Assembly (NCBI GenBank): GCA_016841425.1
Contig: JAENZE010000005.1
Location: forward strand, 1 to 64,000
Source: Syntrophomonas sp.
GTDB lineage: Bacteria > Bacillota > Syntrophomonadia > Syntrophomonadales > Syntrophomonadaceae
Length of the DNA stretch: 64,000 nt
Direction: 5' to 3'
The translations under genes were made by a program, and so were the position numbers. This document shows, piece by piece, positions 1 through 64,000 of this stretch (positions are counted from its first letter, which is position 1; every line of letters starts with the position of its first letter). The notes under the pieces are model-generated. The model searched no databases, had not been told where the DNA came from, and saw only the letters and a program-made list of their open reading frames with translations.

Positions 1-481
1 TATCAGTCCCAGTCTTCTTCGCACTTTAGTCTTGCTGTTCAGTTTTATCAGATCCGTGCGCTTTGGCTTCCCGCCGCGCAAGAGTTATCTTATCATCCCT
101 TAGGACAATTGTCAACAGATAATTTAACACTAATTTAATATTTTATTAATATCGACTTTTCCTTGACAAAATAGAATATTCTAAATACTAATAATAATAT
201 CCTAATCAGTCTCCAAAACCTGTAAAACGCTTTAATTAACCTCATCAACTATTTGATATATTGATATCTGCACTCGTTAATAAAGTAAATTAAAGAACTA
301 CTGGGTACACTAAATGTGCAGACCCTTGTTTGCTTATATAGTGATATTTATCTAGGTTTATGTTTAACAACTTTACGCTTTATGATTCAGCCAATATTTT
401 ACGCAGAAGTTAGTTATATTAGATCAGAAAAAAATCAGCCTTCATGGCCGTATTTTTTTGTTCTTATTTGTTTATCAATCT
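1..481. other. Gene-free AT-rich region
   Basis: No open reading frame here has a convincing ribosome site or a recognisable product. The only structured element is a promoter-like site near 163-188. The stretch lies downstream of the leftward DUF192 gene and may hold its transcript end or upstream signals for a gene outside the window. Confidence 0.5.
163..188 (+). promoter_or_regulatory. Promoter-like site with palindrome in the spacer
   Basis: A perfect TTGACA (163-168) is followed after 17 bases by a weak TACTAA -10. The 12-base palindrome TAGAATATTCTA (172-183) lies in the spacer, where a repressor would block polymerase. No plausible coding gene lies downstream on the plus strand before the convergent DUF192 gene, so a short non-coding transcript or a chance match is equally possible. 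Confidence 0.25.
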
Positions 482-844
482 TCAGTTATCAAGTACTGTG
501 CTTTTCAAACGGTGCCCAATTTTCAACCCGCTTCTCCTAACCTGGCCGGGCGGCAACTCAAGTACTGAGGATGAGTTTTTGATAACCGGGCTCAGTTTTC
601 CCGGTTGCATCTCTTCTATTATATGAAGTACCTGTTTATCTGACGAAAGAAATACAACATCGATAATTATTTTCATGCCTAAAGTATGAACTGAGGAGCA
701 GGGTTTAATCAGCAGCCCTTCCCCCTCCAACATCATCTCTTTACCCAGAAGACCCTTGAGCCGGGTAATAAAATTGTCTGCCAGGAAACAGCGGCTGGCT
801 ATTATCTCCCCGTTATCTTCATTTATTATTTGTAGTTCTTGCAC
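482..844 (-). CDS. DUF192 family protein
   Basis: A 120-residue protein that fills the DUF192 family from end to end. Family hallmarks are the N-terminal RLKGLLGK segment, a CSSVHTLGMK motif near residues 49-58, the following hydrophobic IDVVFLS strand, and the late ELPPG turn. The family function is unknown; members are small beta-barrel proteins, often secreted, but no signal peptide is visible here. It is the last gene in the direction of the Tad pilus operon, about 250 bases beyond tadC, so it may be independent. Family assignment is firm, role unknown. Confidence 0.85.
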   Translation of the reverse strand: MQELQIINEDNGEIIASRCFLADNFITRLKGLLGKEMMLEGEGLLIKPCSSVHTLGMKIIIDVVFLSSDKQVLHIIEEMQPGKLSPVIKNSSSVLELPPGQVRRSGLKIGHRLKSTVLDN

Positions 845-1090
845 TGCTTAATTCCTCCAAATATGATAAAGAACGATATTAAATCAGAATAAGCCCTTGA
901 TAAACAAGAATACAAGTAACATTATAGTCATAATCTTTCATGACAACTTTACAATGAGAAATATCCGCACAAATCAAGGAGAATATCATAAATACTATGT
1001 AGAAAAAGAAACCCATCTGCCTGCCCCCATGTGAACTGACTTTCTCCTTTCATCAAAAAAGATGACAATTGAGAACCATGCCCATTATCT

Positions 1091-1978
1091 TTAAAGGGTA
1101 TCCATAATATTTATGAATGCTGGCCCCAGGAGGATGATGAATATAACCGGGAATATGAAAACAACCAGTGGTATCAGCATCTTAATAGGTGCCTTCATAG
1201 CTTTTTCCTCGGCCTGCATCCGTCGGGTTTCCCGTGCCTGCTGGGATTGAATCTTCAACACATTACCGATGCTTACCCCCAGCAATTCTGCTTGTATGAT
1301 AGCGGTAGTGAAAATGGTAACTTCACTTATATTCAGCCGTTCTGCCATATCCTTCATAGCTTCCCGGCGAGGTTTGCCCATACCCATTTCCTGCAAGGCT
1401 TTCCCAAATTCGCTGCTCAAAGGTCCGGGATTTTTTTCTACTACCTTCTGCAGGGCGGCATCGAAGCCTAATCCGGCCTGAACGCTGATGCTGAGCAGAT
1501 CCAAAAAGTTAGGCAGTCCCTTTAAGACCTCATCTTCTCTCCGACTTACGATTGACTTCAGCCATAGGTCAGGCAACAACAAGCCGGCAGCTGCAAAGAG
1601 CATCAGATAAAGCACATTGCGAGTAAATATCCCGACTATAATACTGATAGTAAATATAACATATTTCAATACTAGATAGCTGTCCCCATTTAGTCCGTAA
1701 GGATTGCCAGCCGTCCTTAATTTGGCGTTATAGGCATCTTTCTCATTTTTGGGAATCAGTCTTTTGAAAACCCCGGATAGACTTCCCATTACCCTGCTGA
1801 CTACCCGGGTCTTAAAACCCAGCTGCAGCTCCGGGGGCAGGTAAGCCTTTTCTTCTTTTACAGTATAGGCCACTAGCCTTTCCCGGGTGATGATCTGTTC
1901 CCGGTTTATGTTATAAAGGTGCCCCAATACAAAAGAAGTTACCATTATGGCTAATAAGCTTGTAATTATTAATTCCAT
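1091..1978 (-). CDS. tadC: Tad pilus inner-membrane platform protein TadC
   Basis: A 295-residue type II secretion F-domain protein. It has an N-terminal membrane segment, a cytoplasmic region, two adjacent membrane segments near residues 105-140, the central F domain with LPNFLDLLSISVQAGLGFD near 155-175, and a C-terminal hydrophobic segment. TadB and TadC are paralogues thought to form the membrane platform on which the TadA ATPase assembles Flp pilin. It is the last gene of the Tad operon and follows tadB by 17 bases. The order cpaF-tadB-tadC is the standard Tad order, which supports the assignment. Confidence 0.92.
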   Translation of the reverse strand: MELIITSLLAIMVTSFVLGHLYNINREQIITRERLVAYTVKEEKAYLPPELQLGFKTRVVSRVMGSLSGVFKRLIPKNEKDAYNAKLRTAGNPYGLNGDSYLVLKYVIFTISIIVGIFTRNVLYLMLFAAAGLLLPDLWLKSIVSRREDEVLKGLPNFLDLLSISVQAGLGFDAALQKVVEKNPGPLSSEFGKALQEMGMGKPRREAMKDMAERLNISEVTIFTTAIIQAELLGVSIGNVLKIQSQQARETRRMQAEEKAMKAPIKMLIPLVVFIFPVIFIILLGPAFINIMDTL

Positions 1979-1995
1979 ATCTTCCTCCAGGTATC

Positions 1996-2952
1996 CTAGA
2001 ATTCTATATTTACAATCCGGCTAATTACAAAGGCCCCTACTATTTCCATTACTATAGCTGTCCCTAACATGGCCAATCCCCGACTGTCCTGTACAAAGAA
2101 ATAAACATTTTCCGGGTTTGCTACCAGCATAAATGCCAGCAGCGCTACAGGTAATAATCCAACAATTATTCCGGAAAGCTTACCCTGGGCAGTCAAGACC
2201 CGCACCTGTTTTTTGATTCGGGCCCGGTCTCGCATGGTGTCCCCGATATTATCCAGAATATGGGCCAGGTTGCCTCCTACCTGTTTCTGGATTATAATCC
2301 CGCTTATTACCATATCCAATTCTTCGCTATTTACCCGGGTACTCAAGTTCATTAAGGCTTCTTCCTGGTTAAACCCCAGATTCATCTCTCTCAGGCACCA
2401 ATCAAATTCATCGGCTATCGGAGGAGGCATCTCTTTGACTACGGTCTCCATAGCCTGCTGAAAGCCGAATCCCGCCCGCAGAGCATTGGCCATGATGACC
2501 AGGGAATCTGCTAACTGCATCTCAAAGGATTGCAGTCGTCTGTCTTTCTTTATACTTATATACATCCAGGGCAGTATTAGTGCCAGGATTAATATTATTA
2601 TGGACAGCCAAAAATTTGCACTTAATAAATAGGTAAGAAGGGGTGATATAATAATAACTGCCAGGCTTATGGTAATATATTCCTCGCCCTTCAAGGGTAT
2701 GCCGGCTGTAACCAGTCGGTTCTGCAGTTTTCCAGTAAAAGACCGGGCCACAAAGAGAGAAGATACCACCTTTACCAGGGAATTCAAGGTTGCTCTAACC
2801 GTAACCCTGTCGTGGGCACGATCCTTCTCCGACTGCCCTATCACAGTACGCAAACGCTCTTTGTAAAGATCCCGGGTGGAAAAAATCTTCTTTACCCCGC
2901 TTAGGGCAAAGGCAACCATCAAAAATACAAATAATATTATCAAATACTGCAC
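1996..2952 (-). CDS. tadB: Tad pilus inner-membrane platform protein TadB
   Basis: A 318-residue F-domain membrane protein. It has an N-terminal membrane anchor, a membrane pair near residues 95-130, an F domain carrying DSLVIMANALRAGFGFQQAM near 148-167, and a C-terminal hydrophobic segment. It is the larger of the two TadB/TadC platform paralogues and should interact with the CpaF/TadA ATPase encoded immediately upstream. It lies 29 bases downstream of cpaF in a continuous leftward operon. Assignment rests on the F domain plus the conserved gene order. Confidence 0.92.
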   Translation of the reverse strand: MQYLIILFVFLMVAFALSGVKKIFSTRDLYKERLRTVIGQSEKDRAHDRVTVRATLNSLVKVVSSLFVARSFTGKLQNRLVTAGIPLKGEEYITISLAVIIISPLLTYLLSANFWLSIIILILALILPWMYISIKKDRRLQSFEMQLADSLVIMANALRAGFGFQQAMETVVKEMPPPIADEFDWCLREMNLGFNQEEALMNLSTRVNSEELDMVISGIIIQKQVGGNLAHILDNIGDTMRDRARIKKQVRVLTAQGKLSGIIVGLLPVALLAFMLVANPENVYFFVQDSRGLAMLGTAIVMEIVGAFVISRIVNIEF

Positions 2953-2981
2953 TTAAAATCCTCCTAAATCAGGCAGCAGCC

Positions 2982-4304
2982 TTAGGCAAAGAACTCGTCT
3001 GGTATTACTATTCCAGCGGTGCGCAGTTTATCCAGACATTTTGGTTTAATGCCCGTGGCCCGATGACGACCCTGCACCCGACCGCGCTCATCCACCCCGG
3101 TCTGATCAAAGATAAAAATATCCTGAAGGGTAATAATATCAGTTTCCATACCCACCACTTCAGTAATGTGGGTAATCTTACGAGTACCATCAGATAGTCG
3201 GCTCTGGTGGACTATGAAATCAATGGCTGAGGCGATTTGCTCTCGGATGGCCTTCATGGGCATCTCCATACCTGCCATCAAAACCATGGTCTCCAAACGG
3301 GCCAAAGCATCCCGAGGCGAGTTGGCATGAGCAGTAGATAGTGACCCGTCGTGACCGGTATTCATAGCCTGCAGCATATCCAGTGCTTCTCCGCCGCGCA
3401 CCTCACCTACTACAATACGGTCAGGACGCATACGCAGGGAGTTACGCACCAAATCGCGGATAGCAATTTCTCCCTTGCCATCAACATTGGAGGGACGAGT
3501 TTCCAGAGTTACCACATGCTCCTGGTTCAGAACCAATTCAGCGGAATCCTCAATAGTGATAATCCGTTCATCATGGGGTATAAACCCGGATATTATATTC
3601 AAAGTACTTGTCTTACCGGCTCCGGTACCACCGGATACTATAATCGACATGCGCCCCTTGACACAGGCTTCTAAAAACTTGGCCATATGTGAGGTCATGG
3701 AGTTATTCCTTATTAGATCGGCGGTTTTTAAAAGGTTCTTAGCAAATTTACGGATGGTAAGGACACAGCCGTTCAGTGCCAGGGGCGGTATTATGGCGTT
3801 GACACGCGAACCGTCCGGCAGACGGGCATCTACCATGGGCATGCTCTCATCCAGCCTCCGGCCCAGGGGGGAGATGATCCTTTCTATCACCGTGTGCAGG
3901 TGCAGGTCATCCCGGAACACTACATTTACCCGCTCGATCTTCCCCCGCCGCTCTACAAAGACCTGTTTGGGGCCATTAACCATAATTTCAGATATACTCT
4001 CATCGCGCAATAGCGGACTTAAAGGTCCAAATTCCAAAACCTCATCGGTAACCTGTTTGATGACAAGTTCCCGTTCACTGCGGGGCAAGTTATCATAATC
4101 ATTTTCAATAATCGAATCAGTTATGCTGCGGATTCTGGTTTCAGTTTCTTCACGCCCTCTGCCATTAAAGGTTTCCTGTCCTATCTCCCGGATTATCTCC
4201 CGGTGAATCTTGTAAACTATTTCCAGGTAACGGGAAGAAGCAGTTTCTTTTGCAATATTAGGGGTTATCACCTGATCATTCTGTAATCTGGCCAAGAGAG
4301 ACAT
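2982..4304 (-). CDS. cpaF: Tad pilus assembly/secretion ATPase CpaF (TadA)
   Basis: A 440-residue VirB11/GspE-family ATPase that powers assembly, and possibly retraction, of Flp pili. The N-terminal domain holds the CpaF-typical GPLSPLLRDESISEIMVNGP region. The Walker A motif GGTGAGKTS is near residue 225, followed by TIEDSAEL (Asp box), VGEVRGGEALDML (Walker B) and the His-box STAHANSPRDAL. All catalytic motifs are intact and the length is normal. It sits between cpaE (23 bases upstream) and tadB. Confidence is high. Confidence 0.96.
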   Translation of the reverse strand: MSLLARLQNDQVITPNIAKETASSRYLEIVYKIHREIIREIGQETFNGRGREETETRIRSITDSIIENDYDNLPRSERELVIKQVTDEVLEFGPLSPLLRDESISEIMVNGPKQVFVERRGKIERVNVVFRDDLHLHTVIERIISPLGRRLDESMPMVDARLPDGSRVNAIIPPLALNGCVLTIRKFAKNLLKTADLIRNNSMTSHMAKFLEACVKGRMSIIVSGGTGAGKTSTLNIISGFIPHDERIITIEDSAELVLNQEHVVTLETRPSNVDGKGEIAIRDLVRNSLRMRPDRIVVGEVRGGEALDMLQAMNTGHDGSLSTAHANSPRDALARLETMVLMAGMEMPMKAIREQIASAIDFIVHQSRLSDGTRKITHITEVVGMETDIITLQDIFIFDQTGVDERGRVQGRHRATGIKPKCLDKLRTAGIVIPDEFFA

Positions 4305-4327
4305 TAGAGCATCCCACCTTAATCACT

Positions 4328-5512
4328 TTATTTACTCTGATCAATAGTATCGAACAATTCCATAATACTCCTGGATATAGGAGCTTTGGGGCTCATATTA
4401 AGGAACGGGGTACCACGGTTAACCGAAGACACCGTTATCTTAAAATCACTGGGGATAGAAGCCGCTATCTTCATACCCAGAACTTGTTCCACATCCCCGG
4501 GTTCCAACCCTACTGACAGGGAAGAAGATCGGTTTAAGACCAGTTTGGTACGAGGCAGCATTTTGAGCGATTCCAGTATGTCGATCCCTTTTTTAATATT
4601 TTTTATTGTAGGAATATCCAGTGATATCAAGAGTATTACTACATCTGACATTTCCAGGGCCGTCAGGGTAGTATCATCCAAAAATGTAGGAGTATCCACG
4701 ATAGTATAACTATACATCTGCCGGCAGATCTTTAGCACGGTCTCTACTCCGAAGGAAGTGACCAATTCACCTAATTCCGGTTTATGAGGAGCAGATAGCA
4801 CTTTTACTCCGCTGCGTTCGTAGAAATACTCATCTACCAAGTCAGAAGTAAGTTCACCAGATTCCTGCATCAGCTCGGCAATAGTTTTGCGGGGATTTAT
4901 ATTCATCATCAGACTTATATCGCCAAACTGCAGATCCAAGTCCACCAGAGCCACTTCATTTTTATGCCTGGCGGCTGCAGCTACCGCCAGGTTAGCCGCT
5001 ATGATACTCTTGCCAACACCGCCTTTGTTACCAAATACAGTGATTATCTGGGAAGCTTTCAAGATCTGCTGATGTTTACTCCCCCCCCCGGTATCCTTCA
5101 TAAAATCCACTGTTTCCTTTTGGCTCTCTGCCGTGCGACGGCAGGCTTTTGCAACTTGCTTAACTCCGTTGATTAATTCACCAGGCTCCAAAGGCCGCAG
5201 CATTATTTCTCGTACACCAGCCTGCATGGCCCGCTTGAGCAGGTTCATATTTTCTTCTTCGGCTATCAGTATTACCCCGGTGGAGGGATACTTAAGGTTT
5301 ATCTCTAATGCTACATCCAGGCTGTCCAGGTCTGCCAGGTTCACATCCATTATCAGGACTTCCGGGTTTAATTCGGGCAGCATCTCCAGGACTTCATGGC
5401 CCCGCCCTGCTTCCCCTATTACATCTATATCAGGGTCTCCTTCCAGTAAATTCAGTGAATATTCGCGGTTCTCCGATTCGGCATCTGCCAGCAGCACTCT
5501 AATTGTTTTCAT
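4328..5512 (-). CDS. cpaE: CpaE/TadZ-type localisation ATPase with receiver domain
   Basis: A 394-residue two-domain protein. Residues 1-120 form a CheY-like receiver: an acidic pair after the first strand (LLADAESENR), the phospho-acceptor region VLIMDVNLADLDS, and a Lys-containing last strand region. Residues about 155-390 form a MinD/ParA-type ATPase with deviant Walker A KGGVGKSIIAAN and switch region VDLDLQFGD. TadZ/CpaE proteins mark the site of Tad pilus assembly at the pole. The receiver looks complete enough to be phosphorylated, unlike many degenerate CpaE receivers. No partner kinase is seen in the window. Confidence 0.9.
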   Translation of the reverse strand: MKTIRVLLADAESENREYSLNLLEGDPDIDVIGEAGRGHEVLEMLPELNPEVLIMDVNLADLDSLDVALEINLKYPSTGVILIAEEENMNLLKRAMQAGVREIMLRPLEPGELINGVKQVAKACRRTAESQKETVDFMKDTGGGSKHQQILKASQIITVFGNKGGVGKSIIAANLAVAAAARHKNEVALVDLDLQFGDISLMMNINPRKTIAELMQESGELTSDLVDEYFYERSGVKVLSAPHKPELGELVTSFGVETVLKICRQMYSYTIVDTPTFLDDTTLTALEMSDVVILLISLDIPTIKNIKKGIDILESLKMLPRTKLVLNRSSSLSVGLEPGDVEQVLGMKIAASIPSDFKITVSSVNRGTPFLNMSPKAPISRSIMELFDTIDQSK

Positions 5513-5559
5513 ATCCTATCACCTCTCGCTTTACATGCTCTCTTAAAATACAGGTACAT

Positions 5560-6279
5560 TTAGGGCTGAATGAAATTGTTAATCTTATATGCAGGCAGAC
5601 TGTATTTGGAATCGTCCACCGGAGATCTCAGCATTAGCCTGATAGAACCCCGTTCACTGGCCAGGACTAGAGGTCGGGCCTGTTCCGGAGTTACCGCCAG
5701 GGTAAGGGTATTCACCGCGCCCGGATTTTCTTTGTCCGCTGCAGCTCCCTTTACCCCCACTGAGAGAACTTCAATATCCTGCAGAATGAGTACTGTGGTG
5801 GCCGGATCGCCAGAGGAGCCTGGGGTCTCTATGTCTATGGTGGCAATCACATCTACATGATCACCGGGTTGAATATTAAATGAAACGGCAGCAATTTCAT
5901 TAACGCCTATGGCTATTGCCCTTTTATTTAAGGGAATATTGTAAGCCAACCGGGCCACCTTTTCTTTTTCTCCCACCAACTTCTCCTTGATGATTTCCTC
6001 CCCGGCAGCTATATCACCGGTTGATATTTTACCCACTGCTTCTGAAGCATCCCTTACCCCATTGGGATGAGCATAACGGGCTGGAACCTCCTCGGTCATT
6101 AGCTGGTCCGACTTAATAACTTCATCAGCAGATATAGGCTGCGCTGCTTTTACTACCGTCACCAAATCATCGGGCCGGTATTTTTCCTCTACCTGTCCCA
6201 GATAAACATAAAACAATGCGGCTGCAATCAAACCGCAGCCTATGGAAATAAACCAGTATTTTTTTACTCCTTTAAACAA
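5560..6279 (-). CDS. cpaB: Flp pilus assembly protein CpaB (RcpC)
   Basis: A 239-residue protein with an N-terminal membrane anchor (residues 8-27), then a SAF/beta-clip domain (PISADEVIKSDQLMTEEVPA) and the RcpC domain with PLNKRAIAIGVNE and FNIQPGDHVDVIATID. CpaB/RcpC supports Flp pilus biogenesis from the envelope and may bind peptidoglycan or modify the pilin. The start codon appears to be TTG, preceded by GGGAG about 10 bases upstream; no ATG fits. It lies between tadG and cpaE. No RcpA secretin accompanies it, as expected for a monoderm system. Confidence 0.88.
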   Translation of the reverse strand: MFKGVKKYWFISIGCGLIAAALFYVYLGQVEEKYRPDDLVTVVKAAQPISADEVIKSDQLMTEEVPARYAHPNGVRDASEAVGKISTGDIAAGEEIIKEKLVGEKEKVARLAYNIPLNKRAIAIGVNEIAAVSFNIQPGDHVDVIATIDIETPGSSGDPATTVLILQDIEVLSVGVKGAAADKENPGAVNTLTLAVTPEQARPLVLASERGSIRLMLRSPVDDSKYSLPAYKINNFIQP

Positions 6280-6305
6280 CCCTTCCGGCTCCCTTCACAT
6301 TGAAA

Positions 6306-7265
6306 TCATTCACAAAGTACTCTGGCGTATACCCCGTTATCTGTGATAGTATCATCCACTTCTGCTCCAGTTATATAATAAGGTTTAATAAATTGCCCGG
6401 TAATATAGTTATCCTTACCATTACCTGTATAATCCATAATAAAAAAGGCGGCAAAACTGGTAACATGAAAATGCTTGTTATCAGCCTCCATATAGCCTAC
6501 CGGTACAACTACAAATCTTGGACAATCAGGATCATAATTTTCTGGCGTACATTCAACATCACATTCTGCTGCACACAGGTCCATGCGATACTCTATAGCA
6601 TTAGCATTGGCTGAATTCATATTACCATTTTCCTCAAGAATAAGTGTATTGTAACCTACTGTTCCTTCGCCATCATACCCATAGGTAAGATAATGTTCAT
6701 AAGTACTTGATCCGCCATTTCCACCGGTTAACGACTCAAGATCCAGTGAACCATACCAACCCTGCAAGCCACTTCCTCCTCCTTCTTTCATGACAATTGG
6801 CTGATTATATTTTATATCATCTTGTAGTACACCTATAGGAACAACGCCCGTACCAGCTCCCAGTTTTGTTGCCGGACCTACCTTTACTTTAGCGTGAGCT
6901 TTTAGATTTCTAGTGTTAATTCCAAAAATGTGGGCGAAATACATATCTTGCTCTCTATTTATATCACCAGTAATAGAACGATGGTCTTCGCCGATGCTGA
7001 AAGTAACATCGGCAAGATCAACTCCATTCAACGAGACATAATTCTTAGCAGCGTTTAGAGCAGCGGTGGGGTCATCCGGAAGTTCTTGGGATCCGGCCAG
7101 CACTGCGGCATCGACAGCATTGGAAGCCTTCATCCTTGCAGCATAACCTACACCGGCATCTATCACCAGGGCCATAGAACCAATCAAGGCCACCAGCCCC
7201 AAGGCCACCAATACCATTACTGCCCCGGAATCATCCCTGATAAATTTATTCAATGTTTTAATCAT
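6306..7265 (-). CDS. tadG: TadG-like pilus assembly protein
   Basis: A 319-residue protein beginning DDSGAVMVLVALGLVALIG, the TadG/TadE_N type hydrophobic N-terminus, followed by VIDAGVGYAARMKASNAVDAAVLAGSQEL. Minor-pilin-like TadG proteins sit in the membrane through this segment and display a large extracellular part. The C-terminal part here is unusual, with a Cys-rich patch (LCAAECDVECTPENYDPDCP). The start at 7265 is chosen because GGGGAGGGGAAGT lies directly upstream; an in-frame ATG 15 bases earlier overlaps that ribosome site. It begins 15 bases after the tadE stop. Confidence 0.82.
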   Translation of the reverse strand: MIKTLNKFIRDDSGAVMVLVALGLVALIGSMALVIDAGVGYAARMKASNAVDAAVLAGSQELPDDPTAALNAAKNYVSLNGVDLADVTFSIGEDHRSITGDINREQDMYFAHIFGINTRNLKAHAKVKVGPATKLGAGTGVVPIGVLQDDIKYNQPIVMKEGGGSGLQGWYGSLDLESLTGGNGGSSTYEHYLTYGYDGEGTVGYNTLILEENGNMNSANANAIEYRMDLCAAECDVECTPENYDPDCPRFVVVPVGYMEADNKHFHVTSFAAFFIMDYTGNGKDNYITGQFIKPYYITGAEVDDTITDNGVYARVLCE

Positions 7266-7280
7266 ACTTCCCCTCCCCAT

Positions 7281-7685
7281 TTATGGCAGCTTCTCAATGC
7301 GCATCACATATTCGGCCGATAAACCCATTGGGTTTGGAACAATGCTGCTGATAATAGGAGTCATAATATCGATATCATAATCTATCCTCACCGTCAGCGG
7401 GTCGCCAATAGTTCTGGTCAGCGGAGTAATAGTAATATCCTCATTAACAATACTTAGAAATGAATCATTAGTGATGATGTGATTTCTGATATTTGTATCG
7501 CTCATGCCTACTACCCCATGGCGTACTCCCTCTCGGGCCAGGTCATGGACAATCATATAGGCACCCAGTATTCTTCCAAACTCAATTATGCCGAATAACA
7601 TCAATAAGAGCAGGGGCAGGACTATCGCCATCTCCACCATGCTCTGAGCTTTTTTTGATTTAAATAATTTTTTAATAAGATACAT
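7281..7685 (-). CDS. tadE: TadE-like pseudopilin
   Basis: A 134-residue protein with the TadE-like N-terminal motif KAQSMVEMAIVLPLLLLMLF, in which a charged leader is followed by a Glu-containing hydrophobic helix. TadE is a minor pseudopilin processed by the TadV peptidase and needed for Flp pilus assembly. The remaining ~100 residues form a small extracellular beta-rich domain. It lies 6 bases after the prepilin peptidase gene, so translation is probably coupled. Confidence 0.88.
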   Translation of the reverse strand: MYLIKKLFKSKKAQSMVEMAIVLPLLLLMLFGIIEFGRILGAYMIVHDLAREGVRHGVVGMSDTNIRNHIITNDSFLSIVNEDITITPLTRTIGDPLTVRIDYDIDIMTPIISSIVPNPMGLSAEYVMRIEKLP

Positions 7686-7691
7686 ATCTAA

Positions 7692-8216
7692 TCACCACTT
7701 TATGAAGTAGGCACTCACCACACCCAACGCTATAGCCAGAGCATAAGGGAAAAACACCCCTGAATTGACCTCTTTAACTGAATCCTGTATGTTCTGAATT
7801 TTGAACAATGCCAATTTAGCACTCTCCCATAGCCGACACAGGGTCTTACCCATCTGGCCTTTTATTATCAGGAGAATCACTGCTATCAGGCCTCCCCACA
7901 GCGCCATATAAATAAAAGTATGGAAGGCAAATAAAGCCCCCTTGAATGTGCCTACCATGCCCAGTAATTTCACATCTCCAGCTCCTATGCCCCGCATGAC
8001 AAAAGGTATAAAGAGCAGAGCCAGGCCAGCTGCTAGCCCTTTTAAGGAAATTATCAGCCCGGTAAAGCCCTCTGTATAAGTATTAAATACTACGCCGAGA
8101 ATCAACCCGGCTAAAATAAGGACGTTAGGAATACGTCTCTCTCGCTGGTCGAATATTACGGCCAGAAAAAGCAACACACCTAATACTAAATCTATAAAGA
8201 CAAAATTAATGTTCAT
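7692..8216 (-). CDS. tadV: A24-type prepilin peptidase (TadV/CpaA)
   Basis: A 174-residue polytopic aspartyl protease that cleaves Flp, TadE and TadF-type prepilins. The two catalytic Asp regions are visible: the first in FDQRERRIPNVL near residue 23, the second in the GxGD motif GIGAGDVKLLG near residues 72-82. About six membrane segments are predicted. There is no N-terminal methylase domain, as is usual for Tad-system peptidases. It is the first gene after flp and starts the assembly part of the operon. Confidence 0.93.
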   Translation of the reverse strand: MNINFVFIDLVLGVLLFLAVIFDQRERRIPNVLILAGLILGVVFNTYTEGFTGLIISLKGLAAGLALLFIPFVMRGIGAGDVKLLGMVGTFKGALFAFHTFIYMALWGGLIAVILLIIKGQMGKTLCRLWESAKLALFKIQNIQDSVKEVNSGVFFPYALAIALGVVSAYFIKW

Positions 8217-8260
8217 ACTAACGTCTTACACATGCTCCTCAAAAGGCTATTAATGAGTCT

Positions 8261-8287
8261 GTTATGCCCCGCACAGCAGGGCATAAC
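8261..8287 (-). terminator. Stem-loop between flp and the assembly genes
   Basis: A perfect 9-base-pair stem (GTTATGCCC/GGGCATAAC) with a 9-base loop lies 35 bases beyond the flp stop. It lacks a strong U-tract on the minus strand. It is more likely a partial terminator or mRNA-stabilising hairpin that lets the pilin be made in excess of the assembly proteins. Confidence 0.55.
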
Positions 8288-8321
8288 TATATTGTAATAA
8301 ATTATGTAAATATAACTATCT

Positions 8322-8480
8322 TTAGTTGAAGTCAATTCCTGATACGAGGTTATTGATATTGCCTCCCAGCACTTTATATCCAACTAAACAAACAATAGCA
8401 ACAGCAACCAGGATCAGAGCATATTCAGCCATACCCTGTCCTTCTTCTTCTTTTATTAACCTTTTGACCAAATTCTTCAT
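8322..8480 (-). CDS. flp: Flp-family major pilin
   Basis: A 52-residue prepilin. The positively charged leader MKNLVKRLIKEEEG is followed by QGMAEYALILVAVAIVCLVG. The Flp signature is a Glu-Tyr pair at +5/+6 after the expected TadV cleavage at Gly14, then a hydrophobic helix. A strong AGGAGGTGA ribosome site lies 6-8 bases upstream. It leads the Tad operon and is separated from tadV by a stem-loop, the usual arrangement for a highly expressed major pilin. Confidence 0.93.
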   Translation of the reverse strand: MKNLVKRLIKEEEGQGMAEYALILVAVAIVCLVGYKVLGGNINNLVSGIDFN

Positions 8481-8933
8481 TCTCTCTCACCTCCTGTTCA
8501 ATCCAAATAGTGTATACTCTTCTATCTTAGCCTCATTCTTCCATATCATCAATAGTTTTTCTGTATTAAAGTGCAGGTCATTTAGTACCTTCGGTCAGGC
8601 ACCTTTAGGGTGACAGGCCTTTGACCACTTGTTTAGATAGGGTGGTTTGTAAATATTAACAATTCTTCTGCTCTGGCAATGATAAGGATAAATGAGACAA
8701 ATAGACGTATTTTTATTATCGTTTAAAACAATTTGAATTAATATAGGACTATGTGACCTTTTTATTTCAGATAATTCGAACTATTACTCGGTATACACTG
8801 GTCCTAAAGTATTATAACTACCTGTCCTTTATAATTATCGCTATTGCAGAGGTAAAAGTTTAAAGTTATTATTTAAACATGGAAAATTCCAGTAGGGAGA
8901 GTATCCTCCTACTGAATTGAAGGGGAGTTGGGT
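8481..8933. other. Divergent intergenic region with a hairpin at 8593-8626
   Basis: This 450-base region separates the leftward flp gene from the rightward lipoprotein gene and must hold both promoters. An inverted repeat pairs GGTCAGGC (8593-8600) with GCCT-TT-GACC (8617-8626). It could be part of a structured flp leader. I compared it with the c-di-GMP-I riboswitch consensus and the conserved core is not there. No coding sequence is visible. Confidence 0.35.
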
Positions 8934-10196
8934 ATGAATAACCTTAACAAATATATTGTCCTGGCTTTATTTCTCACTATGTTATTCCTGTCCAGTGGAT
9001 GTTGAAAATCATCAGAACCTGTGGACCAGGTTATCGAAGGTTATGCCCTTTCCTTTGCTGAACTTGGAACTCTGCATATGAGCAGGATTGATCTGACCTA
9101 TAGCACCGATTCATCTTACCTCGCAGATAAAACTTTTGAAATTGGATTATCCGATCAGGCTTCACTCATAGAGACAATAACTATGAAAAACGGGGATAAG
9201 TACCAAAAGGAGCTGGAACCTGGAAAATACAAGGCAAAGGTAGAAAACCCTCAGAATTATACCTTTGTTTATTTGCCTGGAGAGGAATTCGAACTTGAAG
9301 AGGGCATTGGACAGGTCTATGCCATGGTAGTTAACTCTAAAAACAGTACCCAGCCCTCACGGCCAGTAGCCTGGGAAGTATATTATACCGAAGTTGGCAG
9401 CCCGGCCGGGGAAAAGCCCCTGGCAAAAGGTGAGGTACCAGCTTTAGAACCGGGTGAATTATATACCATTCATTATAACCCGGAAGAGAATCCAAATCGT
9501 AAGGCAGGCAATTACATGTTCCGGTTGATAAGCCCCTGCAGTGACGGCAGCAAAAAGGAATGCTGGAGCGGTGCAGTATACTGCATAGGACCCATAAAGC
9601 CCACCGAAGTAACTGTTACACTGGTTCCCAATCCGGGCAAACTGGTGGTGAGCAAGAAGACTACAGGCAGCGCGCCGTCTGGCGTCACCTATGATTTCGT
9701 GGTTACTGATACAGGTAATAACAACAGGGAAATAAGCAGGCACAGCATAAAAGCTGGAGGAAGTTTTAATGTATCTCTGCCTCCAGGTACTTACCAGGTG
9801 GCGGAAACTAAAAACGGAGGAGCTCTATCATACAGCAAATCGATCGATGGTGATATACAAGTGTCTTCCGGCGAGACGGTTTATCTTACATTTACCAACC
9901 GGTTCCCGGTTCCCCAAAAAGGCACTCTGAATATCAGTAAGCAAATTGAAGGTAATGCTCCGGAAGGAGCCACGTTTGATGTGAGTATAAGCGGAGCTCA
10001 AGGCACGATAAACCGCGGCATAAAGGCAGGTCAGACTATATCCGTAGAATTGGCTCCAGGAACATATGAAGTTATAGAGAATAATACCGAGGGAGCATCC
10101 CAGGTGAGAAAAGTTCCCGAAGGCAGCATTACAATAAAATCAAACCAGACCAGCAGCATAACCATAACCAACGTCTATCCCAACACAAATCCATAA
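8934..10196 (+). pseudogene. Prealbumin-fold surface lipoprotein, interrupted by TGA at codon 24
   Basis: ATG at 8934 follows AAGGGGAG and encodes a lipoprotein signal ending in the lipobox LSSGC. The next codon is TGA (9003-9005), yet the frame then stays open for 397 codons, beginning KSSEPVDQVIEGYALSF. A GTG at 9021 could restart translation but would give a protein without a signal. The downstream part has a poorly conserved N-terminal domain (to about residue 200), then two similar beta-sandwich repeats (LVVSKKTTGSAPSGVTYDF and LNISKQIEGNAPEGATFDV), each with a PPGTYQVAE or APGTYEVIE strand. These are typical of SpaA/Cna_B-like or DUF5979 domains of surface stalks. It lies between pilus loci. 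The TGA may be a true inactivating GGA-to-TGA change, a sequencing error, or a recoded site. Confidence 0.75.
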
Positions 10197-10234
10197 ATAA
10201 TAAAGCTAAATACCAGGAAGTTTATGTTCTATAC

Positions 10235-10411
10235 AGGGACATTCCTTGGCATAGGGACATTCCTATACTCAGGGCATTCCTTCAAACATGGAACTTTAAG
10301 GAAGGTGTGTCCCTGTTCCTTAGCGCGAGAGTCCCAGTGTACTTCCTACCATCTCTGACGGTTGACCCAGAAAACTCATTGCTCTCAAACTGGGTGTGTC
10401 CCCTTTCCTTA
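10235..10411 (+). repeat. Left repeat arm flanking the pilin pair
   Basis: Three tandem 18-base units begin with AGGGACATTCC or a one-base deletion variant, at 10235, 10253 and 10271. They are followed by GGTGTGTCCCTGTTCCTTA (10304-10322) and TGTCCCCTTTCCTTA (about 10397-10411). The element CATTCCTTCAAACATGGAAC (10275-10294) and the two later elements recur on the opposite strand, in mirrored order, at 12370-12560. The motif style (GGGACAnnCC/GTGTGTCCC) resembles REP or transposon-derived noncoding repeats. No transposase is encoded nearby. Confidence 0.7.
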
Positions 10412-10567
10412 ACTTATAACTCTTGTGCCTATGCAGCTTCAGGCAAGCCACTAAAAAAAGCTTAGCCTTAACTCAGGTTGAGCTCTTACTAAACTCTATC
10501 CAGGCTATGAAGGAATAAAGCACAAAGAAATACCCGGAAGAAAACAGTTTTAATGATGCCCAGTTGC

Positions 10568-10726
10568 TTAAAAATGACCAGAAATGTCATTTACTTTAGC
10601 ATTCAGCACCCCGCCTAATACCTGATAGCCAACCATTGCAACAACTGCCACGGCCACCAATATCATTACGTATTCAGCCATCCCCTGTCCTTTTTCCTCT
10701 TTTATCAATCGAGTTATTATGCCCAT
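10568..10726 (-). CDS. Flp-family pilin, second copy
   Basis: A 52-residue prepilin, MGIITRLIKEEKG followed by QGMAEYVMILVAVAVVAMVG, with the Glu-Tyr pair and Gly cleavage site of Flp pilins. It is the same length as the flp product at 8322-8480 and clearly homologous, but differs through the C-terminal 15 residues. The start at 10726 is set by GGGGAGGGC 5-6 bases upstream. A longer reading that begins at 10786 lacks a ribosome site. It probably uses the TadV peptidase and machinery of the main Tad operon. Confidence 0.9.
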   Translation of the reverse strand: MGIITRLIKEEKGQGMAEYVMILVAVAVVAMVGYQVLGGVLNAKVNDISGHF

Positions 10727-10826
10727 ATTTTGCCCTCCCCTAGTACAGTTACATGTGTTGCAAGTCCTATCGTCTGAATTAAACATTTTTATAGAGTAAT
10801 TTTACTTCAAACAATTTATTTAGTAA

Positions 10827-10858
10827 ATTACACCCCAGAATTTTCCCCGGGGTGTAAT
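10827..10858 (-). terminator. Terminator-like hairpin after the third pilin gene
   Basis: A perfect 10-base-pair stem (ATTACACCCC/GGGGTGTAAT) with a 12-base loop starts about 10 bases past the stop of the leftward pilin gene at 10869. On the minus strand it is followed by a short T/A-rich run. It may end transcription or reduce read-through into the 10568-10726 pilin. Confidence 0.6.
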
Positions 10859-10868
10859 AGATCTTAAC

Positions 10869-11030
10869 TTAATTAAACGCTGATGATGCCAGGGCTACAC
10901 GCTCTGCCACCGATTCGCCCAGTCGGGCAAATAGGCTCACAGTAATTAAACTGACCACGGTCACCAGTATGGCGTATTCAGCCACCGCCTGCCCATGTTC
11001 CTCCTTAATCAACCTCATTATCGTTTTCAT
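10869..11030 (-). CDS. Divergent Flp-like pilin
   Basis: A 53-residue prepilin, MKTIMRLIKEEHG followed by QAVAEYAILVTVVSLITVSLF. It keeps the charged leader, the Gly cleavage point and the Glu-Tyr pair. It differs from the other two pilins in the helix, which has Thr/Ser instead of the AVA run, and in the C-terminus (ARLGESVAERVALASSAFN). A GGGAGGG ribosome site precedes the ATG. It could be a minor pilin or a component of a distinct filament. It was found by reading the minus strand. Confidence 0.85.
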   Translation of the reverse strand: MKTIMRLIKEEHGQAVAEYAILVTVVSLITVSLFARLGESVAERVALASSAFN

Positions 11031-11102
11031 GGTATCCCTCCCGTTTAATACACTATGCCTCCTCTATAAACGCAATATCAATAGTAGATAGGTTATCTTC
11101 AG

Positions 11103-11915
11103 CTATACTGCTTCCACCCCATCAGCAGTGCTGTCGCCTTCCTCTTCAGCAAACATCTCCATTGCAGATTCATTCAGAGGTTCCTCTCCTGAAGCCAGTG
11201 CAGTGTCACCAGTATTCAACTCTGATTCAACCTCTCTGCCGGTATCTACCCTTTCATCCGAGATACCTACATCGGCCGAGACTTCATCCACCAGTTCTAC
11301 AAACGACTCCAGATCATCCAAAATACTGGGGCTTTCTGTAGTTCTTGTCAGCAGCATCTGCATAATTTCCGAATATTTGGAGAAATGCTTTATAGCGGTG
11401 GTTTTTTTAAAAACGTAGTCGAATTTACTTAAGATGTCGCTGCTCACTGTTGAAACCGGTTCTTCTGCTGCTGCCCCTTCCACAACAGAAGCCGCAACGG
11501 CCCAGGTTTTTGTATCCCCATTCGCCAGGAATACCAACCCGCTGGACTGGATTTGATCCCCTTCCTGATCAATCTCAGCATATTGATCCAGGTATCCCTG
11601 AATCGCGGTCTGTAGTTCTTCCATTTTAGTCGGGTCTTTAAGGGCTTTGGCTGCAATGTTTGGTGCTATCGTAATATTAAATTCCTGTTCACAACCTGCT
11701 GCATGCTTGCATACAGATGTCTTATTGCCAGGTACATTGGCTACGGTCACATCAACTGATTCTCCTAGTGTCTCAGACATCTGACTGCTGAGTTCCTTAA
11801 ATTTTGGCCCTTTCACGGCCGTCTCGGGATTGCGGACATGGCACGCTTTCTGCTGCTGGTTGATAATTTTTGCTGCATCACCGCAATCTATCAACCCCAG
11901 ATTACCGATACCCAT
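11103..11915 (-). CDS. Unknown 270-residue acidic protein, possibly DUF6033-like
   Basis: ATG at 11915 follows AAAGGAGG by six bases. The longer frame to 11972 adds residues with no ribosome site. The protein starts MGIGNLGLIDCGDAAKI and has no signal peptide or membrane segment. A central region (KFKELSSQMSETLGESVDVT and NITIAPNIAAKALKDPTKME) loosely recalls Firmicute DUF6033 proteins, which I cannot verify. Two Cys residues sit close together in CKHAAGCEQEF. The C-terminal 60 residues are very acidic and low in complexity (Glu, Ser, Asp). It is upstream of, and co-oriented with, two pilin genes and inside the mirrored-repeat segment. Confidence 0.65.
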   Translation of the reverse strand: MGIGNLGLIDCGDAAKIINQQQKACHVRNPETAVKGPKFKELSSQMSETLGESVDVTVANVPGNKTSVCKHAAGCEQEFNITIAPNIAAKALKDPTKMEELQTAIQGYLDQYAEIDQEGDQIQSSGLVFLANGDTKTWAVAASVVEGAAAEEPVSTVSSDILSKFDYVFKKTTAIKHFSKYSEIMQMLLTRTTESPSILDDLESFVELVDEVSADVGISDERVDTGREVESELNTGDTALASGEEPLNESAMEMFAEEEGDSTADGVEAV

Positions 11916-12587
11916 TTCATACCTCCTTTCCTCATATCCTTTGGTCTCACGGGGTCCTTTTTTGCTAGGCAATAACTCCGCAATGTCCTAATTATTATAA
12001 TTATCCTTATAAATTATCGTAAATTATGGTTATTTCCCTTAATTAAAGATAAATAATTTGATTAAGCAATACCCTGTGCATTCTGTACTAAGCAATAATC
12101 AAAGCTAAGGTAGGACACACCTTTCCCTGGCTTCCTGGTGCAAGACTATCCCTGCCAAGGTCAGGGAACACACCAGCTTCGCAGGAACCCCATTATATAT
12201 TCTTTGACTATAATTACGTCCCTAACCTTAAGCATGAATTTTATTATACTTTAGTACAATTATAGGTCTTAAGTATTTTTTTGTATATATTTTTATGTTA
12301 ATATGTGACCACTTAATAGACAAATCGATCTTCAAATGATGATGGATAGTAAGTTGGAAGTCTCATAATAAGGAAAGGGGACATACGTAGTTTGGGAGAT
12401 AATAGACGGCATAGATTTTCCTTAGTTTGTTGGAGCTAAAGTGGGGTTCTCAAATAAGGAACAGGGACACACCAGACTGAGACCTACGAGAATGTGGAGA
12501 GGCGCTATATTTTTGCGGTGCTAAGGTGGGCTTTCCTGTAGTTCCATGTTTGAAGGAATGTCCCCATTGCTAAGGAGATGATTAATT
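11916..12587. other. Non-coding region with degenerate repeat copies
   Basis: No gene is visible over 670 bases. The region must hold promoters for the leftward unknown gene and the rightward TadG-like gene. It also holds degenerate copies of the GGACACACC / GGGAACACACC repeat style near 12113-12175 as well as the right repeat arm. Base composition is AT-rich between 11985 and 12070 and between 12225 and 12310. Confidence 0.5.
12365..12565 (-). repeat. Right repeat arm, mirror of the left arm
   Basis: Read on the minus strand, this region carries the same three elements as 10275-10411 in matching order. CATTCCTTCAAACATGGAAC (12560-12541) and GGTGTGTCCCTGTTCCTTA (12473-12455) are identical to the left copies, and TGTCCCCTTTCCTTA (about 12384-12370) matches too. 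Spacing between elements is similar for the last two but 58 bases longer between the first two. The pair forms an imperfect inverted repeat around a 2.1-kb segment with two pilin genes and one unknown gene. Confidence 0.7.
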
Positions 12588-13664
12588 GTGAAGAATATGC
12601 GGGCGGTAATTAAGCAGTTTTGTCAAGATGAGAGTGGTGCGGTCATGGTGCTGGTTGCTTTAGGCATGGTGGTATTGATCGGTATGATGGGAGTGGTAAT
12701 AGACGGCGGACGCGGCTACCTGGAACGACAAAAAATGCAAAATGCCCTGGATGCTGCAGCTCTGGCCGGGGCTCAGGAGCTCCCCAATACGAGTACGGCC
12801 ACCCTGACAGCCCTGGAGTATGCTTCTTTGAACGGGTTGAATCCAGATAATCTGGTTGTATCCTTCCCATCCAGCGGTATGATTAGGGTGGAGTGCACAG
12901 AAGATATCGACATGTACTTTCTCCCGGTGTTCAATATCAATCAAAAATCAGTTAATGCTTTTGCAGGGGCGGCTCAAGATTATTCCCCAGCCTGGGCATC
13001 TTATACCCTATTTTCCGGCAGCAGTTCAGATCGACTGCAGATCAATGGTAATACCTATTATATAGATGGTTCCTCCCATACCAATGATGACTTCAAAGCT
13101 AATGGAAGCAGCTTAACAATTACCGGCATATGTGATGCGGTGGGGAGTATCAGTGTCAATGGCAGCAGCATGAGTATTCCCCATCGGCGGGCATATTCCG
13201 ATTATATCGATCTTCCTGATTATTCGGAGCAGGTTCGTGAGCAAGCTGAGTCAGCGGGGAATGTTTATTATACAGACATGCATTACAATGGAAACAGTGT
13301 AAATGTAGAAAATCCTATCTGTGTAGATGGGGAAGTACATTTGAATGGAAACAACATCAATGGCTGTGGTGCCATATTAGCGGAAGAAGACATTCACATA
13401 AATGGAAATATGATAAACAATAGCAGCAGTGATGCAATCTGTTTATATTCGCAGGAGGATATCCATGTAAACGGAAACGATATAACCATTAGCGGCATCC
13501 TCTATGCACCCAATGGAGAGATAAAACTTAACGGCAATAACATTAATATAACCGGCAAGGTAATTGCAAATACTATTTCAATAAACGGCAACACCATAAC
13601 CATAACCGATGATGACTCCGCACTTCAGGCCCTGCCTTCATCGGGAGTCAGACTGGTACTCTAA
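12588..13664 (+). CDS. TadG-like protein with NGN-repeat C-terminal domain
   Basis: A 358-residue protein starting with GTG at 12588. Residues 1-60 match TadG (DESGAVMVLVALGMVVLIG and DALDAAALAGAQEL), a membrane anchor for Tad-associated proteins. Residues about 140-345 carry at least nine copies of a [ILV]NGN or NGS motif spaced 15-40 residues apart (for example VHLNGNNI, IHINGNMI, VHVNGNDI, IKLNGNNI, ISINGNTI). This pattern is expected for a right-handed beta-helix, as in some TadG C-terminal domains of the DUF7305 type. The helix probably faces outwards as an adhesin or cap. Its function is not known. Confidence 0.78.
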   Translation: MKNMRAVIKQFCQDESGAVMVLVALGMVVLIGMMGVVIDGGRGYLERQKMQNALDAAALAGAQELPNTSTATLTALEYASLNGLNPDNLVVSFPSSGMIRVECTEDIDMYFLPVFNINQKSVNAFAGAAQDYSPAWASYTLFSGSSSDRLQINGNTYYIDGSSHTNDDFKANGSSLTITGICDAVGSISVNGSSMSIPHRRAYSDYIDLPDYSEQVREQAESAGNVYYTDMHYNGNSVNVENPICVDGEVHLNGNNINGCGAILAEEDIHINGNMINNSSSDAICLYSQEDIHVNGNDITISGILYAPNGEIKLNGNNINITGKVIANTISINGNTITITDDDSALQALPSSGVRLVL

Positions 13665-13885
13665 AGTTGTTCCAGCAGTCGCCGCTCTTTATCCTCCAGG
13701 TCCCTGAGACGTTTATATACCTTATCCAGAAGGGCCTTCTGCTGCTCAAGAAATAACTCTTCTACCTCGCTCTGTTCATACTGTTCAATGGTCTTCAGAA
13801 TCACCGGGATGTTAAATTCCTTTATATCCCGTATTTTCTTGCGTGTTTCCTGCAATGCTGCTGCTCGAAAATTTTCACTGTACAT
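13661..13885 (-). CDS. Small coiled-coil protein, unknown
   Basis: A 74-residue, highly charged, mostly helical protein (RKKIRDIKEFNIPVILKTIE, then a long Glu/Lys/Leu heptad-like tail). An AAAGGTGA ribosome site lies 7-8 bases before the ATG. It is convergent with the TadG-like gene and overlaps its stop by four bases. There is no membrane segment or known domain. I consider it a real gene on the ribosome site and composition, but its role is unknown. Confidence 0.55.
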   Translation of the reverse strand: MYSENFRAAALQETRKKIRDIKEFNIPVILKTIEQYEQSEVEELFLEQQKALLDKVYKRLRDLEDKERRLLEQL

Positions 13886-14000
13886 TCATATCACCTTTAC
13901 TTATTATATCGTGAGAGCTACTGTATATTAAGTCAGTAGAAGAAAAAAATACGTATATATTGTATCATAGTTAAGGGAAAGGAACAGAAGGAGTATTTGT

Positions 14001-15161
14001 ATGACAAAAATAGAATTGATAGCTACCGCTGCTTTTGGTCTGGAGGCCATCGTGGCCCATGAATTGAGACAGCTGGGATATGAAGAACTGAAGGTAGAAA
14101 ACGGTAAAGTAACTTTTACAGCTGACATTTCTGCCATCCCCCGTTGCAATTTGTGGCTGCGTACAGCAGACAGACTATTATTAAAAATCGGAGAGTTTGA
14201 AACCAAATCCTTTAACGATCTTTTCGAAAAGACTAAAGCCCTGCCCTGGAATGATTGGATCGCGGGAGATGCTCAATTCCCTGTGGAGGGAAAGTCTATC
14301 AAATCACAGCTGTTCAGCGTTCCAGACTGTCAGGCAATAGTAAAAAAAGCCATCGTGGAGAAAATGAAAGAGAAACATAAGATCAAATGGTTCAAGGAAA
14401 CCGGTCCTCGCTATCGGGTGGAAGTAGCCCTGCTTTCAGATACTGCTACCTTGACCATCGATACCAGCGGGGCTGGACTGCACAAACGAGGGTATCGAAG
14501 AATGTCTGGTGATGCTCCGCTGAAGGAAACCCTGGCAGCAGCTTTAATAAGTATCAGCCGGTGGAAACCGGATCGGTCACTGATTGACCCATTTTGCGGC
14601 AGCGGTACTATTCCTATTGAGGCCGCTTTAATCGGGCGCAACATAGCTCCCGGCCTGAGCAGAAATTTTGTCTCTGAAAATTGGGATCAGATTCCCGGAC
14701 ATGTTTGGAACAGATATCGGGATGAAGCCCACGATTTGATTCTGCATGATCAACCTCTGGGCATCAGGGGCGTCGATATCGATGCTGCTTCAGTGAAGCT
14801 GGCCAATTATCATGCCAAAGAGGCTGGACTGATGAATATCATTTCCTTTCAGCAGGGAGACGCCCGGGATCTAAATTCTCGCTATAAGTATGGCTACTTA
14901 ATTACAAATCCACCTTACGGGGAACGAATGTCAGAAAAGGAAGAGGTGGAAAACCTATACCGGGATATGTCGGAAATATTTCAGCGTCTGGATACCTGGT
15001 CATTTTATGTTCTCACTTCCCACCCGGCCCTGGAAAGATTGATCAACCGTAAAAGCAGTAAACGCCGCAAGGTATACAACGGCCGGATACAGTGTACTTA
15101 CTACCAGTTTTTCGGCCCCCGTCCTGATAATCTGCAGGGGCCCTTCGCCCGGACTGAATGA
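14001..15161 (+). CDS. THUMP-domain rRNA guanine-N2 methyltransferase (RlmL-like)
   Basis: A 386-residue protein of the RlmL/YpsC family. Residues about 5-165 form the ferredoxin-like/THUMP RNA-binding half. The rest is a Rossmann methyltransferase with the SAM motif DPFCGSGTIPIEAA near 195-208, the acidic motif GVDIDAASVKLAN, and the catalytic NPPYGER typical of N2-guanine methylation. It should methylate a guanine in 23S rRNA using SAM. Firmicute members have only the N-terminal half of E. coli RlmL-RlmK, as here. An AGAAGGAG ribosome site precedes the ATG. It appears monocistronic. Confidence 0.9.
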   Translation: MTKIELIATAAFGLEAIVAHELRQLGYEELKVENGKVTFTADISAIPRCNLWLRTADRLLLKIGEFETKSFNDLFEKTKALPWNDWIAGDAQFPVEGKSIKSQLFSVPDCQAIVKKAIVEKMKEKHKIKWFKETGPRYRVEVALLSDTATLTIDTSGAGLHKRGYRRMSGDAPLKETLAAALISISRWKPDRSLIDPFCGSGTIPIEAALIGRNIAPGLSRNFVSENWDQIPGHVWNRYRDEAHDLILHDQPLGIRGVDIDAASVKLANYHAKEAGLMNIISFQQGDARDLNSRYKYGYLITNPPYGERMSEKEEVENLYRDMSEIFQRLDTWSFYVLTSHPALERLINRKSSKRRKVYNGRIQCTYYQFFGPRPDNLQGPFARTE

Positions 15162-15330
15162 AACCAAGCGCAGTATGCAAAATGTTCACCGCTGGCCATT
15201 TTTGAAGCATTCATTCAAATGTTTCGTTTATTAAATGCAGCATTATAATATATATCTATACTCATATATTCAATTCTTACTTTCTTTTATCGATACTAAA
15301 CAGGATACTTGATCAGGAAGGTTGAGGGGA

Positions 15331-17124
15331 ATGGAAGATGGTAACCGGAGTAATGTTCCGTATATCATTATAGCAATAGCTTTTTTTCTTATAATTCATA
15401 TCGTTTTTTACGCTATCAAGTTAAACGTTTCAGTTAGCAGTGGAGAACTGGTTGATACTGATAACTATATGCGTCTGGTTAGAGTCGAGCAGTTGGCTGA
15501 AACTGGAGACTGGTATGACTCAACGATTAAGCGAAACAATTATCCTTTTGGAGACACCCTGCACTGGACACGCCCCCTTGATGTCATGTTGCTGCTGGGA
15601 GCTGGACCTTTAATGCCCTGGCTAGGTCTTAAGAAAGCTCTCCTATACTGGGGAATAGTGATCGGCCCCATCCTAGGCGTACTCTCTATGTTAGCTCTAT
15701 TCTGGGCAACAAAACCAATACTTGCTCAACAGGCACAGCGCCTGCTGCTGATTATATTTATTGCTCAACCACTGCTGTTTCAGGCTTTAATCTTTGGCCG
15801 TCCAGATCACCACAGCCTGCTGGCCTTGCTTTTTATCCTCCTTATAGGCTGTCTTATCCGTATGCTTGCCAGCATAGATTTTAAAAAATATAGTATTCTG
15901 GCCGGACTCATTGCTGCAACTGCAACCTGGGTCAGTGTGGAGGCTATTTTTTCTATCATTATGGTTTTTGCCGCTTTAATTATATTATGGATAATTAACA
16001 AAGATGACTATGCTCTTATGCTAAGGTTATTCAGTCTTTCTTTATTAGGTTTTACATCCTTATTTCTCCTTTTCGAACGTCCACTATCAACAGCTTTTAC
16101 CGCTATAGAATATGATAAGTTGTCTGTGGTCTACGTGTTTGTGTATCTTACTGCTGCAGTATTTTCTCTGGGGCTCTCCATTATTAAGTATGAACACTGG
16201 AGGATTAGAACAGTATCGGCTGTCACCCTGGCGTCACCAGCAATTCTGGCTATATATCTGGCCTATCCAGTATTTTTCCATGGGCCTATGGCAGAAGTAA
16301 ACCCGGCTATCGTACCTATATGGCTGAGCAAGGTCTCAGAAGTAAAACCTCTGCTTTCATCAGGTAGTTTTTTGAGTATATCTTTTCTCGGTTCAGCAGG
16401 GTTGGCATTGTGCTACTTGGTCTCTTGCTACAAAAATAGATCCTTCTTAGAAATGAAACATCAGATGCTTTTACTATCTGTTGGTTTCATCCTTTTTACG
16501 TCCTTAACCCTATATCAGATTAGAATGGGTTTCTACTCTTCGATAGTAATCTCAATACTTTTGGCCTTAATGCTGGGTAGAATAATGGAGTACTTTTCAA
16601 AGAGAACTAATAGAATTACACCATTTATACGTGCTAGTCTCATTATTCTATTTATCCTGGGATTTCCATCGGCAGGGTTACTTACTTCTCCATCATCCGG
16701 AAATACAACTGGTATGTATCAGGATGTAAAAACTCTAAGCCAGTATTTGAACGAATACCAGGAAGAACACCCTGATACTGCCACCATTTTAGCCTCCATA
16801 GACTTTGGTCCGGAAATATTGTACCGAACTGGGTACAATATCATCTCTGCTCCCTACCACCGTAATGATAGAGGAATAATATATACCTACGAAGTGATGA
16901 CCGCGGATAACATGGAAAAAGTAAAAGAGATGTTGATGGATCGACAAATTGACCTCATAGTTACATCCCCCGATTCAAAGGAAATAATAATGTATAGAAC
17001 AGAGAATGACCCCTTGGCGTTTTATGAAAGGCTGAAAAGCGATACCGTACCTGACTGGCTTATAAAACTTGATATACCAGAGCAACTTGCAGAATCGTTC
17101 ATCATATATCACGTTGACCTTTAA
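15331..17124 (+). CDS. Polytopic GT-C glycosyltransferase, STT3/AglB-like
   Basis: A ~597-residue membrane protein with about 12 membrane segments and a soluble C-terminus. The first outside loop carries VDTDNYMRLVRVEQL followed by WYDSTIKRNNYPFG and HWTRPLD, the acidic metal-binding pattern of STT3/AglB-type GT-C enzymes. FGRPDHHSLLALLF and TWVSVEAIF are further family-like loops. GT-C enzymes use polyprenyl-linked sugars outside the membrane. Acceptor protein or glycan is unknown, and pilin glycosylation is possible given the neighbours. ATG at 15331 fits the AGGAAGG site better than TTG at 15322. Confidence 0.7.
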   Translation: MEDGNRSNVPYIIIAIAFFLIIHIVFYAIKLNVSVSSGELVDTDNYMRLVRVEQLAETGDWYDSTIKRNNYPFGDTLHWTRPLDVMLLLGAGPLMPWLGLKKALLYWGIVIGPILGVLSMLALFWATKPILAQQAQRLLLIIFIAQPLLFQALIFGRPDHHSLLALLFILLIGCLIRMLASIDFKKYSILAGLIAATATWVSVEAIFSIIMVFAALIILWIINKDDYALMLRLFSLSLLGFTSLFLLFERPLSTAFTAIEYDKLSVVYVFVYLTAAVFSLGLSIIKYEHWRIRTVSAVTLASPAILAIYLAYPVFFHGPMAEVNPAIVPIWLSKVSEVKPLLSSGSFLSISFLGSAGLALCYLVSCYKNRSFLEMKHQMLLLSVGFILFTSLTLYQIRMGFYSSIVISILLALMLGRIMEYFSKRTNRITPFIRASLIILFILGFPSAGLLTSPSSGNTTGMYQDVKTLSQYLNEYQEEHPDTATILASIDFGPEILYRTGYNIISAPYHRNDRGIIYTYEVMTADNMEKVKEMLMDRQIDLIVTSPDSKEIIMYRTENDPLAFYERLKSDTVPDWLIKLDIPEQLAESFIIYHVDL

Positions 17125-17126
17125 CA

Positions 17127-17165
17127 AAATGCTTGTGCAGGTTTTGGAATCCTACACAAGCATTT
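17127..17165. terminator. Bidirectional terminator between convergent genes
   Basis: The stem AAATGCTTGTGCAGG (17127-17141) pairs with CCTACACAAGCATTT (17151-17165) with one mismatch and a 9-base loop. It lies directly after the GT-C stop and before the 3' end of the leftward FAD enzyme gene. The AAA/TTT at the base makes it suitable for both directions. Confidence 0.8.
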
Positions 17166-17201
17166 GTTAAGTATCTTCGATTTTATTAACCCATCTCCTG
17201 G

Positions 17202-18611
17202 TTAGCTCTTTACTTCCTCATGGTATTCTTCCTCGGTATTTATCTCCCAGAGGTCGTAATTGCCGCCCTGTATGTTTCTGGCCGCCAGCAGGCCGGTCAG
17301 GATAGAGTGATCCATATTATTATAGCGATGCAATCCATTCCTGCCTATGGTCTGAAAATTTTCCAGACTGTTGATATAATCGACGACTATGGGCATAGCC
17401 TGTTGATAATGGTCATCATATACTGGATAAGCTTTAGGAACTCTAATTACAAAACCCCATTTTACCCAATCTCTTTCAATCAATCCGATACGGCAGATTT
17501 CATTTACTGCCTGTTCTATAAGTATATCATCTGGCGAAGTCCAGAGTTCATCACCTTCATTGCAGAAATACTCCAGACCCAGGGAACTGCATCCAGCTTC
17601 TGGCACCATGGAGGGGCTCCACTGCTTGAAGTTTTGGATCCTCCCCAGCTTTACTTCGGGTGAATGTACATAGATCCAGTTATCGGGAAATAAGAAATCA
17701 CTGCCCAAGGCCAGGTTAACCGAAAGAAAATCCCGGTATTTCAGAAGATTGCCTGCATTAAGAACATGTTGCTCTGGCACAGGTTCCAATATATTCATAA
17801 GATCCCTTAATGGCAGGCTGGAAATGACATAATCAGCCTCAATGTCAGTCCTAGAACCGTTAGGATTCAGTATACCGACTGAACATATCCTCTTATCCTG
17901 CCTTTCAATCCCAGTTACTTTAGTATTTACCCAGACCTCACCACCTGATTGCTCAACTGCACCCGCCACCGCTTCATACATCTGGCCTGGCCCCAATCGG
18001 GGATAATTGAACTCTTCAATCAGGGTTTTGATCTGGTTTTCTCGGAACTGTTTCATCAGAGCATTTACTACTGCCGATACCAATGATAAACCTTTTATCC
18101 TCTGTGCAGCCCACTCGGCTTTTAGTTCAGTACAGGGCATACCCCAAACCTTTTCAGTATAGGATTTAAAGAAATGTTCAAAAAGCCTTCTGCCAAAACG
18201 ATTGACAACCCAGTCCTCAAAACTATCTTCCGGTTTAACCGGTTTCACTTTAACCTTCAGGTAGCTGCCTATTATCAAAAGAGATTCAAATAGACCCAGC
18301 CCAGCCAGCGCGTTAAAGGGCTTGATCGGATAATCAAAAAACTTACCCCGATAATATATACGTGATAATCGAGGCCGCAGCAGAAATTCTTCCTGAAGCA
18401 CCTCATTCCACAAATTTTCTACTTCTTCGATTTTAGTAAAAAAGCGATGCCCACCCAGGTCAAATCGATAGCCTTTTTCCTCTACGGTTTTGCTTATCCC
18501 CCCGACCTGTGCTTCCTTTTCAATTAGGACAACCTCATATCCTTGTTTCGCCAGGGCATACCCGGCAGAAAGGCCAGCCGGCCCTGCACCAAGGATTATT
18601 ACTTTCTGCAT
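17202..18611 (-). CDS. FAD-dependent oxidoreductase of the UDP-galactopyranose mutase/amine-oxidase fold
   Basis: A 469-residue protein with the N-terminal dinucleotide site IILGAGPAGLSAGYALAKQG and VVLIEKEAQVGG, then FDLGGHRFFTK (an FAD contact region), and the closing IGRNGLHRYNNMDHSILTGL segment. It belongs to the protoporphyrinogen oxidase-like/UDP-galactopyranose-mutase-like group common in polysaccharide loci. Substrate is uncertain; sugar ring contraction or oxidation of a polyprenyl sugar are possibilities. It is first in a leftward order with GtrA and GalE upstream, so the three may be co-transcribed. Confidence 0.75.
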   Translation of the reverse strand: MQKVIILGAGPAGLSAGYALAKQGYEVVLIEKEAQVGGISKTVEEKGYRFDLGGHRFFTKIEEVENLWNEVLQEEFLLRPRLSRIYYRGKFFDYPIKPFNALAGLGLFESLLIIGSYLKVKVKPVKPEDSFEDWVVNRFGRRLFEHFFKSYTEKVWGMPCTELKAEWAAQRIKGLSLVSAVVNALMKQFRENQIKTLIEEFNYPRLGPGQMYEAVAGAVEQSGGEVWVNTKVTGIERQDKRICSVGILNPNGSRTDIEADYVISSLPLRDLMNILEPVPEQHVLNAGNLLKYRDFLSVNLALGSDFLFPDNWIYVHSPEVKLGRIQNFKQWSPSMVPEAGCSSLGLEYFCNEGDELWTSPDDILIEQAVNEICRIGLIERDWVKWGFVIRVPKAYPVYDDHYQQAMPIVVDYINSLENFQTIGRNGLHRYNNMDHSILTGLLAARNIQGGNYDLWEINTEEEYHEEVKS

Positions 18612-18642
18612 ATTATAGCTCTACCTCATTTCCCAGATAACT

Positions 18643-19077
18643 TCAATGTTCAAAAAGACTGCGGCGAGCAAAGAAATGAAAAAAGAATACTAACGCAACC
18701 GATATGGCTTTTGCATACATATACCATACACTTAAAAGTACCAGCACATAGATAATCAAATCATTCAAACCTAATCCAACCAGTCCTATGAGGAAATAAC
18801 AGATAAATTCTCTTATCGGCTGAAGCCTGCTCTTTTTGAAAACAAAGATCCGGCCCAGAGTATAATTGACCAGAAGACCACAGATAAAAGCAGCAGTCGC
18901 CGCGTGGAGGTAATGTACATGCCATGATTCTACCAATACATATAGCAGACCAACATCTACGGCCAGCGCCACAGAGCTCACCAGGCCATATTTAAATATA
19001 TCCCTGGCCAAAACCATATACTTATGGGGCACGTACGAAACCTTTTTAACCATATTCTCAAACTCGCTCTGGTTCAT
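18643..19077 (-). CDS. GtrA-family membrane protein
   Basis: A 144-residue protein with four membrane segments and the GtrA pattern (FKYGLVSSVALAVDVGLLYV; FICGLLVNYTLGRIFVF). GtrA proteins are thought to move undecaprenyl-phosphate-linked sugars across the membrane, working with GtrB-like GT2 enzymes. It sits between the FAD enzyme and galE in a leftward cluster. The partner GT2 could be the one at 37092-38045, which has its own nearer GtrA. Confidence 0.85.
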   Translation of the reverse strand: MNQSEFENMVKKVSYVPHKYMVLARDIFKYGLVSSVALAVDVGLLYVLVESWHVHYLHAATAAFICGLLVNYTLGRIFVFKKSRLQPIREFICYFLIGLVGLGLNDLIIYVLVLLSVWYMYAKAISVALVFFFHFFARRSLFEH

Positions 19078-19130
19078 AATACAATCTCCCTCGAATAAGG
19101 CTGGATAACCTTTACCAAAATAATATCGGT

Positions 19131-20141
19131 CTATTTACGTTCATCCTTTAATACCGGTTTACTGTAACCCCAGGGGTGGGAGCGGTGCCATTTCCAGGCA
19201 CTCGTCACTATACCTTCCAGCTCAGGGTGCTCTGCAGTCCATCCCAGATCAGACTTTATTCTGTCCGCACTGGCTACCAGTATGGGAGGGTCGCCCTGTC
19301 TTCTAGGTGCTATTTCAGCAGCAATTTTCTGGCCGGTCACCCTTTCACATACCTTTACTACTTCCTGTACGGAGAAACCCTGTCCATTTCCCAGGTTGTA
19401 AATCCCTCCTGCTTCACCGGCAGATAGTGCGTCCATAGCCAGCACATGTGCACGGCTCAAATCCGACACATGTATATAGTCCCTGATGCAGGTACCATCT
19501 GGAGTTGAATAATCATTCCCAAAGATGTTAACCTTCTGCCGCTTTCCTAACACTGTTTGCAAAATAATAGGAATCAAATGAGTTTCCGGATTATGATCCT
19601 CCCCTATCCCATGCCCAACAGCAGCCCCAGCAGCATTAAAATAACGCAGTGCTATCCAGCGCAGGCCGTATACCTGCTCATACCACCGCATCATCTCCTC
19701 AAACATGATTTTAGTTGCTCCATAGACATTTACCGGATTGAGCCGATGAGTCTCGCATATAGGCATATTAATCGGACTGCCATAAACGGCTGCTGACGAA
19801 GAGAAGACCAGGATTTTCACCCCTGATTTTACCAGGGTATCTAAAAATACAGCCCCTTTGCCCGTATTGTGTTTAAAGAACAACCCTGGATCCTGCATAG
19901 AAAGACCCACCGTGCTCTCTGCAGCCAGATGTACAGCAGCTTCAATCTTATATTCTGAGACCAGCCTGATCAGCAGCGTTTCATCAGCAATATCTCCCAA
20001 CACAAATGGCACGTTCTCAACCGCTTCCCGGTGGCCTGTTTGCAGGTTGTCCAATACTATTACCTGGTGTCCGACCTGCTGCAGCGCCAACACCACATGG
20101 CTTCCTATGTATCCTGCCCCACCGGCGACTAATACTCTCAT
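19131..20141 (-). CDS. galE: UDP-glucose 4-epimerase
   Basis: A 336-residue extended short-chain dehydrogenase. NAD site VAGGAGYIGSHVV, LDNLQTG loop, catalytic Ser region FSSSAAVYG and the Tyr-Lys pair in NVYGATKIMFEEM are all present, as is the C-terminal YNLGNGQGFSV. It interconverts UDP-glucose and UDP-galactose (or the GlcNAc pair). The first possible start is GTG at 20147, but ATG at 20141 has better spacing to AAGGGA. The length is normal. Confidence 0.93.
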   Translation of the reverse strand: MRVLVAGGAGYIGSHVVLALQQVGHQVIVLDNLQTGHREAVENVPFVLGDIADETLLIRLVSEYKIEAAVHLAAESTVGLSMQDPGLFFKHNTGKGAVFLDTLVKSGVKILVFSSSAAVYGSPINMPICETHRLNPVNVYGATKIMFEEMMRWYEQVYGLRWIALRYFNAAGAAVGHGIGEDHNPETHLIPIILQTVLGKRQKVNIFGNDYSTPDGTCIRDYIHVSDLSRAHVLAMDALSAGEAGGIYNLGNGQGFSVQEVVKVCERVTGQKIAAEIAPRRQGDPPILVASADRIKSDLGWTAEHPELEGIVTSAWKWHRSHPWGYSKPVLKDERK

Positions 20142-20474
20142 TTTCACAAATCCCTTGTCATAAAATTATCAGCAGTATCATAATAAGTAAATTATGATAT
20201 AAACTGTTATTAATTTTCGCAGAACTTGGTTATTCAGTAAATACAAAATTCATTTATGTCAATCTTTGGCATGATACTTTAATTTGAATACTCTAAGAAA
20301 GTTCAGCATGGTTTCCAACTCCAAGTTTTCCTTCAATCGGCTTAAGAAACTTCTCATAAATTTAGTTATGTTCCATTTTCTTCCTATTCCCCAACTTATA
20401 GAATTTTTATTAATTAGCCATAATAAATAAAGTGAAGCTTGATTTAAGTCAGGTATTTAACTAATTGAGAGGCT
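20142..20474. other. Divergent intergenic region
   Basis: AT-rich sequence between leftward galE and the rightward mannose genes. It should hold both promoters. I see no clear gene or hairpin. Confidence 0.4.
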
Positions 20475-20636
20475 TTGACCCTTGATGGTCATGTTAGATC
20501 TATTGCAGGTGCGGCTACAAATAGTCTAACAAATGCAGGTATCATTTTGGCACCTGGCAAACAAGCAAATGTTCAGCCTGGCATAAGCAGCACAACTTTA
20601 ATCATATATTTAAAGATATATATGACGGAGGTAAAT
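20475..20636 (+). pseudogene. Short orphan coding-like fragment before manC
   Basis: The frame upstream of manC stays open from TTG at 20475 and reads LDGHVRSIAGAATNSLTNAG and then IILAPGKQANVQPG, a composition typical of a secreted beta-rich repeat protein rather than of random sequence. It has no ribosome site, and it runs into manC in frame only because the stop is missing. It may be the relic of a surface-protein gene. This is a weak call. Confidence 0.3.
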
Positions 20637-21683
20637 ATGATCGCAGTAATTTTAGCGGGAGGCAAGGGACTCAGATTATGGCCGGAAAGCCGGCAGCAGC
20701 GTCCCAAACAGCTCTGCAAATTTATCAATAATCGGTCTATGCTGGATAATACCATCGATCGTCTGGCAGCTGCGGGAGCCAGTAAAATCATTATCATTAC
20801 CAGCGACGATCTTTTAACCGGTATAGAAGAGGTAGTTGAAGACCGTCCCGATGCTTACATGATTGAAGTCTTGACCGAGCCGGAGGGAAAAAACACGGCC
20901 CCGGCAGTCGGTCTGGTGCTGGCCCGACTGCAGCAGGAAGACCCCGATGAAATCCTGGGCTTCTTCCCAGCCGATCACCATATCAGTGATGCCCGGGCCT
21001 TTTCGGAGAGTATGCGCCGGGCGGTCCTGGCTGCTCAGCAAGGACATATTGCTACCATCGGTATAGCTCCTGATCGTCCGGAAACCGGATACGGGTATAT
21101 TGAGAAAACTAAATGGGAGATCGGTGAGATCGGTGATGTCTTCGAGGTAAACTCCTTTCGGGAGAAGCCTGATTTATCAACTGCCCAGAGTTATCTTAGT
21201 TCTGGCCAGTATGTATGGAATGCCGGTATCTATGTGGGTTCTACGGGGGTACTTACCCAGGAGTTTGAAACCCATCTGCCTGATATCTATGAAAAAATAA
21301 GCAGTGGTTTTGATGCCTACCTATCTTCTTATGCTGATCTGCCCTCCATAAGCCTGGATTATGGCATAGCTGAAAAGTCAAATCGGATGGCGGTAGTGCC
21401 AGCAGATTTTGGCTGGTGCGACCTGGGCAGCTGGAATGCCCTGGCCGATATACATGAGAAAGATGATATGAGTAATGTATGTACAGGCTCTGATATAGTA
21501 ATACTGGACAGCCATAATTGTGTGGTTAAACAGACCGGAAAAACCATAGTTCTTTATGGGGTACAGGATACCCTGGTAGTTGAAACTGATGATATTATCC
21601 TGGTGTCCAATCGCCACCGATCCCAGGACATCCGGAAGATAACCGAGATATTGAAGGAAAAGGAGCGCCTGGACCTGCTGTAA
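20637..21683 (+). CDS. manC: Mannose-1-phosphate guanylyltransferase
   Basis: A 348-residue nucleotidyltransferase. The start at 20637 is set by GGAGGT five bases upstream; an in-frame extension to 20475 has no ribosome site. Motifs are AVILAGGKGLRLWPESRQQR (pyrophosphorylase signature), FFPADHHI, FREKPDLSTA and YVWNAGIYVG, with DFGWCDLGSWNAL late. It makes GDP-mannose from GTP and mannose-1-phosphate. The C-terminal isomerase domain of bifunctional ManC is absent. The gene lies directly upstream of phosphomannomutase, so the two supply GDP-mannose for the GT genes that follow. Confidence 0.93.
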   Translation: MIAVILAGGKGLRLWPESRQQRPKQLCKFINNRSMLDNTIDRLAAAGASKIIIITSDDLLTGIEEVVEDRPDAYMIEVLTEPEGKNTAPAVGLVLARLQQEDPDEILGFFPADHHISDARAFSESMRRAVLAAQQGHIATIGIAPDRPETGYGYIEKTKWEIGEIGDVFEVNSFREKPDLSTAQSYLSSGQYVWNAGIYVGSTGVLTQEFETHLPDIYEKISSGFDAYLSSYADLPSISLDYGIAEKSNRMAVVPADFGWCDLGSWNALADIHEKDDMSNVCTGSDIVILDSHNCVVKQTGKTIVLYGVQDTLVVETDDIILVSNRHRSQDIRKITEILKEKERLDLL

Positions 21684-21767
21684 TTAAATTCTGGCCATCT
21701 GATATTTTTTTGTATGCATAAATTCGGATGACTTAAATATACTTATCCATGTGCATAATTTGATTCT

Positions 21768-21776
21768 GAGGAGGAG
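21768..21776 (+). promoter_or_regulatory. Strong ribosome site with no canonical start codon
   Basis: GAGGAGGAG precedes the phosphomannomutase frame. The only codon at proper distance (8 bases) is ATC at 21783; ATA at 21777 is too close. No ATG, GTG or TTG occurs in frame until TTG at 21834, which lies past conserved residues. Confidence 0.65.
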
Positions 21777-21782
21777 ATATTT

Positions 21783-23159
21783 ATCAAGCATATATTTCGT
21801 CAGTACGATATCCGGGGCATTGTAGGAGAAGAGTTGAGCCAGGAACTTATGGGAGACATCGCCCGGGCATTTGCTGCTATGGCCGGCCGGCAGAACCAGC
21901 AGACCATCCTGGTGGGCAGAGATAATCGAATTTCCTCTCCTCTTATGAGAGATATGGTAGTTGAAGCCCTTTTGGATTCCGGGTGCAGTGTGATGGATCT
22001 GGGAGTAGTAATAACGCCTATGTTTTACTATGCTGCCCGACATTTAAATATTCCGGCTGGTATTATGATTACCGCCAGTCATAATCCCGGAGAATATAAT
22101 GGCTGTAAAATGCTTTTGGGGGATTCCACTATTTATGGTGAGCAGATTCAGGAAATCTATAAGATAGTAAAGAATCAGGATTTTATCGAAGGCCCAGTTG
22201 GAGTAGTTTATGACTATGACATCAGCGCTGAATATACTGAAATGATAAAAAGCAAAATAACTATGGGGCCTAACATCCCCAAAATCGTAGTAGATTGCGG
22301 CAGCGGTACGGCTTCTCTTTTTGCTCCCCAGGTGTTCAGAAGCCTGGGGTGTGAAGTACACGAATTATACTGTGATTCTGATCCTGCTTTTCCCCACCAT
22401 CATCCAGATCCGGTAAACCCGGAAAACATGGTTGATCTGATCGCGGAGGTCAAGCGGACTGGATCAGCCATAGGAATTGGAATTGACGGAGATGGTGATC
22501 GGCTAGGAGTAGTAGACGCCCAGGGCAATCTTATCTGGGGAGATATGTTAATGATCCTGTTCTGGCGAGATATTCTAACCAGACATCCCGGTACCCAATG
22601 TATAGTAGAAGTTAAATGCTCCCAGAGTTTAATCGATGAAATTCAGAAACTGGGGGGTGAACCCATTATCTATAAGACTGGTCATTCTCTGATTAAGGCA
22701 AAAATGAAAGAGATCGGAGCGGTTTTTACAGGAGAAATGTCCGGTCATATGTTCTTTGCCGATGAATATTATGGTTTCGATGATGCCCTCTATGCCGGAG
22801 CCCGGCTTTTATCCTTGTTATCGATGAGTCAGCAGACTATTGGCGAGATGCTGGCTGACATTAATAAATATTACGCTACTCCGGAAATCCGCCTGCCCAG
22901 CACTGACCAGGACAAATTTATCGTAGTAGATAGAGTTCTGCAGCATTTTCAAAACAAGTACCAGATCATAGATATTGACGGAGCGCGCATAGTATTCCCG
23001 GATGGATGGGCTCTGGTCAGGGCTTCCAATACTGGTCCGGAGTTGATCGTGCGCTGTGAGGGCAATACTCCCGAGGCCCTGGAGAAGATAAAAAATGAAT
23101 TGTTCGCCTTTTTGCAAATCATTGGAGTCAAATCCCATGCATCAGCCCATGCAGTTTGA
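21783..23159 (+). CDS. Phosphomannomutase/phosphoglucomutase
   Basis: A ~458-residue alpha-D-phosphohexomutase. Conserved start IFRQYDIRGIVGEE lies upstream of the first ordinary start codon, so translation seems to begin at ATC 21783. The phosphoserine loop is TASHNPGEYNGCK, the metal loop is GIDGDGDRLGVVD, the sugar-binding loop GEMSGHMFF is intact, and RASNTGPELIVRCEG binds phosphate. It converts mannose-6-phosphate to mannose-1-phosphate for ManC immediately upstream. A short gene starting at TTG 21834 would lose the conserved N-terminal strand. Confidence 0.9.
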   Translation: MKHIFRQYDIRGIVGEELSQELMGDIARAFAAMAGRQNQQTILVGRDNRISSPLMRDMVVEALLDSGCSVMDLGVVITPMFYYAARHLNIPAGIMITASHNPGEYNGCKMLLGDSTIYGEQIQEIYKIVKNQDFIEGPVGVVYDYDISAEYTEMIKSKITMGPNIPKIVVDCGSGTASLFAPQVFRSLGCEVHELYCDSDPAFPHHHPDPVNPENMVDLIAEVKRTGSAIGIGIDGDGDRLGVVDAQGNLIWGDMLMILFWRDILTRHPGTQCIVEVKCSQSLIDEIQKLGGEPIIYKTGHSLIKAKMKEIGAVFTGEMSGHMFFADEYYGFDDALYAGARLLSLLSMSQQTIGEMLADINKYYATPEIRLPSTDQDKFIVVDRVLQHFQNKYQIIDIDGARIVFPDGWALVRASNTGPELIVRCEGNTPEALEKIKNELFAFLQIIGVKSHASAHAV

Positions 23160-23231
23160 ACCCGGGTATAATGAGAGATTTGATGTGGAAGAATTTCTAT
23201 TATATTTTAAACCTTGTAAAGGAGTGAAATA

Positions 23232-24425
23232 ATGGCTGTACTCAACCTGGGAACTTATCCTCCCAAACAGTGCGGCATAGCGACATTTTCAATGGATTTA
23301 CGCAACAGTCTGATGATCCATGGGAATGATGTTAAAGTAATGGCCGTTTCTGAAGAAAAGAATAAGTACCATTACCCGTCGGAAGTAATCTTTGAAATAG
23401 ATCAGCAGCACCGGCCCGATTATGTCAAAGCGGCAGCTTTTATTAATGGTGCGAAAGATATTGATGTAGTTATCATACAGCATGAATATGGAATTTATGG
23501 CGGGATGGACGGGGAATATATAATGGATTTGGTGGGCCAACTGCTCAAGCCTTATGTGCTGGTTACCCATACCGTACTCCCCTCTCCTACTCGCAGCTGC
23601 AAAAACATTCTTAATTATTTGGCCAGCCGGGCAGCGGCTATTGTATCTATGACTAGAAGCTCGCTAAATCTGATGTCGGATTTATATGAAGCCCCACCGG
23701 AATTAATGTATTTAATTGCCCATGGAGTGCCGGAATTTAAAGTGCAAGAGGCCGCAGGTTTGAAGGAAAGGTACGGCCTGGACGGGCGGAAAATCGTAAG
23801 CACTTTTGGACTTATCGGCCCTGGTAAGGGACTGGAGCTGGGCATTGAGGCGATAGCCAGCCTTACCAGAAAATACCCGGAGATATTGTATATGATCCTT
23901 GGACGAACTCATCCAATGCTGGTAGAATATGAAGGAGAGAAGTACCGCCATATGCTGGAAAATATGGTAAGAAAACTCGGGATCGCAGATAATGTGAGTT
24001 TCGTAAATAAATATCTGAGCAATGAAGAATTAGGTGAATATCTATACATGACCGATATTTATCTCAGCCCGTACCCTAACAAAGACCAGGCAGTGAGTGG
24101 AACCATGGCTTTTGCGATGGGTTGCGGCCGGGCTATAGTATCTACTCCCTACTCCTATGCTGTGGAGACTCTGGCCGAAGGAAGAGGCCTGATTTCTCGA
24201 AAGGCTGACCCTACTGAACTGGCCGGTCTGATGGAAAATATTTTGCAGAACCCGAAGCTCAAGTCGGATTTGCAGGACAAAGCCTGGAAATTAGGGAAGA
24301 ACTGGACCTGGCCCAGTGTAGGCAGACAGTATACAGATATGTTTAAATCCATGCTGGAAACAGATAGTGAATTAATATTGGAGGATAAAAGTCTAACTTA
24401 TGCTAACTTACCAACATTTTCTTAG
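23232..24425 (+). CDS. GT4-family glycosyltransferase
   Basis: A 397-residue retaining glycosyltransferase of the GT-B fold. It begins LGTYPPKQCGIATFSMDL, with a Gly-rich donor loop, followed by IIQHEYGIYGGMDGE. The C-terminal half carries GLIGPGKGLELGIEA and the donor-binding region near PYPNKDQAVSGTMAFAMGCG. The expected donor is GDP-mannose, by context with manC and phosphomannomutase. The protein ends overlapping the start of the next gene by 26 bases, so the two are probably coupled. A related fusion of these two proteins seems plausible. Confidence 0.85.
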   Translation: MAVLNLGTYPPKQCGIATFSMDLRNSLMIHGNDVKVMAVSEEKNKYHYPSEVIFEIDQQHRPDYVKAAAFINGAKDIDVVIIQHEYGIYGGMDGEYIMDLVGQLLKPYVLVTHTVLPSPTRSCKNILNYLASRAAAIVSMTRSSLNLMSDLYEAPPELMYLIAHGVPEFKVQEAAGLKERYGLDGRKIVSTFGLIGPGKGLELGIEAIASLTRKYPEILYMILGRTHPMLVEYEGEKYRHMLENMVRKLGIADNVSFVNKYLSNEELGEYLYMTDIYLSPYPNKDQAVSGTMAFAMGCGRAIVSTPYSYAVETLAEGRGLISRKADPTELAGLMENILQNPKLKSDLQDKAWKLGKNWTWPSVGRQYTDMFKSMLETDSELILEDKSLTYANLPTFS

Positions 24426-25410
24426 TCTGACTGATGAAACCGGCATTTTGCAGTTTTCTCAGCTAAATAAACCTGACCCCAATAGTGGTCATACCCTGGA
24501 CGATAATGCCCGAGCTTTGATGCTGGCCTTATCCATGGATGATGGACGTGATCTGGCCATGAAGTATGTTTCGTTCATGGAGAGTTGTCAGCAGGAAGAT
24601 GGCAGTTGGTCTAATCTGCTGCTGCATGGGCGCTACTCATCAATAATCAATTCAGAAGACTCCATAGGCCGGGCTCTCCTGGCCTGCAGCCTGGGCTCTA
24701 TGTGTAAATGGGAAGACATCAGTACCCGGTGTCGGGAGATGTTTCAAAAATATCTGCCCCGGGTAGTCAATTTCAGCTCCCCTCGGGCTATATCCTATAC
24801 CCTTATCGCGCTGGCCAAAGGGGATGCTATTAAAAAAGTATATACCATGAATACTATGGCCGAATATTTATTAAACCTATATCAAGTTAGAAGGTCCACG
24901 GACTGGCATTGGTTTGAAGATTATATGACCTATTGTAACGGGATATTGCCCCAGGCGATGATCTCAGTATATGAAATTACCGGGGATAAACGCTATCTTA
25001 AAGCAGGTTTGGAGTCTTTGAACTTTCTAAATGACATCTTGTTCCGGGATGGCTTTTTAAATATTGTAGGCAACCAGGGCTGGTATCAGAAAGGACAAGT
25101 CATACCTCTGTTTGATCAACAGCCGGTGGATGCCGCATCTATTGCATTTGCCTGCTACGAGGCTTATAATATGACCGCAAAATCCGAATACCTGGAATTG
25201 GCTAGAAAAGCCCGGGCCTGGTATTACGGTGACAATATCCACCAGGTTTCCTTATATGATGAAAGATCGGGAGGCTGCTATGATGCCCTCACCAGAACCG
25301 GGGTAAACCTGAACCAGGGTGCCGAAGCAGTTCTATCCCTGCTCTTGACCGAGCAGCTGATTATGAGCTCGGCTGCCTCCTCCGAGACTGCCGCGGGTAA
25401 GAGTTCTTGA
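24400..25410 (+). CDS. Alpha/alpha-barrel protein of a mannosyl-transfer locus
   Basis: A 336-residue protein rich in paired helices, with repeating hydrophobic and DDNARALMLAL, EDGSWSNLL, SEDSIGRALLA motifs that suggest an (alpha/alpha)6 toroid like those of GH-type enzymes. The DDNAR and DWHWFEDYMTYCNG stretches hold several acidic residues suitable for catalysis. No known GH family is recognised by eye. It overlaps the GT4 gene by 26 bases and most likely acts on the same glycan. The ribosome site is weak because of the overlap. Confidence 0.65.
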   Translation: MLTYQHFLSLTDETGILQFSQLNKPDPNSGHTLDDNARALMLALSMDDGRDLAMKYVSFMESCQQEDGSWSNLLLHGRYSSIINSEDSIGRALLACSLGSMCKWEDISTRCREMFQKYLPRVVNFSSPRAISYTLIALAKGDAIKKVYTMNTMAEYLLNLYQVRRSTDWHWFEDYMTYCNGILPQAMISVYEITGDKRYLKAGLESLNFLNDILFRDGFLNIVGNQGWYQKGQVIPLFDQQPVDAASIAFACYEAYNMTAKSEYLELARKARAWYYGDNIHQVSLYDERSGGCYDALTRTGVNLNQGAEAVLSLLLTEQLIMSSAASSETAAGKSS

Positions 25411-25521
25411 TCAATTCTAAATAAAATGGTGGTTATTACAAATTGTTACCACTAGTATAGTAGAGACAAAGTTGTGGACAATACTGATAACTACTTCGGT
25501 CTCGGGTTTGATAAAAGCACA

Positions 25522-25842
25522 TTATAATAAATCCTTATAGCTTCGGGCATTATAAAGAATGCGCATAATTACAACCTGCTTGTCCTGTTCATCAATCAAA
25601 TAGAAAGCGAGATAATTGCCTGCTATTAGTCTTCGATAACCTCTAATTTTTAAAGGTTCGTCTAAAACAGGGTGGCCGGAGTAAGGATAAGTCTGTAATC
25701 GCAGCAGGCTGCTTTCTATTAGCTCCATTAGATTATCAGCAGTACCTGGTGCATATAACTGTTCAGAAATATAGCTCAAAATTTGATCCAAATCTTCACT
25801 CGCTTTACGGGTAAACTTCAGGCTATATTTATTTCCCGCCAT
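25522..25842 (-). CDS. RelE/ParE-family toxin
   Basis: A 106-residue RelE/ParE-fold protein: KYSLKFTRKASEDLDQILSY at the N-terminus, SGHPVLDEPLKIRGYRRLIAGNYL in the middle, and the final strand VVIMRILYNARSYKDLL. ParE-type members poison gyrase; RelE-type members cut mRNA on ribosomes. The basic residues fit either, so the target is not decided. It overlaps the upstream antitoxin gene by 14 bases, the usual arrangement with antitoxin first. It lies just before the AT-rich sugar island. Confidence 0.88.
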   Translation of the reverse strand: MAGNKYSLKFTRKASEDLDQILSYISEQLYAPGTADNLMELIESSLLRLQTYPYSGHPVLDEPLKIRGYRRLIAGNYLAFYLIDEQDKQVVIMRILYNARSYKDLL

Positions 25843-26095
25843 GTTTAGCCCTCATCTTTTTGAAAACCTCTTCGCCTTCCAACAATGGAAGTCCCTCAGC
25901 AATTTCTTTCTCAGCCTCAGCCAGTTTTTTGTACAGATCAACTAGAGCAAGTTTTCTTTCATACGTTTCCATACTCATTATGACCAGATCTCCATATCCG
26001 TTTTTAGTAATAAATACTGGCTCATTTAATTCATTGCATATTTCAGATATCTCATTGGTGTTTCTTAAATCAGTAATGGGTTTAATAAGCGGCAT
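25829..26095 (-). CDS. Phd/YefM-family antitoxin
   Basis: An 88-residue protein with the YefM/Phd N-terminal fold: IKPITDLRNTNEISEICNE, then PVFITKNGYGDLVIMSMETYE. Phd proteins bind operator DNA through the N-terminal half and neutralise the toxin through the disordered C-terminal half (EEVFKKMRAKHGGK here). It is translated first, then the toxin, and probably represses the pair. The promoter-like site at 26127-26135 lies 32 bases upstream. Confidence 0.9.
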   Translation of the reverse strand: MPLIKPITDLRNTNEISEICNELNEPVFITKNGYGDLVIMSMETYERKLALVDLYKKLAEAEKEIAEGLPLLEGEEVFKKMRAKHGGK

Positions 26096-26126
26096 AATAT
26101 CACCACCTCGCTAAATCTATGGCATT

Positions 26127-26135
26127 ATTATAGCA
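26127..26135 (-). promoter_or_regulatory. Extended -10 promoter for the toxin-antitoxin pair
   Basis: The minus strand reads TGCTATAAT, an extended -10 element (TGn plus a perfect TATAAT), 32 bases before the antitoxin ATG. No good -35 hexamer is present, which is normal for extended -10 promoters. Confidence 0.45.
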
Positions 26136-26407
26136 TAATTATGTACAAATTCTATAGATAAGATTTCACCCAACGCCTTTAACATCCCATGGATACCCCT
26201 ATAACTAGCCTTTCCTCTTTCCTAATTGTGCTTAGTATTAACCTTATTGTTGGATGTATGCTAAAATCAAATGTGTCTACTAAATTTCTTTAAGAACAAC
26301 AAATCCGAAAGCTTGAAGGGAAATTCAAGATTTTTCATCGTAGAACCTTAATTATCCTCCATAATAAAGAAATTTATAATAAAAGTCGATTTTATACTAT
26401 AGATTTA

Positions 26408-26432
26408 AAGTTGTTTGGTAAGCAAACAACTT
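26408..26432 (+). other. Perfect hairpin before the sugar operon
   Basis: AAGTTGTTTG (26408-26417) and CAAACAACTT (26423-26432) form a perfect 10-base stem with a 5-base loop, ending 21 bases before the first ATG of the operon. It has no downstream T-run, so a leader hairpin or operator is more likely than a terminator. Confidence 0.5.
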
Positions 26433-26453
26433 ATCTGACCTGGTTGGGAAAGG

Positions 26454-27965
26454 ATGAAACTTGCTTTGATCACCATCAAAAATAACCAAATAAGACTAAT
26501 TGGTTATGGTCTTTTACTCATAAATATTATTGTTTTCTTTCTAACCTGGCTGCGATGGTACATAGGTATTCCCGTTGTGATTATGCTTTTGATTGGGTCT
26601 TACAGGCTGATGAAAGATATTATTCCTGATCAACGCGAAATTCGTATATCCACTAAAACATTGCTATTGCTCTGCGGGATAATGCTGGCTTGGACTGTGT
26701 TTTCAGGCTTGGGAGGCGCTTTTCCTCAAAAAGATGATATGCACGTACGCAATGCCATTTTACATGATTTAATCGATTATTCGTGGCCTGTGCGCTATGC
26801 GGATGGATTAGATTCATCACTCACCTACTACATTGCTTTTTGGCTGGTTCCCTCTTTGGTAGGAAAGGCTACGAATTTCTTAATGGATGCACAGTATGGC
26901 TGGATTGCTGCTAATATCACCTATACACTTTACTGTGCAAGTATTTTATGTGTGGTACTGTTACTTCTTATGATCTATTTAAAGGCAATTTCGTTAAAGC
27001 GTATGTTGTTGGTAGCAACTGTCCTCATATTCTTTAGTGGTATGGACATAATACCTATTGTATGGCGCCAATTAGGGGAGATGAATATATCCCTTGTAAC
27101 ACATTTAGAATGGTGGACTAACATACAATACAGCTCTAATACCACCCAGTTGGCCTGGGTATATAATCAAGCTATACCCGCATGGCTTGTCACCGCATTG
27201 TTCCTTCACGAGCAGAGAATGGATCACTATGCCTTTTTAGGGCTGCTGCTCTTACCTTATGGACCACTCCCGTTTATTGGTTTATTTTTTATTATGGGGA
27301 TATTGGCTGTAATAGAGTTCTCAACCGCCCTCAAGCAAAGGCAGCTTTTGTTATTTTTAAAACAAATCATAACCCCTCCTAATATTTTGGCAATTGTGGC
27401 AATATTACCCATATATTATCTTTATTATTCCACAAATTCAACCACATCCGGCAGCGGTATTGGTATGAGTCCTTTATCGAAAAGCTATTTTGTTTTTGTT
27501 ATGGTCGAGTTCTTAATCTATGCTCTTTTAATCGGGCGCAGCTTTTGGAACAATAATTTATTTAGGTTCAGCGTTATAGCTCTGTTTTACTTTCCGCTCT
27601 TTGCTCTGGGAAGTGGTGGAGATTTTTGTATGCGCGCATCTATCCCTGTTTTATTCATCCTTATGATATATATTATGAAATATCTGCTAAACAATATTAC
27701 CTTTTGTAACCAGGGCAAACTTCAGACAAATCTAACAACTATTCTTCTGGTAATTTGTTTGGCTCTGGGTGCTATAACACCCTTAACGGAGTTTCGTCAA
27801 TCCTACACGCAAATAATAAGGTCCGGAAGTAATCGAACTGCACTTATAGCAGATAACTTGGGAACCCTGGGAGACGGAAATATGGAGCGCGGTAATTTTA
27901 TTACTAAACATGCCTCCGATTCGCTTTTTTATCGATATATAGCAATAAAAGATTCTTCGAAGTAA
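26454..27965 (+). CDS. Polytopic membrane protein, GT-C-like
   Basis: A 503-residue protein with about 11-12 hydrophobic segments. No family is certain. The first large loop holds a QKDDMHVRNAILHDLIDYSW stretch, with an Asp pair in the first extracytoplasmic loop as expected of GT-C enzymes, plus EWWTNIQYSS in a later loop. It would use a lipid-linked sugar. It is the first gene of the AT-rich operon and is followed by rfbF after 50 bases. The ribosome site (GGGAAAGG) abuts the ATG unusually closely. An unknown transport role is an alternative. Confidence 0.6.
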   Translation: MKLALITIKNNQIRLIGYGLLLINIIVFFLTWLRWYIGIPVVIMLLIGSYRLMKDIIPDQREIRISTKTLLLLCGIMLAWTVFSGLGGAFPQKDDMHVRNAILHDLIDYSWPVRYADGLDSSLTYYIAFWLVPSLVGKATNFLMDAQYGWIAANITYTLYCASILCVVLLLLMIYLKAISLKRMLLVATVLIFFSGMDIIPIVWRQLGEMNISLVTHLEWWTNIQYSSNTTQLAWVYNQAIPAWLVTALFLHEQRMDHYAFLGLLLLPYGPLPFIGLFFIMGILAVIEFSTALKQRQLLLFLKQIITPPNILAIVAILPIYYLYYSTNSTTSGSGIGMSPLSKSYFVFVMVEFLIYALLIGRSFWNNNLFRFSVIALFYFPLFALGSGGDFCMRASIPVLFILMIYIMKYLLNNITFCNQGKLQTNLTTILLVICLALGAITPLTEFRQSYTQIIRSGSNRTALIADNLGTLGDGNMERGNFITKHASDSLFYRYIAIKDSSK

Positions 27966-28016
27966 ATCATTGTCGTCAGGTCAAAATTTGATACATATAG
28001 GAGTGGGGCGAAGGAT

Positions 28017-28790
28017 ATGAAAATTGTAATTTTGGCAGGAGGGTTTGGCACTCGCATCGCCGAAGAAAGCCATTTAAAGCCTAAACCGATGATTGAAATT
28101 GGAGAACAGCCAATCCTGTGGCATATAATGAAGTTATATTCTGTCTATGGATATAATGAATTCGTAATTTGTCTTGGGTATAAAGCTTATATGATAAAAG
28201 AATATTTTGCAGACTATTTTTTGCACACCTCGGATGTGACATTTGATATTGCCAACAATCAGATGACTGTACACCGCAATTTTTCAGAGCCCTGGAAGGT
28301 TACGCTGGTGGATACAGGGTTACATACCATGACAGGGGGACGGGTCAGGCGCATTAGGAAATACATAAATGACGAACCCTTCATGCTTACATATGGAGAC
28401 GGTGTTTCCAATGTGGACATTAACCAATTGGTGTCTTTTCACCTTTCCCACGGAAAAGTTGCAACAATGACAGCTATACGACCAGAAGCACGTTTTGGAA
28501 TGCTAGACATTGAAAGCGGCCACATTAATTCATTCCGGGAAAAAAGCCCTGGCGATACAGGCTTTATCAACGGAGGGTTCATGGTACTGCAACCTGATAT
28601 TTTCAATTATATTGAGGGAGACAGTACGGTTTTGGAACGCGAACCTCTTGAAATGCTGGCAAAAGAAGGCCAGTTAATGGCATATGCACATGAAGGATTC
28701 TGGCAATGTATGGATACTCAAAGGGACAAACAAAAGCTGGAACAGCTGTGGGAGAGCGGCCTTGCTCCATGGAAAGTGTGGGAAAAATGA
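28017..28790 (+). CDS. rfbF: Glucose-1-phosphate cytidylyltransferase
   Basis: A 257-residue nucleotidyltransferase with the RfbF signature: VILAGGFGTRIAEESHLKPK, PMIEIGEQPILWHIMK, and YSVYGYNEFVICLGYKA. It makes CDP-glucose from CTP and glucose-1-phosphate, the first committed step of CDP-3,6-dideoxyhexose synthesis. The late MAYAHEGFWQCMDTQRDK motif is also typical. A good ribosome site (AGGAGTGG region) precedes the ATG. Its stop codon overlaps the rfbG start by four bases. Confidence 0.95.
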   Translation: MKIVILAGGFGTRIAEESHLKPKPMIEIGEQPILWHIMKLYSVYGYNEFVICLGYKAYMIKEYFADYFLHTSDVTFDIANNQMTVHRNFSEPWKVTLVDTGLHTMTGGRVRRIRKYINDEPFMLTYGDGVSNVDINQLVSFHLSHGKVATMTAIRPEARFGMLDIESGHINSFREKSPGDTGFINGGFMVLQPDIFNYIEGDSTVLEREPLEMLAKEGQLMAYAHEGFWQCMDTQRDKQKLEQLWESGLAPWKVWEK

Positions 28791-29848
28791 TGCTAGATGT
28801 TAATTTTTTTCATGATAAACGAATTTTCATAACAGGGCATACCGGTTTTAAAGGCTCCTGGCTTTGCTATATGCTGCTTGGCATGGGTGCTAAAGTAAGC
28901 GGATATTCACTTGAGCCGCCAACCAAACCAAATCTGTTTACTGTTTGCGGCATAGAAAAAAACATAAATTCGGTTATTGGAGATATCCGAGATTTTAATG
29001 TGTTAAAGCAGGCATTTAACCAATGTAACCCTGAAATTGTCTTTCACCTGGCAGCACAGCCTCTTGTTCGTGAGAGCTATAAAAATCCTCGTTATACATA
29101 TGAAACCAACGTGATGGGGACAGTTAATCTCCTGGAGTGCATACGCACTGTTGAAATCCCCCCTAGGTCTATAGTAAATATCACAACAGATAAGGTATAT
29201 AAAAACAACGAATGGATCTGGGGGTATCGGGAAAATGAACCTCTGGATGGTTTTGACCCATATTCAAACAGTAAGTCATGTTCAGAATTAGTAACGCACA
29301 GCTACAAAAATTCATTTTTTTCAGAGAATAGGATTGCTGTTTCTACAGCCCGGGCAGGGAATGTTATCGGTGGAGGGGATTTTGCTAATGATAGGATCCT
29401 ACCTGACTGTATAAGGGCCGCACAAAGAGGTGAAAAAATAATGGTGAGAAATCCCGCTTCTATTCGACCTTATCAACACGTACTTGAACCATTACATGCA
29501 TACTTAATGATTGCACAAAAACAGTATGAAGATATAAACTATGCAGATTACTATAATATCGGACCAGATGATCATGATTGTGTGCCTACAGCAGCATTGG
29601 TTCAAATGTTTTGTGAGTACTGGGGTAATGGGCAAAGCTGGGAGAATATATCCGAGATAAACCCGCCACATGAAGCACATTTTTTAAAACTGGATTGTTC
29701 CAAGATAAAAGATATTTTGGGATGGAAGCCCATATGGAATATAGACACAGCAGTTGGTAAGACAGTTGAATGGACAAAAGCCTATTTTTCAAAGGAGAAG
29801 GTTTCAAACCTTATGGATAGACAAATTAAAGAATTTTTGCAGGAGTAA
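28787..29848 (+). CDS. rfbG: CDP-glucose 4,6-dehydratase
   Basis: A 353-residue short-chain dehydrogenase. NAD site FITGHTGFKGSWL, catalytic Thr region TTDKVYKNNEW and the Tyr-Lys pair YSNSKSCSE are present. It converts CDP-glucose to CDP-4-keto-6-deoxyglucose, the product used by RfbH next door. The real start is the ATG overlapping the rfbF stop (ATGA), not the longer frame to 28706. Length matches the family. Confidence 0.94.
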   Translation: MMLDVNFFHDKRIFITGHTGFKGSWLCYMLLGMGAKVSGYSLEPPTKPNLFTVCGIEKNINSVIGDIRDFNVLKQAFNQCNPEIVFHLAAQPLVRESYKNPRYTYETNVMGTVNLLECIRTVEIPPRSIVNITTDKVYKNNEWIWGYRENEPLDGFDPYSNSKSCSELVTHSYKNSFFSENRIAVSTARAGNVIGGGDFANDRILPDCIRAAQRGEKIMVRNPASIRPYQHVLEPLHAYLMIAQKQYEDINYADYYNIGPDDHDCVPTAALVQMFCEYWGNGQSWENISEINPPHEAHFLKLDCSKIKDILGWKPIWNIDTAVGKTVEWTKAYFSKEKVSNLMDRQIKEFLQE

Positions 29849-29852
29849 TTAT

Positions 29853-31193
29853 ATGTTTAAAAATCTAACCGAGCGTCAGGCAAGAGAAAAGATATTACTA
29901 ATGGTAGCAGATTACTGTGATATCTACCACAGAACTAAGGATGACGCTGAAGAAGAAAGGCGTATCCCTTATGCTGCCCGAATGTATGATCGTCACGAAA
30001 TGATGAATTTAGTAGACAGTGCCTTGGAATTTTGGTTAACTGCTGGACGATACACTGATGAATTCGAGAAAAAACTTGGTGAATATTTAGGGATAAAGTT
30101 TTGTTCATTGGTCAACTCAGGGTCTTCTGCCAATCTAATTTCTTTCATGACCTTAACCTCACCTTTATTAGGTAAACGTGCAATTAAGCGGGGTGATGAG
30201 ATAATAACTGTTGCAGCAGGGTTCCCTACAACAGTGTCACCTATAATCCAATTTGGTGCTGTACCTGTATTTGTAGACGTCACTATCCCTTACTATAATA
30301 TTGATGCATGCATGTTGGAACAAGCTCTATCAGAAAAAACCAAGGCGGTTATGCTTGCACATACCCTGGGAAATCCATTTGATCTAAATATAATAAAGAC
30401 CTTCTGTAATCAAAACGATTTATGGTTGATTGAAGATAACTGTGACGCATTAGGTTCCAAATATTTCATGAATGGGGTAGAGAAATTTACAGGAACTATT
30501 GGTGATATAGGCACATCCAGTTTTTATCCACCCCACCATATGACCATGGGAGAAGGTGGCGCAGTTTATACTGATAATCCACTATTGAATAAGATTATCC
30601 GTTCCTTCCGTGACTGGGGACGTGATTGTATATGTCCACCGGGGCAGGACAATCTATGCGGGCATAGATTTGATAAGCAGTATGGAGATTTGCCTATAGG
30701 TTATGATCATAAATATGTCTATTCACATTTTGGATATAATTTAAAGGCAACCGATATGCAAGCTGCAATTGGTTGTGCCCAGCTTGAGAAAATATCGTAT
30801 TTTACTGAACGGCGGATTCATAATTTTAAACGCTTAAAGGAAGGACTATCTAATATTTCTAATAGAATAATTCTACCATCAGCCTGTCCCAATTCCAAAC
30901 CTAGCTGGTTTGGTTTCCCAATCACCTGTAAGGTTGGCCTTAATCGAAATAGGGTAGTTCAATATATTGAAAATAAAGGGATTCAAACAAGAATGCTCTT
31001 TGCTGGCAATCTTATTAAGCACCCATGCTTTAATGAAATGCGTAAAATGGAAGAAGGTTATCGAATAGTTGGTGAACTTATTAATACTGACATTATCATG
31101 AATAATACTTTTTGGATTGGTGTTTATCCGGGAATGACCGATGAAATTATTGATTACATGGTAGGAGTGATCAAGGAAGCGGTAGATCAATGA
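29853..31193 (+). CDS. rfbH: CDP-4-keto-6-deoxyglucose 3-dehydrase (E1-type)
   Basis: A 446-residue PLP/PMP-fold enzyme. The Lys of aminotransferases is replaced by His in SFYPPHHMTMGEGG, the hallmark of the dehydrase E1, which uses PMP and an iron-sulfur cluster. The cluster ligands are visible as a Cys in EDNCDALG and then a Cys-X-Cys-X7-Cys spacing in RDCICPPGQDNLC. It removes the C3 hydroxyl of CDP-4-keto-6-deoxyglucose. It needs a reductase partner (E3, RfbI-like) that is not in the window. Start at 29853 follows AGGAG by seven bases. Confidence 0.95.
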   Translation: MFKNLTERQAREKILLMVADYCDIYHRTKDDAEEERRIPYAARMYDRHEMMNLVDSALEFWLTAGRYTDEFEKKLGEYLGIKFCSLVNSGSSANLISFMTLTSPLLGKRAIKRGDEIITVAAGFPTTVSPIIQFGAVPVFVDVTIPYYNIDACMLEQALSEKTKAVMLAHTLGNPFDLNIIKTFCNQNDLWLIEDNCDALGSKYFMNGVEKFTGTIGDIGTSSFYPPHHMTMGEGGAVYTDNPLLNKIIRSFRDWGRDCICPPGQDNLCGHRFDKQYGDLPIGYDHKYVYSHFGYNLKATDMQAAIGCAQLEKISYFTERRIHNFKRLKEGLSNISNRIILPSACPNSKPSWFGFPITCKVGLNRNRVVQYIENKGIQTRMLFAGNLIKHPCFNEMRKMEEGYRIVGELINTDIIMNNTFWIGVYPGMTDEIIDYMVGVIKEAVDQ

Positions 31194-31603
31194 AAATTCT
31201 TCCCCTGGCTAAACAGTTTATTAAATTTGGGATAGTAGGGATCTCTAATACACTGATTTCTCTTTCAATATATTATATTTTTGTCTTTATTAGTTTGAAG
31301 CTGTACCTGGTTGGTAATACAGTAGGATTTGTTGTAAGTGTCTTGAATTCTTATTATTGGAACAACAAATATGTTTTTAAAGCAAAAGAACGCGATCATA
31401 TCAAAGCGATAGGAAAAACTTATTTATCATATACAATCACCTTTCTACTGTCTACAGTACTTTTGTTTATAATGATAGAGCTTTTAGGAATTCAAGAAAC
31501 CATTGCACCGATTATTAATCTGTCGATTACTGTGCCGTTAAACTTTCTGCTCAATAAGTATTGGGTATTTATAGAAAAGCAGGGTGAAAATAATGAGGGG
31601 TAA
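31190..31603 (+). CDS. GtrA-family membrane protein
   Basis: A 137-residue protein with four membrane segments. IKFGIVGISNTLISLSIYYI and the NSYYWNNKYVFK loop are GtrA-typical. GtrA proteins are proposed to flip a polyprenyl-phosphate sugar made by a GT2 partner; the GT2 at 37092-38045 in the same operon is the likely partner. The start overlaps the rfbH stop by four bases and its stop overlaps the next gene, so the operon is tightly coupled. Confidence 0.85.
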   Translation: MKILPLAKQFIKFGIVGISNTLISLSIYYIFVFISLKLYLVGNTVGFVVSVLNSYYWNNKYVFKAKERDHIKAIGKTYLSYTITFLLSTVLLFIMIELLGIQETIAPIINLSITVPLNFLLNKYWVFIEKQGENNEG

Positions 31604-32930
31604 TGATCTATTTAAGATCAATAAATTTGTTGGGCAAAAAAAGGAAGATCTAGTTGCAAAATGGTTTTATATAATAATGGTAACCGGCCTCCTCTGTTCA
31701 CTGTTGTCTATATATTATTCACACGGGGAAAGTCTTAATACTATTCTGTTTTCAAACCCTAAACAATTGAGCTCCAATGACGTCTTTATGGATTTCTTTA
31801 ACAGTTTAAGTGATTCTATCAATCATAATCCTTATACAGAACTGGGACGAATATACCCACCTTTAACCACTATTTTTTATTTATCCATAGCAAAAATGCT
31901 TCCAATTGATCTAGTTATTGCCGGAGGAAAAGCAATAAGGGCTGATCAATTGGGTATGCTCCTTTTTGGCCTCTATACTTCTATCACCGCCGTTATTCTG
32001 TCACTGTTAATTTACAATCACAAAAAAGGGATGATCATTGAAAAATGTCTATTTTTGATGGTTATTTTATTTTCTACACCCTTTATTTACCAAATAGAGC
32101 GGGCTAATATAATTCTGCTAGCCTTGCTGTTTACGATCTGTTTTGTCTGGTTAAATAATTCACCGAATAAGTATTTGCGCGAGTTTTCTTTAATCTGTCT
32201 CGCCGTCTCGGCGGCAATTAAGATTTACCCTGCAATTTTTGGTCTTCTCTTGTTAAAAGAAAAGCGATGGAATGATGCAATAAGGTGTGTAATCTATGGA
32301 ATAGCCTTTTTTTTCCTACCTTTTATATTATGGGGAGGCCTTTCGAAGTTTAATCAGATGATTATTAATATCTTTCGTGTATCTTATGTTTTTAACCTTG
32401 ATGGATATGGCTTCAAGGTAAATATCTCCAATTTTATCCAGATGCTTTTTGCTATCGGAGGTGAATATAGGTCACACACCCACCTAATAGCTCAATGTAC
32501 TACACTTGTAATATTAGCCTATTCAATGTTTGCTGTTTTCTTCTTAAAACATTGGAAATCTATATGTTTATTATCCCTGCTGTGCATCGCAATTCCAGGG
32601 TTTAGCTTTACTTATACATTGGTATTCATGGTAATTCCGCTTATTTTATTTTTAGACGATACCGCTGAACGAAAATTTATCGATTGGATCTATATGTTTT
32701 TATTCATAGAAATGTTTATTCCGTTAACTTATGGCTCTCCTTCATTTTTCCCACAGCTTAACAGTTGTTATCCAGTATCCTTGTCTGTTTTTATAGAGAG
32801 CCTCAGTGTCTTTGTCATGATAGTTCTTTTGATGATTGAAGGTCTTTTAGCCTCTCATCGATATTATAAACAGCGATCAGCAAAGTGCAATCTAAACGGC
32901 AAGAAGGCACAAGGAGTGATAACAAGATGA
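31593..32930 (+). CDS. Polytopic GT87-like (DUF2029) mannosyltransferase-type membrane protein
   Basis: A 445-residue protein with about 10-11 membrane segments. The loop after the first segment holds SSNDVFMDFFNSLSDSINHN and then YTELGRIYPPLTT, a GT87-like pattern with Asp-Phe pairs. IERANIILLALLFTICFVW and SAAIKIYPAIFGLLLLKEKRW are DUF2029-like. It should add a sugar from a polyprenyl phosphate donor outside the membrane. The ATG at 31593 has an AGGGTGAAA site and is chosen over the one at 31584. The stop overlaps the next start (ATGA). Confidence 0.75.
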   Translation: MRGNDLFKINKFVGQKKEDLVAKWFYIIMVTGLLCSLLSIYYSHGESLNTILFSNPKQLSSNDVFMDFFNSLSDSINHNPYTELGRIYPPLTTIFYLSIAKMLPIDLVIAGGKAIRADQLGMLLFGLYTSITAVILSLLIYNHKKGMIIEKCLFLMVILFSTPFIYQIERANIILLALLFTICFVWLNNSPNKYLREFSLICLAVSAAIKIYPAIFGLLLLKEKRWNDAIRCVIYGIAFFFLPFILWGGLSKFNQMIINIFRVSYVFNLDGYGFKVNISNFIQMLFAIGGEYRSHTHLIAQCTTLVILAYSMFAVFFLKHWKSICLLSLLCIAIPGFSFTYTLVFMVIPLILFLDDTAERKFIDWIYMFLFIEMFIPLTYGSPSFFPQLNSCYPVSLSVFIESLSVFVMIVLLMIEGLLASHRYYKQRSAKCNLNGKKAQGVITR

Positions 32931-34723
32931 AAATAAGAGCGTCGGATTATATTGCAAATTTTTTAACGAATAATAAGATACGGGACATATTTACAGTAAC
33001 TGGTGGTGGCGCGATGCATTTAAACGATGCATTTGGGCACCATCCCCAACTGTATTGCACTTATAATCACCATGAACAGGCCTGTGCCATAGCAGCCGAA
33101 GCTTATGCCAGGCTGACAGGTAAAATTGCCGCTGTTTGTGTCACCAGCGGCCCGGGGGGCACAAACGCTCTTACCGGTGTAATGGGTGGCTGGGTTGATT
33201 CTATTCCCATGCTGGTTATTTCTGGTCAGGTTAAGTTTTCTACAACTATCAAATCTACTGAGGTTCCTTTGCGACAGTTGGGTGATCAAGAGTTTAACAT
33301 TACTGACTGTGTTAAGTGTATGACAAAATATGCTGTTATGGTGACTGATCCTCTAGAAATACGCTACCATTTAGAAAGGGCACTTTATTTGGCAACTCAT
33401 GGACGTCCTGGACCCGTGTGGCTGGATATTCCATTGAATATCCAGGGAGCCATTATAGAAACAAAGGATTTGAAAACCTACTCTGAGATAGAAGATTATC
33501 ATGAACTGCCACCACCTGTTTCAACCAATACAATAACAAAAGTAATTAATAGAATTCGTAAAGCAGAACGGCCAGTCATATTAGCTGGAGCAGGTATACG
33601 ATTAGGTAATGCTCATGATAAATTTCTGCAGGTAATCGACCGGTTACAAATTCCTGTCGTTACTGCCTGGAACGCACACGACCTTTTGTGGGACAACCAC
33701 CCGCTCTATTGTGGAAGACCTGGTACAGTAGGCACCAGAGGCGGCAATTTCGTAGTTCAGAATTCCGACCTGCTCATTTCTTTGGCCTGCCGAATGAATA
33801 TTCGTCAGATAAGTTATAATTGGAAAAATTTTGCTAGAAACGCCTATAAAATATATATAGATATTGATGAAGGAGAACTTATAAAACCCACCTTGGAAAT
33901 TGATTTCCCAATTCACGGTGATATTAAAGACTTTCTTAACCAAATTTTGGAATATGGTATTGTCAGCAGCTGCGAAGTACATCGACGATGGCTAAGCTGG
34001 TGCAAAGAGATCAATCACAAATATCCTGCTGTTATCCAAGATTATTATAAAAAGAAAATGCCTTTGAACCCATATGTTTTTATGAAAAGCTTAGCAGCGC
34101 ATTTGGAAGAGAATGCTGTAATCATCTGTGCAAACGGTAGTGCTTGCGTTTGTTCCTTCCAGGCTATGGAGATCAAAAAGGGACAACGTCTATTCACCAA
34201 TTCCGGATGTGCCAGCATGGGTTACGGCCTGCCTGCAGCGTTAGGCGCTGCCGTTGCGCTAAAACCGCAACGCGTAATTTGTCTCGAAGGCGATGGCAGT
34301 ATTCAGATGAATATACAGGAATTACAAACTATCGTACAAAATAACTTGAATATAAAAATATTTTGGTTAAATAATAGTGGCTATCATTCCATTCGCCAAA
34401 CACAGACCAATATTTTTAATTCCAATTTTTGTGGTGTCAATGCGGAAAGCGGTGTGAGCTTTCCAAGTGCTGAAAAAATTGCCTATGCATATGATATCCC
34501 TTTTATTAGAATGGATCATTTGGATTCATTGGATAAAAGTCTTAATAAAGCTTTGGGAATAGATGGTCCTGTTATATGTGAGGTGGTTTTAGACCCTGCT
34601 CAATTTTTTGAGCCAAAGCTATCATCAAAGAACTTACCAGATGGTACAATCATCTCTCCTTCTCTTGAAGACATGTTTCCATTTCTTTCAACGGAAGAAA
34701 TGGAACAAAATAAATACAACTAA
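32927..34723 (+). CDS. Thiamine diphosphate enzyme of the acetolactate synthase family
   Basis: A 598-residue enzyme with all ThDP-family parts. The N-terminal PYR domain holds the activating Glu in NHHEQACAIAAEAYARLTG and the SGPGGTNALTGV loop. A central domain follows (ILAGAGIRLG). The C-terminal PP domain carries SMGYGLPAALGAA and the metal site EGDGSIQMN, followed after the usual spacing by NNSGY. It should transfer or decarboxylate a 2-keto acid. Beside rfbFGH it recalls YerE, which adds a two-carbon unit to CDP-3,6-dideoxy-4-ketohexose in yersiniose synthesis. That role is inference; the sequence shows only the family. Confidence 0.85.
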   Translation: MKIRASDYIANFLTNNKIRDIFTVTGGGAMHLNDAFGHHPQLYCTYNHHEQACAIAAEAYARLTGKIAAVCVTSGPGGTNALTGVMGGWVDSIPMLVISGQVKFSTTIKSTEVPLRQLGDQEFNITDCVKCMTKYAVMVTDPLEIRYHLERALYLATHGRPGPVWLDIPLNIQGAIIETKDLKTYSEIEDYHELPPPVSTNTITKVINRIRKAERPVILAGAGIRLGNAHDKFLQVIDRLQIPVVTAWNAHDLLWDNHPLYCGRPGTVGTRGGNFVVQNSDLLISLACRMNIRQISYNWKNFARNAYKIYIDIDEGELIKPTLEIDFPIHGDIKDFLNQILEYGIVSSCEVHRRWLSWCKEINHKYPAVIQDYYKKKMPLNPYVFMKSLAAHLEENAVIICANGSACVCSFQAMEIKKGQRLFTNSGCASMGYGLPAALGAAVALKPQRVICLEGDGSIQMNIQELQTIVQNNLNIKIFWLNNSGYHSIRQTQTNIFNSNFCGVNAESGVSFPSAEKIAYAYDIPFIRMDHLDSLDKSLNKALGIDGPVICEVVLDPAQFFEPKLSSKNLPDGTIISPSLEDMFPFLSTEEMEQNKYN

Positions 34724-34736
34724 AAGAGGTGTAGTT

Positions 34737-35528
34737 ATGAATAACATAGAAAAAAGAATGCTGGATATTTTGCTTGAATTAAAGAATGAACATGATGTAC
34801 TTGCCATCAAGGCAGAATTTGAAGCAGAAGGCAGCCGCACCGATGAATTAGTGAAGCTTAATGAGATTGTATTCCGTGCAAATATGGATTTATTTATCAA
34901 AATAGGCGGTTGTGAAGCTGTACGCGATTTGGATCAGTGTCGTCTGCTTGGAGCTAGTGGGATTATGGCCCCAATGATTGAAACTCCCTATGCAATGGAA
35001 AAATTCAAGAGCGCAGCAATAAAGGTTTATGCGGATGATATTAAAAATATTGAATGGATTATTAACGCAGAAACTAAGACCTGTCATGCCAATTTTGCTG
35101 ACATCCTTAATGTGGGAGAAGGATTTTTAAATACCGTTTCAATAGGTCGTGTGGATTTGTCTGGTTCTATGGGATTGACCCGAGCAGACATCAACGGAGA
35201 TGAAGTCTACGAAGCAGTGAAGGATATGGCTCTACAAGCAAAGAAAAAGGATTATATCGTAAATTTTGGAGGCGGTATTTCTTTAGAGGCAATTTTCTTT
35301 ATTATAAAAATGTGTCCATTGATTAATAAATTTGAGACTCGTAAGGTTGTTTTTAAAGCAGATAATAATGAAAAACGTCTAAAAACCAAAATATTGAAAG
35401 CAATGGAATTTGAAATATTATACCTCCAAAACAAGTGTGACTTCTATGATAGGATGGCCAATGAAGATAGAGCGAGGGTGAATATGTTAAAGAATCGGTT
35501 TAAAGCGGCGGAGAACAATTTTGAGTAA
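34737..35528 (+). CDS. HpcH/HpaI-like aldolase
   Basis: A 263-residue protein with a TIM-barrel pattern of the HpcH/HpaI and citrate lyase beta family. LFIKIGGCEAVRDLDQCRLL, IMAPMIETPYAMEKF (Glu metal ligand) and VSIGRVDLSGSMG (with the Asp ligand region) are visible. Family members make or break carbon-carbon bonds between pyruvate-type enolates and aldehydes. An aldolase of this class is unusual in an O-antigen type cluster. The C-terminal 50 residues are a charged helix beyond the barrel. A GAGGTGT site lies 4-6 bases before the ATG. Confidence 0.78.
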   Translation: MNNIEKRMLDILLELKNEHDVLAIKAEFEAEGSRTDELVKLNEIVFRANMDLFIKIGGCEAVRDLDQCRLLGASGIMAPMIETPYAMEKFKSAAIKVYADDIKNIEWIINAETKTCHANFADILNVGEGFLNTVSIGRVDLSGSMGLTRADINGDEVYEAVKDMALQAKKKDYIVNFGGGISLEAIFFIIKMCPLINKFETRKVVFKADNNEKRLKTKILKAMEFEILYLQNKCDFYDRMANEDRARVNMLKNRFKAAENNFE

Positions 35529-36165
35529 ATATTCGTGTGTTCAATTTGATATGGATGGTACCTTAATTGATTCAATCCCAGTTATTATCGAATCATTTCA
35601 ACGAGCAGTCAGTGAGGTATACGGGAAAAGAGAAATAAATCCAAAAATATTGAAAAATAGTATCGGGCTCCCCTTACAAGAATCCTTCGCCCATTATCCT
35701 ATTAAGGATCAGCCCAACTTGCATAAAGCTTATATAGCTGCTAATGATGAATTACAGGAGAACGGTATTCCACTGTTTGAAGGAGTCTATGAAATGTTAG
35801 AGATACTAAAAGATAAAGGGCTGCGTCTCGCTGTTGTAACCTCAAAAAGGATAGAGCCCACAATCAAACTGCTGACAAAACTAAATTTGGAAGACTTTTT
35901 TGAAGTTATTGTAGGAAAAGAAATGACGATACGGCATAAGCCGGATAGCGAGCCGATTTTGAAATGTATGAAACTGATGGAGATGACTGATAAGAGACAA
36001 GTGTTATATGTAGGCGATAGCCTTCACGATTTGTGTTGTGCGCAAAATGCAGGAGTAGATATAGCAATTGTGGACTGGACTAAAATGGCGAAAGAGGAGC
36101 TGAAAAGATATAATCCGAGTTTTTGGCTGCGGAAGCCGATGGATTTATACGATATTGTTACATAG
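35521..36165 (+). CDS. HAD-family phosphatase
   Basis: A 214-residue protein of the Gph/PGMB-like HAD group. The nucleophile motif is FDMDGTLIDS, motif II is AVVTSKR, and motifs III/IV are the Lys near KPDSEP and VGDSLHDL. It hydrolyses a small phosphate ester. Its start overlaps the aldolase stop by eight bases, so it probably removes phosphate from the aldol product. Start codon TTG is likely. Substrate cannot be told from sequence. Confidence 0.88.
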   Translation: MSKYSCVQFDMDGTLIDSIPVIIESFQRAVSEVYGKREINPKILKNSIGLPLQESFAHYPIKDQPNLHKAYIAANDELQENGIPLFEGVYEMLEILKDKGLRLAVVTSKRIEPTIKLLTKLNLEDFFEVIVGKEMTIRHKPDSEPILKCMKLMEMTDKRQVLYVGDSLHDLCCAQNAGVDIAIVDWTKMAKEELKRYNPSFWLRKPMDLYDIVT

Positions 36166-36178
36166 GGATTGATTTGAT

Positions 36179-37105
36179 ATGAAAAAGATAGTTATAACCG
36201 GAACAACCGGTATGATTGGCTCTGCACTGGCCAGAGTTGCATTAGAGCAGGAAACTGAAGTGTTGGCTATTGTACGACCCTGTTCTAAAAATATAAATAA
36301 TCTTCCGCAGGATGCCAAGATTAAAATCGTTGAGTGCAATCTATCAGACTATTCCAATCTTTTTTTAGATGGATCATACGATGGTTTTTTTCACCTGGCC
36401 TGGGATACGACCTATGGTACCGGCAGAGATAATTCTTATATACAGTGCAATAATATTAAATATACGCTGGATGCTGTCAAACTCGCTAAACAGCTTGGGT
36501 GCAGCGTTTTTGTTGGAGCAGGTTCTCAGGCTGAATATGGAATCACTGATGAAAAACTCTCAGCTCATACGAAGGTAAATCCTCAAAGTGCTTATGGTAT
36601 CGCCAAGTATTCCGCAGGGAAGATGAGCGCCCTGCTCTGCTCCCATTTGGGAATGCGCCACTGCTGGACCAGAATCCTCAGTGTATATGGGAAACATGAC
36701 GCCCCTCATACACTTATTATGTACTGTATAGAAAAACTCTTGAAAGAAGAAAAACCCTCTCTTACCCCCTGCGACCAGCTTTGGGACTATTTATACTGTG
36801 GGGATGCAGCTGGGGCACTTTTTAAAATCGGCGAACTGGGAAGAGATCAGCATATATACTGCCTGGGAAGTGGAAATGCCCAACCACTTCGAGAATACAT
36901 AAAAGTACTCCGTGATACAATTGATACATCACTGCCGCTTGGCTTTGGAGAAAAGAATTACTATCACCATCAACCAATGTACCTCTGTGCTGAACTATCG
37001 GATTTAATTAGAGATACGGCATTTATTCCCAAAACATCGTTTGAAGATGGAATAAACAAAACAATTAAATGGTATAAGGAAAGATTAAATTATGAAAAAA
37101 ATTAG
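36179..37105 (+). CDS. NAD(P)-dependent sugar reductase/epimerase, RfbJ-like
   Basis: A 308-residue extended short-chain dehydrogenase. The dinucleotide site is ITGTTGMIGSALA, the middle motif is FVGAGSQAEYG, and the Tyr-Lys pair is in SAYGIAKYSAGK. The gene resembles RfbJ-type CDP-abequose synthases, which reduce the C4 ketone of CDP-3,6-dideoxy-4-ketohexose. In this operon it may reduce a further modified sugar. Its stop overlaps the next start by 14 bases. Confidence 0.83.
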   Translation: MKKIVITGTTGMIGSALARVALEQETEVLAIVRPCSKNINNLPQDAKIKIVECNLSDYSNLFLDGSYDGFFHLAWDTTYGTGRDNSYIQCNNIKYTLDAVKLAKQLGCSVFVGAGSQAEYGITDEKLSAHTKVNPQSAYGIAKYSAGKMSALLCSHLGMRHCWTRILSVYGKHDAPHTLIMYCIEKLLKEEKPSLTPCDQLWDYLYCGDAAGALFKIGELGRDQHIYCLGSGNAQPLREYIKVLRDTIDTSLPLGFGEKNYYHHQPMYLCAELSDLIRDTAFIPKTSFEDGINKTIKWYKERLNYEKN

Positions 37106-38045
37106 TGTATTAGTTCCAACTTATAATGAAGAAGAAAATGTTGTGCCATTAAGTGAGGCAATTACAAAAGAATTTCAAGTTAATCTTCCGCAGTATGACT
37201 ATGAGATCGTGTTTATTGATAATTGTTCACAGGATAGCACTCAGGAGAAAATATCCATGCTCTGCAGCCAAGACCAGAGGATAAAAGCGATCTTCAACAG
37301 TAAAAACTTCGGGCAGTTCAATTCACCTTATTATGGTATGTGCCAGACTACCGGAGACTGTACCATAAGCATATGTGCAGACTTTCAAGACCCTGTAGAG
37401 ATGATCCCCAAGTTTGTACAGGAATGGGAGAAAGGATATAAGATCGTCTGCGGCATAAAGACCAGCAGCAGAGAAAATCGTATGGTTAGATTTATGCGTT
37501 CAATCTATTATAAATTAATTAAAAAGCTGTCCAATGTTGAACAGATAGAGCATTTTACTGGCTTTGGATTATATGATAAATGCTTTATTGAAACACTACG
37601 AACATTAAATGACCCTACTCCATTTCTACGTGGGCTTGTAGCAGAGCTTGGTCCAAAACGCAAGGATATTCCCTATGAACAGCAGAGACGCAGGGCTGGC
37701 AAAACCAGTAATAACTGGTACAGCCTTTATGATGCAGCCATGCTGAGCTTTACATCTTATACTAAGATAGGTTTGAGGGTTGCTACTATGATGGGATTTA
37801 TATTCTCAGCAATAGGCTTTTTGATAGCACTGGTATACTTAATTTTGAAGCTCATTTACTGGGAAACCTTTGCCGCAGGTACCGCGCCAATATTAATTGG
37901 TGTATTTTTGTTTGGTGCTATTCAGCTGTTTTTTATTGGACTGCTTGGCGAGTATATTATGGGCATCAATACAAGGGTAATGAACCGTCCTCTGGTAATT
38001 GAGGACAAGCGGCTTAATTTTGACGAAGAGGGTATTGTGAAATAG
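37092..38045 (+). CDS. GT2 family glycosyltransferase, GtrB/DPM-like
   Basis: A 317-residue protein. The catalytic domain has SVLVPTYNEEENVVPLSEAI, VFIDNCSQDSTQ and CADFQDPVEMIPKFV, followed by two membrane segments near residues 235-300. This is the layout of polyprenyl-phosphate glycosyltransferases such as GtrB and DPM1, which load a nucleotide sugar onto undecaprenyl phosphate. Together with the GtrA protein at 31190-31603 it would form a GtrAB pair. It is the last gene of the island operon. Confidence 0.9.
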   Translation: MKKISVLVPTYNEEENVVPLSEAITKEFQVNLPQYDYEIVFIDNCSQDSTQEKISMLCSQDQRIKAIFNSKNFGQFNSPYYGMCQTTGDCTISICADFQDPVEMIPKFVQEWEKGYKIVCGIKTSSRENRMVRFMRSIYYKLIKKLSNVEQIEHFTGFGLYDKCFIETLRTLNDPTPFLRGLVAELGPKRKDIPYEQQRRRAGKTSNNWYSLYDAAMLSFTSYTKIGLRVATMMGFIFSAIGFLIALVYLILKLIYWETFAAGTAPILIGVFLFGAIQLFFIGLLGEYIMGINTRVMNRPLVIEDKRLNFDEEGIVK

Positions 38046-38367
38046 GATAATACCCGAATTGCTGGCGATAATAAAAAGCAGATTACCCATTGATTTATTT
38101 TAAGTATCCCAGCAGTTTTGTTTATAAACGGTATCCTCCAAATTATTGTATATCCTTATATTAATAGAACATTAGGTACCGGTTCTTTGGGTTAAATTCT
38201 GTATGTTCTAGGAACCGAAATTGACCATTTGGGGTAATAGTAAGCAAGATGGCTGGCCAATTAAAACCAATAAATATTGTTTTATCACAGCTAGATACAA
38301 AGATTAAGCAGAATTGATATTTAGCACCAAGACCTGCCCTAAAGATAATATTAATGTTCATAAACCC
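38046..38367. other. Convergent intergenic region at the right edge of the sugar island
   Basis: 322 bases with no confident gene. A leftward frame ending ITPNGQFRFLEHTEFNPKNR looks faintly coding but has no start, ribosome site or family, so I leave it unannotated. GGTTCTTTGGG and CTAGGAACCG near 38180-38216 form a weak inverted pair. It is a possible junction of the inserted block. Confidence 0.4.
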
Positions 38368-41300
38368 CTAGTTCACCCGAAACTCCTCCGGTATCAGCTC
38401 TCCTACGGTGGCGGTGGCTACTCCGATGCTGGTGTCGGCGGCGCCGTAATAGACCAGGACTTCGTCATTATCACCCAAGACTTCTTTATCTTCTGCTCCT
38501 ACTGCCCCGCAGGTAAAGACTACATTGGGCACCCAGGCTCCGCTCAGACCGATTTCATAGTCCTCCTCGGGTTCCAGGATCGGATTAGGTGATCGATATA
38601 TGATCTTCTGAGGATTTTCCAGGTCTACCAGCAGTACCCCCAGGCTGTATACATAATTGTAATCCACCCCGTGGTATATCAAGAGCCATCCGTGTCTGGT
38701 CTTAATGGGCTGAGCACCGGCTCCTATTTTAAGTGAATCCCACATGCGCCCTGGCCTCGGCCCTACGATAATGGCATGTTTTTCTTTTATAGGGAACTTG
38801 ATTTCATTCATATAGGTGACCCATATACTGGGTTCAATCCGATGATATATGACATGCTTGCCATTAATCCTTTCCGGGAAGAGTATAGCATCTTTATCCC
38901 AGATGTTTTTAAAGGCCAGACCATCCCGTCTCCAGGCTCGATATCTTTCATTAACCAGGTCATCGACTGATATGGAAGCGGCTGCTATCTGGGCTATATT
39001 GCCATCGTAGGCGGTATACAACATGAATATCCGGTCCTCTACCCTGATCAAACGGGGGTCTTCGCATCCCATTTTTTCTTCGGGTATAGCGGGCGAAAAT
39101 ATCGGTTCCGGGAGCCTTTTTATTACTTTATATCCATCGGTTACGGCCAGACCAATATGGGAAACATCGTCATCTCCTACAGCACGATAGAATAAATATA
39201 CTTTATCGCCTATACGCAGGGAACCGGGATTTAATACATATTTGGATTCCCAGTGATGCTCTTTGATGGGTTCCAGGATAGGATTGCGCTCATACCGGAC
39301 CAGATGTTTACTGGGTTTATCGGTAGGCTCCTGGACTACAACGGTGACATCTTTGGGCCGAGCCGGTAGTAAGGTATCCAGCAGATTATGACTGCTGTCC
39401 CCGGACTGAATCAGGCGATATACAATCTGCATTATACTATCTACATCATAACCCAGCTGCTGATATAAGATTTCCAGGAAATCGTGATTAAACCATCTGC
39501 TTTCTACCGTAGTAGTCCATGGACCAGGATTAGTCTTGCCGCCTTTAAAAGTATAACTGGCCCAGCTCCATACGGAACAGGTAAGAAAACTATTATCATC
39601 CATTACCTGGGCCAGGTTGTAGCCATCAGCAGCTAAACGAAGCAGCCGCGCTCCCTGATCCTGGCCTTCTGCGGACAATTTATCAGCCAAATAGCGAGTT
39701 TTTTCTACCAGGCCCCGATGGTGATAATTTTCAAAAATATTGTGAGCAGAAAAATCATCTCCTTTGGTTAAACCCATAATGGAATTATATAGACGGCTGC
39801 CAATATTCTTACGCTCTGATACTATACGTCTGAAGAGCTGCGAATAGTGCTCAGCTACTACCATACGCCGCACAATACTTAAGAAATACCTCAATCTTGG
39901 GTATTTCCCTCCGCTGTCATATTCCAACGGTTTTATAGGTATACGGGCAGTGATGTGATTGGAATAGGAAATCTTCCCTCTGGATAATATACCCATATGC
40001 AGATCTTCGTTTAAAATGATAGGTTTGATCTCCACCCATTCGAAGCTTTCTGGTTTGAGGGTGTTAGCCAGCCATTCCAAATCCCGATCGGTGTAAGCCC
40101 GGGTTTCAATAAGATTAGAAAAAGTCACAGCATCCCGGGTACCCATATCGTTTATCAGGTCAGCTGGCTTGTAATACCCCAGGGGTATCATTAAGTTTAC
40201 CGGGGGGAACCTTACCAGCATTTCCCGCAGGACGTCCGAGTGAACTGTAAACATCTTGTGCCGGGGCAATAGATTAAATAGAGCTTCTACGAACTGCTGA
40301 ACGCCCTCCCGCTTATGCAGGTCTCCCGGCAGGAGTTCTCCCAGGACCTGTTCCAGTTGTGCCATGAACTGCTCAACCGCTGCTGTCATTTCCATATTAG
40401 AGGCATTAAAAGCAAGACCCAGTCCTTCAGTCATAAAATTGTTAAAAGATTCCTGGTACTGCTTGCGCAAGGTTTTGAAAATGTTATCGGTCTCTACCAG
40501 ACGTTTATCTTTACCCATAATTTTTTTGGGAATGACGATTGGTTTGCCGGGGACGTATTCCATATAGCCCAGGGGTACCAATGGTGGTTTGGACTGTTCT
40601 GCTCTGCTTATCCATTCCTTTACGAAGTCGTTTTTCATGCTCCATGCCGTATTTTTGAGGCGCTGGCGGATGGCGTCCAGCTTGCGAACCATAAATTCTT
40701 CCTTTTCTTCGAAACCTGACGCATTCAGTTTATCCTGGAATTGCTGTATCTCTACTGCGTAGCTGGCCACTCGGCCATTGTACAGAGAGGTCAAGGCTGA
40801 ACATAGATTCAACTGCTTATCTTCTGCTTCGAAGGTATAAGCAAACATGAAGTCAAATAAGATAGAAACCCACAGCTGGTCATCAAAATTAAATCTGTTG
40901 TCAGGCAGAGAAACCAGCTTTTGCAGCCTTTTTTCCTCATCGTACTGATCAAAAAGCGGTTTATAAGCCTGGTATCCAGCACGGAAATTATCAAGCAGCT
41001 GCATCATGGGATGAGTTATAACATCCGACTTTTTCCTGGTGCTGCGAGCCAGCATATCAGCTACCTTTAGAACTAATTTGTCTTGCATCCAGATGGCACT
41101 GTCTCGTTTGACGGCTTCAAATACTGTTAAAACAGTATCACAGAATACCTGGTTCTTTTTCTCCAGGTTGTGGGGCACCTGTTCACTGCCGATGTTTATT
41201 TCACAGGCGCACTTATTCCAACACAAAGCCCGGGTGAGTATCCAAAAGTCAATGCCATGCCCCTGGATCCGATTTCCCCAGAATATTGCCTCATGAGCCA

Positions 41301-41895
41301 GCTCTTCCACTAATTCATGGGAGATCGCATATATTCCTCCCAGGGGTTCGGACATGCGAAAACCATAAAAAGTTTCCAGTATGGGGGCCGCCAGCATATG
41401 GGATACACTATCTATGCCCAGATAGCGGCGCAGGCTGCCCAGAACCATATCATAATTACCTTGAATCGGGGTAATCAAGCTTTCCAGCCAGGTGCTGTCT
41501 ATTCCGGGCCCTTCTGGAGTAGCCATTTTGGCGCTGAATATTAACAAATCTGCTTCCAGGCGCTTGCTGATTTCCAACAAGGCTCGAATACTTGAACCAC
41601 GCCCGCTTATCTCGGAGGGCAGAACGAATTCCAGATGAGGATGTTTCAAGTGTAGTCCTCTTATTAAATCCAGCGTTTCTCGGCCGTAATAATCCCCCGC
41701 ACATACGATCAACTGTCTCCTGCCAATCCATGAATCCAGAACTTCATCAATAGATTCCAGGACTGCCAGCAACTGATAACTCTCTTCATTAAAAGGTATC
41801 CCTATAACCAGGTCATAGCTGGCTAGCTGTTTGAGTTTGGGATAGATTTGTTCCATGGTTTTATCAAATATTTCCTCACTATTTAAATGGGTCAA
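38368..41895 (-). CDS. Fusion of a GT2/GT78-like glycosyltransferase and a GH130 domain
   Basis: A 1175-residue protein with TTG start at 41895 (GGGGGGAAA ribosome site). Residues about 25-300 look like a mannosylglycerate-synthase-type GT (LVIGIPFNEESYQLLAVLES, then SLRRYLGIDSVSHMLAAPIL and EPLGGIYAISHELVEELA). A middle region of about 530 residues is largely helical and not assigned. Residues about 860-1160 form a five-blade GH130 domain with YERNPILEP, NPGSLRIGDKVYLFYRA, the catalytic Asp in GCEDPRLI, and VYYGAADTSIGVATA. GH130 enzymes phosphorolyse or hydrolyse beta-mannosides. The fusion probably both builds and trims a mannoside. It fits with the manC, phosphomannomutase and GT4 genes 13-21 kb to the left. 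Confidence 0.85.
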   Translation of the reverse strand: MTHLNSEEIFDKTMEQIYPKLKQLASYDLVIGIPFNEESYQLLAVLESIDEVLDSWIGRRQLIVCAGDYYGRETLDLIRGLHLKHPHLEFVLPSEISGRGSSIRALLEISKRLEADLLIFSAKMATPEGPGIDSTWLESLITPIQGNYDMVLGSLRRYLGIDSVSHMLAAPILETFYGFRMSEPLGGIYAISHELVEELAHEAIFWGNRIQGHGIDFWILTRALCWNKCACEINIGSEQVPHNLEKKNQVFCDTVLTVFEAVKRDSAIWMQDKLVLKVADMLARSTRKKSDVITHPMMQLLDNFRAGYQAYKPLFDQYDEEKRLQKLVSLPDNRFNFDDQLWVSILFDFMFAYTFEAEDKQLNLCSALTSLYNGRVASYAVEIQQFQDKLNASGFEEKEEFMVRKLDAIRQRLKNTAWSMKNDFVKEWISRAEQSKPPLVPLGYMEYVPGKPIVIPKKIMGKDKRLVETDNIFKTLRKQYQESFNNFMTEGLGLAFNASNMEMTAAVEQFMAQLEQVLGELLPGDLHKREGVQQFVEALFNLLPRHKMFTVHSDVLREMLVRFPPVNLMIPLGYYKPADLINDMGTRDAVTFSNLIETRAYTDRDLEWLANTLKPESFEWVEIKPIILNEDLHMGILSRGKISYSNHITARIPIKPLEYDSGGKYPRLRYFLSIVRRMVVAEHYSQLFRRIVSERKNIGSRLYNSIMGLTKGDDFSAHNIFENYHHRGLVEKTRYLADKLSAEGQDQGARLLRLAADGYNLAQVMDDNSFLTCSVWSWASYTFKGGKTNPGPWTTTVESRWFNHDFLEILYQQLGYDVDSIMQIVYRLIQSGDSSHNLLDTLLPARPKDVTVVVQEPTDKPSKHLVRYERNPILEPIKEHHWESKYVLNPGSLRIGDKVYLFYRAVGDDDVSHIGLAVTDGYKVIKRLPEPIFSPAIPEEKMGCEDPRLIRVEDRIFMLYTAYDGNIAQIAAASISVDDLVNERYRAWRRDGLAFKNIWDKDAILFPERINGKHVIYHRIEPSIWVTYMNEIKFPIKEKHAIIVGPRPGRMWDSLKIGAGAQPIKTRHGWLLIYHGVDYNYVYSLGVLLVDLENPQKIIYRSPNPILEPEEDYEIGLSGAWVPNVVFTCGAVGAEDKEVLGDNDEVLVYYGAADTSIGVATATVGELIPEEFRVN

Positions 41896-41984
41896 TTAAA
41901 TTTCCCCCCTGTTTCGCTTGGATAATCTTTAAATAATATGCGCATTTTCACGTTTTAATATTTAAACTAATGAAAAAATGTCAA

Positions 41985-42030
41985 AGGGACGGGGTGTTGA
42001 CCCGTAAAGGTTGTCAACCACCTCGTCCCT
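41985..42030 (-). terminator. Hairpin downstream of pepF
   Basis: AGGGACGGGGTG-TTGAC (41985 onwards) pairs with GTCAACCACCTCGTCCCT (to 42030) with a few mismatches around a short loop. It lies 23 bases past the leftward pepF stop and is likely its terminator. The GGGACGG/CGTCCC style recalls the other repeat hairpins in the window. Confidence 0.6.
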
Positions 42031-42052
42031 GAGAAATACCTGGATATAAAAT

Positions 42053-43849
42053 CTAGATCATGGCCTCCAGTTCAGATACCAGACGGCCAAAATACTGCAG
42101 AGCTTTATCAACCGGCTCTGGAGTGGTCAAATCTACTCCAGCTTTCTGCAGCAGGTTAACAGGATAATCATAAGAACCTGAGCTCAGGAAATCCAGGTAA
42201 CGATCTACCGCTGGTTGGCCTTCTTCTAAGATCATTTGCTTAATGGCAGTGGCGGCCGAAAAGCCGGTAGCATATTTATACACATAGAACGCTGAATAGA
42301 AATGGGGAATCCTGGCCCACTCCATGTCGATCTCCTTATCGAGAACAACTTCTGGTCCATAATAGAGAGCGTTCAGGTCCCTGTAAATGCTGGATAGAGC
42401 ATCGGGAGTCAAAGCCTGCCCTGCTTCTACCTGGTCATGAACTATCTTCTCAAACTCGGCGAACATAGTCTGCCGGTATACTGTACCGCGGAACTGCTCC
42501 AGATAATGATTGATCAAAAACATTTTTTCTCTGGGATCGGTGCTCTTTTTGAGCAGGTAGTCTATGAGCAGTGATTCATTTACCGTTGATGCCACCTCTG
42601 CTACGAATATCGAATACTGGCTGTAGATATAAGGCTGGGCGCGATTAGAATAGTAGGTGTGCATAGAATGACCCATTTCATGGGCCAGGGTAAAAACATC
42701 ATCCAATTTGTTATCATAATTTAACAGCACATAGGGGTGGCTGTCATAGGATCCCCAGGAATAAGCTCCACTGGTTTTGCCTTCATTTTCATATACATCA
42801 ATCCATCCTGATTCCAGTCCTTCTTTTAATGCTGACAGGTAGTCACTGCCCAGAGGTTCCAGACCCTTCAGGACTTGATTCTTGGCCTCTTCATAATCAA
42901 CCTCCAGCTTGAATTCTTTGACCAGCGGGGTGTAGATATCATACATGTGAAGTTCATCCAGCTCCAGCATTTTTTTTCGCAATTTCATGTACTGATACAT
43001 ATTATCCATATTCTTGTGTACCGATTGAATCAGATTATCGTAGACTTGTTGGGAGATGTTATCCTGATCCAGGGAAGCCTGCAGTGCGGAGCCATATTTC
43101 CGAGCCCGGGCATAAAAAATATCTGTTTTTACGCTGGAACTCAGGGTACTGGCCAGGGTATTGCGCATTTTGGTATAAGAACCATAAAGACCTTCGAAGG
43201 CTTCCTTCCTTACCCGACGGTCACTGCTTTCCATCAATCTTCCATAACGGCCCTTGGTCAGTTCAACCTCGTCACCCTTCTCATCTGTTATTATCGGGAA
43301 TTTAATATCGGCATTGTTGAACATGGAAAAAATGTTTTTGGGAGCAATGGAGAGGTCAGCGGACATAGCCAGGATTTTTTCTTCCGCTGAGGATAATATG
43401 TGCTCTTTCTGACGCAGCAGTTCATCAAAGAACTTGCGGTAGAGCTCTAAATCCTGGTTCTGCACTATAAATTCCTGGAGTTTTTCCTCTGGAATAGCAA
43501 TAATCTCAGGAACTACATAAGATGTGGCACTCCCTACCTGTACCATAATTCCCTGAGCCCGATCAAACAGAGTTTGGTATTTGGTATTAGTATTGTCTTC
43601 ATCTTTGCGCATTTTAGCATAGACAAACAGGGCCTCTATCATGCGATTGACCTTTTCCAGTAAAACCAGGCCCGAAAGCAATCTATCCGCGGATAAATCC
43701 AGGGTACCCATGTACTTTTCTATTTCCTGAACCTGTTTTTTCAGTTCGCTAAAGTCCTTCTCCCAATCATCTTCACAGCTGTATATGTCTTCCAGCTTCC
43801 ACTTGTATCTGGTTTCTATTTCTTCTCTAATCCTCGCTTTTCCGCTCAC
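42053..43849 (-). CDS. pepF: Oligoendopeptidase F
   Basis: A 598-residue M3B metallopeptidase. The zinc motif HEMGHSMH lies near residue 390, followed by the third ligand region FVAEVASTVNESLL. Length and layout match PepF: a helical N-terminal half, then the catalytic half. It degrades oligopeptides of about 7-20 residues in the cytoplasm. The GTG start has an AAGGAGGT site. No obvious operon partner. Confidence 0.95.
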   Translation of the reverse strand: MSGKARIREEIETRYKWKLEDIYSCEDDWEKDFSELKKQVQEIEKYMGTLDLSADRLLSGLVLLEKVNRMIEALFVYAKMRKDEDNTNTKYQTLFDRAQGIMVQVGSATSYVVPEIIAIPEEKLQEFIVQNQDLELYRKFFDELLRQKEHILSSAEEKILAMSADLSIAPKNIFSMFNNADIKFPIITDEKGDEVELTKGRYGRLMESSDRRVRKEAFEGLYGSYTKMRNTLASTLSSSVKTDIFYARARKYGSALQASLDQDNISQQVYDNLIQSVHKNMDNMYQYMKLRKKMLELDELHMYDIYTPLVKEFKLEVDYEEAKNQVLKGLEPLGSDYLSALKEGLESGWIDVYENEGKTSGAYSWGSYDSHPYVLLNYDNKLDDVFTLAHEMGHSMHTYYSNRAQPYIYSQYSIFVAEVASTVNESLLIDYLLKKSTDPREKMFLINHYLEQFRGTVYRQTMFAEFEKIVHDQVEAGQALTPDALSSIYRDLNALYYGPEVVLDKEIDMEWARIPHFYSAFYVYKYATGFSAATAIKQMILEEGQPAVDRYLDFLSSGSYDYPVNLLQKAGVDLTTPEPVDKALQYFGRLVSELEAMI

Positions 43850-43958
43850 GATATACCTCCTTCAAATTAATATGTTGGCATTAACACTCTATTTTTTCCA
43901 GGAATTAAACTATTATACCCCTTTCCCAACAATATGACAGTGGGAGGGTTTCAGATTG

Positions 43959-45959
43959 TCATCTCCCGTGTTTGTTTTGCCTGGTGTAGTATATCTGCGT
44001 GAAAAGGGCAGTACCCAGCAATATAAGCCCTATCAGGTCGGTCCGAAGATTAGGGTCTATCATTAGCAGTCCCCCGACAAAGAACATAATCCTTTGAATC
44101 CAGCCAGCCGGAGCGATAAAATATCCCGACACTGCAGCCGCAACTCCCAGCATACCAATAACCGAAGTAGCCATAATCATCATGACTTCTGGCACGGTAG
44201 TATTAACCATCAATAGAGCTGGAGATAAAACAAATATATAGGGTATCAGAAAAGCAGCTATAGCCAGCTTGGAGGCATTTACGCCTGTTTTCATAGGATT
44301 GCTTCGGGCTATACCAGAAGCAGCAAAAGCTGCCAGAGCAACTGGCGGAGTAACATCTGCGATTATCCCAAAATAGAAAGTAAACATATGGGCGGCAATG
44401 ATTGGTACACCCATCTGTATGATGGTAGGGGCAGCAATAGTAGCAGTAATAACATAATTAGCAGTAGTAGGCACACCCATGCCCAGTACTATAGAGGTGA
44501 TCATGGTGAAAAATAAGGTTGGAAGTAATTGCCCTTGAGCCATATCGATCAATACTGATCCCAGCTTAAGACCCAACCCGGTTTTGGTAACCACACCGAT
44601 TATTATCCCTGCTGTAGCACAGGCGATTATTACCCCTAAAGCCGCCCTGGCTCCATCTTCCAAACCTTGGACTATATCTCGCCAGGATATTCGAGTTGAT
44701 GAACGCAGCATAGAGGCTGCAATAGTAAGCCCTATAGCCCATAAGGCCGCTCGCATAGGAGTCTTCCCGCTTACCAGCAGCCAGATGATGGCAAGAAGAG
44801 GTATGGCCAGGTGTCCCTTCTCTCTGATAACCCTGCTTATTACAGGCAGTTCATCCCTGGACATACCTCTTAATCCTTCTTTCCTGGCTTCAAAATGCAC
44901 GCAGAGCATAACCCCGGTGAAGTAGAGCAGGGCCGGAATAATGGCGGCTTGTACCACTTTCACATAAGGAATACCTACAAACTCAGCCATAAGGAATGCA
45001 GCCGCTCCCATTATAGGCGGCATAAGCTGACCGCCAGTAGATGCTGCCGCTTCAACCGCACCGGCAAATTCAGGTTTATAACCAAGTTTTTTCATCATGG
45101 GTATAGTTAAGCTTCCCGTTCCCGCCACATTGGCAACTGAACTACCGGATATGGTTCCCATCAAACCGCTGGAGATAACAGCCACTTTGGCTGGACCTCC
45201 CCGGGCCCATCCGGCCAGGCCGTTGGCCAGGTCAATAAAGAACTTGCCCAACCCGGTTTTTTCCAGGTAAGCTCCAAACAGAATAAATAGAAATATGAAA
45301 GTGGCTGATACTCCCAGGGGAATGCCGAAAACCCCTTCAGTAGTGAAATAGAGATGCCCGGCCAAACTAGACAGGTTTACTCCCCGGTGGGCAAATGCTC
45401 CTGGGATACTGGGACCAGCAAAAGCATAGGCTAGAAATACACTGGCTACAATTACTATTGGCCATCCAACTACCCGCCGGGCAGCTTCCAGCACCAGCAG
45501 AACTCCCAAGATACCAATTATCATGTCCATGGTGGTGGGAAGTCCAGAACGATAAACCAACGCCTGGTAGAAGACAACCACGTATAATGGTATCACCGCG
45601 GCAATAACAGCCAATACAGCATCAAGAGGGTGCATACTATCTCGGGGCCAGGATTTACGACTGGGATAAAGTATAAAGACAAGGGCCATAGCGAATGAAA
45701 GGTGTAAGGCTCTCTGAATATGAGCATCAAATACTCCGAACATAGCGGTATATACCTGAAACAAGGAGAAACTTATGGCTATTATGGATACTATCCATTT
45801 CCAGAGTCCTTTATATCTTCGATAGTTGGACTCCACGTCATACTGGGCCATAAACTCATCTAGATCTACTGATTCTTCTTCTATCGATTCTCTATCGATT
45901 AAAATATCTTCCTGGCTAGCTGCTTGATACTCTGCTGCAATGCTTTCCCGGTCAGTCAC
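43959..45959 (-). CDS. TRAP transporter fused permease (DctQM, TAXI type)
   Basis: A 666-residue membrane protein that fuses the small four-segment DctQ-like part (about residues 50-190) with the large twelve-segment DctM-like part. LMGTISGSSVANVAGTGSLTIPMMKKLGY and MGVPTTANYVITATI motifs are TRAP-M typical. Fused permeases pair with TAXI-type binding proteins. It should import a small organic acid or amino acid with sodium or proton. The GTG start overlaps the DUF1850 gene by eight bases; the order binding protein-DUF1850-permease is common in this subfamily. Confidence 0.94.
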   Translation of the reverse strand: MTDRESIAAEYQAASQEDILIDRESIEEESVDLDEFMAQYDVESNYRRYKGLWKWIVSIIAISFSLFQVYTAMFGVFDAHIQRALHLSFAMALVFILYPSRKSWPRDSMHPLDAVLAVIAAVIPLYVVVFYQALVYRSGLPTTMDMIIGILGVLLVLEAARRVVGWPIVIVASVFLAYAFAGPSIPGAFAHRGVNLSSLAGHLYFTTEGVFGIPLGVSATFIFLFILFGAYLEKTGLGKFFIDLANGLAGWARGGPAKVAVISSGLMGTISGSSVANVAGTGSLTIPMMKKLGYKPEFAGAVEAAASTGGQLMPPIMGAAAFLMAEFVGIPYVKVVQAAIIPALLYFTGVMLCVHFEARKEGLRGMSRDELPVISRVIREKGHLAIPLLAIIWLLVSGKTPMRAALWAIGLTIAASMLRSSTRISWRDIVQGLEDGARAALGVIIACATAGIIIGVVTKTGLGLKLGSVLIDMAQGQLLPTLFFTMITSIVLGMGVPTTANYVITATIAAPTIIQMGVPIIAAHMFTFYFGIIADVTPPVALAAFAASGIARSNPMKTGVNASKLAIAAFLIPYIFVLSPALLMVNTTVPEVMMIMATSVIGMLGVAAAVSGYFIAPAGWIQRIMFFVGGLLMIDPNLRTDLIGLILLGTALFTQIYYTRQNKHGR

Positions 45960-46470
45960 TGTAAACCCTCCTGATAAATCCCCTCATTAGTTCCAGGGCA
46001 GTATAATCCTTTACTTCTACCACTAGTATAGCCCCGGATGCAAAGTAATCCTGAAAACTGTAGCACTTTCCATTATAAGATAACTCCTGCTTAGCTAGAG
46101 TCATAAATCCGATATTAATACTTTTAAATCTCCGGTTTAAATCGGTAAGCAAATACTTTCCATCAATATGATGCAGCTTTCCTTCTCCCGGCACAAAAGG
46201 CAGGCCTACCCCGAAGGATTGGTAGGTAGTAGAGGTCAGGAGTAATTGATTGTCCGGTGCAGCAGTAAAATGCTCCTGCACCGGAGTTTTTTGCACCGAG
46301 TGAATATATTGATAATCAAACTCCCGTCCATGGAGCATTGGTATAATTAATATTTGATCTCCCTGCTGCTCACTGATTGTCAGTCCCGGTATATGTATTA
46401 TTGATGCAGTTAGCAACAGGGTTATAATGCTCACGGCCACAAAGAGAGACCACCATGATTTTCGAGTCAT
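45952..46470 (-). CDS. DUF1850 protein of TAXI-TRAP systems
   Basis: A 172-residue protein with an N-terminal membrane segment (residues 9-27) and a small outside domain containing YIHSVQKTPVQEHFTA near residue 55 and SFGVGLPFVPGEGKL near 85. These motifs define DUF1850, which travels with TAXI-TRAP transporters. Its role may be to help the binding protein dock, but it is not established. It lies 25 bases after the binding-protein gene. Confidence 0.85.
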   Translation of the reverse strand: MTRKSWWSLFVAVSIITLLLTASIIHIPGLTISEQQGDQILIIPMLHGREFDYQYIHSVQKTPVQEHFTAAPDNQLLLTSTTYQSFGVGLPFVPGEGKLHHIDGKYLLTDLNRRFKSINIGFMTLAKQELSYNGKCYSFQDYFASGAILVVEVKDYTALELMRGFIRRVYSD

Positions 46471-46495
46471 CTATATCATCTGACTCCTTTAATTA

Positions 46496-47479
46496 TTATT
46501 CATTGAAGTATTTTTCTGCCCCTGGATGAAGTGGAATTGAAATACCATCCTGGGCAGTTTCCAGGGTTATCAGCTTGCCAGCCGAATGAGCTGCCCCCAG
46601 TTTATCCAGGTTCTCATAAATAGCCTTGGTGATATTATAAGCCATTTCTTCGCTCATTTTATCGGTTGTAACCAGCATAGCTTTTACTGCCAGGGTATTT
46701 ACATCTGATGCCATGCCGTATACATCAGCAGTCACAGTAACCTTGGTGTAGAAAGGAAAATCTTCCACTAACTGGTCAGCTATTTCATCATCTATAGGCA
46801 AAAGGACTACCTCGTTCTGAGCTGATAGATCAAGCACAGCCGATGTCGGAGTTCCAGCAGTAATGAAGGCGGCATCAATATTACCATCTTTTAAACCTGC
46901 AGCCGCCTCAGCAAAGGACAGATACTGGGGTTTAATGTCGTCATAGCTAAATCCATAAGCAGCCAGAATCTGCCGAGCATTTGCTTCAACACCGCTGCCT
47001 GCAGCGCCAACAGCAATTTTCTTGTCAGCGAAATCGGCAACACTGGTAATACCGGTATTCTTAGTTGTAATGATCTGGCATACCTCGGGATAGAGTGTAG
47101 CCAGGGCTTTCAAGCCTTCTATCTTACCCTGCTCCTGGAATAACTCGATGCCCAGGTCAGCATAATAGGAAACATCATTCTGAACAAAAGCCAGATCAAT
47201 CTCACCCTGGTTCAGCATATTAATATTAGCAGCAGATGCCCCGGTGGATTCTGCAGTAGCATTGGCTCCGGGGATATTGGACTTAAGAATCTCGGCAATA
47301 GCTCCTCCCAGTGGATAATAAGTGCCAGCAGTTCCACCCGTACCTATATTGATAAATACGGTCTCCGCTTGTTGCTCTGGTGCAGGTTCTTCCGCTTCCT
47401 TCTCACAACCAATGATCAGGGTAGCCATTAAGGACAACACCAGTAGAAGCACTATACTCTTCTTCGCAAATCTGTACAT
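46496..47479 (-). CDS. TAXI-family TRAP solute-binding lipoprotein
   Basis: A 327-residue binding protein with a lipobox at LIIGC (residue 25) and the TAXI signature INIGTGGTAGTYYPLGGAIA near 46-65. TAESTGASAANINMLNQGEID and FVQNDVSYYA are family motifs that shape the ligand pocket. The substrate is not known; C4-dicarboxylates, glutamate and similar anions are candidates. It begins the three-gene TRAP operon and lies downstream of two palindromic operator-like sites. Confidence 0.94.
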   Translation of the reverse strand: MYRFAKKSIVLLLVLSLMATLIIGCEKEAEEPAPEQQAETVFINIGTGGTAGTYYPLGGAIAEILKSNIPGANATAESTGASAANINMLNQGEIDLAFVQNDVSYYADLGIELFQEQGKIEGLKALATLYPEVCQIITTKNTGITSVADFADKKIAVGAAGSGVEANARQILAAYGFSYDDIKPQYLSFAEAAAGLKDGNIDAAFITAGTPTSAVLDLSAQNEVVLLPIDDEIADQLVEDFPFYTKVTVTADVYGMASDVNTLAVKAMLVTTDKMSEEMAYNITKAIYENLDKLGAAHSAGKLITLETAQDGISIPLHPGAEKYFNE

Positions 47480-47537
47480 AGCATAACCTCCCTTTTAATC
47501 CATACATCTCAGCAATTCAACTACTCCTTTTCTCTAC

Positions 47538-47557
47538 TTGTACAATCTTGTATACAA
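47538..47557 (-). promoter_or_regulatory. Two adjacent palindromes, candidate repressor operator
   Basis: TTGTACAA (47538-47545) and TTGTATACAA (47548-47557) are perfect palindromes two bases apart, upstream of the TAXI gene (ATG at 47479). TTGTATACAA-type sites are typical for GntR/FCD-family regulators. A TATAAT on the minus strand (47574-47569) lies just upstream, so a bound repressor would sit at the transcription start. No regulator gene is adjacent. Confidence 0.5.
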
Positions 47558-47743
47558 CACTAATAATAATTATACTGTATTTCTGAGTTTCATGATATTA
47601 ATGCGGCTAATTTATTAGCTGCCTATTACTGTATCTCCGCTAGATGACTATATAAAAAACCTCCGAGAAGCAATATAATGATGGTATTGACTATGGGCCA
47701 GGGCACCATCTATCTTGGCCAGAATACCTAGGGGGTTAAGCCA

Positions 47744-48415
47744 GTGCCTGATCTGTTTGCGTTCAAGCAGCTTCAGAGAACATTAGATAATAGTCGCATC
47801 ATAAAAGAATCGGCAGTGTTGAAGGCCGGGCATATTCTTGCCTTAATGGGTCCATCCGGGTCAGGCAAATCTACCCTGCTGAAAATGTTGGCCCGGCTGT
47901 TGCCTACAGAAAGTGGAGAGGTATTTTTATCCGGCAGCAGCTGGACTGAGTATTCACCCCAGGAATGGAGAATGAAGATTCATTATTGTCCACAGCAGCC
48001 AGTTTTTTTTCCTGGAAGTGGGTTGGATAACCTTCAGATGCCCTTCACCCTCAAACAGATACAGCAATCCTGTTCTTTCGATCTGGTGCACACTTATACC
48101 CTGCTGGATGAGCTTGGTCTCTCTCGCAGTATAATAGAACAGGAAGCCCGCACCTTATCAGGAGGAGAAGCATCTCGCCTGGCCTTGATAAGATCATTGC
48201 TGATTAAGCCGATGGTTCTGCTGCTAGACGAACCAACTGCTCACCTGGATGGGGATAGTGCTGCCTGGATGCTGAATTTTTTAAACCGCTGGGTCAGAGC
48301 TGAGAACGAAAGAGCAATAATAATAGTGAGCCACAATGCGAAGGACTTAAAAGCAATCAATAACACAAGCCGGCTTTATTTAGTAAGCCATAGCGAGGAT
48401 GATCAATATGAGTAA
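47744..48415 (+). CDS. ABC transporter ATPase, FetA/YbbL-like
   Basis: A 223-residue ATPase. Walker A GPSGSGKSTLLK, a YCPQQPVFF Q-loop, signature TLSGGEASRLALIRSL and Walker B VLLLDEPTAHLD are all intact. GTG start with AGGGGG nine bases upstream. It overlaps the permease gene. The pair matches FetAB/YbbLM, proposed to export iron or act in stress resistance. The substrate is not shown by sequence. Confidence 0.88.
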   Translation: MPDLFAFKQLQRTLDNSRIIKESAVLKAGHILALMGPSGSGKSTLLKMLARLLPTESGEVFLSGSSWTEYSPQEWRMKIHYCPQQPVFFPGSGLDNLQMPFTLKQIQQSCSFDLVHTYTLLDELGLSRSIIEQEARTLSGGEASRLALIRSLLIKPMVLLLDEPTAHLDGDSAAWMLNFLNRWVRAENERAIIIVSHNAKDLKAINNTSRLYLVSHSEDDQYE

Positions 48416-49187
48416 CGGCTATATTCAAATTTCTAACTTTCAACTGCTCCTTAGTGTCTCCCTGGTCTTAATTACCGGATTAATTTCAGTATTTCTCCGG
48501 CTGGGTCTTTTTAAATCCCTGGCTTGGGCCACCGTAAGGGCTTTTGTTCAGTTGACCCTGATTGGATATGTTCTTACTTACATTTTCAACCTGAATAACC
48601 TGCTGCTTATAGTATTAATACTGCTGTTAATGTGTTTTATAGCCAGCCGGGAGGCCAACCGGCGCATCAAAGGCACTCCTTTCAACGCTCATCTGGAGAC
48701 TTTTCTTTCCCTGACTGCCAGCAGCTTTATAGTGGGAGCTATAGTGGTAGCCTTAATAATCTCACCAAAGCCCTGGTACTCGGCCCAGGTTACGATACCG
48801 ATATTTGGTATGCTGATTGGCAATTCCATGAACGCCATAGCCTTATCACTTGAAAGAGTCTATAGTGAAATTAATACTAACATCGGTCAGGTAGAGCAGC
48901 TCCTGGCTTTTGGCGCTACTCCCTGGGAAGCGGTGCGTGATTACGCACGGAAAGCAATTACCGCAGGTATGATGCCTACCATAAATTCCCTCTCAGTAGT
49001 AGGTTTGGTAAGTCTTCCTGGTATGATGACCGGACAAATCCTGGCCGGAATGAATCCGGTATCAGCAGTCCGCTACCAGTTCGTAGTGATGGTCATGATC
49101 GCTGCTGCTGTGGCAATTGGGTGTTTAGCCATAATTACCCTGACCTACAAAAAAATGTTCAACCAGGATCAAGCTCTGGGAAAATAA
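48408..49187 (+). CDS. ABC transporter permease, FetB/UPF0014 family
   Basis: A 259-residue membrane protein with seven membrane segments and the UPF0014 features: FKSLAWATVRAFVQLTLIGY near the N-terminus, IPIFGMLIGNSMNAIALSLER, and PTINSLSVVGLVSLPGMMTG. It pairs with the ATPase gene just upstream, overlapping it by eight bases. The start at 48408 suits the GAGG site better than 48399. FetB-type permeases are reported in iron export. Confidence 0.88.
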   Translation: MSNGYIQISNFQLLLSVSLVLITGLISVFLRLGLFKSLAWATVRAFVQLTLIGYVLTYIFNLNNLLLIVLILLLMCFIASREANRRIKGTPFNAHLETFLSLTASSFIVGAIVVALIISPKPWYSAQVTIPIFGMLIGNSMNAIALSLERVYSEINTNIGQVEQLLAFGATPWEAVRDYARKAITAGMMPTINSLSVVGLVSLPGMMTGQILAGMNPVSAVRYQFVVMVMIAAAVAIGCLAIITLTYKKMFNQDQALGK

Positions 49188-49286
49188 GTCATGGGGCCAC
49201 AGGGGGACGTTCACCCATTTCCCGTTTTAAGCAGTAACATTTCTAATATGTTCTCATAGGATAAGGGAGGAAGATACCATTAGAAG

Positions 49287-51212
49287 GTGGCAATTGCTGT
49301 GGCAATCGTTTATGATCCTGATCAATATTTTTCCAGCCGCACCCTTCGCCTGCAAGCTCCCTATCAAGAGGGCAGAGACGTTAAAATACTGCAGTCTCTT
49401 CTGAATCTGCTGCCCGATTGTATAGTTCATACTCACCTTGAAACTGATGGTGTCTTTGGAGTTGATACTCGGAATGCAGTCAGCGAATTTCAGAATTATT
49501 TTAGCCTTAACGCCAAAGGAATAGTTTCAGATGATACTTTTTATTATCTGGGACATTGCCAGGGTAAATTCTCTAAAGGAGAGCCTGTTTTTTCTTCTCG
49601 AATCATTCACAGCAGCATCCGGGGCAGGGATGTTCATATCCTTCAAAACCGTCTGGCTGCCTACAAAAAAACCTTTTTGAATCGGCCCGCCAGCGGGAAA
49701 TATGATATTTATACATCCCAGGCAATAGACCATATACAGAATGATTTTTCTATCCAGGGTGAAACAGGGCTAGTTGGCCCTCAGACTTATGATACTTTAC
49801 TGCTGCAATCTCCCCTGGGGGGCAGAGTATTAAAGAAAGGTAGACATGGCCTGGACACTTATTTTTTGCAGCTCTATTTGTATCAATTAGGATATTATCA
49901 TCCAAACCCGGATGGCTTTTTTAACACCGTAACCTTTAAGGCATTGAAAGATTTTCAGCACGCCGCTGATATCAGAGTGGATGGAATCGCAGGACCGCAG
50001 ACTTTTTTAGCCCTGGGAAACTCGCTCTCTTTTCCCCGTAACGACTTTTCCTATCGCAGTGATACTGGCGATTCTATTTCCAGTACAGCTGGCTTATTTC
50101 AACGAACAGAAAAAGATTTACTTGATCTTAATGGTTTAACAATCAGGCATAAACCCTTAAAGTCTGGCCAACTTTTAAAGATACCGGGTCCATGTGCCTT
50201 TCACTTGCTGAAAAAGGGAGACCATATAGATGCTGTGGCAGAAAAATATGGAATCAGTCAAGAAAACCTGGTTAAAGCGAACCGCCTGCAAATCAGTATG
50301 GGTCTTGTCCCGGGAGAAACCCTGCTGCTGCCGGGTTACCAGGTAAATCTAACCGGTTGTATAGTCTATTTAAATCGCCGAGAACGCCGGGTCGAACTAA
50401 AATCTATCCATCTGAAAGACATGAAGACCAGAGTTCTTCATGTCTTTCATGCTCATGAGATAAGCCAGATGAGTATTGCGCCTGGCAGAATAAAACTTAA
50501 CCTATCTACCATGAAAGACTGGCATGGTACATTTAATCTTAATACTAATAGGCTCGAATCTCTACCGCTGCCGTGCACCCCTAACGGCGGAGATCATTTG
50601 AAAACAACGAGTGTCATAAACAGGTTAATCATCGAGGGAGGAAGAGCTGATATAAATGGACCCTCAGAAAGACCCTGCTTCTGCCATGACAGTTGCAGTA
50701 CTGTTAGCGCTGAGCTGGAAAATGTAGTGAAGCAGTTCTCGGATAAACACATACGCGGTTGCCGGCTTAGCCCGGATGCTTCATATATCCTTATCTTTGC
50801 CTCCACCCCCCCGAATCGCGAAAGCACTGCTTATCTAGGTAATATCAAAACCGGGGAGATTCTAAAAATAGATGATAACAATTTCGGTGGAGTATTCAGC
50901 ACGGATAGCCAGCAGTTTCTTTTAACTTCAAAACAATATTTTGGGGCCTATTATCCCTGGTTTTATATCAAGATTAGCTTATTCTCCTCCCGGGGTTATC
51001 TCCTGAGTGAAGAAATACTCACCCGCTCAGCCGAGATAAATGAGGATTGCTTCAACCCGGACAACACTGCCATGGTCCTGGCGATGGGAACTCCCAACAA
51101 TTTCTATCCCCTGCCAGAGCGGTCCAGACATCTATATGTGAAAAAATTAAATTCTTCTTTACTAATTCAGATCACTGCAGAAGAAAAACCGTTCTCCCCC
51201 GTGTGGATATAG
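49287..51212 (+). CDS. Peptidoglycan-binding/LysM protein with a C-terminal beta-rich region
   Basis: A 641-residue protein, apparently without a signal peptide. Three peptidoglycan-binding repeats occupy about residues 20-245, each with a DGVFGVDTRNAVSEFQ-type motif (also YHPNPDGFFNTVTFKALKDF and KYDIYTSQAIDHIQ). Two LysM-like modules follow (about 265-305 and 310-355, with GDHIDAVAEKYGIS and VPGETLLLPGY). The remainder contains HIRGCRLSPDASYILIF and GGVFSTDSQQFLLTS, like TolB/YVTN-type beta-propeller blades. It would bind cell wall or spore wall. GTG at 49287 is 16 bases from the GGGAGG site, so the start is not secure. Confidence 0.72.
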   Translation: MAIAVAIVYDPDQYFSSRTLRLQAPYQEGRDVKILQSLLNLLPDCIVHTHLETDGVFGVDTRNAVSEFQNYFSLNAKGIVSDDTFYYLGHCQGKFSKGEPVFSSRIIHSSIRGRDVHILQNRLAAYKKTFLNRPASGKYDIYTSQAIDHIQNDFSIQGETGLVGPQTYDTLLLQSPLGGRVLKKGRHGLDTYFLQLYLYQLGYYHPNPDGFFNTVTFKALKDFQHAADIRVDGIAGPQTFLALGNSLSFPRNDFSYRSDTGDSISSTAGLFQRTEKDLLDLNGLTIRHKPLKSGQLLKIPGPCAFHLLKKGDHIDAVAEKYGISQENLVKANRLQISMGLVPGETLLLPGYQVNLTGCIVYLNRRERRVELKSIHLKDMKTRVLHVFHAHEISQMSIAPGRIKLNLSTMKDWHGTFNLNTNRLESLPLPCTPNGGDHLKTTSVINRLIIEGGRADINGPSERPCFCHDSCSTVSAELENVVKQFSDKHIRGCRLSPDASYILIFASTPPNRESTAYLGNIKTGEILKIDDNNFGGVFSTDSQQFLLTSKQYFGAYYPWFYIKISLFSSRGYLLSEEILTRSAEINEDCFNPDNTAMVLAMGTPNNFYPLPERSRHLYVKKLNSSLLIQITAEEKPFSPVWI

Positions 51213-51222
51213 GATGGGCAAA

Positions 51223-51292
51223 AAGCCACGGGGACAGGTTCCTTGGCTCACTTTGTTTGTCAGGTGAGCCAAGGAACCTGTCCCCGTGGCTT
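51223..51292. repeat. Perfect 29-base inverted repeat hairpin
   Basis: The arms 51223-51251 and 51264-51292 are perfect reverse complements around a 12-base loop. An additional TGGGC/GCCCA pair extends it past small bulges. The core (GGGGACAGGTTCCTTGGC) resembles REP or MITE-like elements. It lies 11 bases past the peptidoglycan-binding gene, so it can also end that transcript. No transposase is near. Confidence 0.9.
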
Positions 51293-51457
51293 GGCCCAGC
51301 CAAGCAAGGATCTTTCAGAAACCCGATAGATAGATATTAAAAATACTTATGGGGAGATGGAAATATTATGGATAAAAGCTATGAATATTAGTATATAATC
51401 TCTATAGATAAGTGGTTCCTATATTTGAAATCAACCCTTATACGGAGGTAATGATAA

Positions 51458-52063
51458 ATGAAACGAATCCTTTCTATGTTTGGTGCTGGTCTGGCCACTC
51501 TTCTGCCGGTATATATATCGATATGGTTAATAATCTGGTTGTTTAATATGGTAGACAATATCTTAAAACCTCTTCTGGAACCTATTTTTGGTTTTGCCGT
51601 GCCAGGACTGGGATTTATTATCATAATTTCTTTTATCATTCTGCTGGGTTTCATTTCCACCAACTTTCTGGGCAACAAAATACTGGGTTGGTGGGAAAAT
51701 GTCATGCATAGGATTCCCCTGTTGGGTAAGGTATACGGTGCAGTGAAAAGAATAACCGATTCTATTTTTTCATCCAATAAAAGCGCTTTCAAAAAGGTAG
51801 CCCTGGTAGAATTCCCCCGGCCCGGCATCTACTCACTGGGTTTTATCACCAATGAAGAATTTCCGTATATTGAAAGAGATACTTATTCTATATTTATACC
51901 CACAACTCCTAACCCTACTTCAGGTTGGTTTGTGGTCCTGCCCCGGGAAGACGTAACTATTCTGGATATCAGCGTGGACCAGGGGATGGAAATAATAATC
52001 TCAGCAGGTATGGTAGCTTCTGACAATGGCAAAAACGGCATCTATAAGACAGACCCCAAATAA
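51458..52063 (+). CDS. DUF502 family membrane protein
   Basis: A 201-residue protein with two N-terminal membrane segments (about residues 8-30 and 50-72). The family motifs LATLLPVYISIWLIIWLFN, IPLLGKVYGAVKRITDSIF and FITNEE are present, and VPTTPNPTSGWFVVLPRED is replaced by a close variant here. DUF502 function is unknown. It has an ACGGAGGT ribosome site and appears monocistronic. Confidence 0.88.
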   Translation: MKRILSMFGAGLATLLPVYISIWLIIWLFNMVDNILKPLLEPIFGFAVPGLGFIIIISFIILLGFISTNFLGNKILGWWENVMHRIPLLGKVYGAVKRITDSIFSSNKSAFKKVALVEFPRPGIYSLGFITNEEFPYIERDTYSIFIPTTPNPTSGWFVVLPREDVTILDISVDQGMEIIISAGMVASDNGKNGIYKTDPK

Positions 52064-52139
52064 ACATCTTTTTATGTATAAGTACATCCTTTCCAAAGTA
52101 CAATAGTAACATGATAAATAATGGAAGGAGAACCAGCAC

Positions 52140-52646
52140 ATGTCGGAAGAATTAACATACAGCACCATGGCCCGGGAGATGCTTGACCAACTCCCCCGAG
52201 GCGCTTTTCTCTCGGTCCGGGCGGATGATAAAATCAATACCATGACCATCGGTTGGGGAGCAATAGGCTATTTTTGGAACAAACCGGTTATTATCGTAGG
52301 AGTTAGGTATTCACGTTATACTTATAATCTTATCGAAGAAGCTCGTGATTTCTCAGTGACTATACCATTGAACTCGGAGTTCAAAAAATCGCTGGCAGGC
52401 ACCGGCAGCAAATCAGGCCGGGATATTGATAAATTCCAGGTCTTCAGCCTTAAAGCAGAACCCGGCAAAGAGATTGAAAGCCCGGTAATTGGCAGCTGCG
52501 GTCTGGTTTATGAATGCAAATTGATTTTTAAACAGGCCATGGAACCAAACCTGCTGCAGGAGGAACTAAGGCAGAAATTCTATGCCCAGGAAGATTATCA
52601 TGTCATGTATTATGGTGAAATAGTCTCTACTTACCTAAATAATTGA
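52140..52646 (+). CDS. Flavin reductase-like FMN-binding protein
   Basis: A 168-residue split-barrel flavoprotein. GAFLSVRADDKINTMTIGWGA and VGVRYSRYTYNLIEEARDFS are typical of the flavin-reductase-like domain, which binds FMN at the dimer face. Members in anaerobes act as redox enzymes or oxygen-response flavoproteins. AAGGAG ribosome site 9-10 bases before the ATG. The partner is not known; the beta-oxidation operon is convergent to it. Confidence 0.82.
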   Translation: MSEELTYSTMAREMLDQLPRGAFLSVRADDKINTMTIGWGAIGYFWNKPVIIVGVRYSRYTYNLIEEARDFSVTIPLNSEFKKSLAGTGSKSGRDIDKFQVFSLKAEPGKEIESPVIGSCGLVYECKLIFKQAMEPNLLQEELRQKFYAQEDYHVMYYGEIVSTYLNN

Positions 52647-52687
52647 TGGACATGGGGGCGGAATAACCACCATCATCGGACAAAAAC

Positions 52688-52727
52688 GCCTGGAGTGGAT
52701 ACGGACAGGTGGTTGTATATATATTGA
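52688..52727. repeat. 40-base copy of a CoA-transferase gene segment
   Basis: These 40 bases match 54151-54190 inside the CoA-transferase gene at 39 of 40 positions, in the same orientation. The copy lies beyond the 3' end of the gene and is not coding. It could be the footprint of a lost tandem copy. Confidence 0.9.
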
Positions 52728-52914
52728 GACACAAGGGCTATCACGGTCATTAGCCATACCTCTGTGAACGGCGTATTCCTGGTAACAGAAATAAATCATA
52801 GAGAGTGCCCAAAAATGAGTAGTAAGATACTGGGCAGATACGCAATTTAATAATACGTAAATACAGAGTTAACCTGGGGGTAATAATTTTATGTCATTAG
52901 ATTTTAAAAGGGGT

Positions 52915-52955
52915 AATAGAGAAGGTGAGTGCTGCAATCAATCACCCTCTCTATT
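52915..52955 (-). terminator. Hairpin after the beta-oxidation operon
   Basis: AATAGAGAAGGTGA (52915-52928) pairs with TCACCCTCTCTATT (52942-52955) with one mismatch. It lies about 50 bases past the CoA-transferase stop on the minus strand and probably terminates the operon. Confidence 0.65.
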
Positions 52956-53003
52956 AAGAATGAGTGGTTTATATTAACTTAAAGGGGGTTCATATTAAAA
53001 AAC

Positions 53004-54347
53004 TTAAATTATCCTATTACTTCTTACCCAGATATTCATACGTTCTGCTTCCTTGATTAGTTCATCCCGAAGATCAGGGTGAGCGATGTTGATCAAGGCT
53101 TCAGCCCGCTGCCAGGTTGATTTGGCTTTGAGCATGGCAATTCCGTATTCGGTAACCACATAGAAATTGACACTCCTGGGCACGGTTACAACCGCTCCCG
53201 GAGTTAATATGGGCTTGATTCTGGATTGCAGCCGCCCCTCTTTATCCCTGAAGGTAGAGGTCAGACAAATCAAACCTTTACCTCCGCGAGAATAATATGA
53301 TCCAAAGATAAAGTCGAATTGTCCTCCGGTTCCGGAAATATGGCGTATTCCCGATGATTCCGAAGCCACCTGCCCATAAAGGTCAACCTCAATAGCATTG
53401 TTAATAGCCATCACTTTATCATTTTGACCGATGATAAAGGGATCATTGGTATAATTTACAGGGGAGATAGCACATACCGGATTCATATCCAGGAATTCAT
53501 ACAATTTATTGGTGCCCATGGCAAAGGTATATGCCATTTTGCATTTGTCTATTTGCTTGCGCCGACCGGTTATTCGCCCGGCTTCATACATGTCGACAAA
53601 CGAATCCACCAACATCTCGGTATGAACACCCAGTTCTTTTAAATCCGACTGCGCGATCATGGCTCCCACAGCATTGGGCATGGCTCCAATTCCCAATTGC
53701 AGGCATGCTCCATCTTCGATTTCTTCCATCACTATACCGGCGATCTTCCTGTCTATATCGGAAATAGGCAGCTCGGGAAGCTGGATCATGGGTTGATTGT
53801 CGCCTTCCACGATGCAGTCAATCTCGGAAATGTGAATGGACTCACGGCTGCCACCCAGGCAGACTGGAACAGTCTTATTAACTTCGACAATGACAGTTTT
53901 GGCCGTATCGCAGTACGAGGGAGTTAATGAAACCGAAGTGCCAAAGTTGAAGAAGCCATGCTTGTCCATTGGAGCTACCTTGATCAAGGCCACGTCTGCA
54001 GCAACATAGCCACGCTCATAAAAAGACGGTCCTTCGTGGTAAGTCAAAGGTATGTAATTACAGAGATTCCTGTCGTGCAGTTTACGACTGGCGGCACTCA
54101 TATGCCAATCGTTATAAATAAAATGTTTTCTATCCGGATCCGCCAGGACTGCCTGGGGTGGATACGGACAGGTGGTTGTATATATATTGACGTTTTCAAG
54201 TTCATCAACCCGTTTGGCCAGGGCTGCATCCAGGTAGCTGGAATTCATTACAAATTCACCGAAGTGTACCAGGTCTCCTGATTTAACTACCTTTACAGCT
54301 TCATCTACTGGCGTTAGTTTGCGCTGGTATTCCGCACTATAATCCAC
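53004..54347 (-). CDS. Acetyl-CoA hydrolase/transferase-family CoA-transferase (butyryl-CoA:acetate type)
   Basis: A 447-residue class I CoA-transferase. The family motif [15 protein letters not shown] holds the catalytic Glu, with [15 protein letters not shown] close after, and [22 protein letters not shown] near the end. The neighbours (acyl-CoA dehydrogenase, thiolase, 3-hydroxyacyl-CoA dehydrogenase) suggest it moves CoA between butyrate and acetate. The family includes 4-hydroxybutyrate and succinyl-CoA types, so the exact acid is not settled. It is the last gene of the operon, 23 bases past acyl-CoA dehydrogenase. Confidence 0.9.
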
Positions 54348-54370
54348 TGGTGCATTTCCTCCTTAACATC

Positions 54371-56206
54371 CTAGTATTCAAAAACATCGACGGGAACATC
54401 AATGGCTGACCTATCACCATCGATGACCATCTCGGCCGTGGTCCACACATTAGGTACTACATTTCTCATATAGTATTGGGCAGTTGCCACTTTACCCTGG
54501 TAGAAATTATAGTCATAATGATCTGCTCCCACTTCCCTGGCTCTCTTATCGGCTAAGAGGCCCTGATCAAGGATTTGGCGGCCGCAATACAGCTGAGCGG
54601 TAGCAGTCAATACCCGACGAGAATATAGAGGAACCAGGCTGGCATCGCTCTTGAAATATTCAGCCAGGGCTTGGCGCATTTCCTGATAGGCGTTCAGAGC
54701 CCGGCCCAGGTTGCTGAAATCCTTACTGAAGGTTTCATTACCCTTATTAGCTTCATAGAAATCAACCATCTCCTGCACCCAGTTATCAAATAGAGTTCCG
54801 CCCTTCATACTCATCTTGCGGCCAATCAGATCCATGGACTGAATAAAGTTAGTGCCTTCCCAGATGGAATAGATTTTCATATCGCAGGCCAGTTGCCCAA
54901 CCGGGTATTCAGAACAATAGCCATAACCGCCATAAGCCTGGATGGCCTCGCCAATCAGCCACCAGCCTTCATCAGAAGGATAGGCTTTGCAAAGCGGGGT
55001 GGTTATTTCTATCAGGTCAGCAGCAGCTTTTCTAACTTCCGGATCAGGATCCCGGTGCCGCTGGTCAAAGGCGAGGTAAACCCGATACATCATGGCCCGA
55101 ATAGCTTCAATATGGGCCTTGCCCAGCATCAGGGTGCGCTTGATGTCTTCATGGTTTATGATGGCTGTCCGACCTGCTTTGGGATCGGTCATCAGGCGGC
55201 CTTGGATTCTATCTTTGGCATAATCGCGGGCATTGGCAAAGGCATTTATGATGCAGGATAGTGCCATGTGGCCGGTCTCCATGCGGGCCAGGTTCATCAT
55301 CTGGAACATCTGGGCCATGCCTTCACCCCGGCCTTCGTTCTCACGAGGATCTGTACCCAGCAGCCAACCCCGGCAGCCGTCGTTTTCGCCGGCAGCCAGA
55401 GAGGCGGTTACTGATCCATGCAAGCCCATCTTATGTTCAGCACCGGTAGTTTGAAAGTCGTTGTCTTCCAAGCTGCCATCTTCGTTTACCCATAATTTGG
55501 GAACAACAAACAACGATATACCGCCGGTACCAGGTCTGGCACCTTCAACCCGGGCCAGATAGAGATGAATGATATTTTCAGTAAAATCATTATCTCCGCC
55601 GGTTATGAATATTTTATTCCCCTTAATCTTAAAGATCCTGGGATCATCGGTAGGAAAGGCCTTGGAAAGAATATCACCTACATCAGATCCAGCGCTGGGC
55701 TCGGTCAAGCACATGGTGCCGGCCCAAGTTCCATCCATCATCTTGGGCAGGAACATAGCCTTTAATTTTTCATCACCATAACTTTGAATCAAGTCAGCAG
55801 CTCCGCTGGTTAGCAGTATATAAGGCATAAAAGCAGGGTTAGCGGCACAAATCAGTTCCCAAACTGCAGCATACAGCATCTCCGGCAGAACCATGGCATC
55901 CTCAGCATTATCGATATTACTGGTACCCCAGCCTTCACTCTGCAACTGGTGAAAAAGAGGCCCGAAACTTGGCGGAGTAGTTACCTTACCATTATCAAAA
56001 GTAACCGGGTTGTTTTCACCATCGTCGTTGGTAGCTTCTATAACTTCTTTGCACATTTTCAGTATAGGCCCTAATACTGATTTAATATCGTCTTTGGAGT
56101 AGTAATCGGCAAATTGGGGGTAGTTAAAAACATTCTCCGTTGGAAGCCATTCTTGAATAATAAATTCAAAGTCTCTTATATTATTAACCGCAAAATTAGC
56201 AGCCAT
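54371..56206 (-). CDS. Acyl-CoA dehydrogenase, long form
   Basis: A 611-residue flavoprotein. The three-domain core carries TMCLTEPSAGSDVG (FAD/substrate contact) and the FITGGDNDFTENIIHLYLARV stretch, then a C-terminal domain of about 120 residues absent from the 380-residue butyryl-CoA type. The sequence TYPSDEGWW is absent, but LCKAYPSDEGWWLIGEAIQAYGGYGY marks the C-terminal helical part with the Gly-rich YGGYGY. It oxidises an acyl-CoA to the 2-enoyl-CoA. Long-form enzymes are used by syntrophic fatty-acid degraders. It is 112 bases downstream of the thiolase gene. Confidence 0.92.
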   Translation of the reverse strand: MAANFAVNNIRDFEFIIQEWLPTENVFNYPQFADYYSKDDIKSVLGPILKMCKEVIEATNDDGENNPVTFDNGKVTTPPSFGPLFHQLQSEGWGTSNIDNAEDAMVLPEMLYAAVWELICAANPAFMPYILLTSGAADLIQSYGDEKLKAMFLPKMMDGTWAGTMCLTEPSAGSDVGDILSKAFPTDDPRIFKIKGNKIFITGGDNDFTENIIHLYLARVEGARPGTGGISLFVVPKLWVNEDGSLEDNDFQTTGAEHKMGLHGSVTASLAAGENDGCRGWLLGTDPRENEGRGEGMAQMFQMMNLARMETGHMALSCIINAFANARDYAKDRIQGRLMTDPKAGRTAIINHEDIKRTLMLGKAHIEAIRAMMYRVYLAFDQRHRDPDPEVRKAAADLIEITTPLCKAYPSDEGWWLIGEAIQAYGGYGYCSEYPVGQLACDMKIYSIWEGTNFIQSMDLIGRKMSMKGGTLFDNWVQEMVDFYEANKGNETFSKDFSNLGRALNAYQEMRQALAEYFKSDASLVPLYSRRVLTATAQLYCGRQILDQGLLADKRAREVGADHYDYNFYQGKVATAQYYMRNVVPNVWTTAEMVIDGDRSAIDVPVDVFEY

Positions 56207-56318
56207 TTAAACATTCCCTCCCTTTTTATCTTATCTTTTATCTAATCAAATCTTTAAAGAGGCGGGTGATGGCCCGGGCAGACCACCACCCTTTATACAG
56301 ATTAGTTAGATGAATCTA

Positions 56319-57530
56319 TTAAATATCTCTGGTCCATAGCGAACAGTAAGCCGGTCCACCACCTACACAGAGAGAAGCTCCGCCTATGGTTTTACCCTGT
56401 TTTTCCAACTCATAATACAGGGAGACTACAATACGCAGGGCGGTACATCCTACCGGATGACCCAGGCCGATACCAGAGCCATTGACATTGACCTTGCTTA
56501 GATCCATATCAATACCGAAGTCTTCTTTTAGCATTCTGCCCACACCGATAAATTGAGGAGCAAAGGCTTCGTTGATTTCCCAGTATTCCACGTCTTCATA
56601 TTTCATGCCCGCTTCTTTAAGGCATTTGGGAATGGCAACTGCCGGACCCAGACCCATTACTTCAGGAGCTACCCCTTCAGCACAGATGTTGATCAATTTC
56701 ATTAGGGGTTTGAGTCCCAGTTCTTCGGCTTTAGCCTTGGACATGATGATTACAGCTGCTGCAGCATCATTAATACCAGAAGCATTAGCGGCGGTGACTA
56801 CGCCGCCTATTTTAAATGCCGTACCTAGTTTGGCCATAGATTCCAAGCTGGCATCGGGAATCATATGCTCGTCTTTTTCATATAATTTGATACCCTTCTT
56901 GGACTTGAGTTCGACTGGGACTATTTCCCGCGTAAAGGTTCCGTCCTGGGTAGCGCGGGTAGCGCGTTGATGACTCAAAAGGGCCAGTTGATCACATTCT
57001 TCTCGAGTAATGCCGTATTTCTCAGCAATATTTTCGGCAGTCAGGCCCATGTGGCCAGGTACCAGGCGATCTACCAGACCGTCATGCAGCATGGAGTCCT
57101 CAATCTGGCCAGGACCCATCCTGTAGCCCATTCTGGCTTTGGGGAGCATGTAGGGGGCATTGGTCATGCTTTCTACGCCTACTACCAGACCAATATCAAT
57201 TTTGCCTAATTGAATATGGTTTATTACTACATCCAGAGCCCGCATACCGGAGGCACAGTTCTGGTTTACATTACAGGCATTGCTTCTGTCTGGAAGACCG
57301 GCAGCCTTGCCGACCTGGCGGGCAGGCAGTGATCCCTGCATATGAGGATATACTTCGCCCATAACTATTTCATCAATAGCACCCGGGGCAACACCCGCTC
57401 TTTTTATGGCTTCCTTAGCTACCGTGATGGCTAAGTCTAAGGCCTGGACATCCTTTAAGCTGCCCTGAAATTTAGCAATAGGCGTTCTACAGGCACTCAC
57501 TATTACTACATCCTGAATTTCCTTCATCAT
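56319..57530 (-). CDS. Acetyl-CoA acetyltransferase (thiolase)
   Basis: A 403-residue thiolase. Start at 57530 has GGGAGG eight bases upstream. The reading frame remains open to 57719, but that extension overlaps a crotonase scar and the preceding stop. The nucleophilic Cys is in VNQNCASGMRALD, the His is in NEAFAPQF region (EINEAFA), and the second Cys is in GHPVGCTALR. The closing GGASLCVGGGPAYC is standard except that the family GG-Gly end is slightly changed (CxGGG followed by PAY). It cleaves acetoacetyl-CoA to two acetyl-CoA in beta-oxidation, or the reverse. Confidence 0.94.
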   Translation of the reverse strand: MMKEIQDVVIVSACRTPIAKFQGSLKDVQALDLAITVAKEAIKRAGVAPGAIDEIVMGEVYPHMQGSLPARQVGKAAGLPDRSNACNVNQNCASGMRALDVVINHIQLGKIDIGLVVGVESMTNAPYMLPKARMGYRMGPGQIEDSMLHDGLVDRLVPGHMGLTAENIAEKYGITREECDQLALLSHQRATRATQDGTFTREIVPVELKSKKGIKLYEKDEHMIPDASLESMAKLGTAFKIGGVVTAANASGINDAAAAVIIMSKAKAEELGLKPLMKLINICAEGVAPEVMGLGPAVAIPKCLKEAGMKYEDVEYWEINEAFAPQFIGVGRMLKEDFGIDMDLSKVNVNGSGIGLGHPVGCTALRIVVSLYYELEKQGKTIGGASLCVGGGPAYCSLWTRDI

Positions 57531-57564
57531 ATTAAAAACCTCCCATAATTTATCATCAAACGAT

Positions 57565-57675
57565 TTATTTCCCTTGAAATACGGGCTTCCTTTTTTCCAG
57601 GAAAGCTCCCATTCCCTCTTTTTGATCAAAGGTTGAAGAAATCCAATCTGGATTTTCACAATTACTAAGACCGGG
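57565..57675 (-). pseudogene. C-terminal scar of a crotonase (enoyl-CoA hydratase) gene
   Basis: Between the hbd stop and the thiolase ribosome site, one minus-strand frame reads STFDQKEGMGAFLEKRKP followed by VFQGK and a stop at 57565. The pattern DQKEGM-AFLEKRKP-F-GK is the typical C-terminal end of crotonases. It has no start codon or ribosome site. The frame is open back to near 57675 but loses clear similarity there. The order hbd-(crt)-thl implies that an intact crotonase gene was once present and has been deleted. Confidence 0.85.
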
Positions 57676-57676
57676 C

Positions 57677-58525
57677 TTAGTAATTGTAGAACCCCTTCTT
57701 GGTCTTCATTCCCAGCCACCCGGCCCGTACATATTGTTTGAGCAGGCCGGAGGGACGATATTTGGGATCCCCGGTTTCATCATACAGAGTATTCATTACT
57801 GCCAGGGCGATATCACCGCCTACCAGATCACAGAGAGTCAGTGGACCCATAGGCCATCCAGCCCCAAACTTCATAGCGGTATCAATGTCTTCAGCACTTG
57901 CCAGTCCTTCCTGCAGAATGAAACAGCCTTCGTTGATGGTGGGAACTAGAATGCGGTTGACCACAAACCCCGGGCCTTCTTTAACTCTTACCGGTTTCTT
58001 GCCAATTTCTATAGATAGATCGGTGACGATTTTCATGGTTTCTTCCGAGGTCTGCAGAGCAGGAATAACCTCGATAAGTTTCATGACATTAGCCGGATTA
58101 AAGAAATGCATACCGACAACTTTATCCGCCCTGGTGGTAATAGCAGCAATTTCAGTAATAGAAAGAGAGGAAGTGTTGGTAGCGATAATAACCTCGGGGG
58201 CCAGTAAGGCATCCAATTTAGTATAGACGTCCTTTTTTACCTCCATGTTTTCAAAAACGGCTTCTATCACGAAATCAACGTCTTTTATATCCTCTATATT
58301 ACTAACCCCTATAATATTACCCAGTACAGCATCTTTGGTTCCTGGAGCTGATTTACCCTTTTCTTCTGCTTTAGCCAGACTCATTGCTATAGAAGCAATC
58401 GCCTTATCAATCAGTTCCTGTTTGATATCATATAGTACAACTTTTTTCCCGGCAGCTGCCAGTGCCCAGACAATACCCTGTCCCATAGTGCCAGCACCAA
58501 GCATTGCGATCGTGTTAATAGCCAT
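57677..58525 (-). CDS. hbd: 3-hydroxybutyryl-CoA dehydrogenase
   Basis: A 282-residue dehydrogenase. NAD site MLGAGTMGQGIVWALAAAG, NTSSLSITEIA, catalytic His in GMHFFNPANVMKLIEVI, and GPGFVVNRILVPTINEG are all canonical. It oxidises 3-hydroxybutyryl-CoA with NAD. It is the first gene of the leftward beta-oxidation operon and lies 130 bases downstream of a perfect sigma-54 promoter. A GGAGGGCAAATAA ribosome site precedes the ATG. Confidence 0.96.
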   Translation of the reverse strand: MAINTIAMLGAGTMGQGIVWALAAAGKKVVLYDIKQELIDKAIASIAMSLAKAEEKGKSAPGTKDAVLGNIIGVSNIEDIKDVDFVIEAVFENMEVKKDVYTKLDALLAPEVIIATNTSSLSITEIAAITTRADKVVGMHFFNPANVMKLIEVIPALQTSEETMKIVTDLSIEIGKKPVRVKEGPGFVVNRILVPTINEGCFILQEGLASAEDIDTAMKFGAGWPMGPLTLCDLVGGDIALAVMNTLYDETGDPKYRPSGLLKQYVRAGWLGMKTKKGFYNY

Positions 58526-58656
58526 TTATTTGCCCTCCTTAATATATAAAAATCATTAATAGATACCTGGATAGAAAAAAATTCACCTCCTAATCCTTCA
58601 AGAGTATTAGATTATCTGCATTCAATGCAGTAAATTGTCTTACACACGGTTATATA

Positions 58657-58671
58657 GCAAGATAAGTGCCA
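58657..58671 (-). promoter_or_regulatory. Sigma-54 (-24/-12) promoter of the beta-oxidation operon
   Basis: The minus strand reads TGGCAC-TTATC-TTGC, a perfect match to the -24/-12 consensus TGGCAC-N5-TTGC. It lies about 130 bases upstream of the hbd ATG, giving a leader of about 120 bases. A sigma-54-dependent activator gene ends 390 bases upstream, which supports function. Confidence 0.88.
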
Positions 58672-58698
58672 GGAAAGCAAAAAGGAGTCAAAATATAC

Positions 58699-58740
58699 AA
58701 AAAAAGGCGGTATACCGTGATTTAACGGTATGCCGCCAAT
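58699..58740 (-). terminator. Rho-independent terminator of the sigma-54 regulator gene
   Basis: On the minus strand GGCGGCATACCG pairs with CGGTATACCGCC (one G-T/A-C variation) followed by a run of seven T. It lies about 320 bases past the regulator stop and immediately upstream of the hbd promoter, so it insulates the two transcripts. Confidence 0.88.
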
Positions 58741-58783
58741 TAGTTCAGGCAAATTATAACCTGCCCTGGTATATCAAAATAGC

Positions 58784-58814
58784 ATAGCAGATAAAACTCC
58801 ATAACAGCTGCTAT
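58784..58814 (-). promoter_or_regulatory. Possible upstream activator site
   Basis: ATAGCAG (58784-58790) and CTGCTAT (58808-58814) form an inverted repeat with a 17-base spacer, about 120-150 bases upstream of the -24/-12 promoter, the range where bacterial enhancer-binding proteins bind. The match is short and may be chance. Confidence 0.3.
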
Positions 58815-59062
58815 ATCAGGAATCACGCCTTTATAGCAATTCCTAAAATAAGAGAGCAGACTGATTTTAACAGATAACTAAAATATTGTGATCTCAACTG
58901 AAATATAAAAATTGTAAAAACCGCGCTTATATGGGAAAAACAATAACAATACCAGTTAATGACATTTCTCAAAATAGGAGAGTTAGCACTAAAATAGCTT
59001 CTTGGGAAAAAGCTTAAGGTTAGCGGTATCGATCGGCAGGAATAATGCTGTTAAGCAGTTAG

Positions 59063-61528
59063 CTATAGCTGGTCCAGGCCATATTTGCCCAGTTTACGAT
59101 ACAGTGCTGAAGTGTGAATACCCAAAACTCTGGCGGTATGCACTTTGTTGCCACCGTTCTTCTCCATAGCCTGTATTATTAACTGCTTTTCCAGCTGTTC
59201 AACAGCATTTGGAAGAGTCAAGGAATCAACAGCAGATGGTTCGTCATTAAAATAAGTGTTTTCCACTAGCAGTGGAAAGTGCTTGATGGTAATGTTGCTT
59301 TCTCGATTCATATCAGCCATATTGATAGCTCTCTCCAGCAGGTTCTCCAGTTCGCGAATGTTGCCGGGCCAGTCGTAATTCTGCATCAGTTGAATAGCTT
59401 TATGAGATACTTTTTTAATGTCTGTACCCAGCTTGCTGTTTATTTTTCGTATCAGGGTGTTTACCAGCAGAGGAATATCTTCGCTGCGTTCTTTAAGCGG
59501 AGGAATATCTAATCTTACCACATTCAGGCGGTAAAAAAGATCCTGTCGAAACTTCTGCTCGGCTACCAATTGCTCAAGATTGCAGTTGGTTGCAGCAATA
59601 ACTCGTACGTTTACAAAAATAGGCTTGGTACCACCTACTCTTTCCACTACTCTATCCTGCAGGACGGTCAAGAGTTTGGTCTGCATAGTCAGCGGCATGT
59701 CACCAATTTCATCCAGGAAGACGGTCCCCCCCATCGCCAGTTCAAACTTGCCGTGTTTTCCTCCCTTGCGAGCACCAGTAAAAGCACCTTCTTCATAACC
59801 AAAGAGTTCGGATTCCAGAAGGTTTTCGGGCAGAGCAGCACAGTTTATTTTAACAAAGGGATGGTTGCTGCGATTGCTGGAGTTATGAATGGCATGGGCA
59901 AATAATTCTTTGCCAGTTCCGCTTTCCCCGGTTATAAGCACGGTGGAGACGGTATGAGATAATTGTTCAGCTACAGATTTAACATTAGTAAAGGCAGTAC
60001 ATTCACCGATTAAATCCTTAAATTGCCATTGGGCCTGGTAACCCAAACGAATTTCCTCCTTGTATATATTTAACTCTTTCTCAGTTTCCTGCAGTTTATT
60101 CATCAGTATTTTAGCACCAGACATATCCATAAACAGACTCCGGGCAACAGCTCCTATTATTTCACCATCCTTAATGATGGGCAGGCGGGTAACTATAGTG
60201 TTGCGCCCGTTGATAGAAAATATATCGGCTTCATCTATTCGACCGGTTCTCAGTATTTCAGGCAGCAGTGAATTTGGTGTGATGTCCAGAATATGCTTTC
60301 CTACTACCTGACTTTTTTCTAAACCCAGCTGCTCAAGATAAGTCGGATTCATGGCTGTAATTATGCCTTCCTTGTCTACAATAACATAAACCATATAAGG
60401 GCTTTCAATCAAAGCCTCGGAGATAGCTCGGAATTCTTTCTCGGTTTCCTGGAGTTTGTGCATAAATATCTTGGCGCCGGACATGTCCAGGAAAAGACTC
60501 TTGGCAATAGCGCCGATGATTTTGCCGTCCTTCATGACCGGCATGCGGCTCATAATCGTATCCCGCCCATTAATGGGCCAGATGACTGCTTCATCAACAC
60601 GTCCTGTTTTCAGGATTACCGGCAAATCCGAGGTGGGCGTGATCTCCAGAATGTGTTTGCCTACTACTTCTTCTTTGGTAAAGCCCAGGATATCCAGGTA
60701 GGTACGGTTCATAGCCGTGATGATACCGTCTTTGTCCACTATAACATAAACCATGTAAGGGCTTTCAATTAAGGCTTCTGAAAGAGCCCGGTACTCCTCC
60801 TCGGTCTCCTGCATTTTTTGCATCATAATTTTCACACCGGAAACATCCAGGAAAAGGCTCTTGCCAATGGCGCCGATTATCTCCCCATTTTTTATAATAG
60901 GTAGGCGGGTTACAATGGTATCTCTTCCGTTTATGGGCCAGATGTCGGCTTTATCTACCCGCCCGGTTTTCAATACTTCAGGGAGCTGAGAAGTAGGTGT
61001 GACCTCTGAAATATGCTTTCCTATAACGTCCTTTTTTTCTAGCTTAAGCTCATCCAGATAGGTCTGGTTCATCATGGTAATATAACCTTCTTTGTTTACG
61101 CTCACATAAACCATGTAAGGGCTTTCAATCATAGCCACCGAATAGGCCTGGAATTCTTCTTCGGTTTCCTGCAATCTCTGCATCAAAATCCGAGCGCCGG
61201 ACATATCCAAAAAGAAACTCTGGCCTATAGCTCCCACTATTTCTCCGTTCTTTACTATGGGAAAACGGGTCACTACAGTGTCCCTGCCGTTCAGAGGCCA
61301 TATGTCAGCCTTATCTATTCTTCCCGTTTTTAGTACTTCGGGGAGTTCTGAGTTGGGAAGTACTTCCAGAACGTATTTACCTATAGCTTCATCCCTGCTT
61401 AAACCGAGTAAATCAAGAAAGACTTTATTCATAATCGTAATATAACCATCTTTGTCAACAATCACCAATGCCATATAGGGACTTTCTACCAGTAAACCAT
61501 CTATATTTTCAATATTGAAATTTGACAT
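59063..61528 (-). CDS. Sigma-54-dependent activator with four tandem PAS domains
   Basis: An 821-residue protein; start at 61528 has GGAGGC eight bases upstream. Residues about 10-490 hold four PAS units of 120 residues each, very similar to one another (each starts ESPYM, with YIT or IIT and MN, and ends with a GAI[GA][QK]S-LF-D[MV]SGA motif). An AAA+ domain follows with GESGTGKE (Walker A), the sigma-54 loop GAFTGA, and GGTVFLDEIGDMP. A Fis-type HTH closes the protein (NKVHTARVLGIHTSALYRKL). It should sense a small ligand or redox signal and turn on the sigma-54 promoter of the hbd operon. Confidence 0.95.
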   Translation of the reverse strand: MSNFNIENIDGLLVESPYMALVIVDKDGYITIMNKVFLDLLGLSRDEAIGKYVLEVLPNSELPEVLKTGRIDKADIWPLNGRDTVVTRFPIVKNGEIVGAIGQSFFLDMSGARILMQRLQETEEEFQAYSVAMIESPYMVYVSVNKEGYITMMNQTYLDELKLEKKDVIGKHISEVTPTSQLPEVLKTGRVDKADIWPINGRDTIVTRLPIIKNGEIIGAIGKSLFLDVSGVKIMMQKMQETEEEYRALSEALIESPYMVYVIVDKDGIITAMNRTYLDILGFTKEEVVGKHILEITPTSDLPVILKTGRVDEAVIWPINGRDTIMSRMPVMKDGKIIGAIAKSLFLDMSGAKIFMHKLQETEKEFRAISEALIESPYMVYVIVDKEGIITAMNPTYLEQLGLEKSQVVGKHILDITPNSLLPEILRTGRIDEADIFSINGRNTIVTRLPIIKDGEIIGAVARSLFMDMSGAKILMNKLQETEKELNIYKEEIRLGYQAQWQFKDLIGECTAFTNVKSVAEQLSHTVSTVLITGESGTGKELFAHAIHNSSNRSNHPFVKINCAALPENLLESELFGYEEGAFTGARKGGKHGKFELAMGGTVFLDEIGDMPLTMQTKLLTVLQDRVVERVGGTKPIFVNVRVIAATNCNLEQLVAEQKFRQDLFYRLNVVRLDIPPLKERSEDIPLLVNTLIRKINSKLGTDIKKVSHKAIQLMQNYDWPGNIRELENLLERAINMADMNRESNITIKHFPLLVENTYFNDEPSAVDSLTLPNAVEQLEKQLIIQAMEKNGGNKVHTARVLGIHTSALYRKLGKYGLDQL

Positions 61529-61635
61529 ATTTACATGCCTCCACCTATTGCACAATTATGTACCTGAAAATGCATATTAATTATATAATGGAGCAGATTG
61601 AAAAGTCTATGGGAAGCGGCCCAAGACAGAACATC

Positions 61636-62739
61636 CTAACTAAAATCCAGTCTCTGTTTTATTACCTCTAATAGTTGCTCCATGCCCTGTCCGCTTTGGG
61701 CTGACAGGTATACCGCACCATACCCGGTTACCCGGGGTACCTGCTCCAGCAAATCAACCTTATTGAATACATTTAGGATGTTATCTTTTTCTGCCCCCAG
61801 TTCCTCCAATACTTCTTCTACTACCCGAATCTTATCCAGGTACTGTCCATCAGAAATGTCTATTATATGCAGCAGCAGGTCAGCATCAACAGCTTCTTCC
61901 AGGGTTGAGTGAAAGGCAGCTACCAGCGCTGGAGGGAGTTCCTGTATAAAGCCTACGGTGTCAGTAATTAGCACCTGCTGATCCTGCGACAGATCGAGAC
62001 GTCGGGTAGTTGTGTCCAGGGTTTGGAACAGACGCTGATCAGCTTCCACCTGCTCGGAGCCGCTTTTGTGAGCTATACTGCAAAGGGCATTAAACAATGT
62101 CGATTTACCCGCGTTAGTATATCCCACCAGGGACATGGTTTTGATACCTGAACGTTGTCTCTGTTTACGATGAAGTTCCCGGGTCACTTCCAATTTATCT
62201 ATATGCTTTTTTATATCCTGGATACGCTTCCTTATATAGCGGCGGTCTAGTTCCAGCTTCTGCTCACCAGCTCCCCGGGTACCAATGCCAGCTCCCAGAC
62301 GGCTTAACTGGGTTCCGATGCCTCTCAGACGGGGTAAGCGGTATTGCAGCATAGCCAGTTCCACCTGCAGTTTGCCTTCCCGTGACCTGGCTCTCTGGGC
62401 AAATATATCCAGAATCAACATTGTTCTATCGATGATCTTGATTTCCAGCGACTGCTCCAGGTTGCGCAGCTGTACCGGAGTAAGTTCTCGATCGAATATT
62501 ATCGTATCAGGTTCCAGTTCTTCAATAAGGTGCCTTAATTCTTCAACCTTGCCCTTGCCTATGTAGCTGGAGGATTCGAGTCTTTTCCGGGCTTGCATGA
62601 GAGTTGCTGCAACCTGGCCACCGGCAGCCTCCGTCAGCCCTTTAAGTTCTTCCATATACTCTTCAAACCCTGCACTGTTTCTGTTTTCCAGCTTAACACC
62701 TACGAGTATGACTTTTTCAGCGGTATCCCTGTTTATAAT
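61636..62739 (-). CDS. hflX: Ribosome-associated GTPase HflX
   Basis: A ~367-residue GTPase. The N-terminal HflX domain carries GKGKVEELRHLIEE and DRELTPVQLRNLE, the central part TRGAGEQKLELDRR, and the G domain VGYTNAGKSTLFN with the DTVGFIQELP and NVFNKVDL motifs. It splits or rescues ribosomes. A perfect GGAGG (62745-62749) is followed only by ATT (62739) or ATA (62736); no ATG, GTG or TTG fits. An in-frame ATG at 62811 exists, deep inside the upstream gene, with a weaker site. Which start is used is unclear. Confidence 0.9.
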   Translation of the reverse strand: MINRDTAEKVILVGVKLENRNSAGFEEYMEELKGLTEAAGGQVAATLMQARKRLESSSYIGKGKVEELRHLIEELEPDTIIFDRELTPVQLRNLEQSLEIKIIDRTMLILDIFAQRARSREGKLQVELAMLQYRLPRLRGIGTQLSRLGAGIGTRGAGEQKLELDRRYIRKRIQDIKKHIDKLEVTRELHRKQRQRSGIKTMSLVGYTNAGKSTLFNALCSIAHKSGSEQVEADQRLFQTLDTTTRRLDLSQDQQVLITDTVGFIQELPPALVAAFHSTLEEAVDADLLLHIIDISDGQYLDKIRVVEEVLEELGAEKDNILNVFNKVDLLEQVPRVTGYGAVYLSAQSGQGMEQLLEVIKQRLDFS

Positions 62740-62740
62740 C

Positions 62741-64000
62741 TTAACCTCCTGTTTGGTTTCCGGCACTATCGATATCTTCCAATAACTTTTCCCATTCTTG
62801 ATAAGCCGCATTTAATTCCCTTTTAATATTTTCGTATTCATCCAGGCAGTATTTAGCCTTTTCCTGATCGCTGTATACACCGGGGCTGACCATCAATTCC
62901 TCGGTTTCGTCTTTTCTCTTTTCCAGGTAGTGTATCTTTTCTTCCAATTTACTTAATCGATTATCGAGCATTTTTCTATTCCTCTCTGCTTCCTTCTGTT
63001 TCAACCTGAATTCCTGTTGCTCGCTTATTTTTTCGTTACCTTTACTTTGCTCATGGACCGAATTAGTTTCCAATTGCCGTCTCTTTTCTGTATAATAGCT
63101 GTAGTTGCCAGCGTAATTCTGCAGTCCACTATTGTATATCGCTGCTACCCGGCTGGCCACCCGATCTATCAGGTAGCGGTCATGAGACACCAGGAGCACC
63201 GTTCCCGAATATTCCTCAAGCATTTCTTCCACTGCCTGTCGGCTTTCTATATCCAGATGATTGGTCGGCTCATCCAGTATTAAGAAGTTGGCCCCGCTTA
63301 AAAGAACTTTAAGTATAGCCAGACGTCCCTTTTCACCGCCGCTTAAATCTCCTACCTTTTTAAATACCTCATCGCCTCTGAACAACATCCTTCCCAGCAG
63401 GCTGCGAGCCCGGGCGGCCAGAATATTTGAATTGGATACTATTTCTTCCAACACGGTATTGGCGGGCTCCAGATCCTCATACTGCTGGGCAAAATAAGCA
63501 ATTTTCACCCGACTCCCTATCCTTACCGATCCTTCGTCAACCTGTACTAGTCCGTTTATTATTTTTAACAGGGTAGTCTTACCACAGCCGTTAGGTCCAA
63601 TCAAAGCTACTTTCTCGCCTTTGTAAAGATCAAAATCCAGCCGGGTAAAAAGATGTAAATTTCCATATGACTTGGATACTTCCCGCAGACCGAGAACATC
63701 CTGCCCGCTCTCATAATCCAGCGACAGATCCCAAACACCTATAGTGGCAGTATTCTGTGGCCTTTCCAGGACTTCCAACCTCTCCAGGCGAGTTTCCCGG
63801 CCCCGGGCTTGCTTGGACTTAATTCCTGCTTTAAATCTTCTGATGTATTCCTCGGTATCCTTGATATATTCCTGCTGTTTTTCATAAGCTCTCTTTTCGG
63901 CCTCTTCCTCAACCGCTTTCAATTTCAAATAGTTGGAATAATTACCCGGATATGATTTAAGCTGGCCGTTTGCTAATTGGATTATTCTGCTGGCCACCCG
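62741..64000 (-). CDS. ABC-F family ATPase, partial
   Basis: The C-terminal ~419 residues of an ABC-F protein; the gene continues beyond the right edge of the window. The visible part begins inside the first ATPase domain end (VASRIIQLANGQ, the ABC-F signature end) with the linker and then ATPase 2: Walker A GPNGCGKTTLLK, DLSGGEKGRLAI signature, and FLILDEPTNHLD. A coiled-coil C-terminus follows. ABC-F proteins act on ribosomes, in translation or antibiotic protection. Its stop lies next to the hflX ribosome site, so the two are coupled. Confidence 0.93.
   Translation of the reverse strand, partial: RVASRIIQLANGQLKSYPGNYSNYLKLKAVEEEAEKRAYEKQQEYIKDTEEYIRRFKAGIKSKQARGRETRLERLEVLERPQNTATIGVWDLSLDYESGQDVLGLREVSKSYGNLHLFTRLDFDLYKGEKVALIGPNGCGKTTLLKIINGLVQVDEGSVRIGSRVKIAYFAQQYEDLEPANTVLEEIVSNSNILAARARSLLGRMLFRGDEVFKKVGDLSGGEKGRLAILKVLLSGANFLILDEPTNHLDIESRQAVEEMLEEYSGTVLLVSHDRYLIDRVASRVAAIYNSGLQNYAGNYSYYTEKRRQLETNSVHEQSKGNEKISEQQEFRLKQKEAERNRKMLDNRLSKLEEKIHYLEKRKDETEELMVSPGVYSDQEKAKYCLDEYENIKRELNAAYQEWEKLLEDIDSAGNQTGG

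Follow-up and report, generated by a model that had tools for sequence, protein, structure and literature searches.

The closest described counterparts of the operon analyzed here are two gene clusters of Syntrophomonas wolfei, Swol_0788-0791 (acd, thl, crt, hbd) and Swol_0307-0309 (hbd, thl, CoA transferase). This species was represented by G025, a single-contig genome of 2,936,195 bp, which we take to be S. wolfei Goettingen. The Swol numbers come from gene order in G025 together with peptides printed in PMC9676460, not from an annotated record; Swol_0790 is the name for the S. wolfei gene at the operon position studied here, and Swol_2031 is the gene behind Swol_2030. Several crotonase paralogues are expressed at once in S. 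wolfei, and Swol_0790 and Swol_2031 are among the low-abundance crotonase paralogues newly detected there (PMC9676460). For Syntrophomonas BUT1, redundancy has been related to fluctuating substrate supply and to robustness to gene loss (PMC6687939).

The window, a stretch of 64,000 nucleotides, belongs to a 3.58-Mb, 27-contig draft genome (G000) whose source organism is a Syntrophomonas-like degrader of fatty acids and probably a syntrophic butyrate oxidizer. Genes for an acyl-CoA dehydrogenase, a hydroxyacyl-CoA dehydrogenase, a thiolase and a CoA transferase lie in one direction, as in a butyrate β-oxidation operon, but of the enoyl-CoA hydratase gene a scar alone is left (Table 1).

Table 1. 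Features of the β-oxidation operon and its upstream region in the window
Feature	Position	Strand	Basis
sigma-54-dependent activator with repeated PAS domains	59063..61528	-	PF00158, PAS families, PF02954
perfect sigma-54 -24/-12 promoter match upstream of hbd, TGGCACTTATCTTGCT	58656..58671	-	motif match
hbd, 3-hydroxybutyryl-CoA dehydrogenase, intact, 282 aa	57677..58525	-	profile matches; dN/dS about 0.04 vs G003
13-bp-stem hairpin over hbd stop codon	57657..57688	-	-16.6 kcal/mol, z -3.3
deletion junction, 722 bp of G003/G001 missing	57640..57641	-	pairwise and three-way alignment
crt scar, last 24 codons and stop (SSTFDQKEGMGAFLEKRKPVFQGK*), without start codon	57565..57640	-	3' end of intact G003 crt and protein match
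thl, acetyl-CoA acetyltransferase, intact, own ribosome-binding site GGGAGG	56319..57530	-	dN/dS about 0.06 vs G003
acd, acyl-CoA dehydrogenase, intact, 611 aa	54371..56206	-	profile matches and dN/dS vs G003
cat, butyryl-CoA:acetate CoA-transferase-like, intact, 447 aa	53004..54347	-	TIGR03948, below its curated cut-off

The scar is a pseudogene, what the deletion left of a gene for short-chain enoyl-CoA hydratase (crotonase, crt). When all coding-strand frames are translated, SSTFDQKEGMGAFLEKRKPVFQGK followed by a stop is found in the hbd/thl spacer, in a frame that differs from the open frame running into thl. When the whole genome is searched with the nearest relative's crotonase, this peptide aligns to the congeneric C-terminus (92% over 25 aa, E = 6e-8), and 74 of its 76 nucleotides are the same as in the 3' end of crt from the congeneric genome G003. 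The alignment places the scar in register with the 3' end of this functional homologue, including the stop and the thl leader. The peptide has neither a start codon nor an open frame of its own; start, ribosome-binding site and catalytic part are all gone, and an intact orthologue occupies the same place in two close relatives, G003 and G001. The original prediction of a crotonase tail in this spacer is thus correct, except that the tail comprises 24 codons plus stop rather than 23; the interval assigned to it, 56319-58525, spans thl to hbd, the scar itself measuring only 76 nt.

In the pairwise alignment with G003, window bases 57641 and 57640 flank the breakpoint at which 722 bp of G003 are gone; identity to G003 is 94-95% in the sequence on either side. 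When the regulator and operon of the window, G003 and G001 are aligned three ways, this gap at 57640 is the sole one of more than 20 bp within ~8.5 kb, and a longer gap occurs only beyond the last gene, at the alignment end. The crt ribosome-binding site, the start codon and about 91% of the gene (all but 24 codons) were lost with the 722 bp. The alignments indicate that one deletion took nearly all of crt from the β-oxidation operon, and it would have arisen in this lineage, after the split from the nearest relative compared. The deletion ends share an imperfect 10-base match (TTGG-ATGTG / TTGGTATGTG), apart from which no clear or long repeat flanks the deletion. We make no claim of deletion via a direct repeat, as the score of the TTGG(T)ATGTG pair is equalled by 345 of 5000 random pairs (7%) and the junction is without the GTG of the repeat. 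Transposition of crt to another site was also rejected: no other part of G000 contains the deleted DNA, the best DNA match there being 68%.

The hbd gene of the window is 97% identical to that of G003 and 96% identical to that of G001. Both congeneric genomes keep crt intact in the hbd/thl interval, the two copies being 99% identical, which bears out the proposal that the operon once had the order hbd-crt-thl. This intact crt has PF00378 and NF004475 as its best matches, scoring 386 bits with the latter, just under the cut-off of 394. Across relatives, a crotonase lies directly behind hbd in 23 of 25 loci with an hbd at least 66% identical and with downstream sequence (the window's own scar is left out of this count and would make 24). 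One exception, G022, has a rearranged operon with crt at its other end. The other, G017, has an hbd without a crotonase behind it (L149:3976-4400); its neighbours are genes for pyruvate kinase and phosphofructokinase, like those of a second hbd locus of G000, on contig C25. No trace of crt was found behind hbd in G017, and this is probably a second, independent crt loss, at a locus that matches C25 by its neighbours.

The remaining enzyme genes are well preserved. Compared with G003, dN/dS values are 0.0133/0.330 for hbd, 0.0065/0.115 for thl, 0.0150/0.325 for acd and 0.0215/0.298 for cat, giving ratios of 0.04-0.07 that mix time before and after the deletion and are largely pre-deletion. With dN of 0.0065-0.0215 against dS of 0.115-0.33, all four genes are therefore constrained. 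Strong purifying selection on the genes that remain makes it most likely that the operon still works after the deletion, its hydration step being supplied from elsewhere. Since the comparison spans both periods, it proves neither continued use of the operon nor the absence of early decay. Decay of the whole operon, with the crt deletion as its first step, strikes us as unlikely. Such decay would fit the abundance of paralogous operons and the detection of the Swol_0788-0791 products among the low-abundance paralogues newly found in S. wolfei (PMC9676460). It fits poorly with the open frames of hbd, thl, acd, cat and the activator, with the low ratios of the four enzymes and with the retained sigma-54 promoter, although a deletion that happened very recently could leave the same picture.

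The thl frame of 466 aa in the open-reading-frame list results from extending the gene mechanically across the scar; translation most likely begins at the ATGATG at 57530/57527, which follows GGGAGG. With a ribosome-binding site of its own, thl should be translated independently of crt. The G001 thl (L060:7719-8927) shows about 76-86% DNA identity to window positions 56319-57527, compared with 87-97% for its neighbours, with sharp identity borders at the gene ends and a dS of 1.26 versus 0.35-0.39. The window and G003 copies are unusually alike (dS 0.115 versus 0.30-0.33). We read this pattern as recombination that replaced the thl allele alone.

Upstream of hbd, the sigma-54 promoter is the one match found in the window, against 0.07 expected, and G003 and G001 have it in the same position. 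The PAS/sigma-54 activator encoded by the adjacent upstream gene is likely the operon regulator. An inverted repeat at 58690-58740 (GGCGGTATACCG/CGGTATGCCGCC), followed on the minus strand by a T run, is probably the terminator of the activator gene. A hairpin spans the hbd stop codon, directly adjoining the left end of the deletion; its stem has lengthened stepwise, from none predicted in G001 through 7 bp in G003 to 13 bp in the window. One clustered change in it, GAAG to ATTG, reproduces the sequence of the opposite arm, as expected of template switching at a quasi-palindrome; we claim no tie to the deletion. It is very improbable that the loss was adaptive, the operon working with a hydratase borrowed from another locus while the strengthened hairpin retunes hbd relative to thl expression.

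The original prediction assigned enoyl-CoA hydration to an enzyme encoded elsewhere, a sound inference for the products of this operon; crotonases do exist elsewhere in the genome. G000 contains 29 crotonase-family (PF00378) matches. The closest paralogue of the lost crt (C25:17583-18374, 66% protein identity) lies directly behind the second hbd, at a locus that has a separate sigma-54 activator gene upstream. In the tree, the lost gene groups with Swol_0790 (support 100/97), and the C25 paralogue groups with Swol_2031 (support 97/91). A stop was reported inside the crotonase match on contig C5; this gene is not clearly a pseudogene, because a 257-aa frame is open and ends just short of the family's usual C-terminus. 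Over 1417 bp, the short contig C12 (positions 1-3319, L147) matches the end of C3 (L148) at 98.9% identity, crotonase included, which reflects either a recent duplication or an assembly-graph end.

With so many crotonase paralogues in a draft of 27 contigs, crt could in principle be present in the organism and have been collapsed out of the contig. We consider such an assembly artefact very improbable, given that there is no long repeat at the junction and that the deleted segment is on no contig and is at most 68% identical to any paralogue. The idea that the operon never had crt, the fragment being a chance likeness or an inserted piece, can point to hbd-thl operons without crt such as Swol_0307-0309, but is refuted by alignment to G003 and G001, which have crt in place and put the scar in register with its 3' end, stop and thl leader.

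We put at roughly 0.93 the probability that this is a lineage-specific 722-bp deletion of crt, with hydration now provided by a paralogous crotonase and the loss tolerated through redundancy. The deletion cut the Swol_0790 orthologue out of a sigma-54-driven operon hbd-crt-thl-acd-cat, the last 24 codons staying behind. Crotonyl-CoA hydration for the operon's substrates would now be carried out by one of the many paralogous crotonases. The likeliest substitute may be the C25 crotonase beside the second hbd. The paralogue lost is of the Swol_0790 type, and one of the Swol_2031 type (the Swol_2030/2031 arrangement) probably replaces it. The loss was presumably tolerated because the paralogues are redundant. 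The scar itself is ordinary gene decay, as the genome has more than two dozen other crotonase-family genes. The strain offers a natural knockout for paralogue redundancy, which has been discussed for Syntrophomonas but little tested. It also advises against relying on operon context when crotonyl-CoA hydration is assigned in this strain.

Compared with the known systems, the operon most resembles Swol_0788-0791, whose hbd and thl are orthologues of the window's genes (88% and 91% identical), whose crt is 85% identical to the G003 crt at the deleted position, and which has a related regulator upstream. That operon differs in having an intact crt and in its acyl-CoA dehydrogenase, another family member (28% identical to that of the window). 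In Swol_0307-0309, thl directly follows hbd with no crt, and the hbd and CoA transferase are both 86% identical to those of the window, whereas thl is only 64% identical; no trace of a crt scar was found by eye in the 74-nt Swol_0307/Swol_0308 spacer. The C25 hbd-crt pair shares with the window an hbd (71% identical) and an upstream sigma-54 activator gene, and its crt is 66% identical to the G003 crt, but it is an intact, separate locus with no thl directly behind. The crt-less Swol_0307-0309 operon exists already, and G017 also lacks crt beside hbd. That an operon loses one of many paralogous crotonases is ordinary and not surprising in a genome so rich in them. Set against these systems, the window shows cleanly, with relatives to frame the comparison, the loss of a single step from a multi-copy β-oxidation operon.
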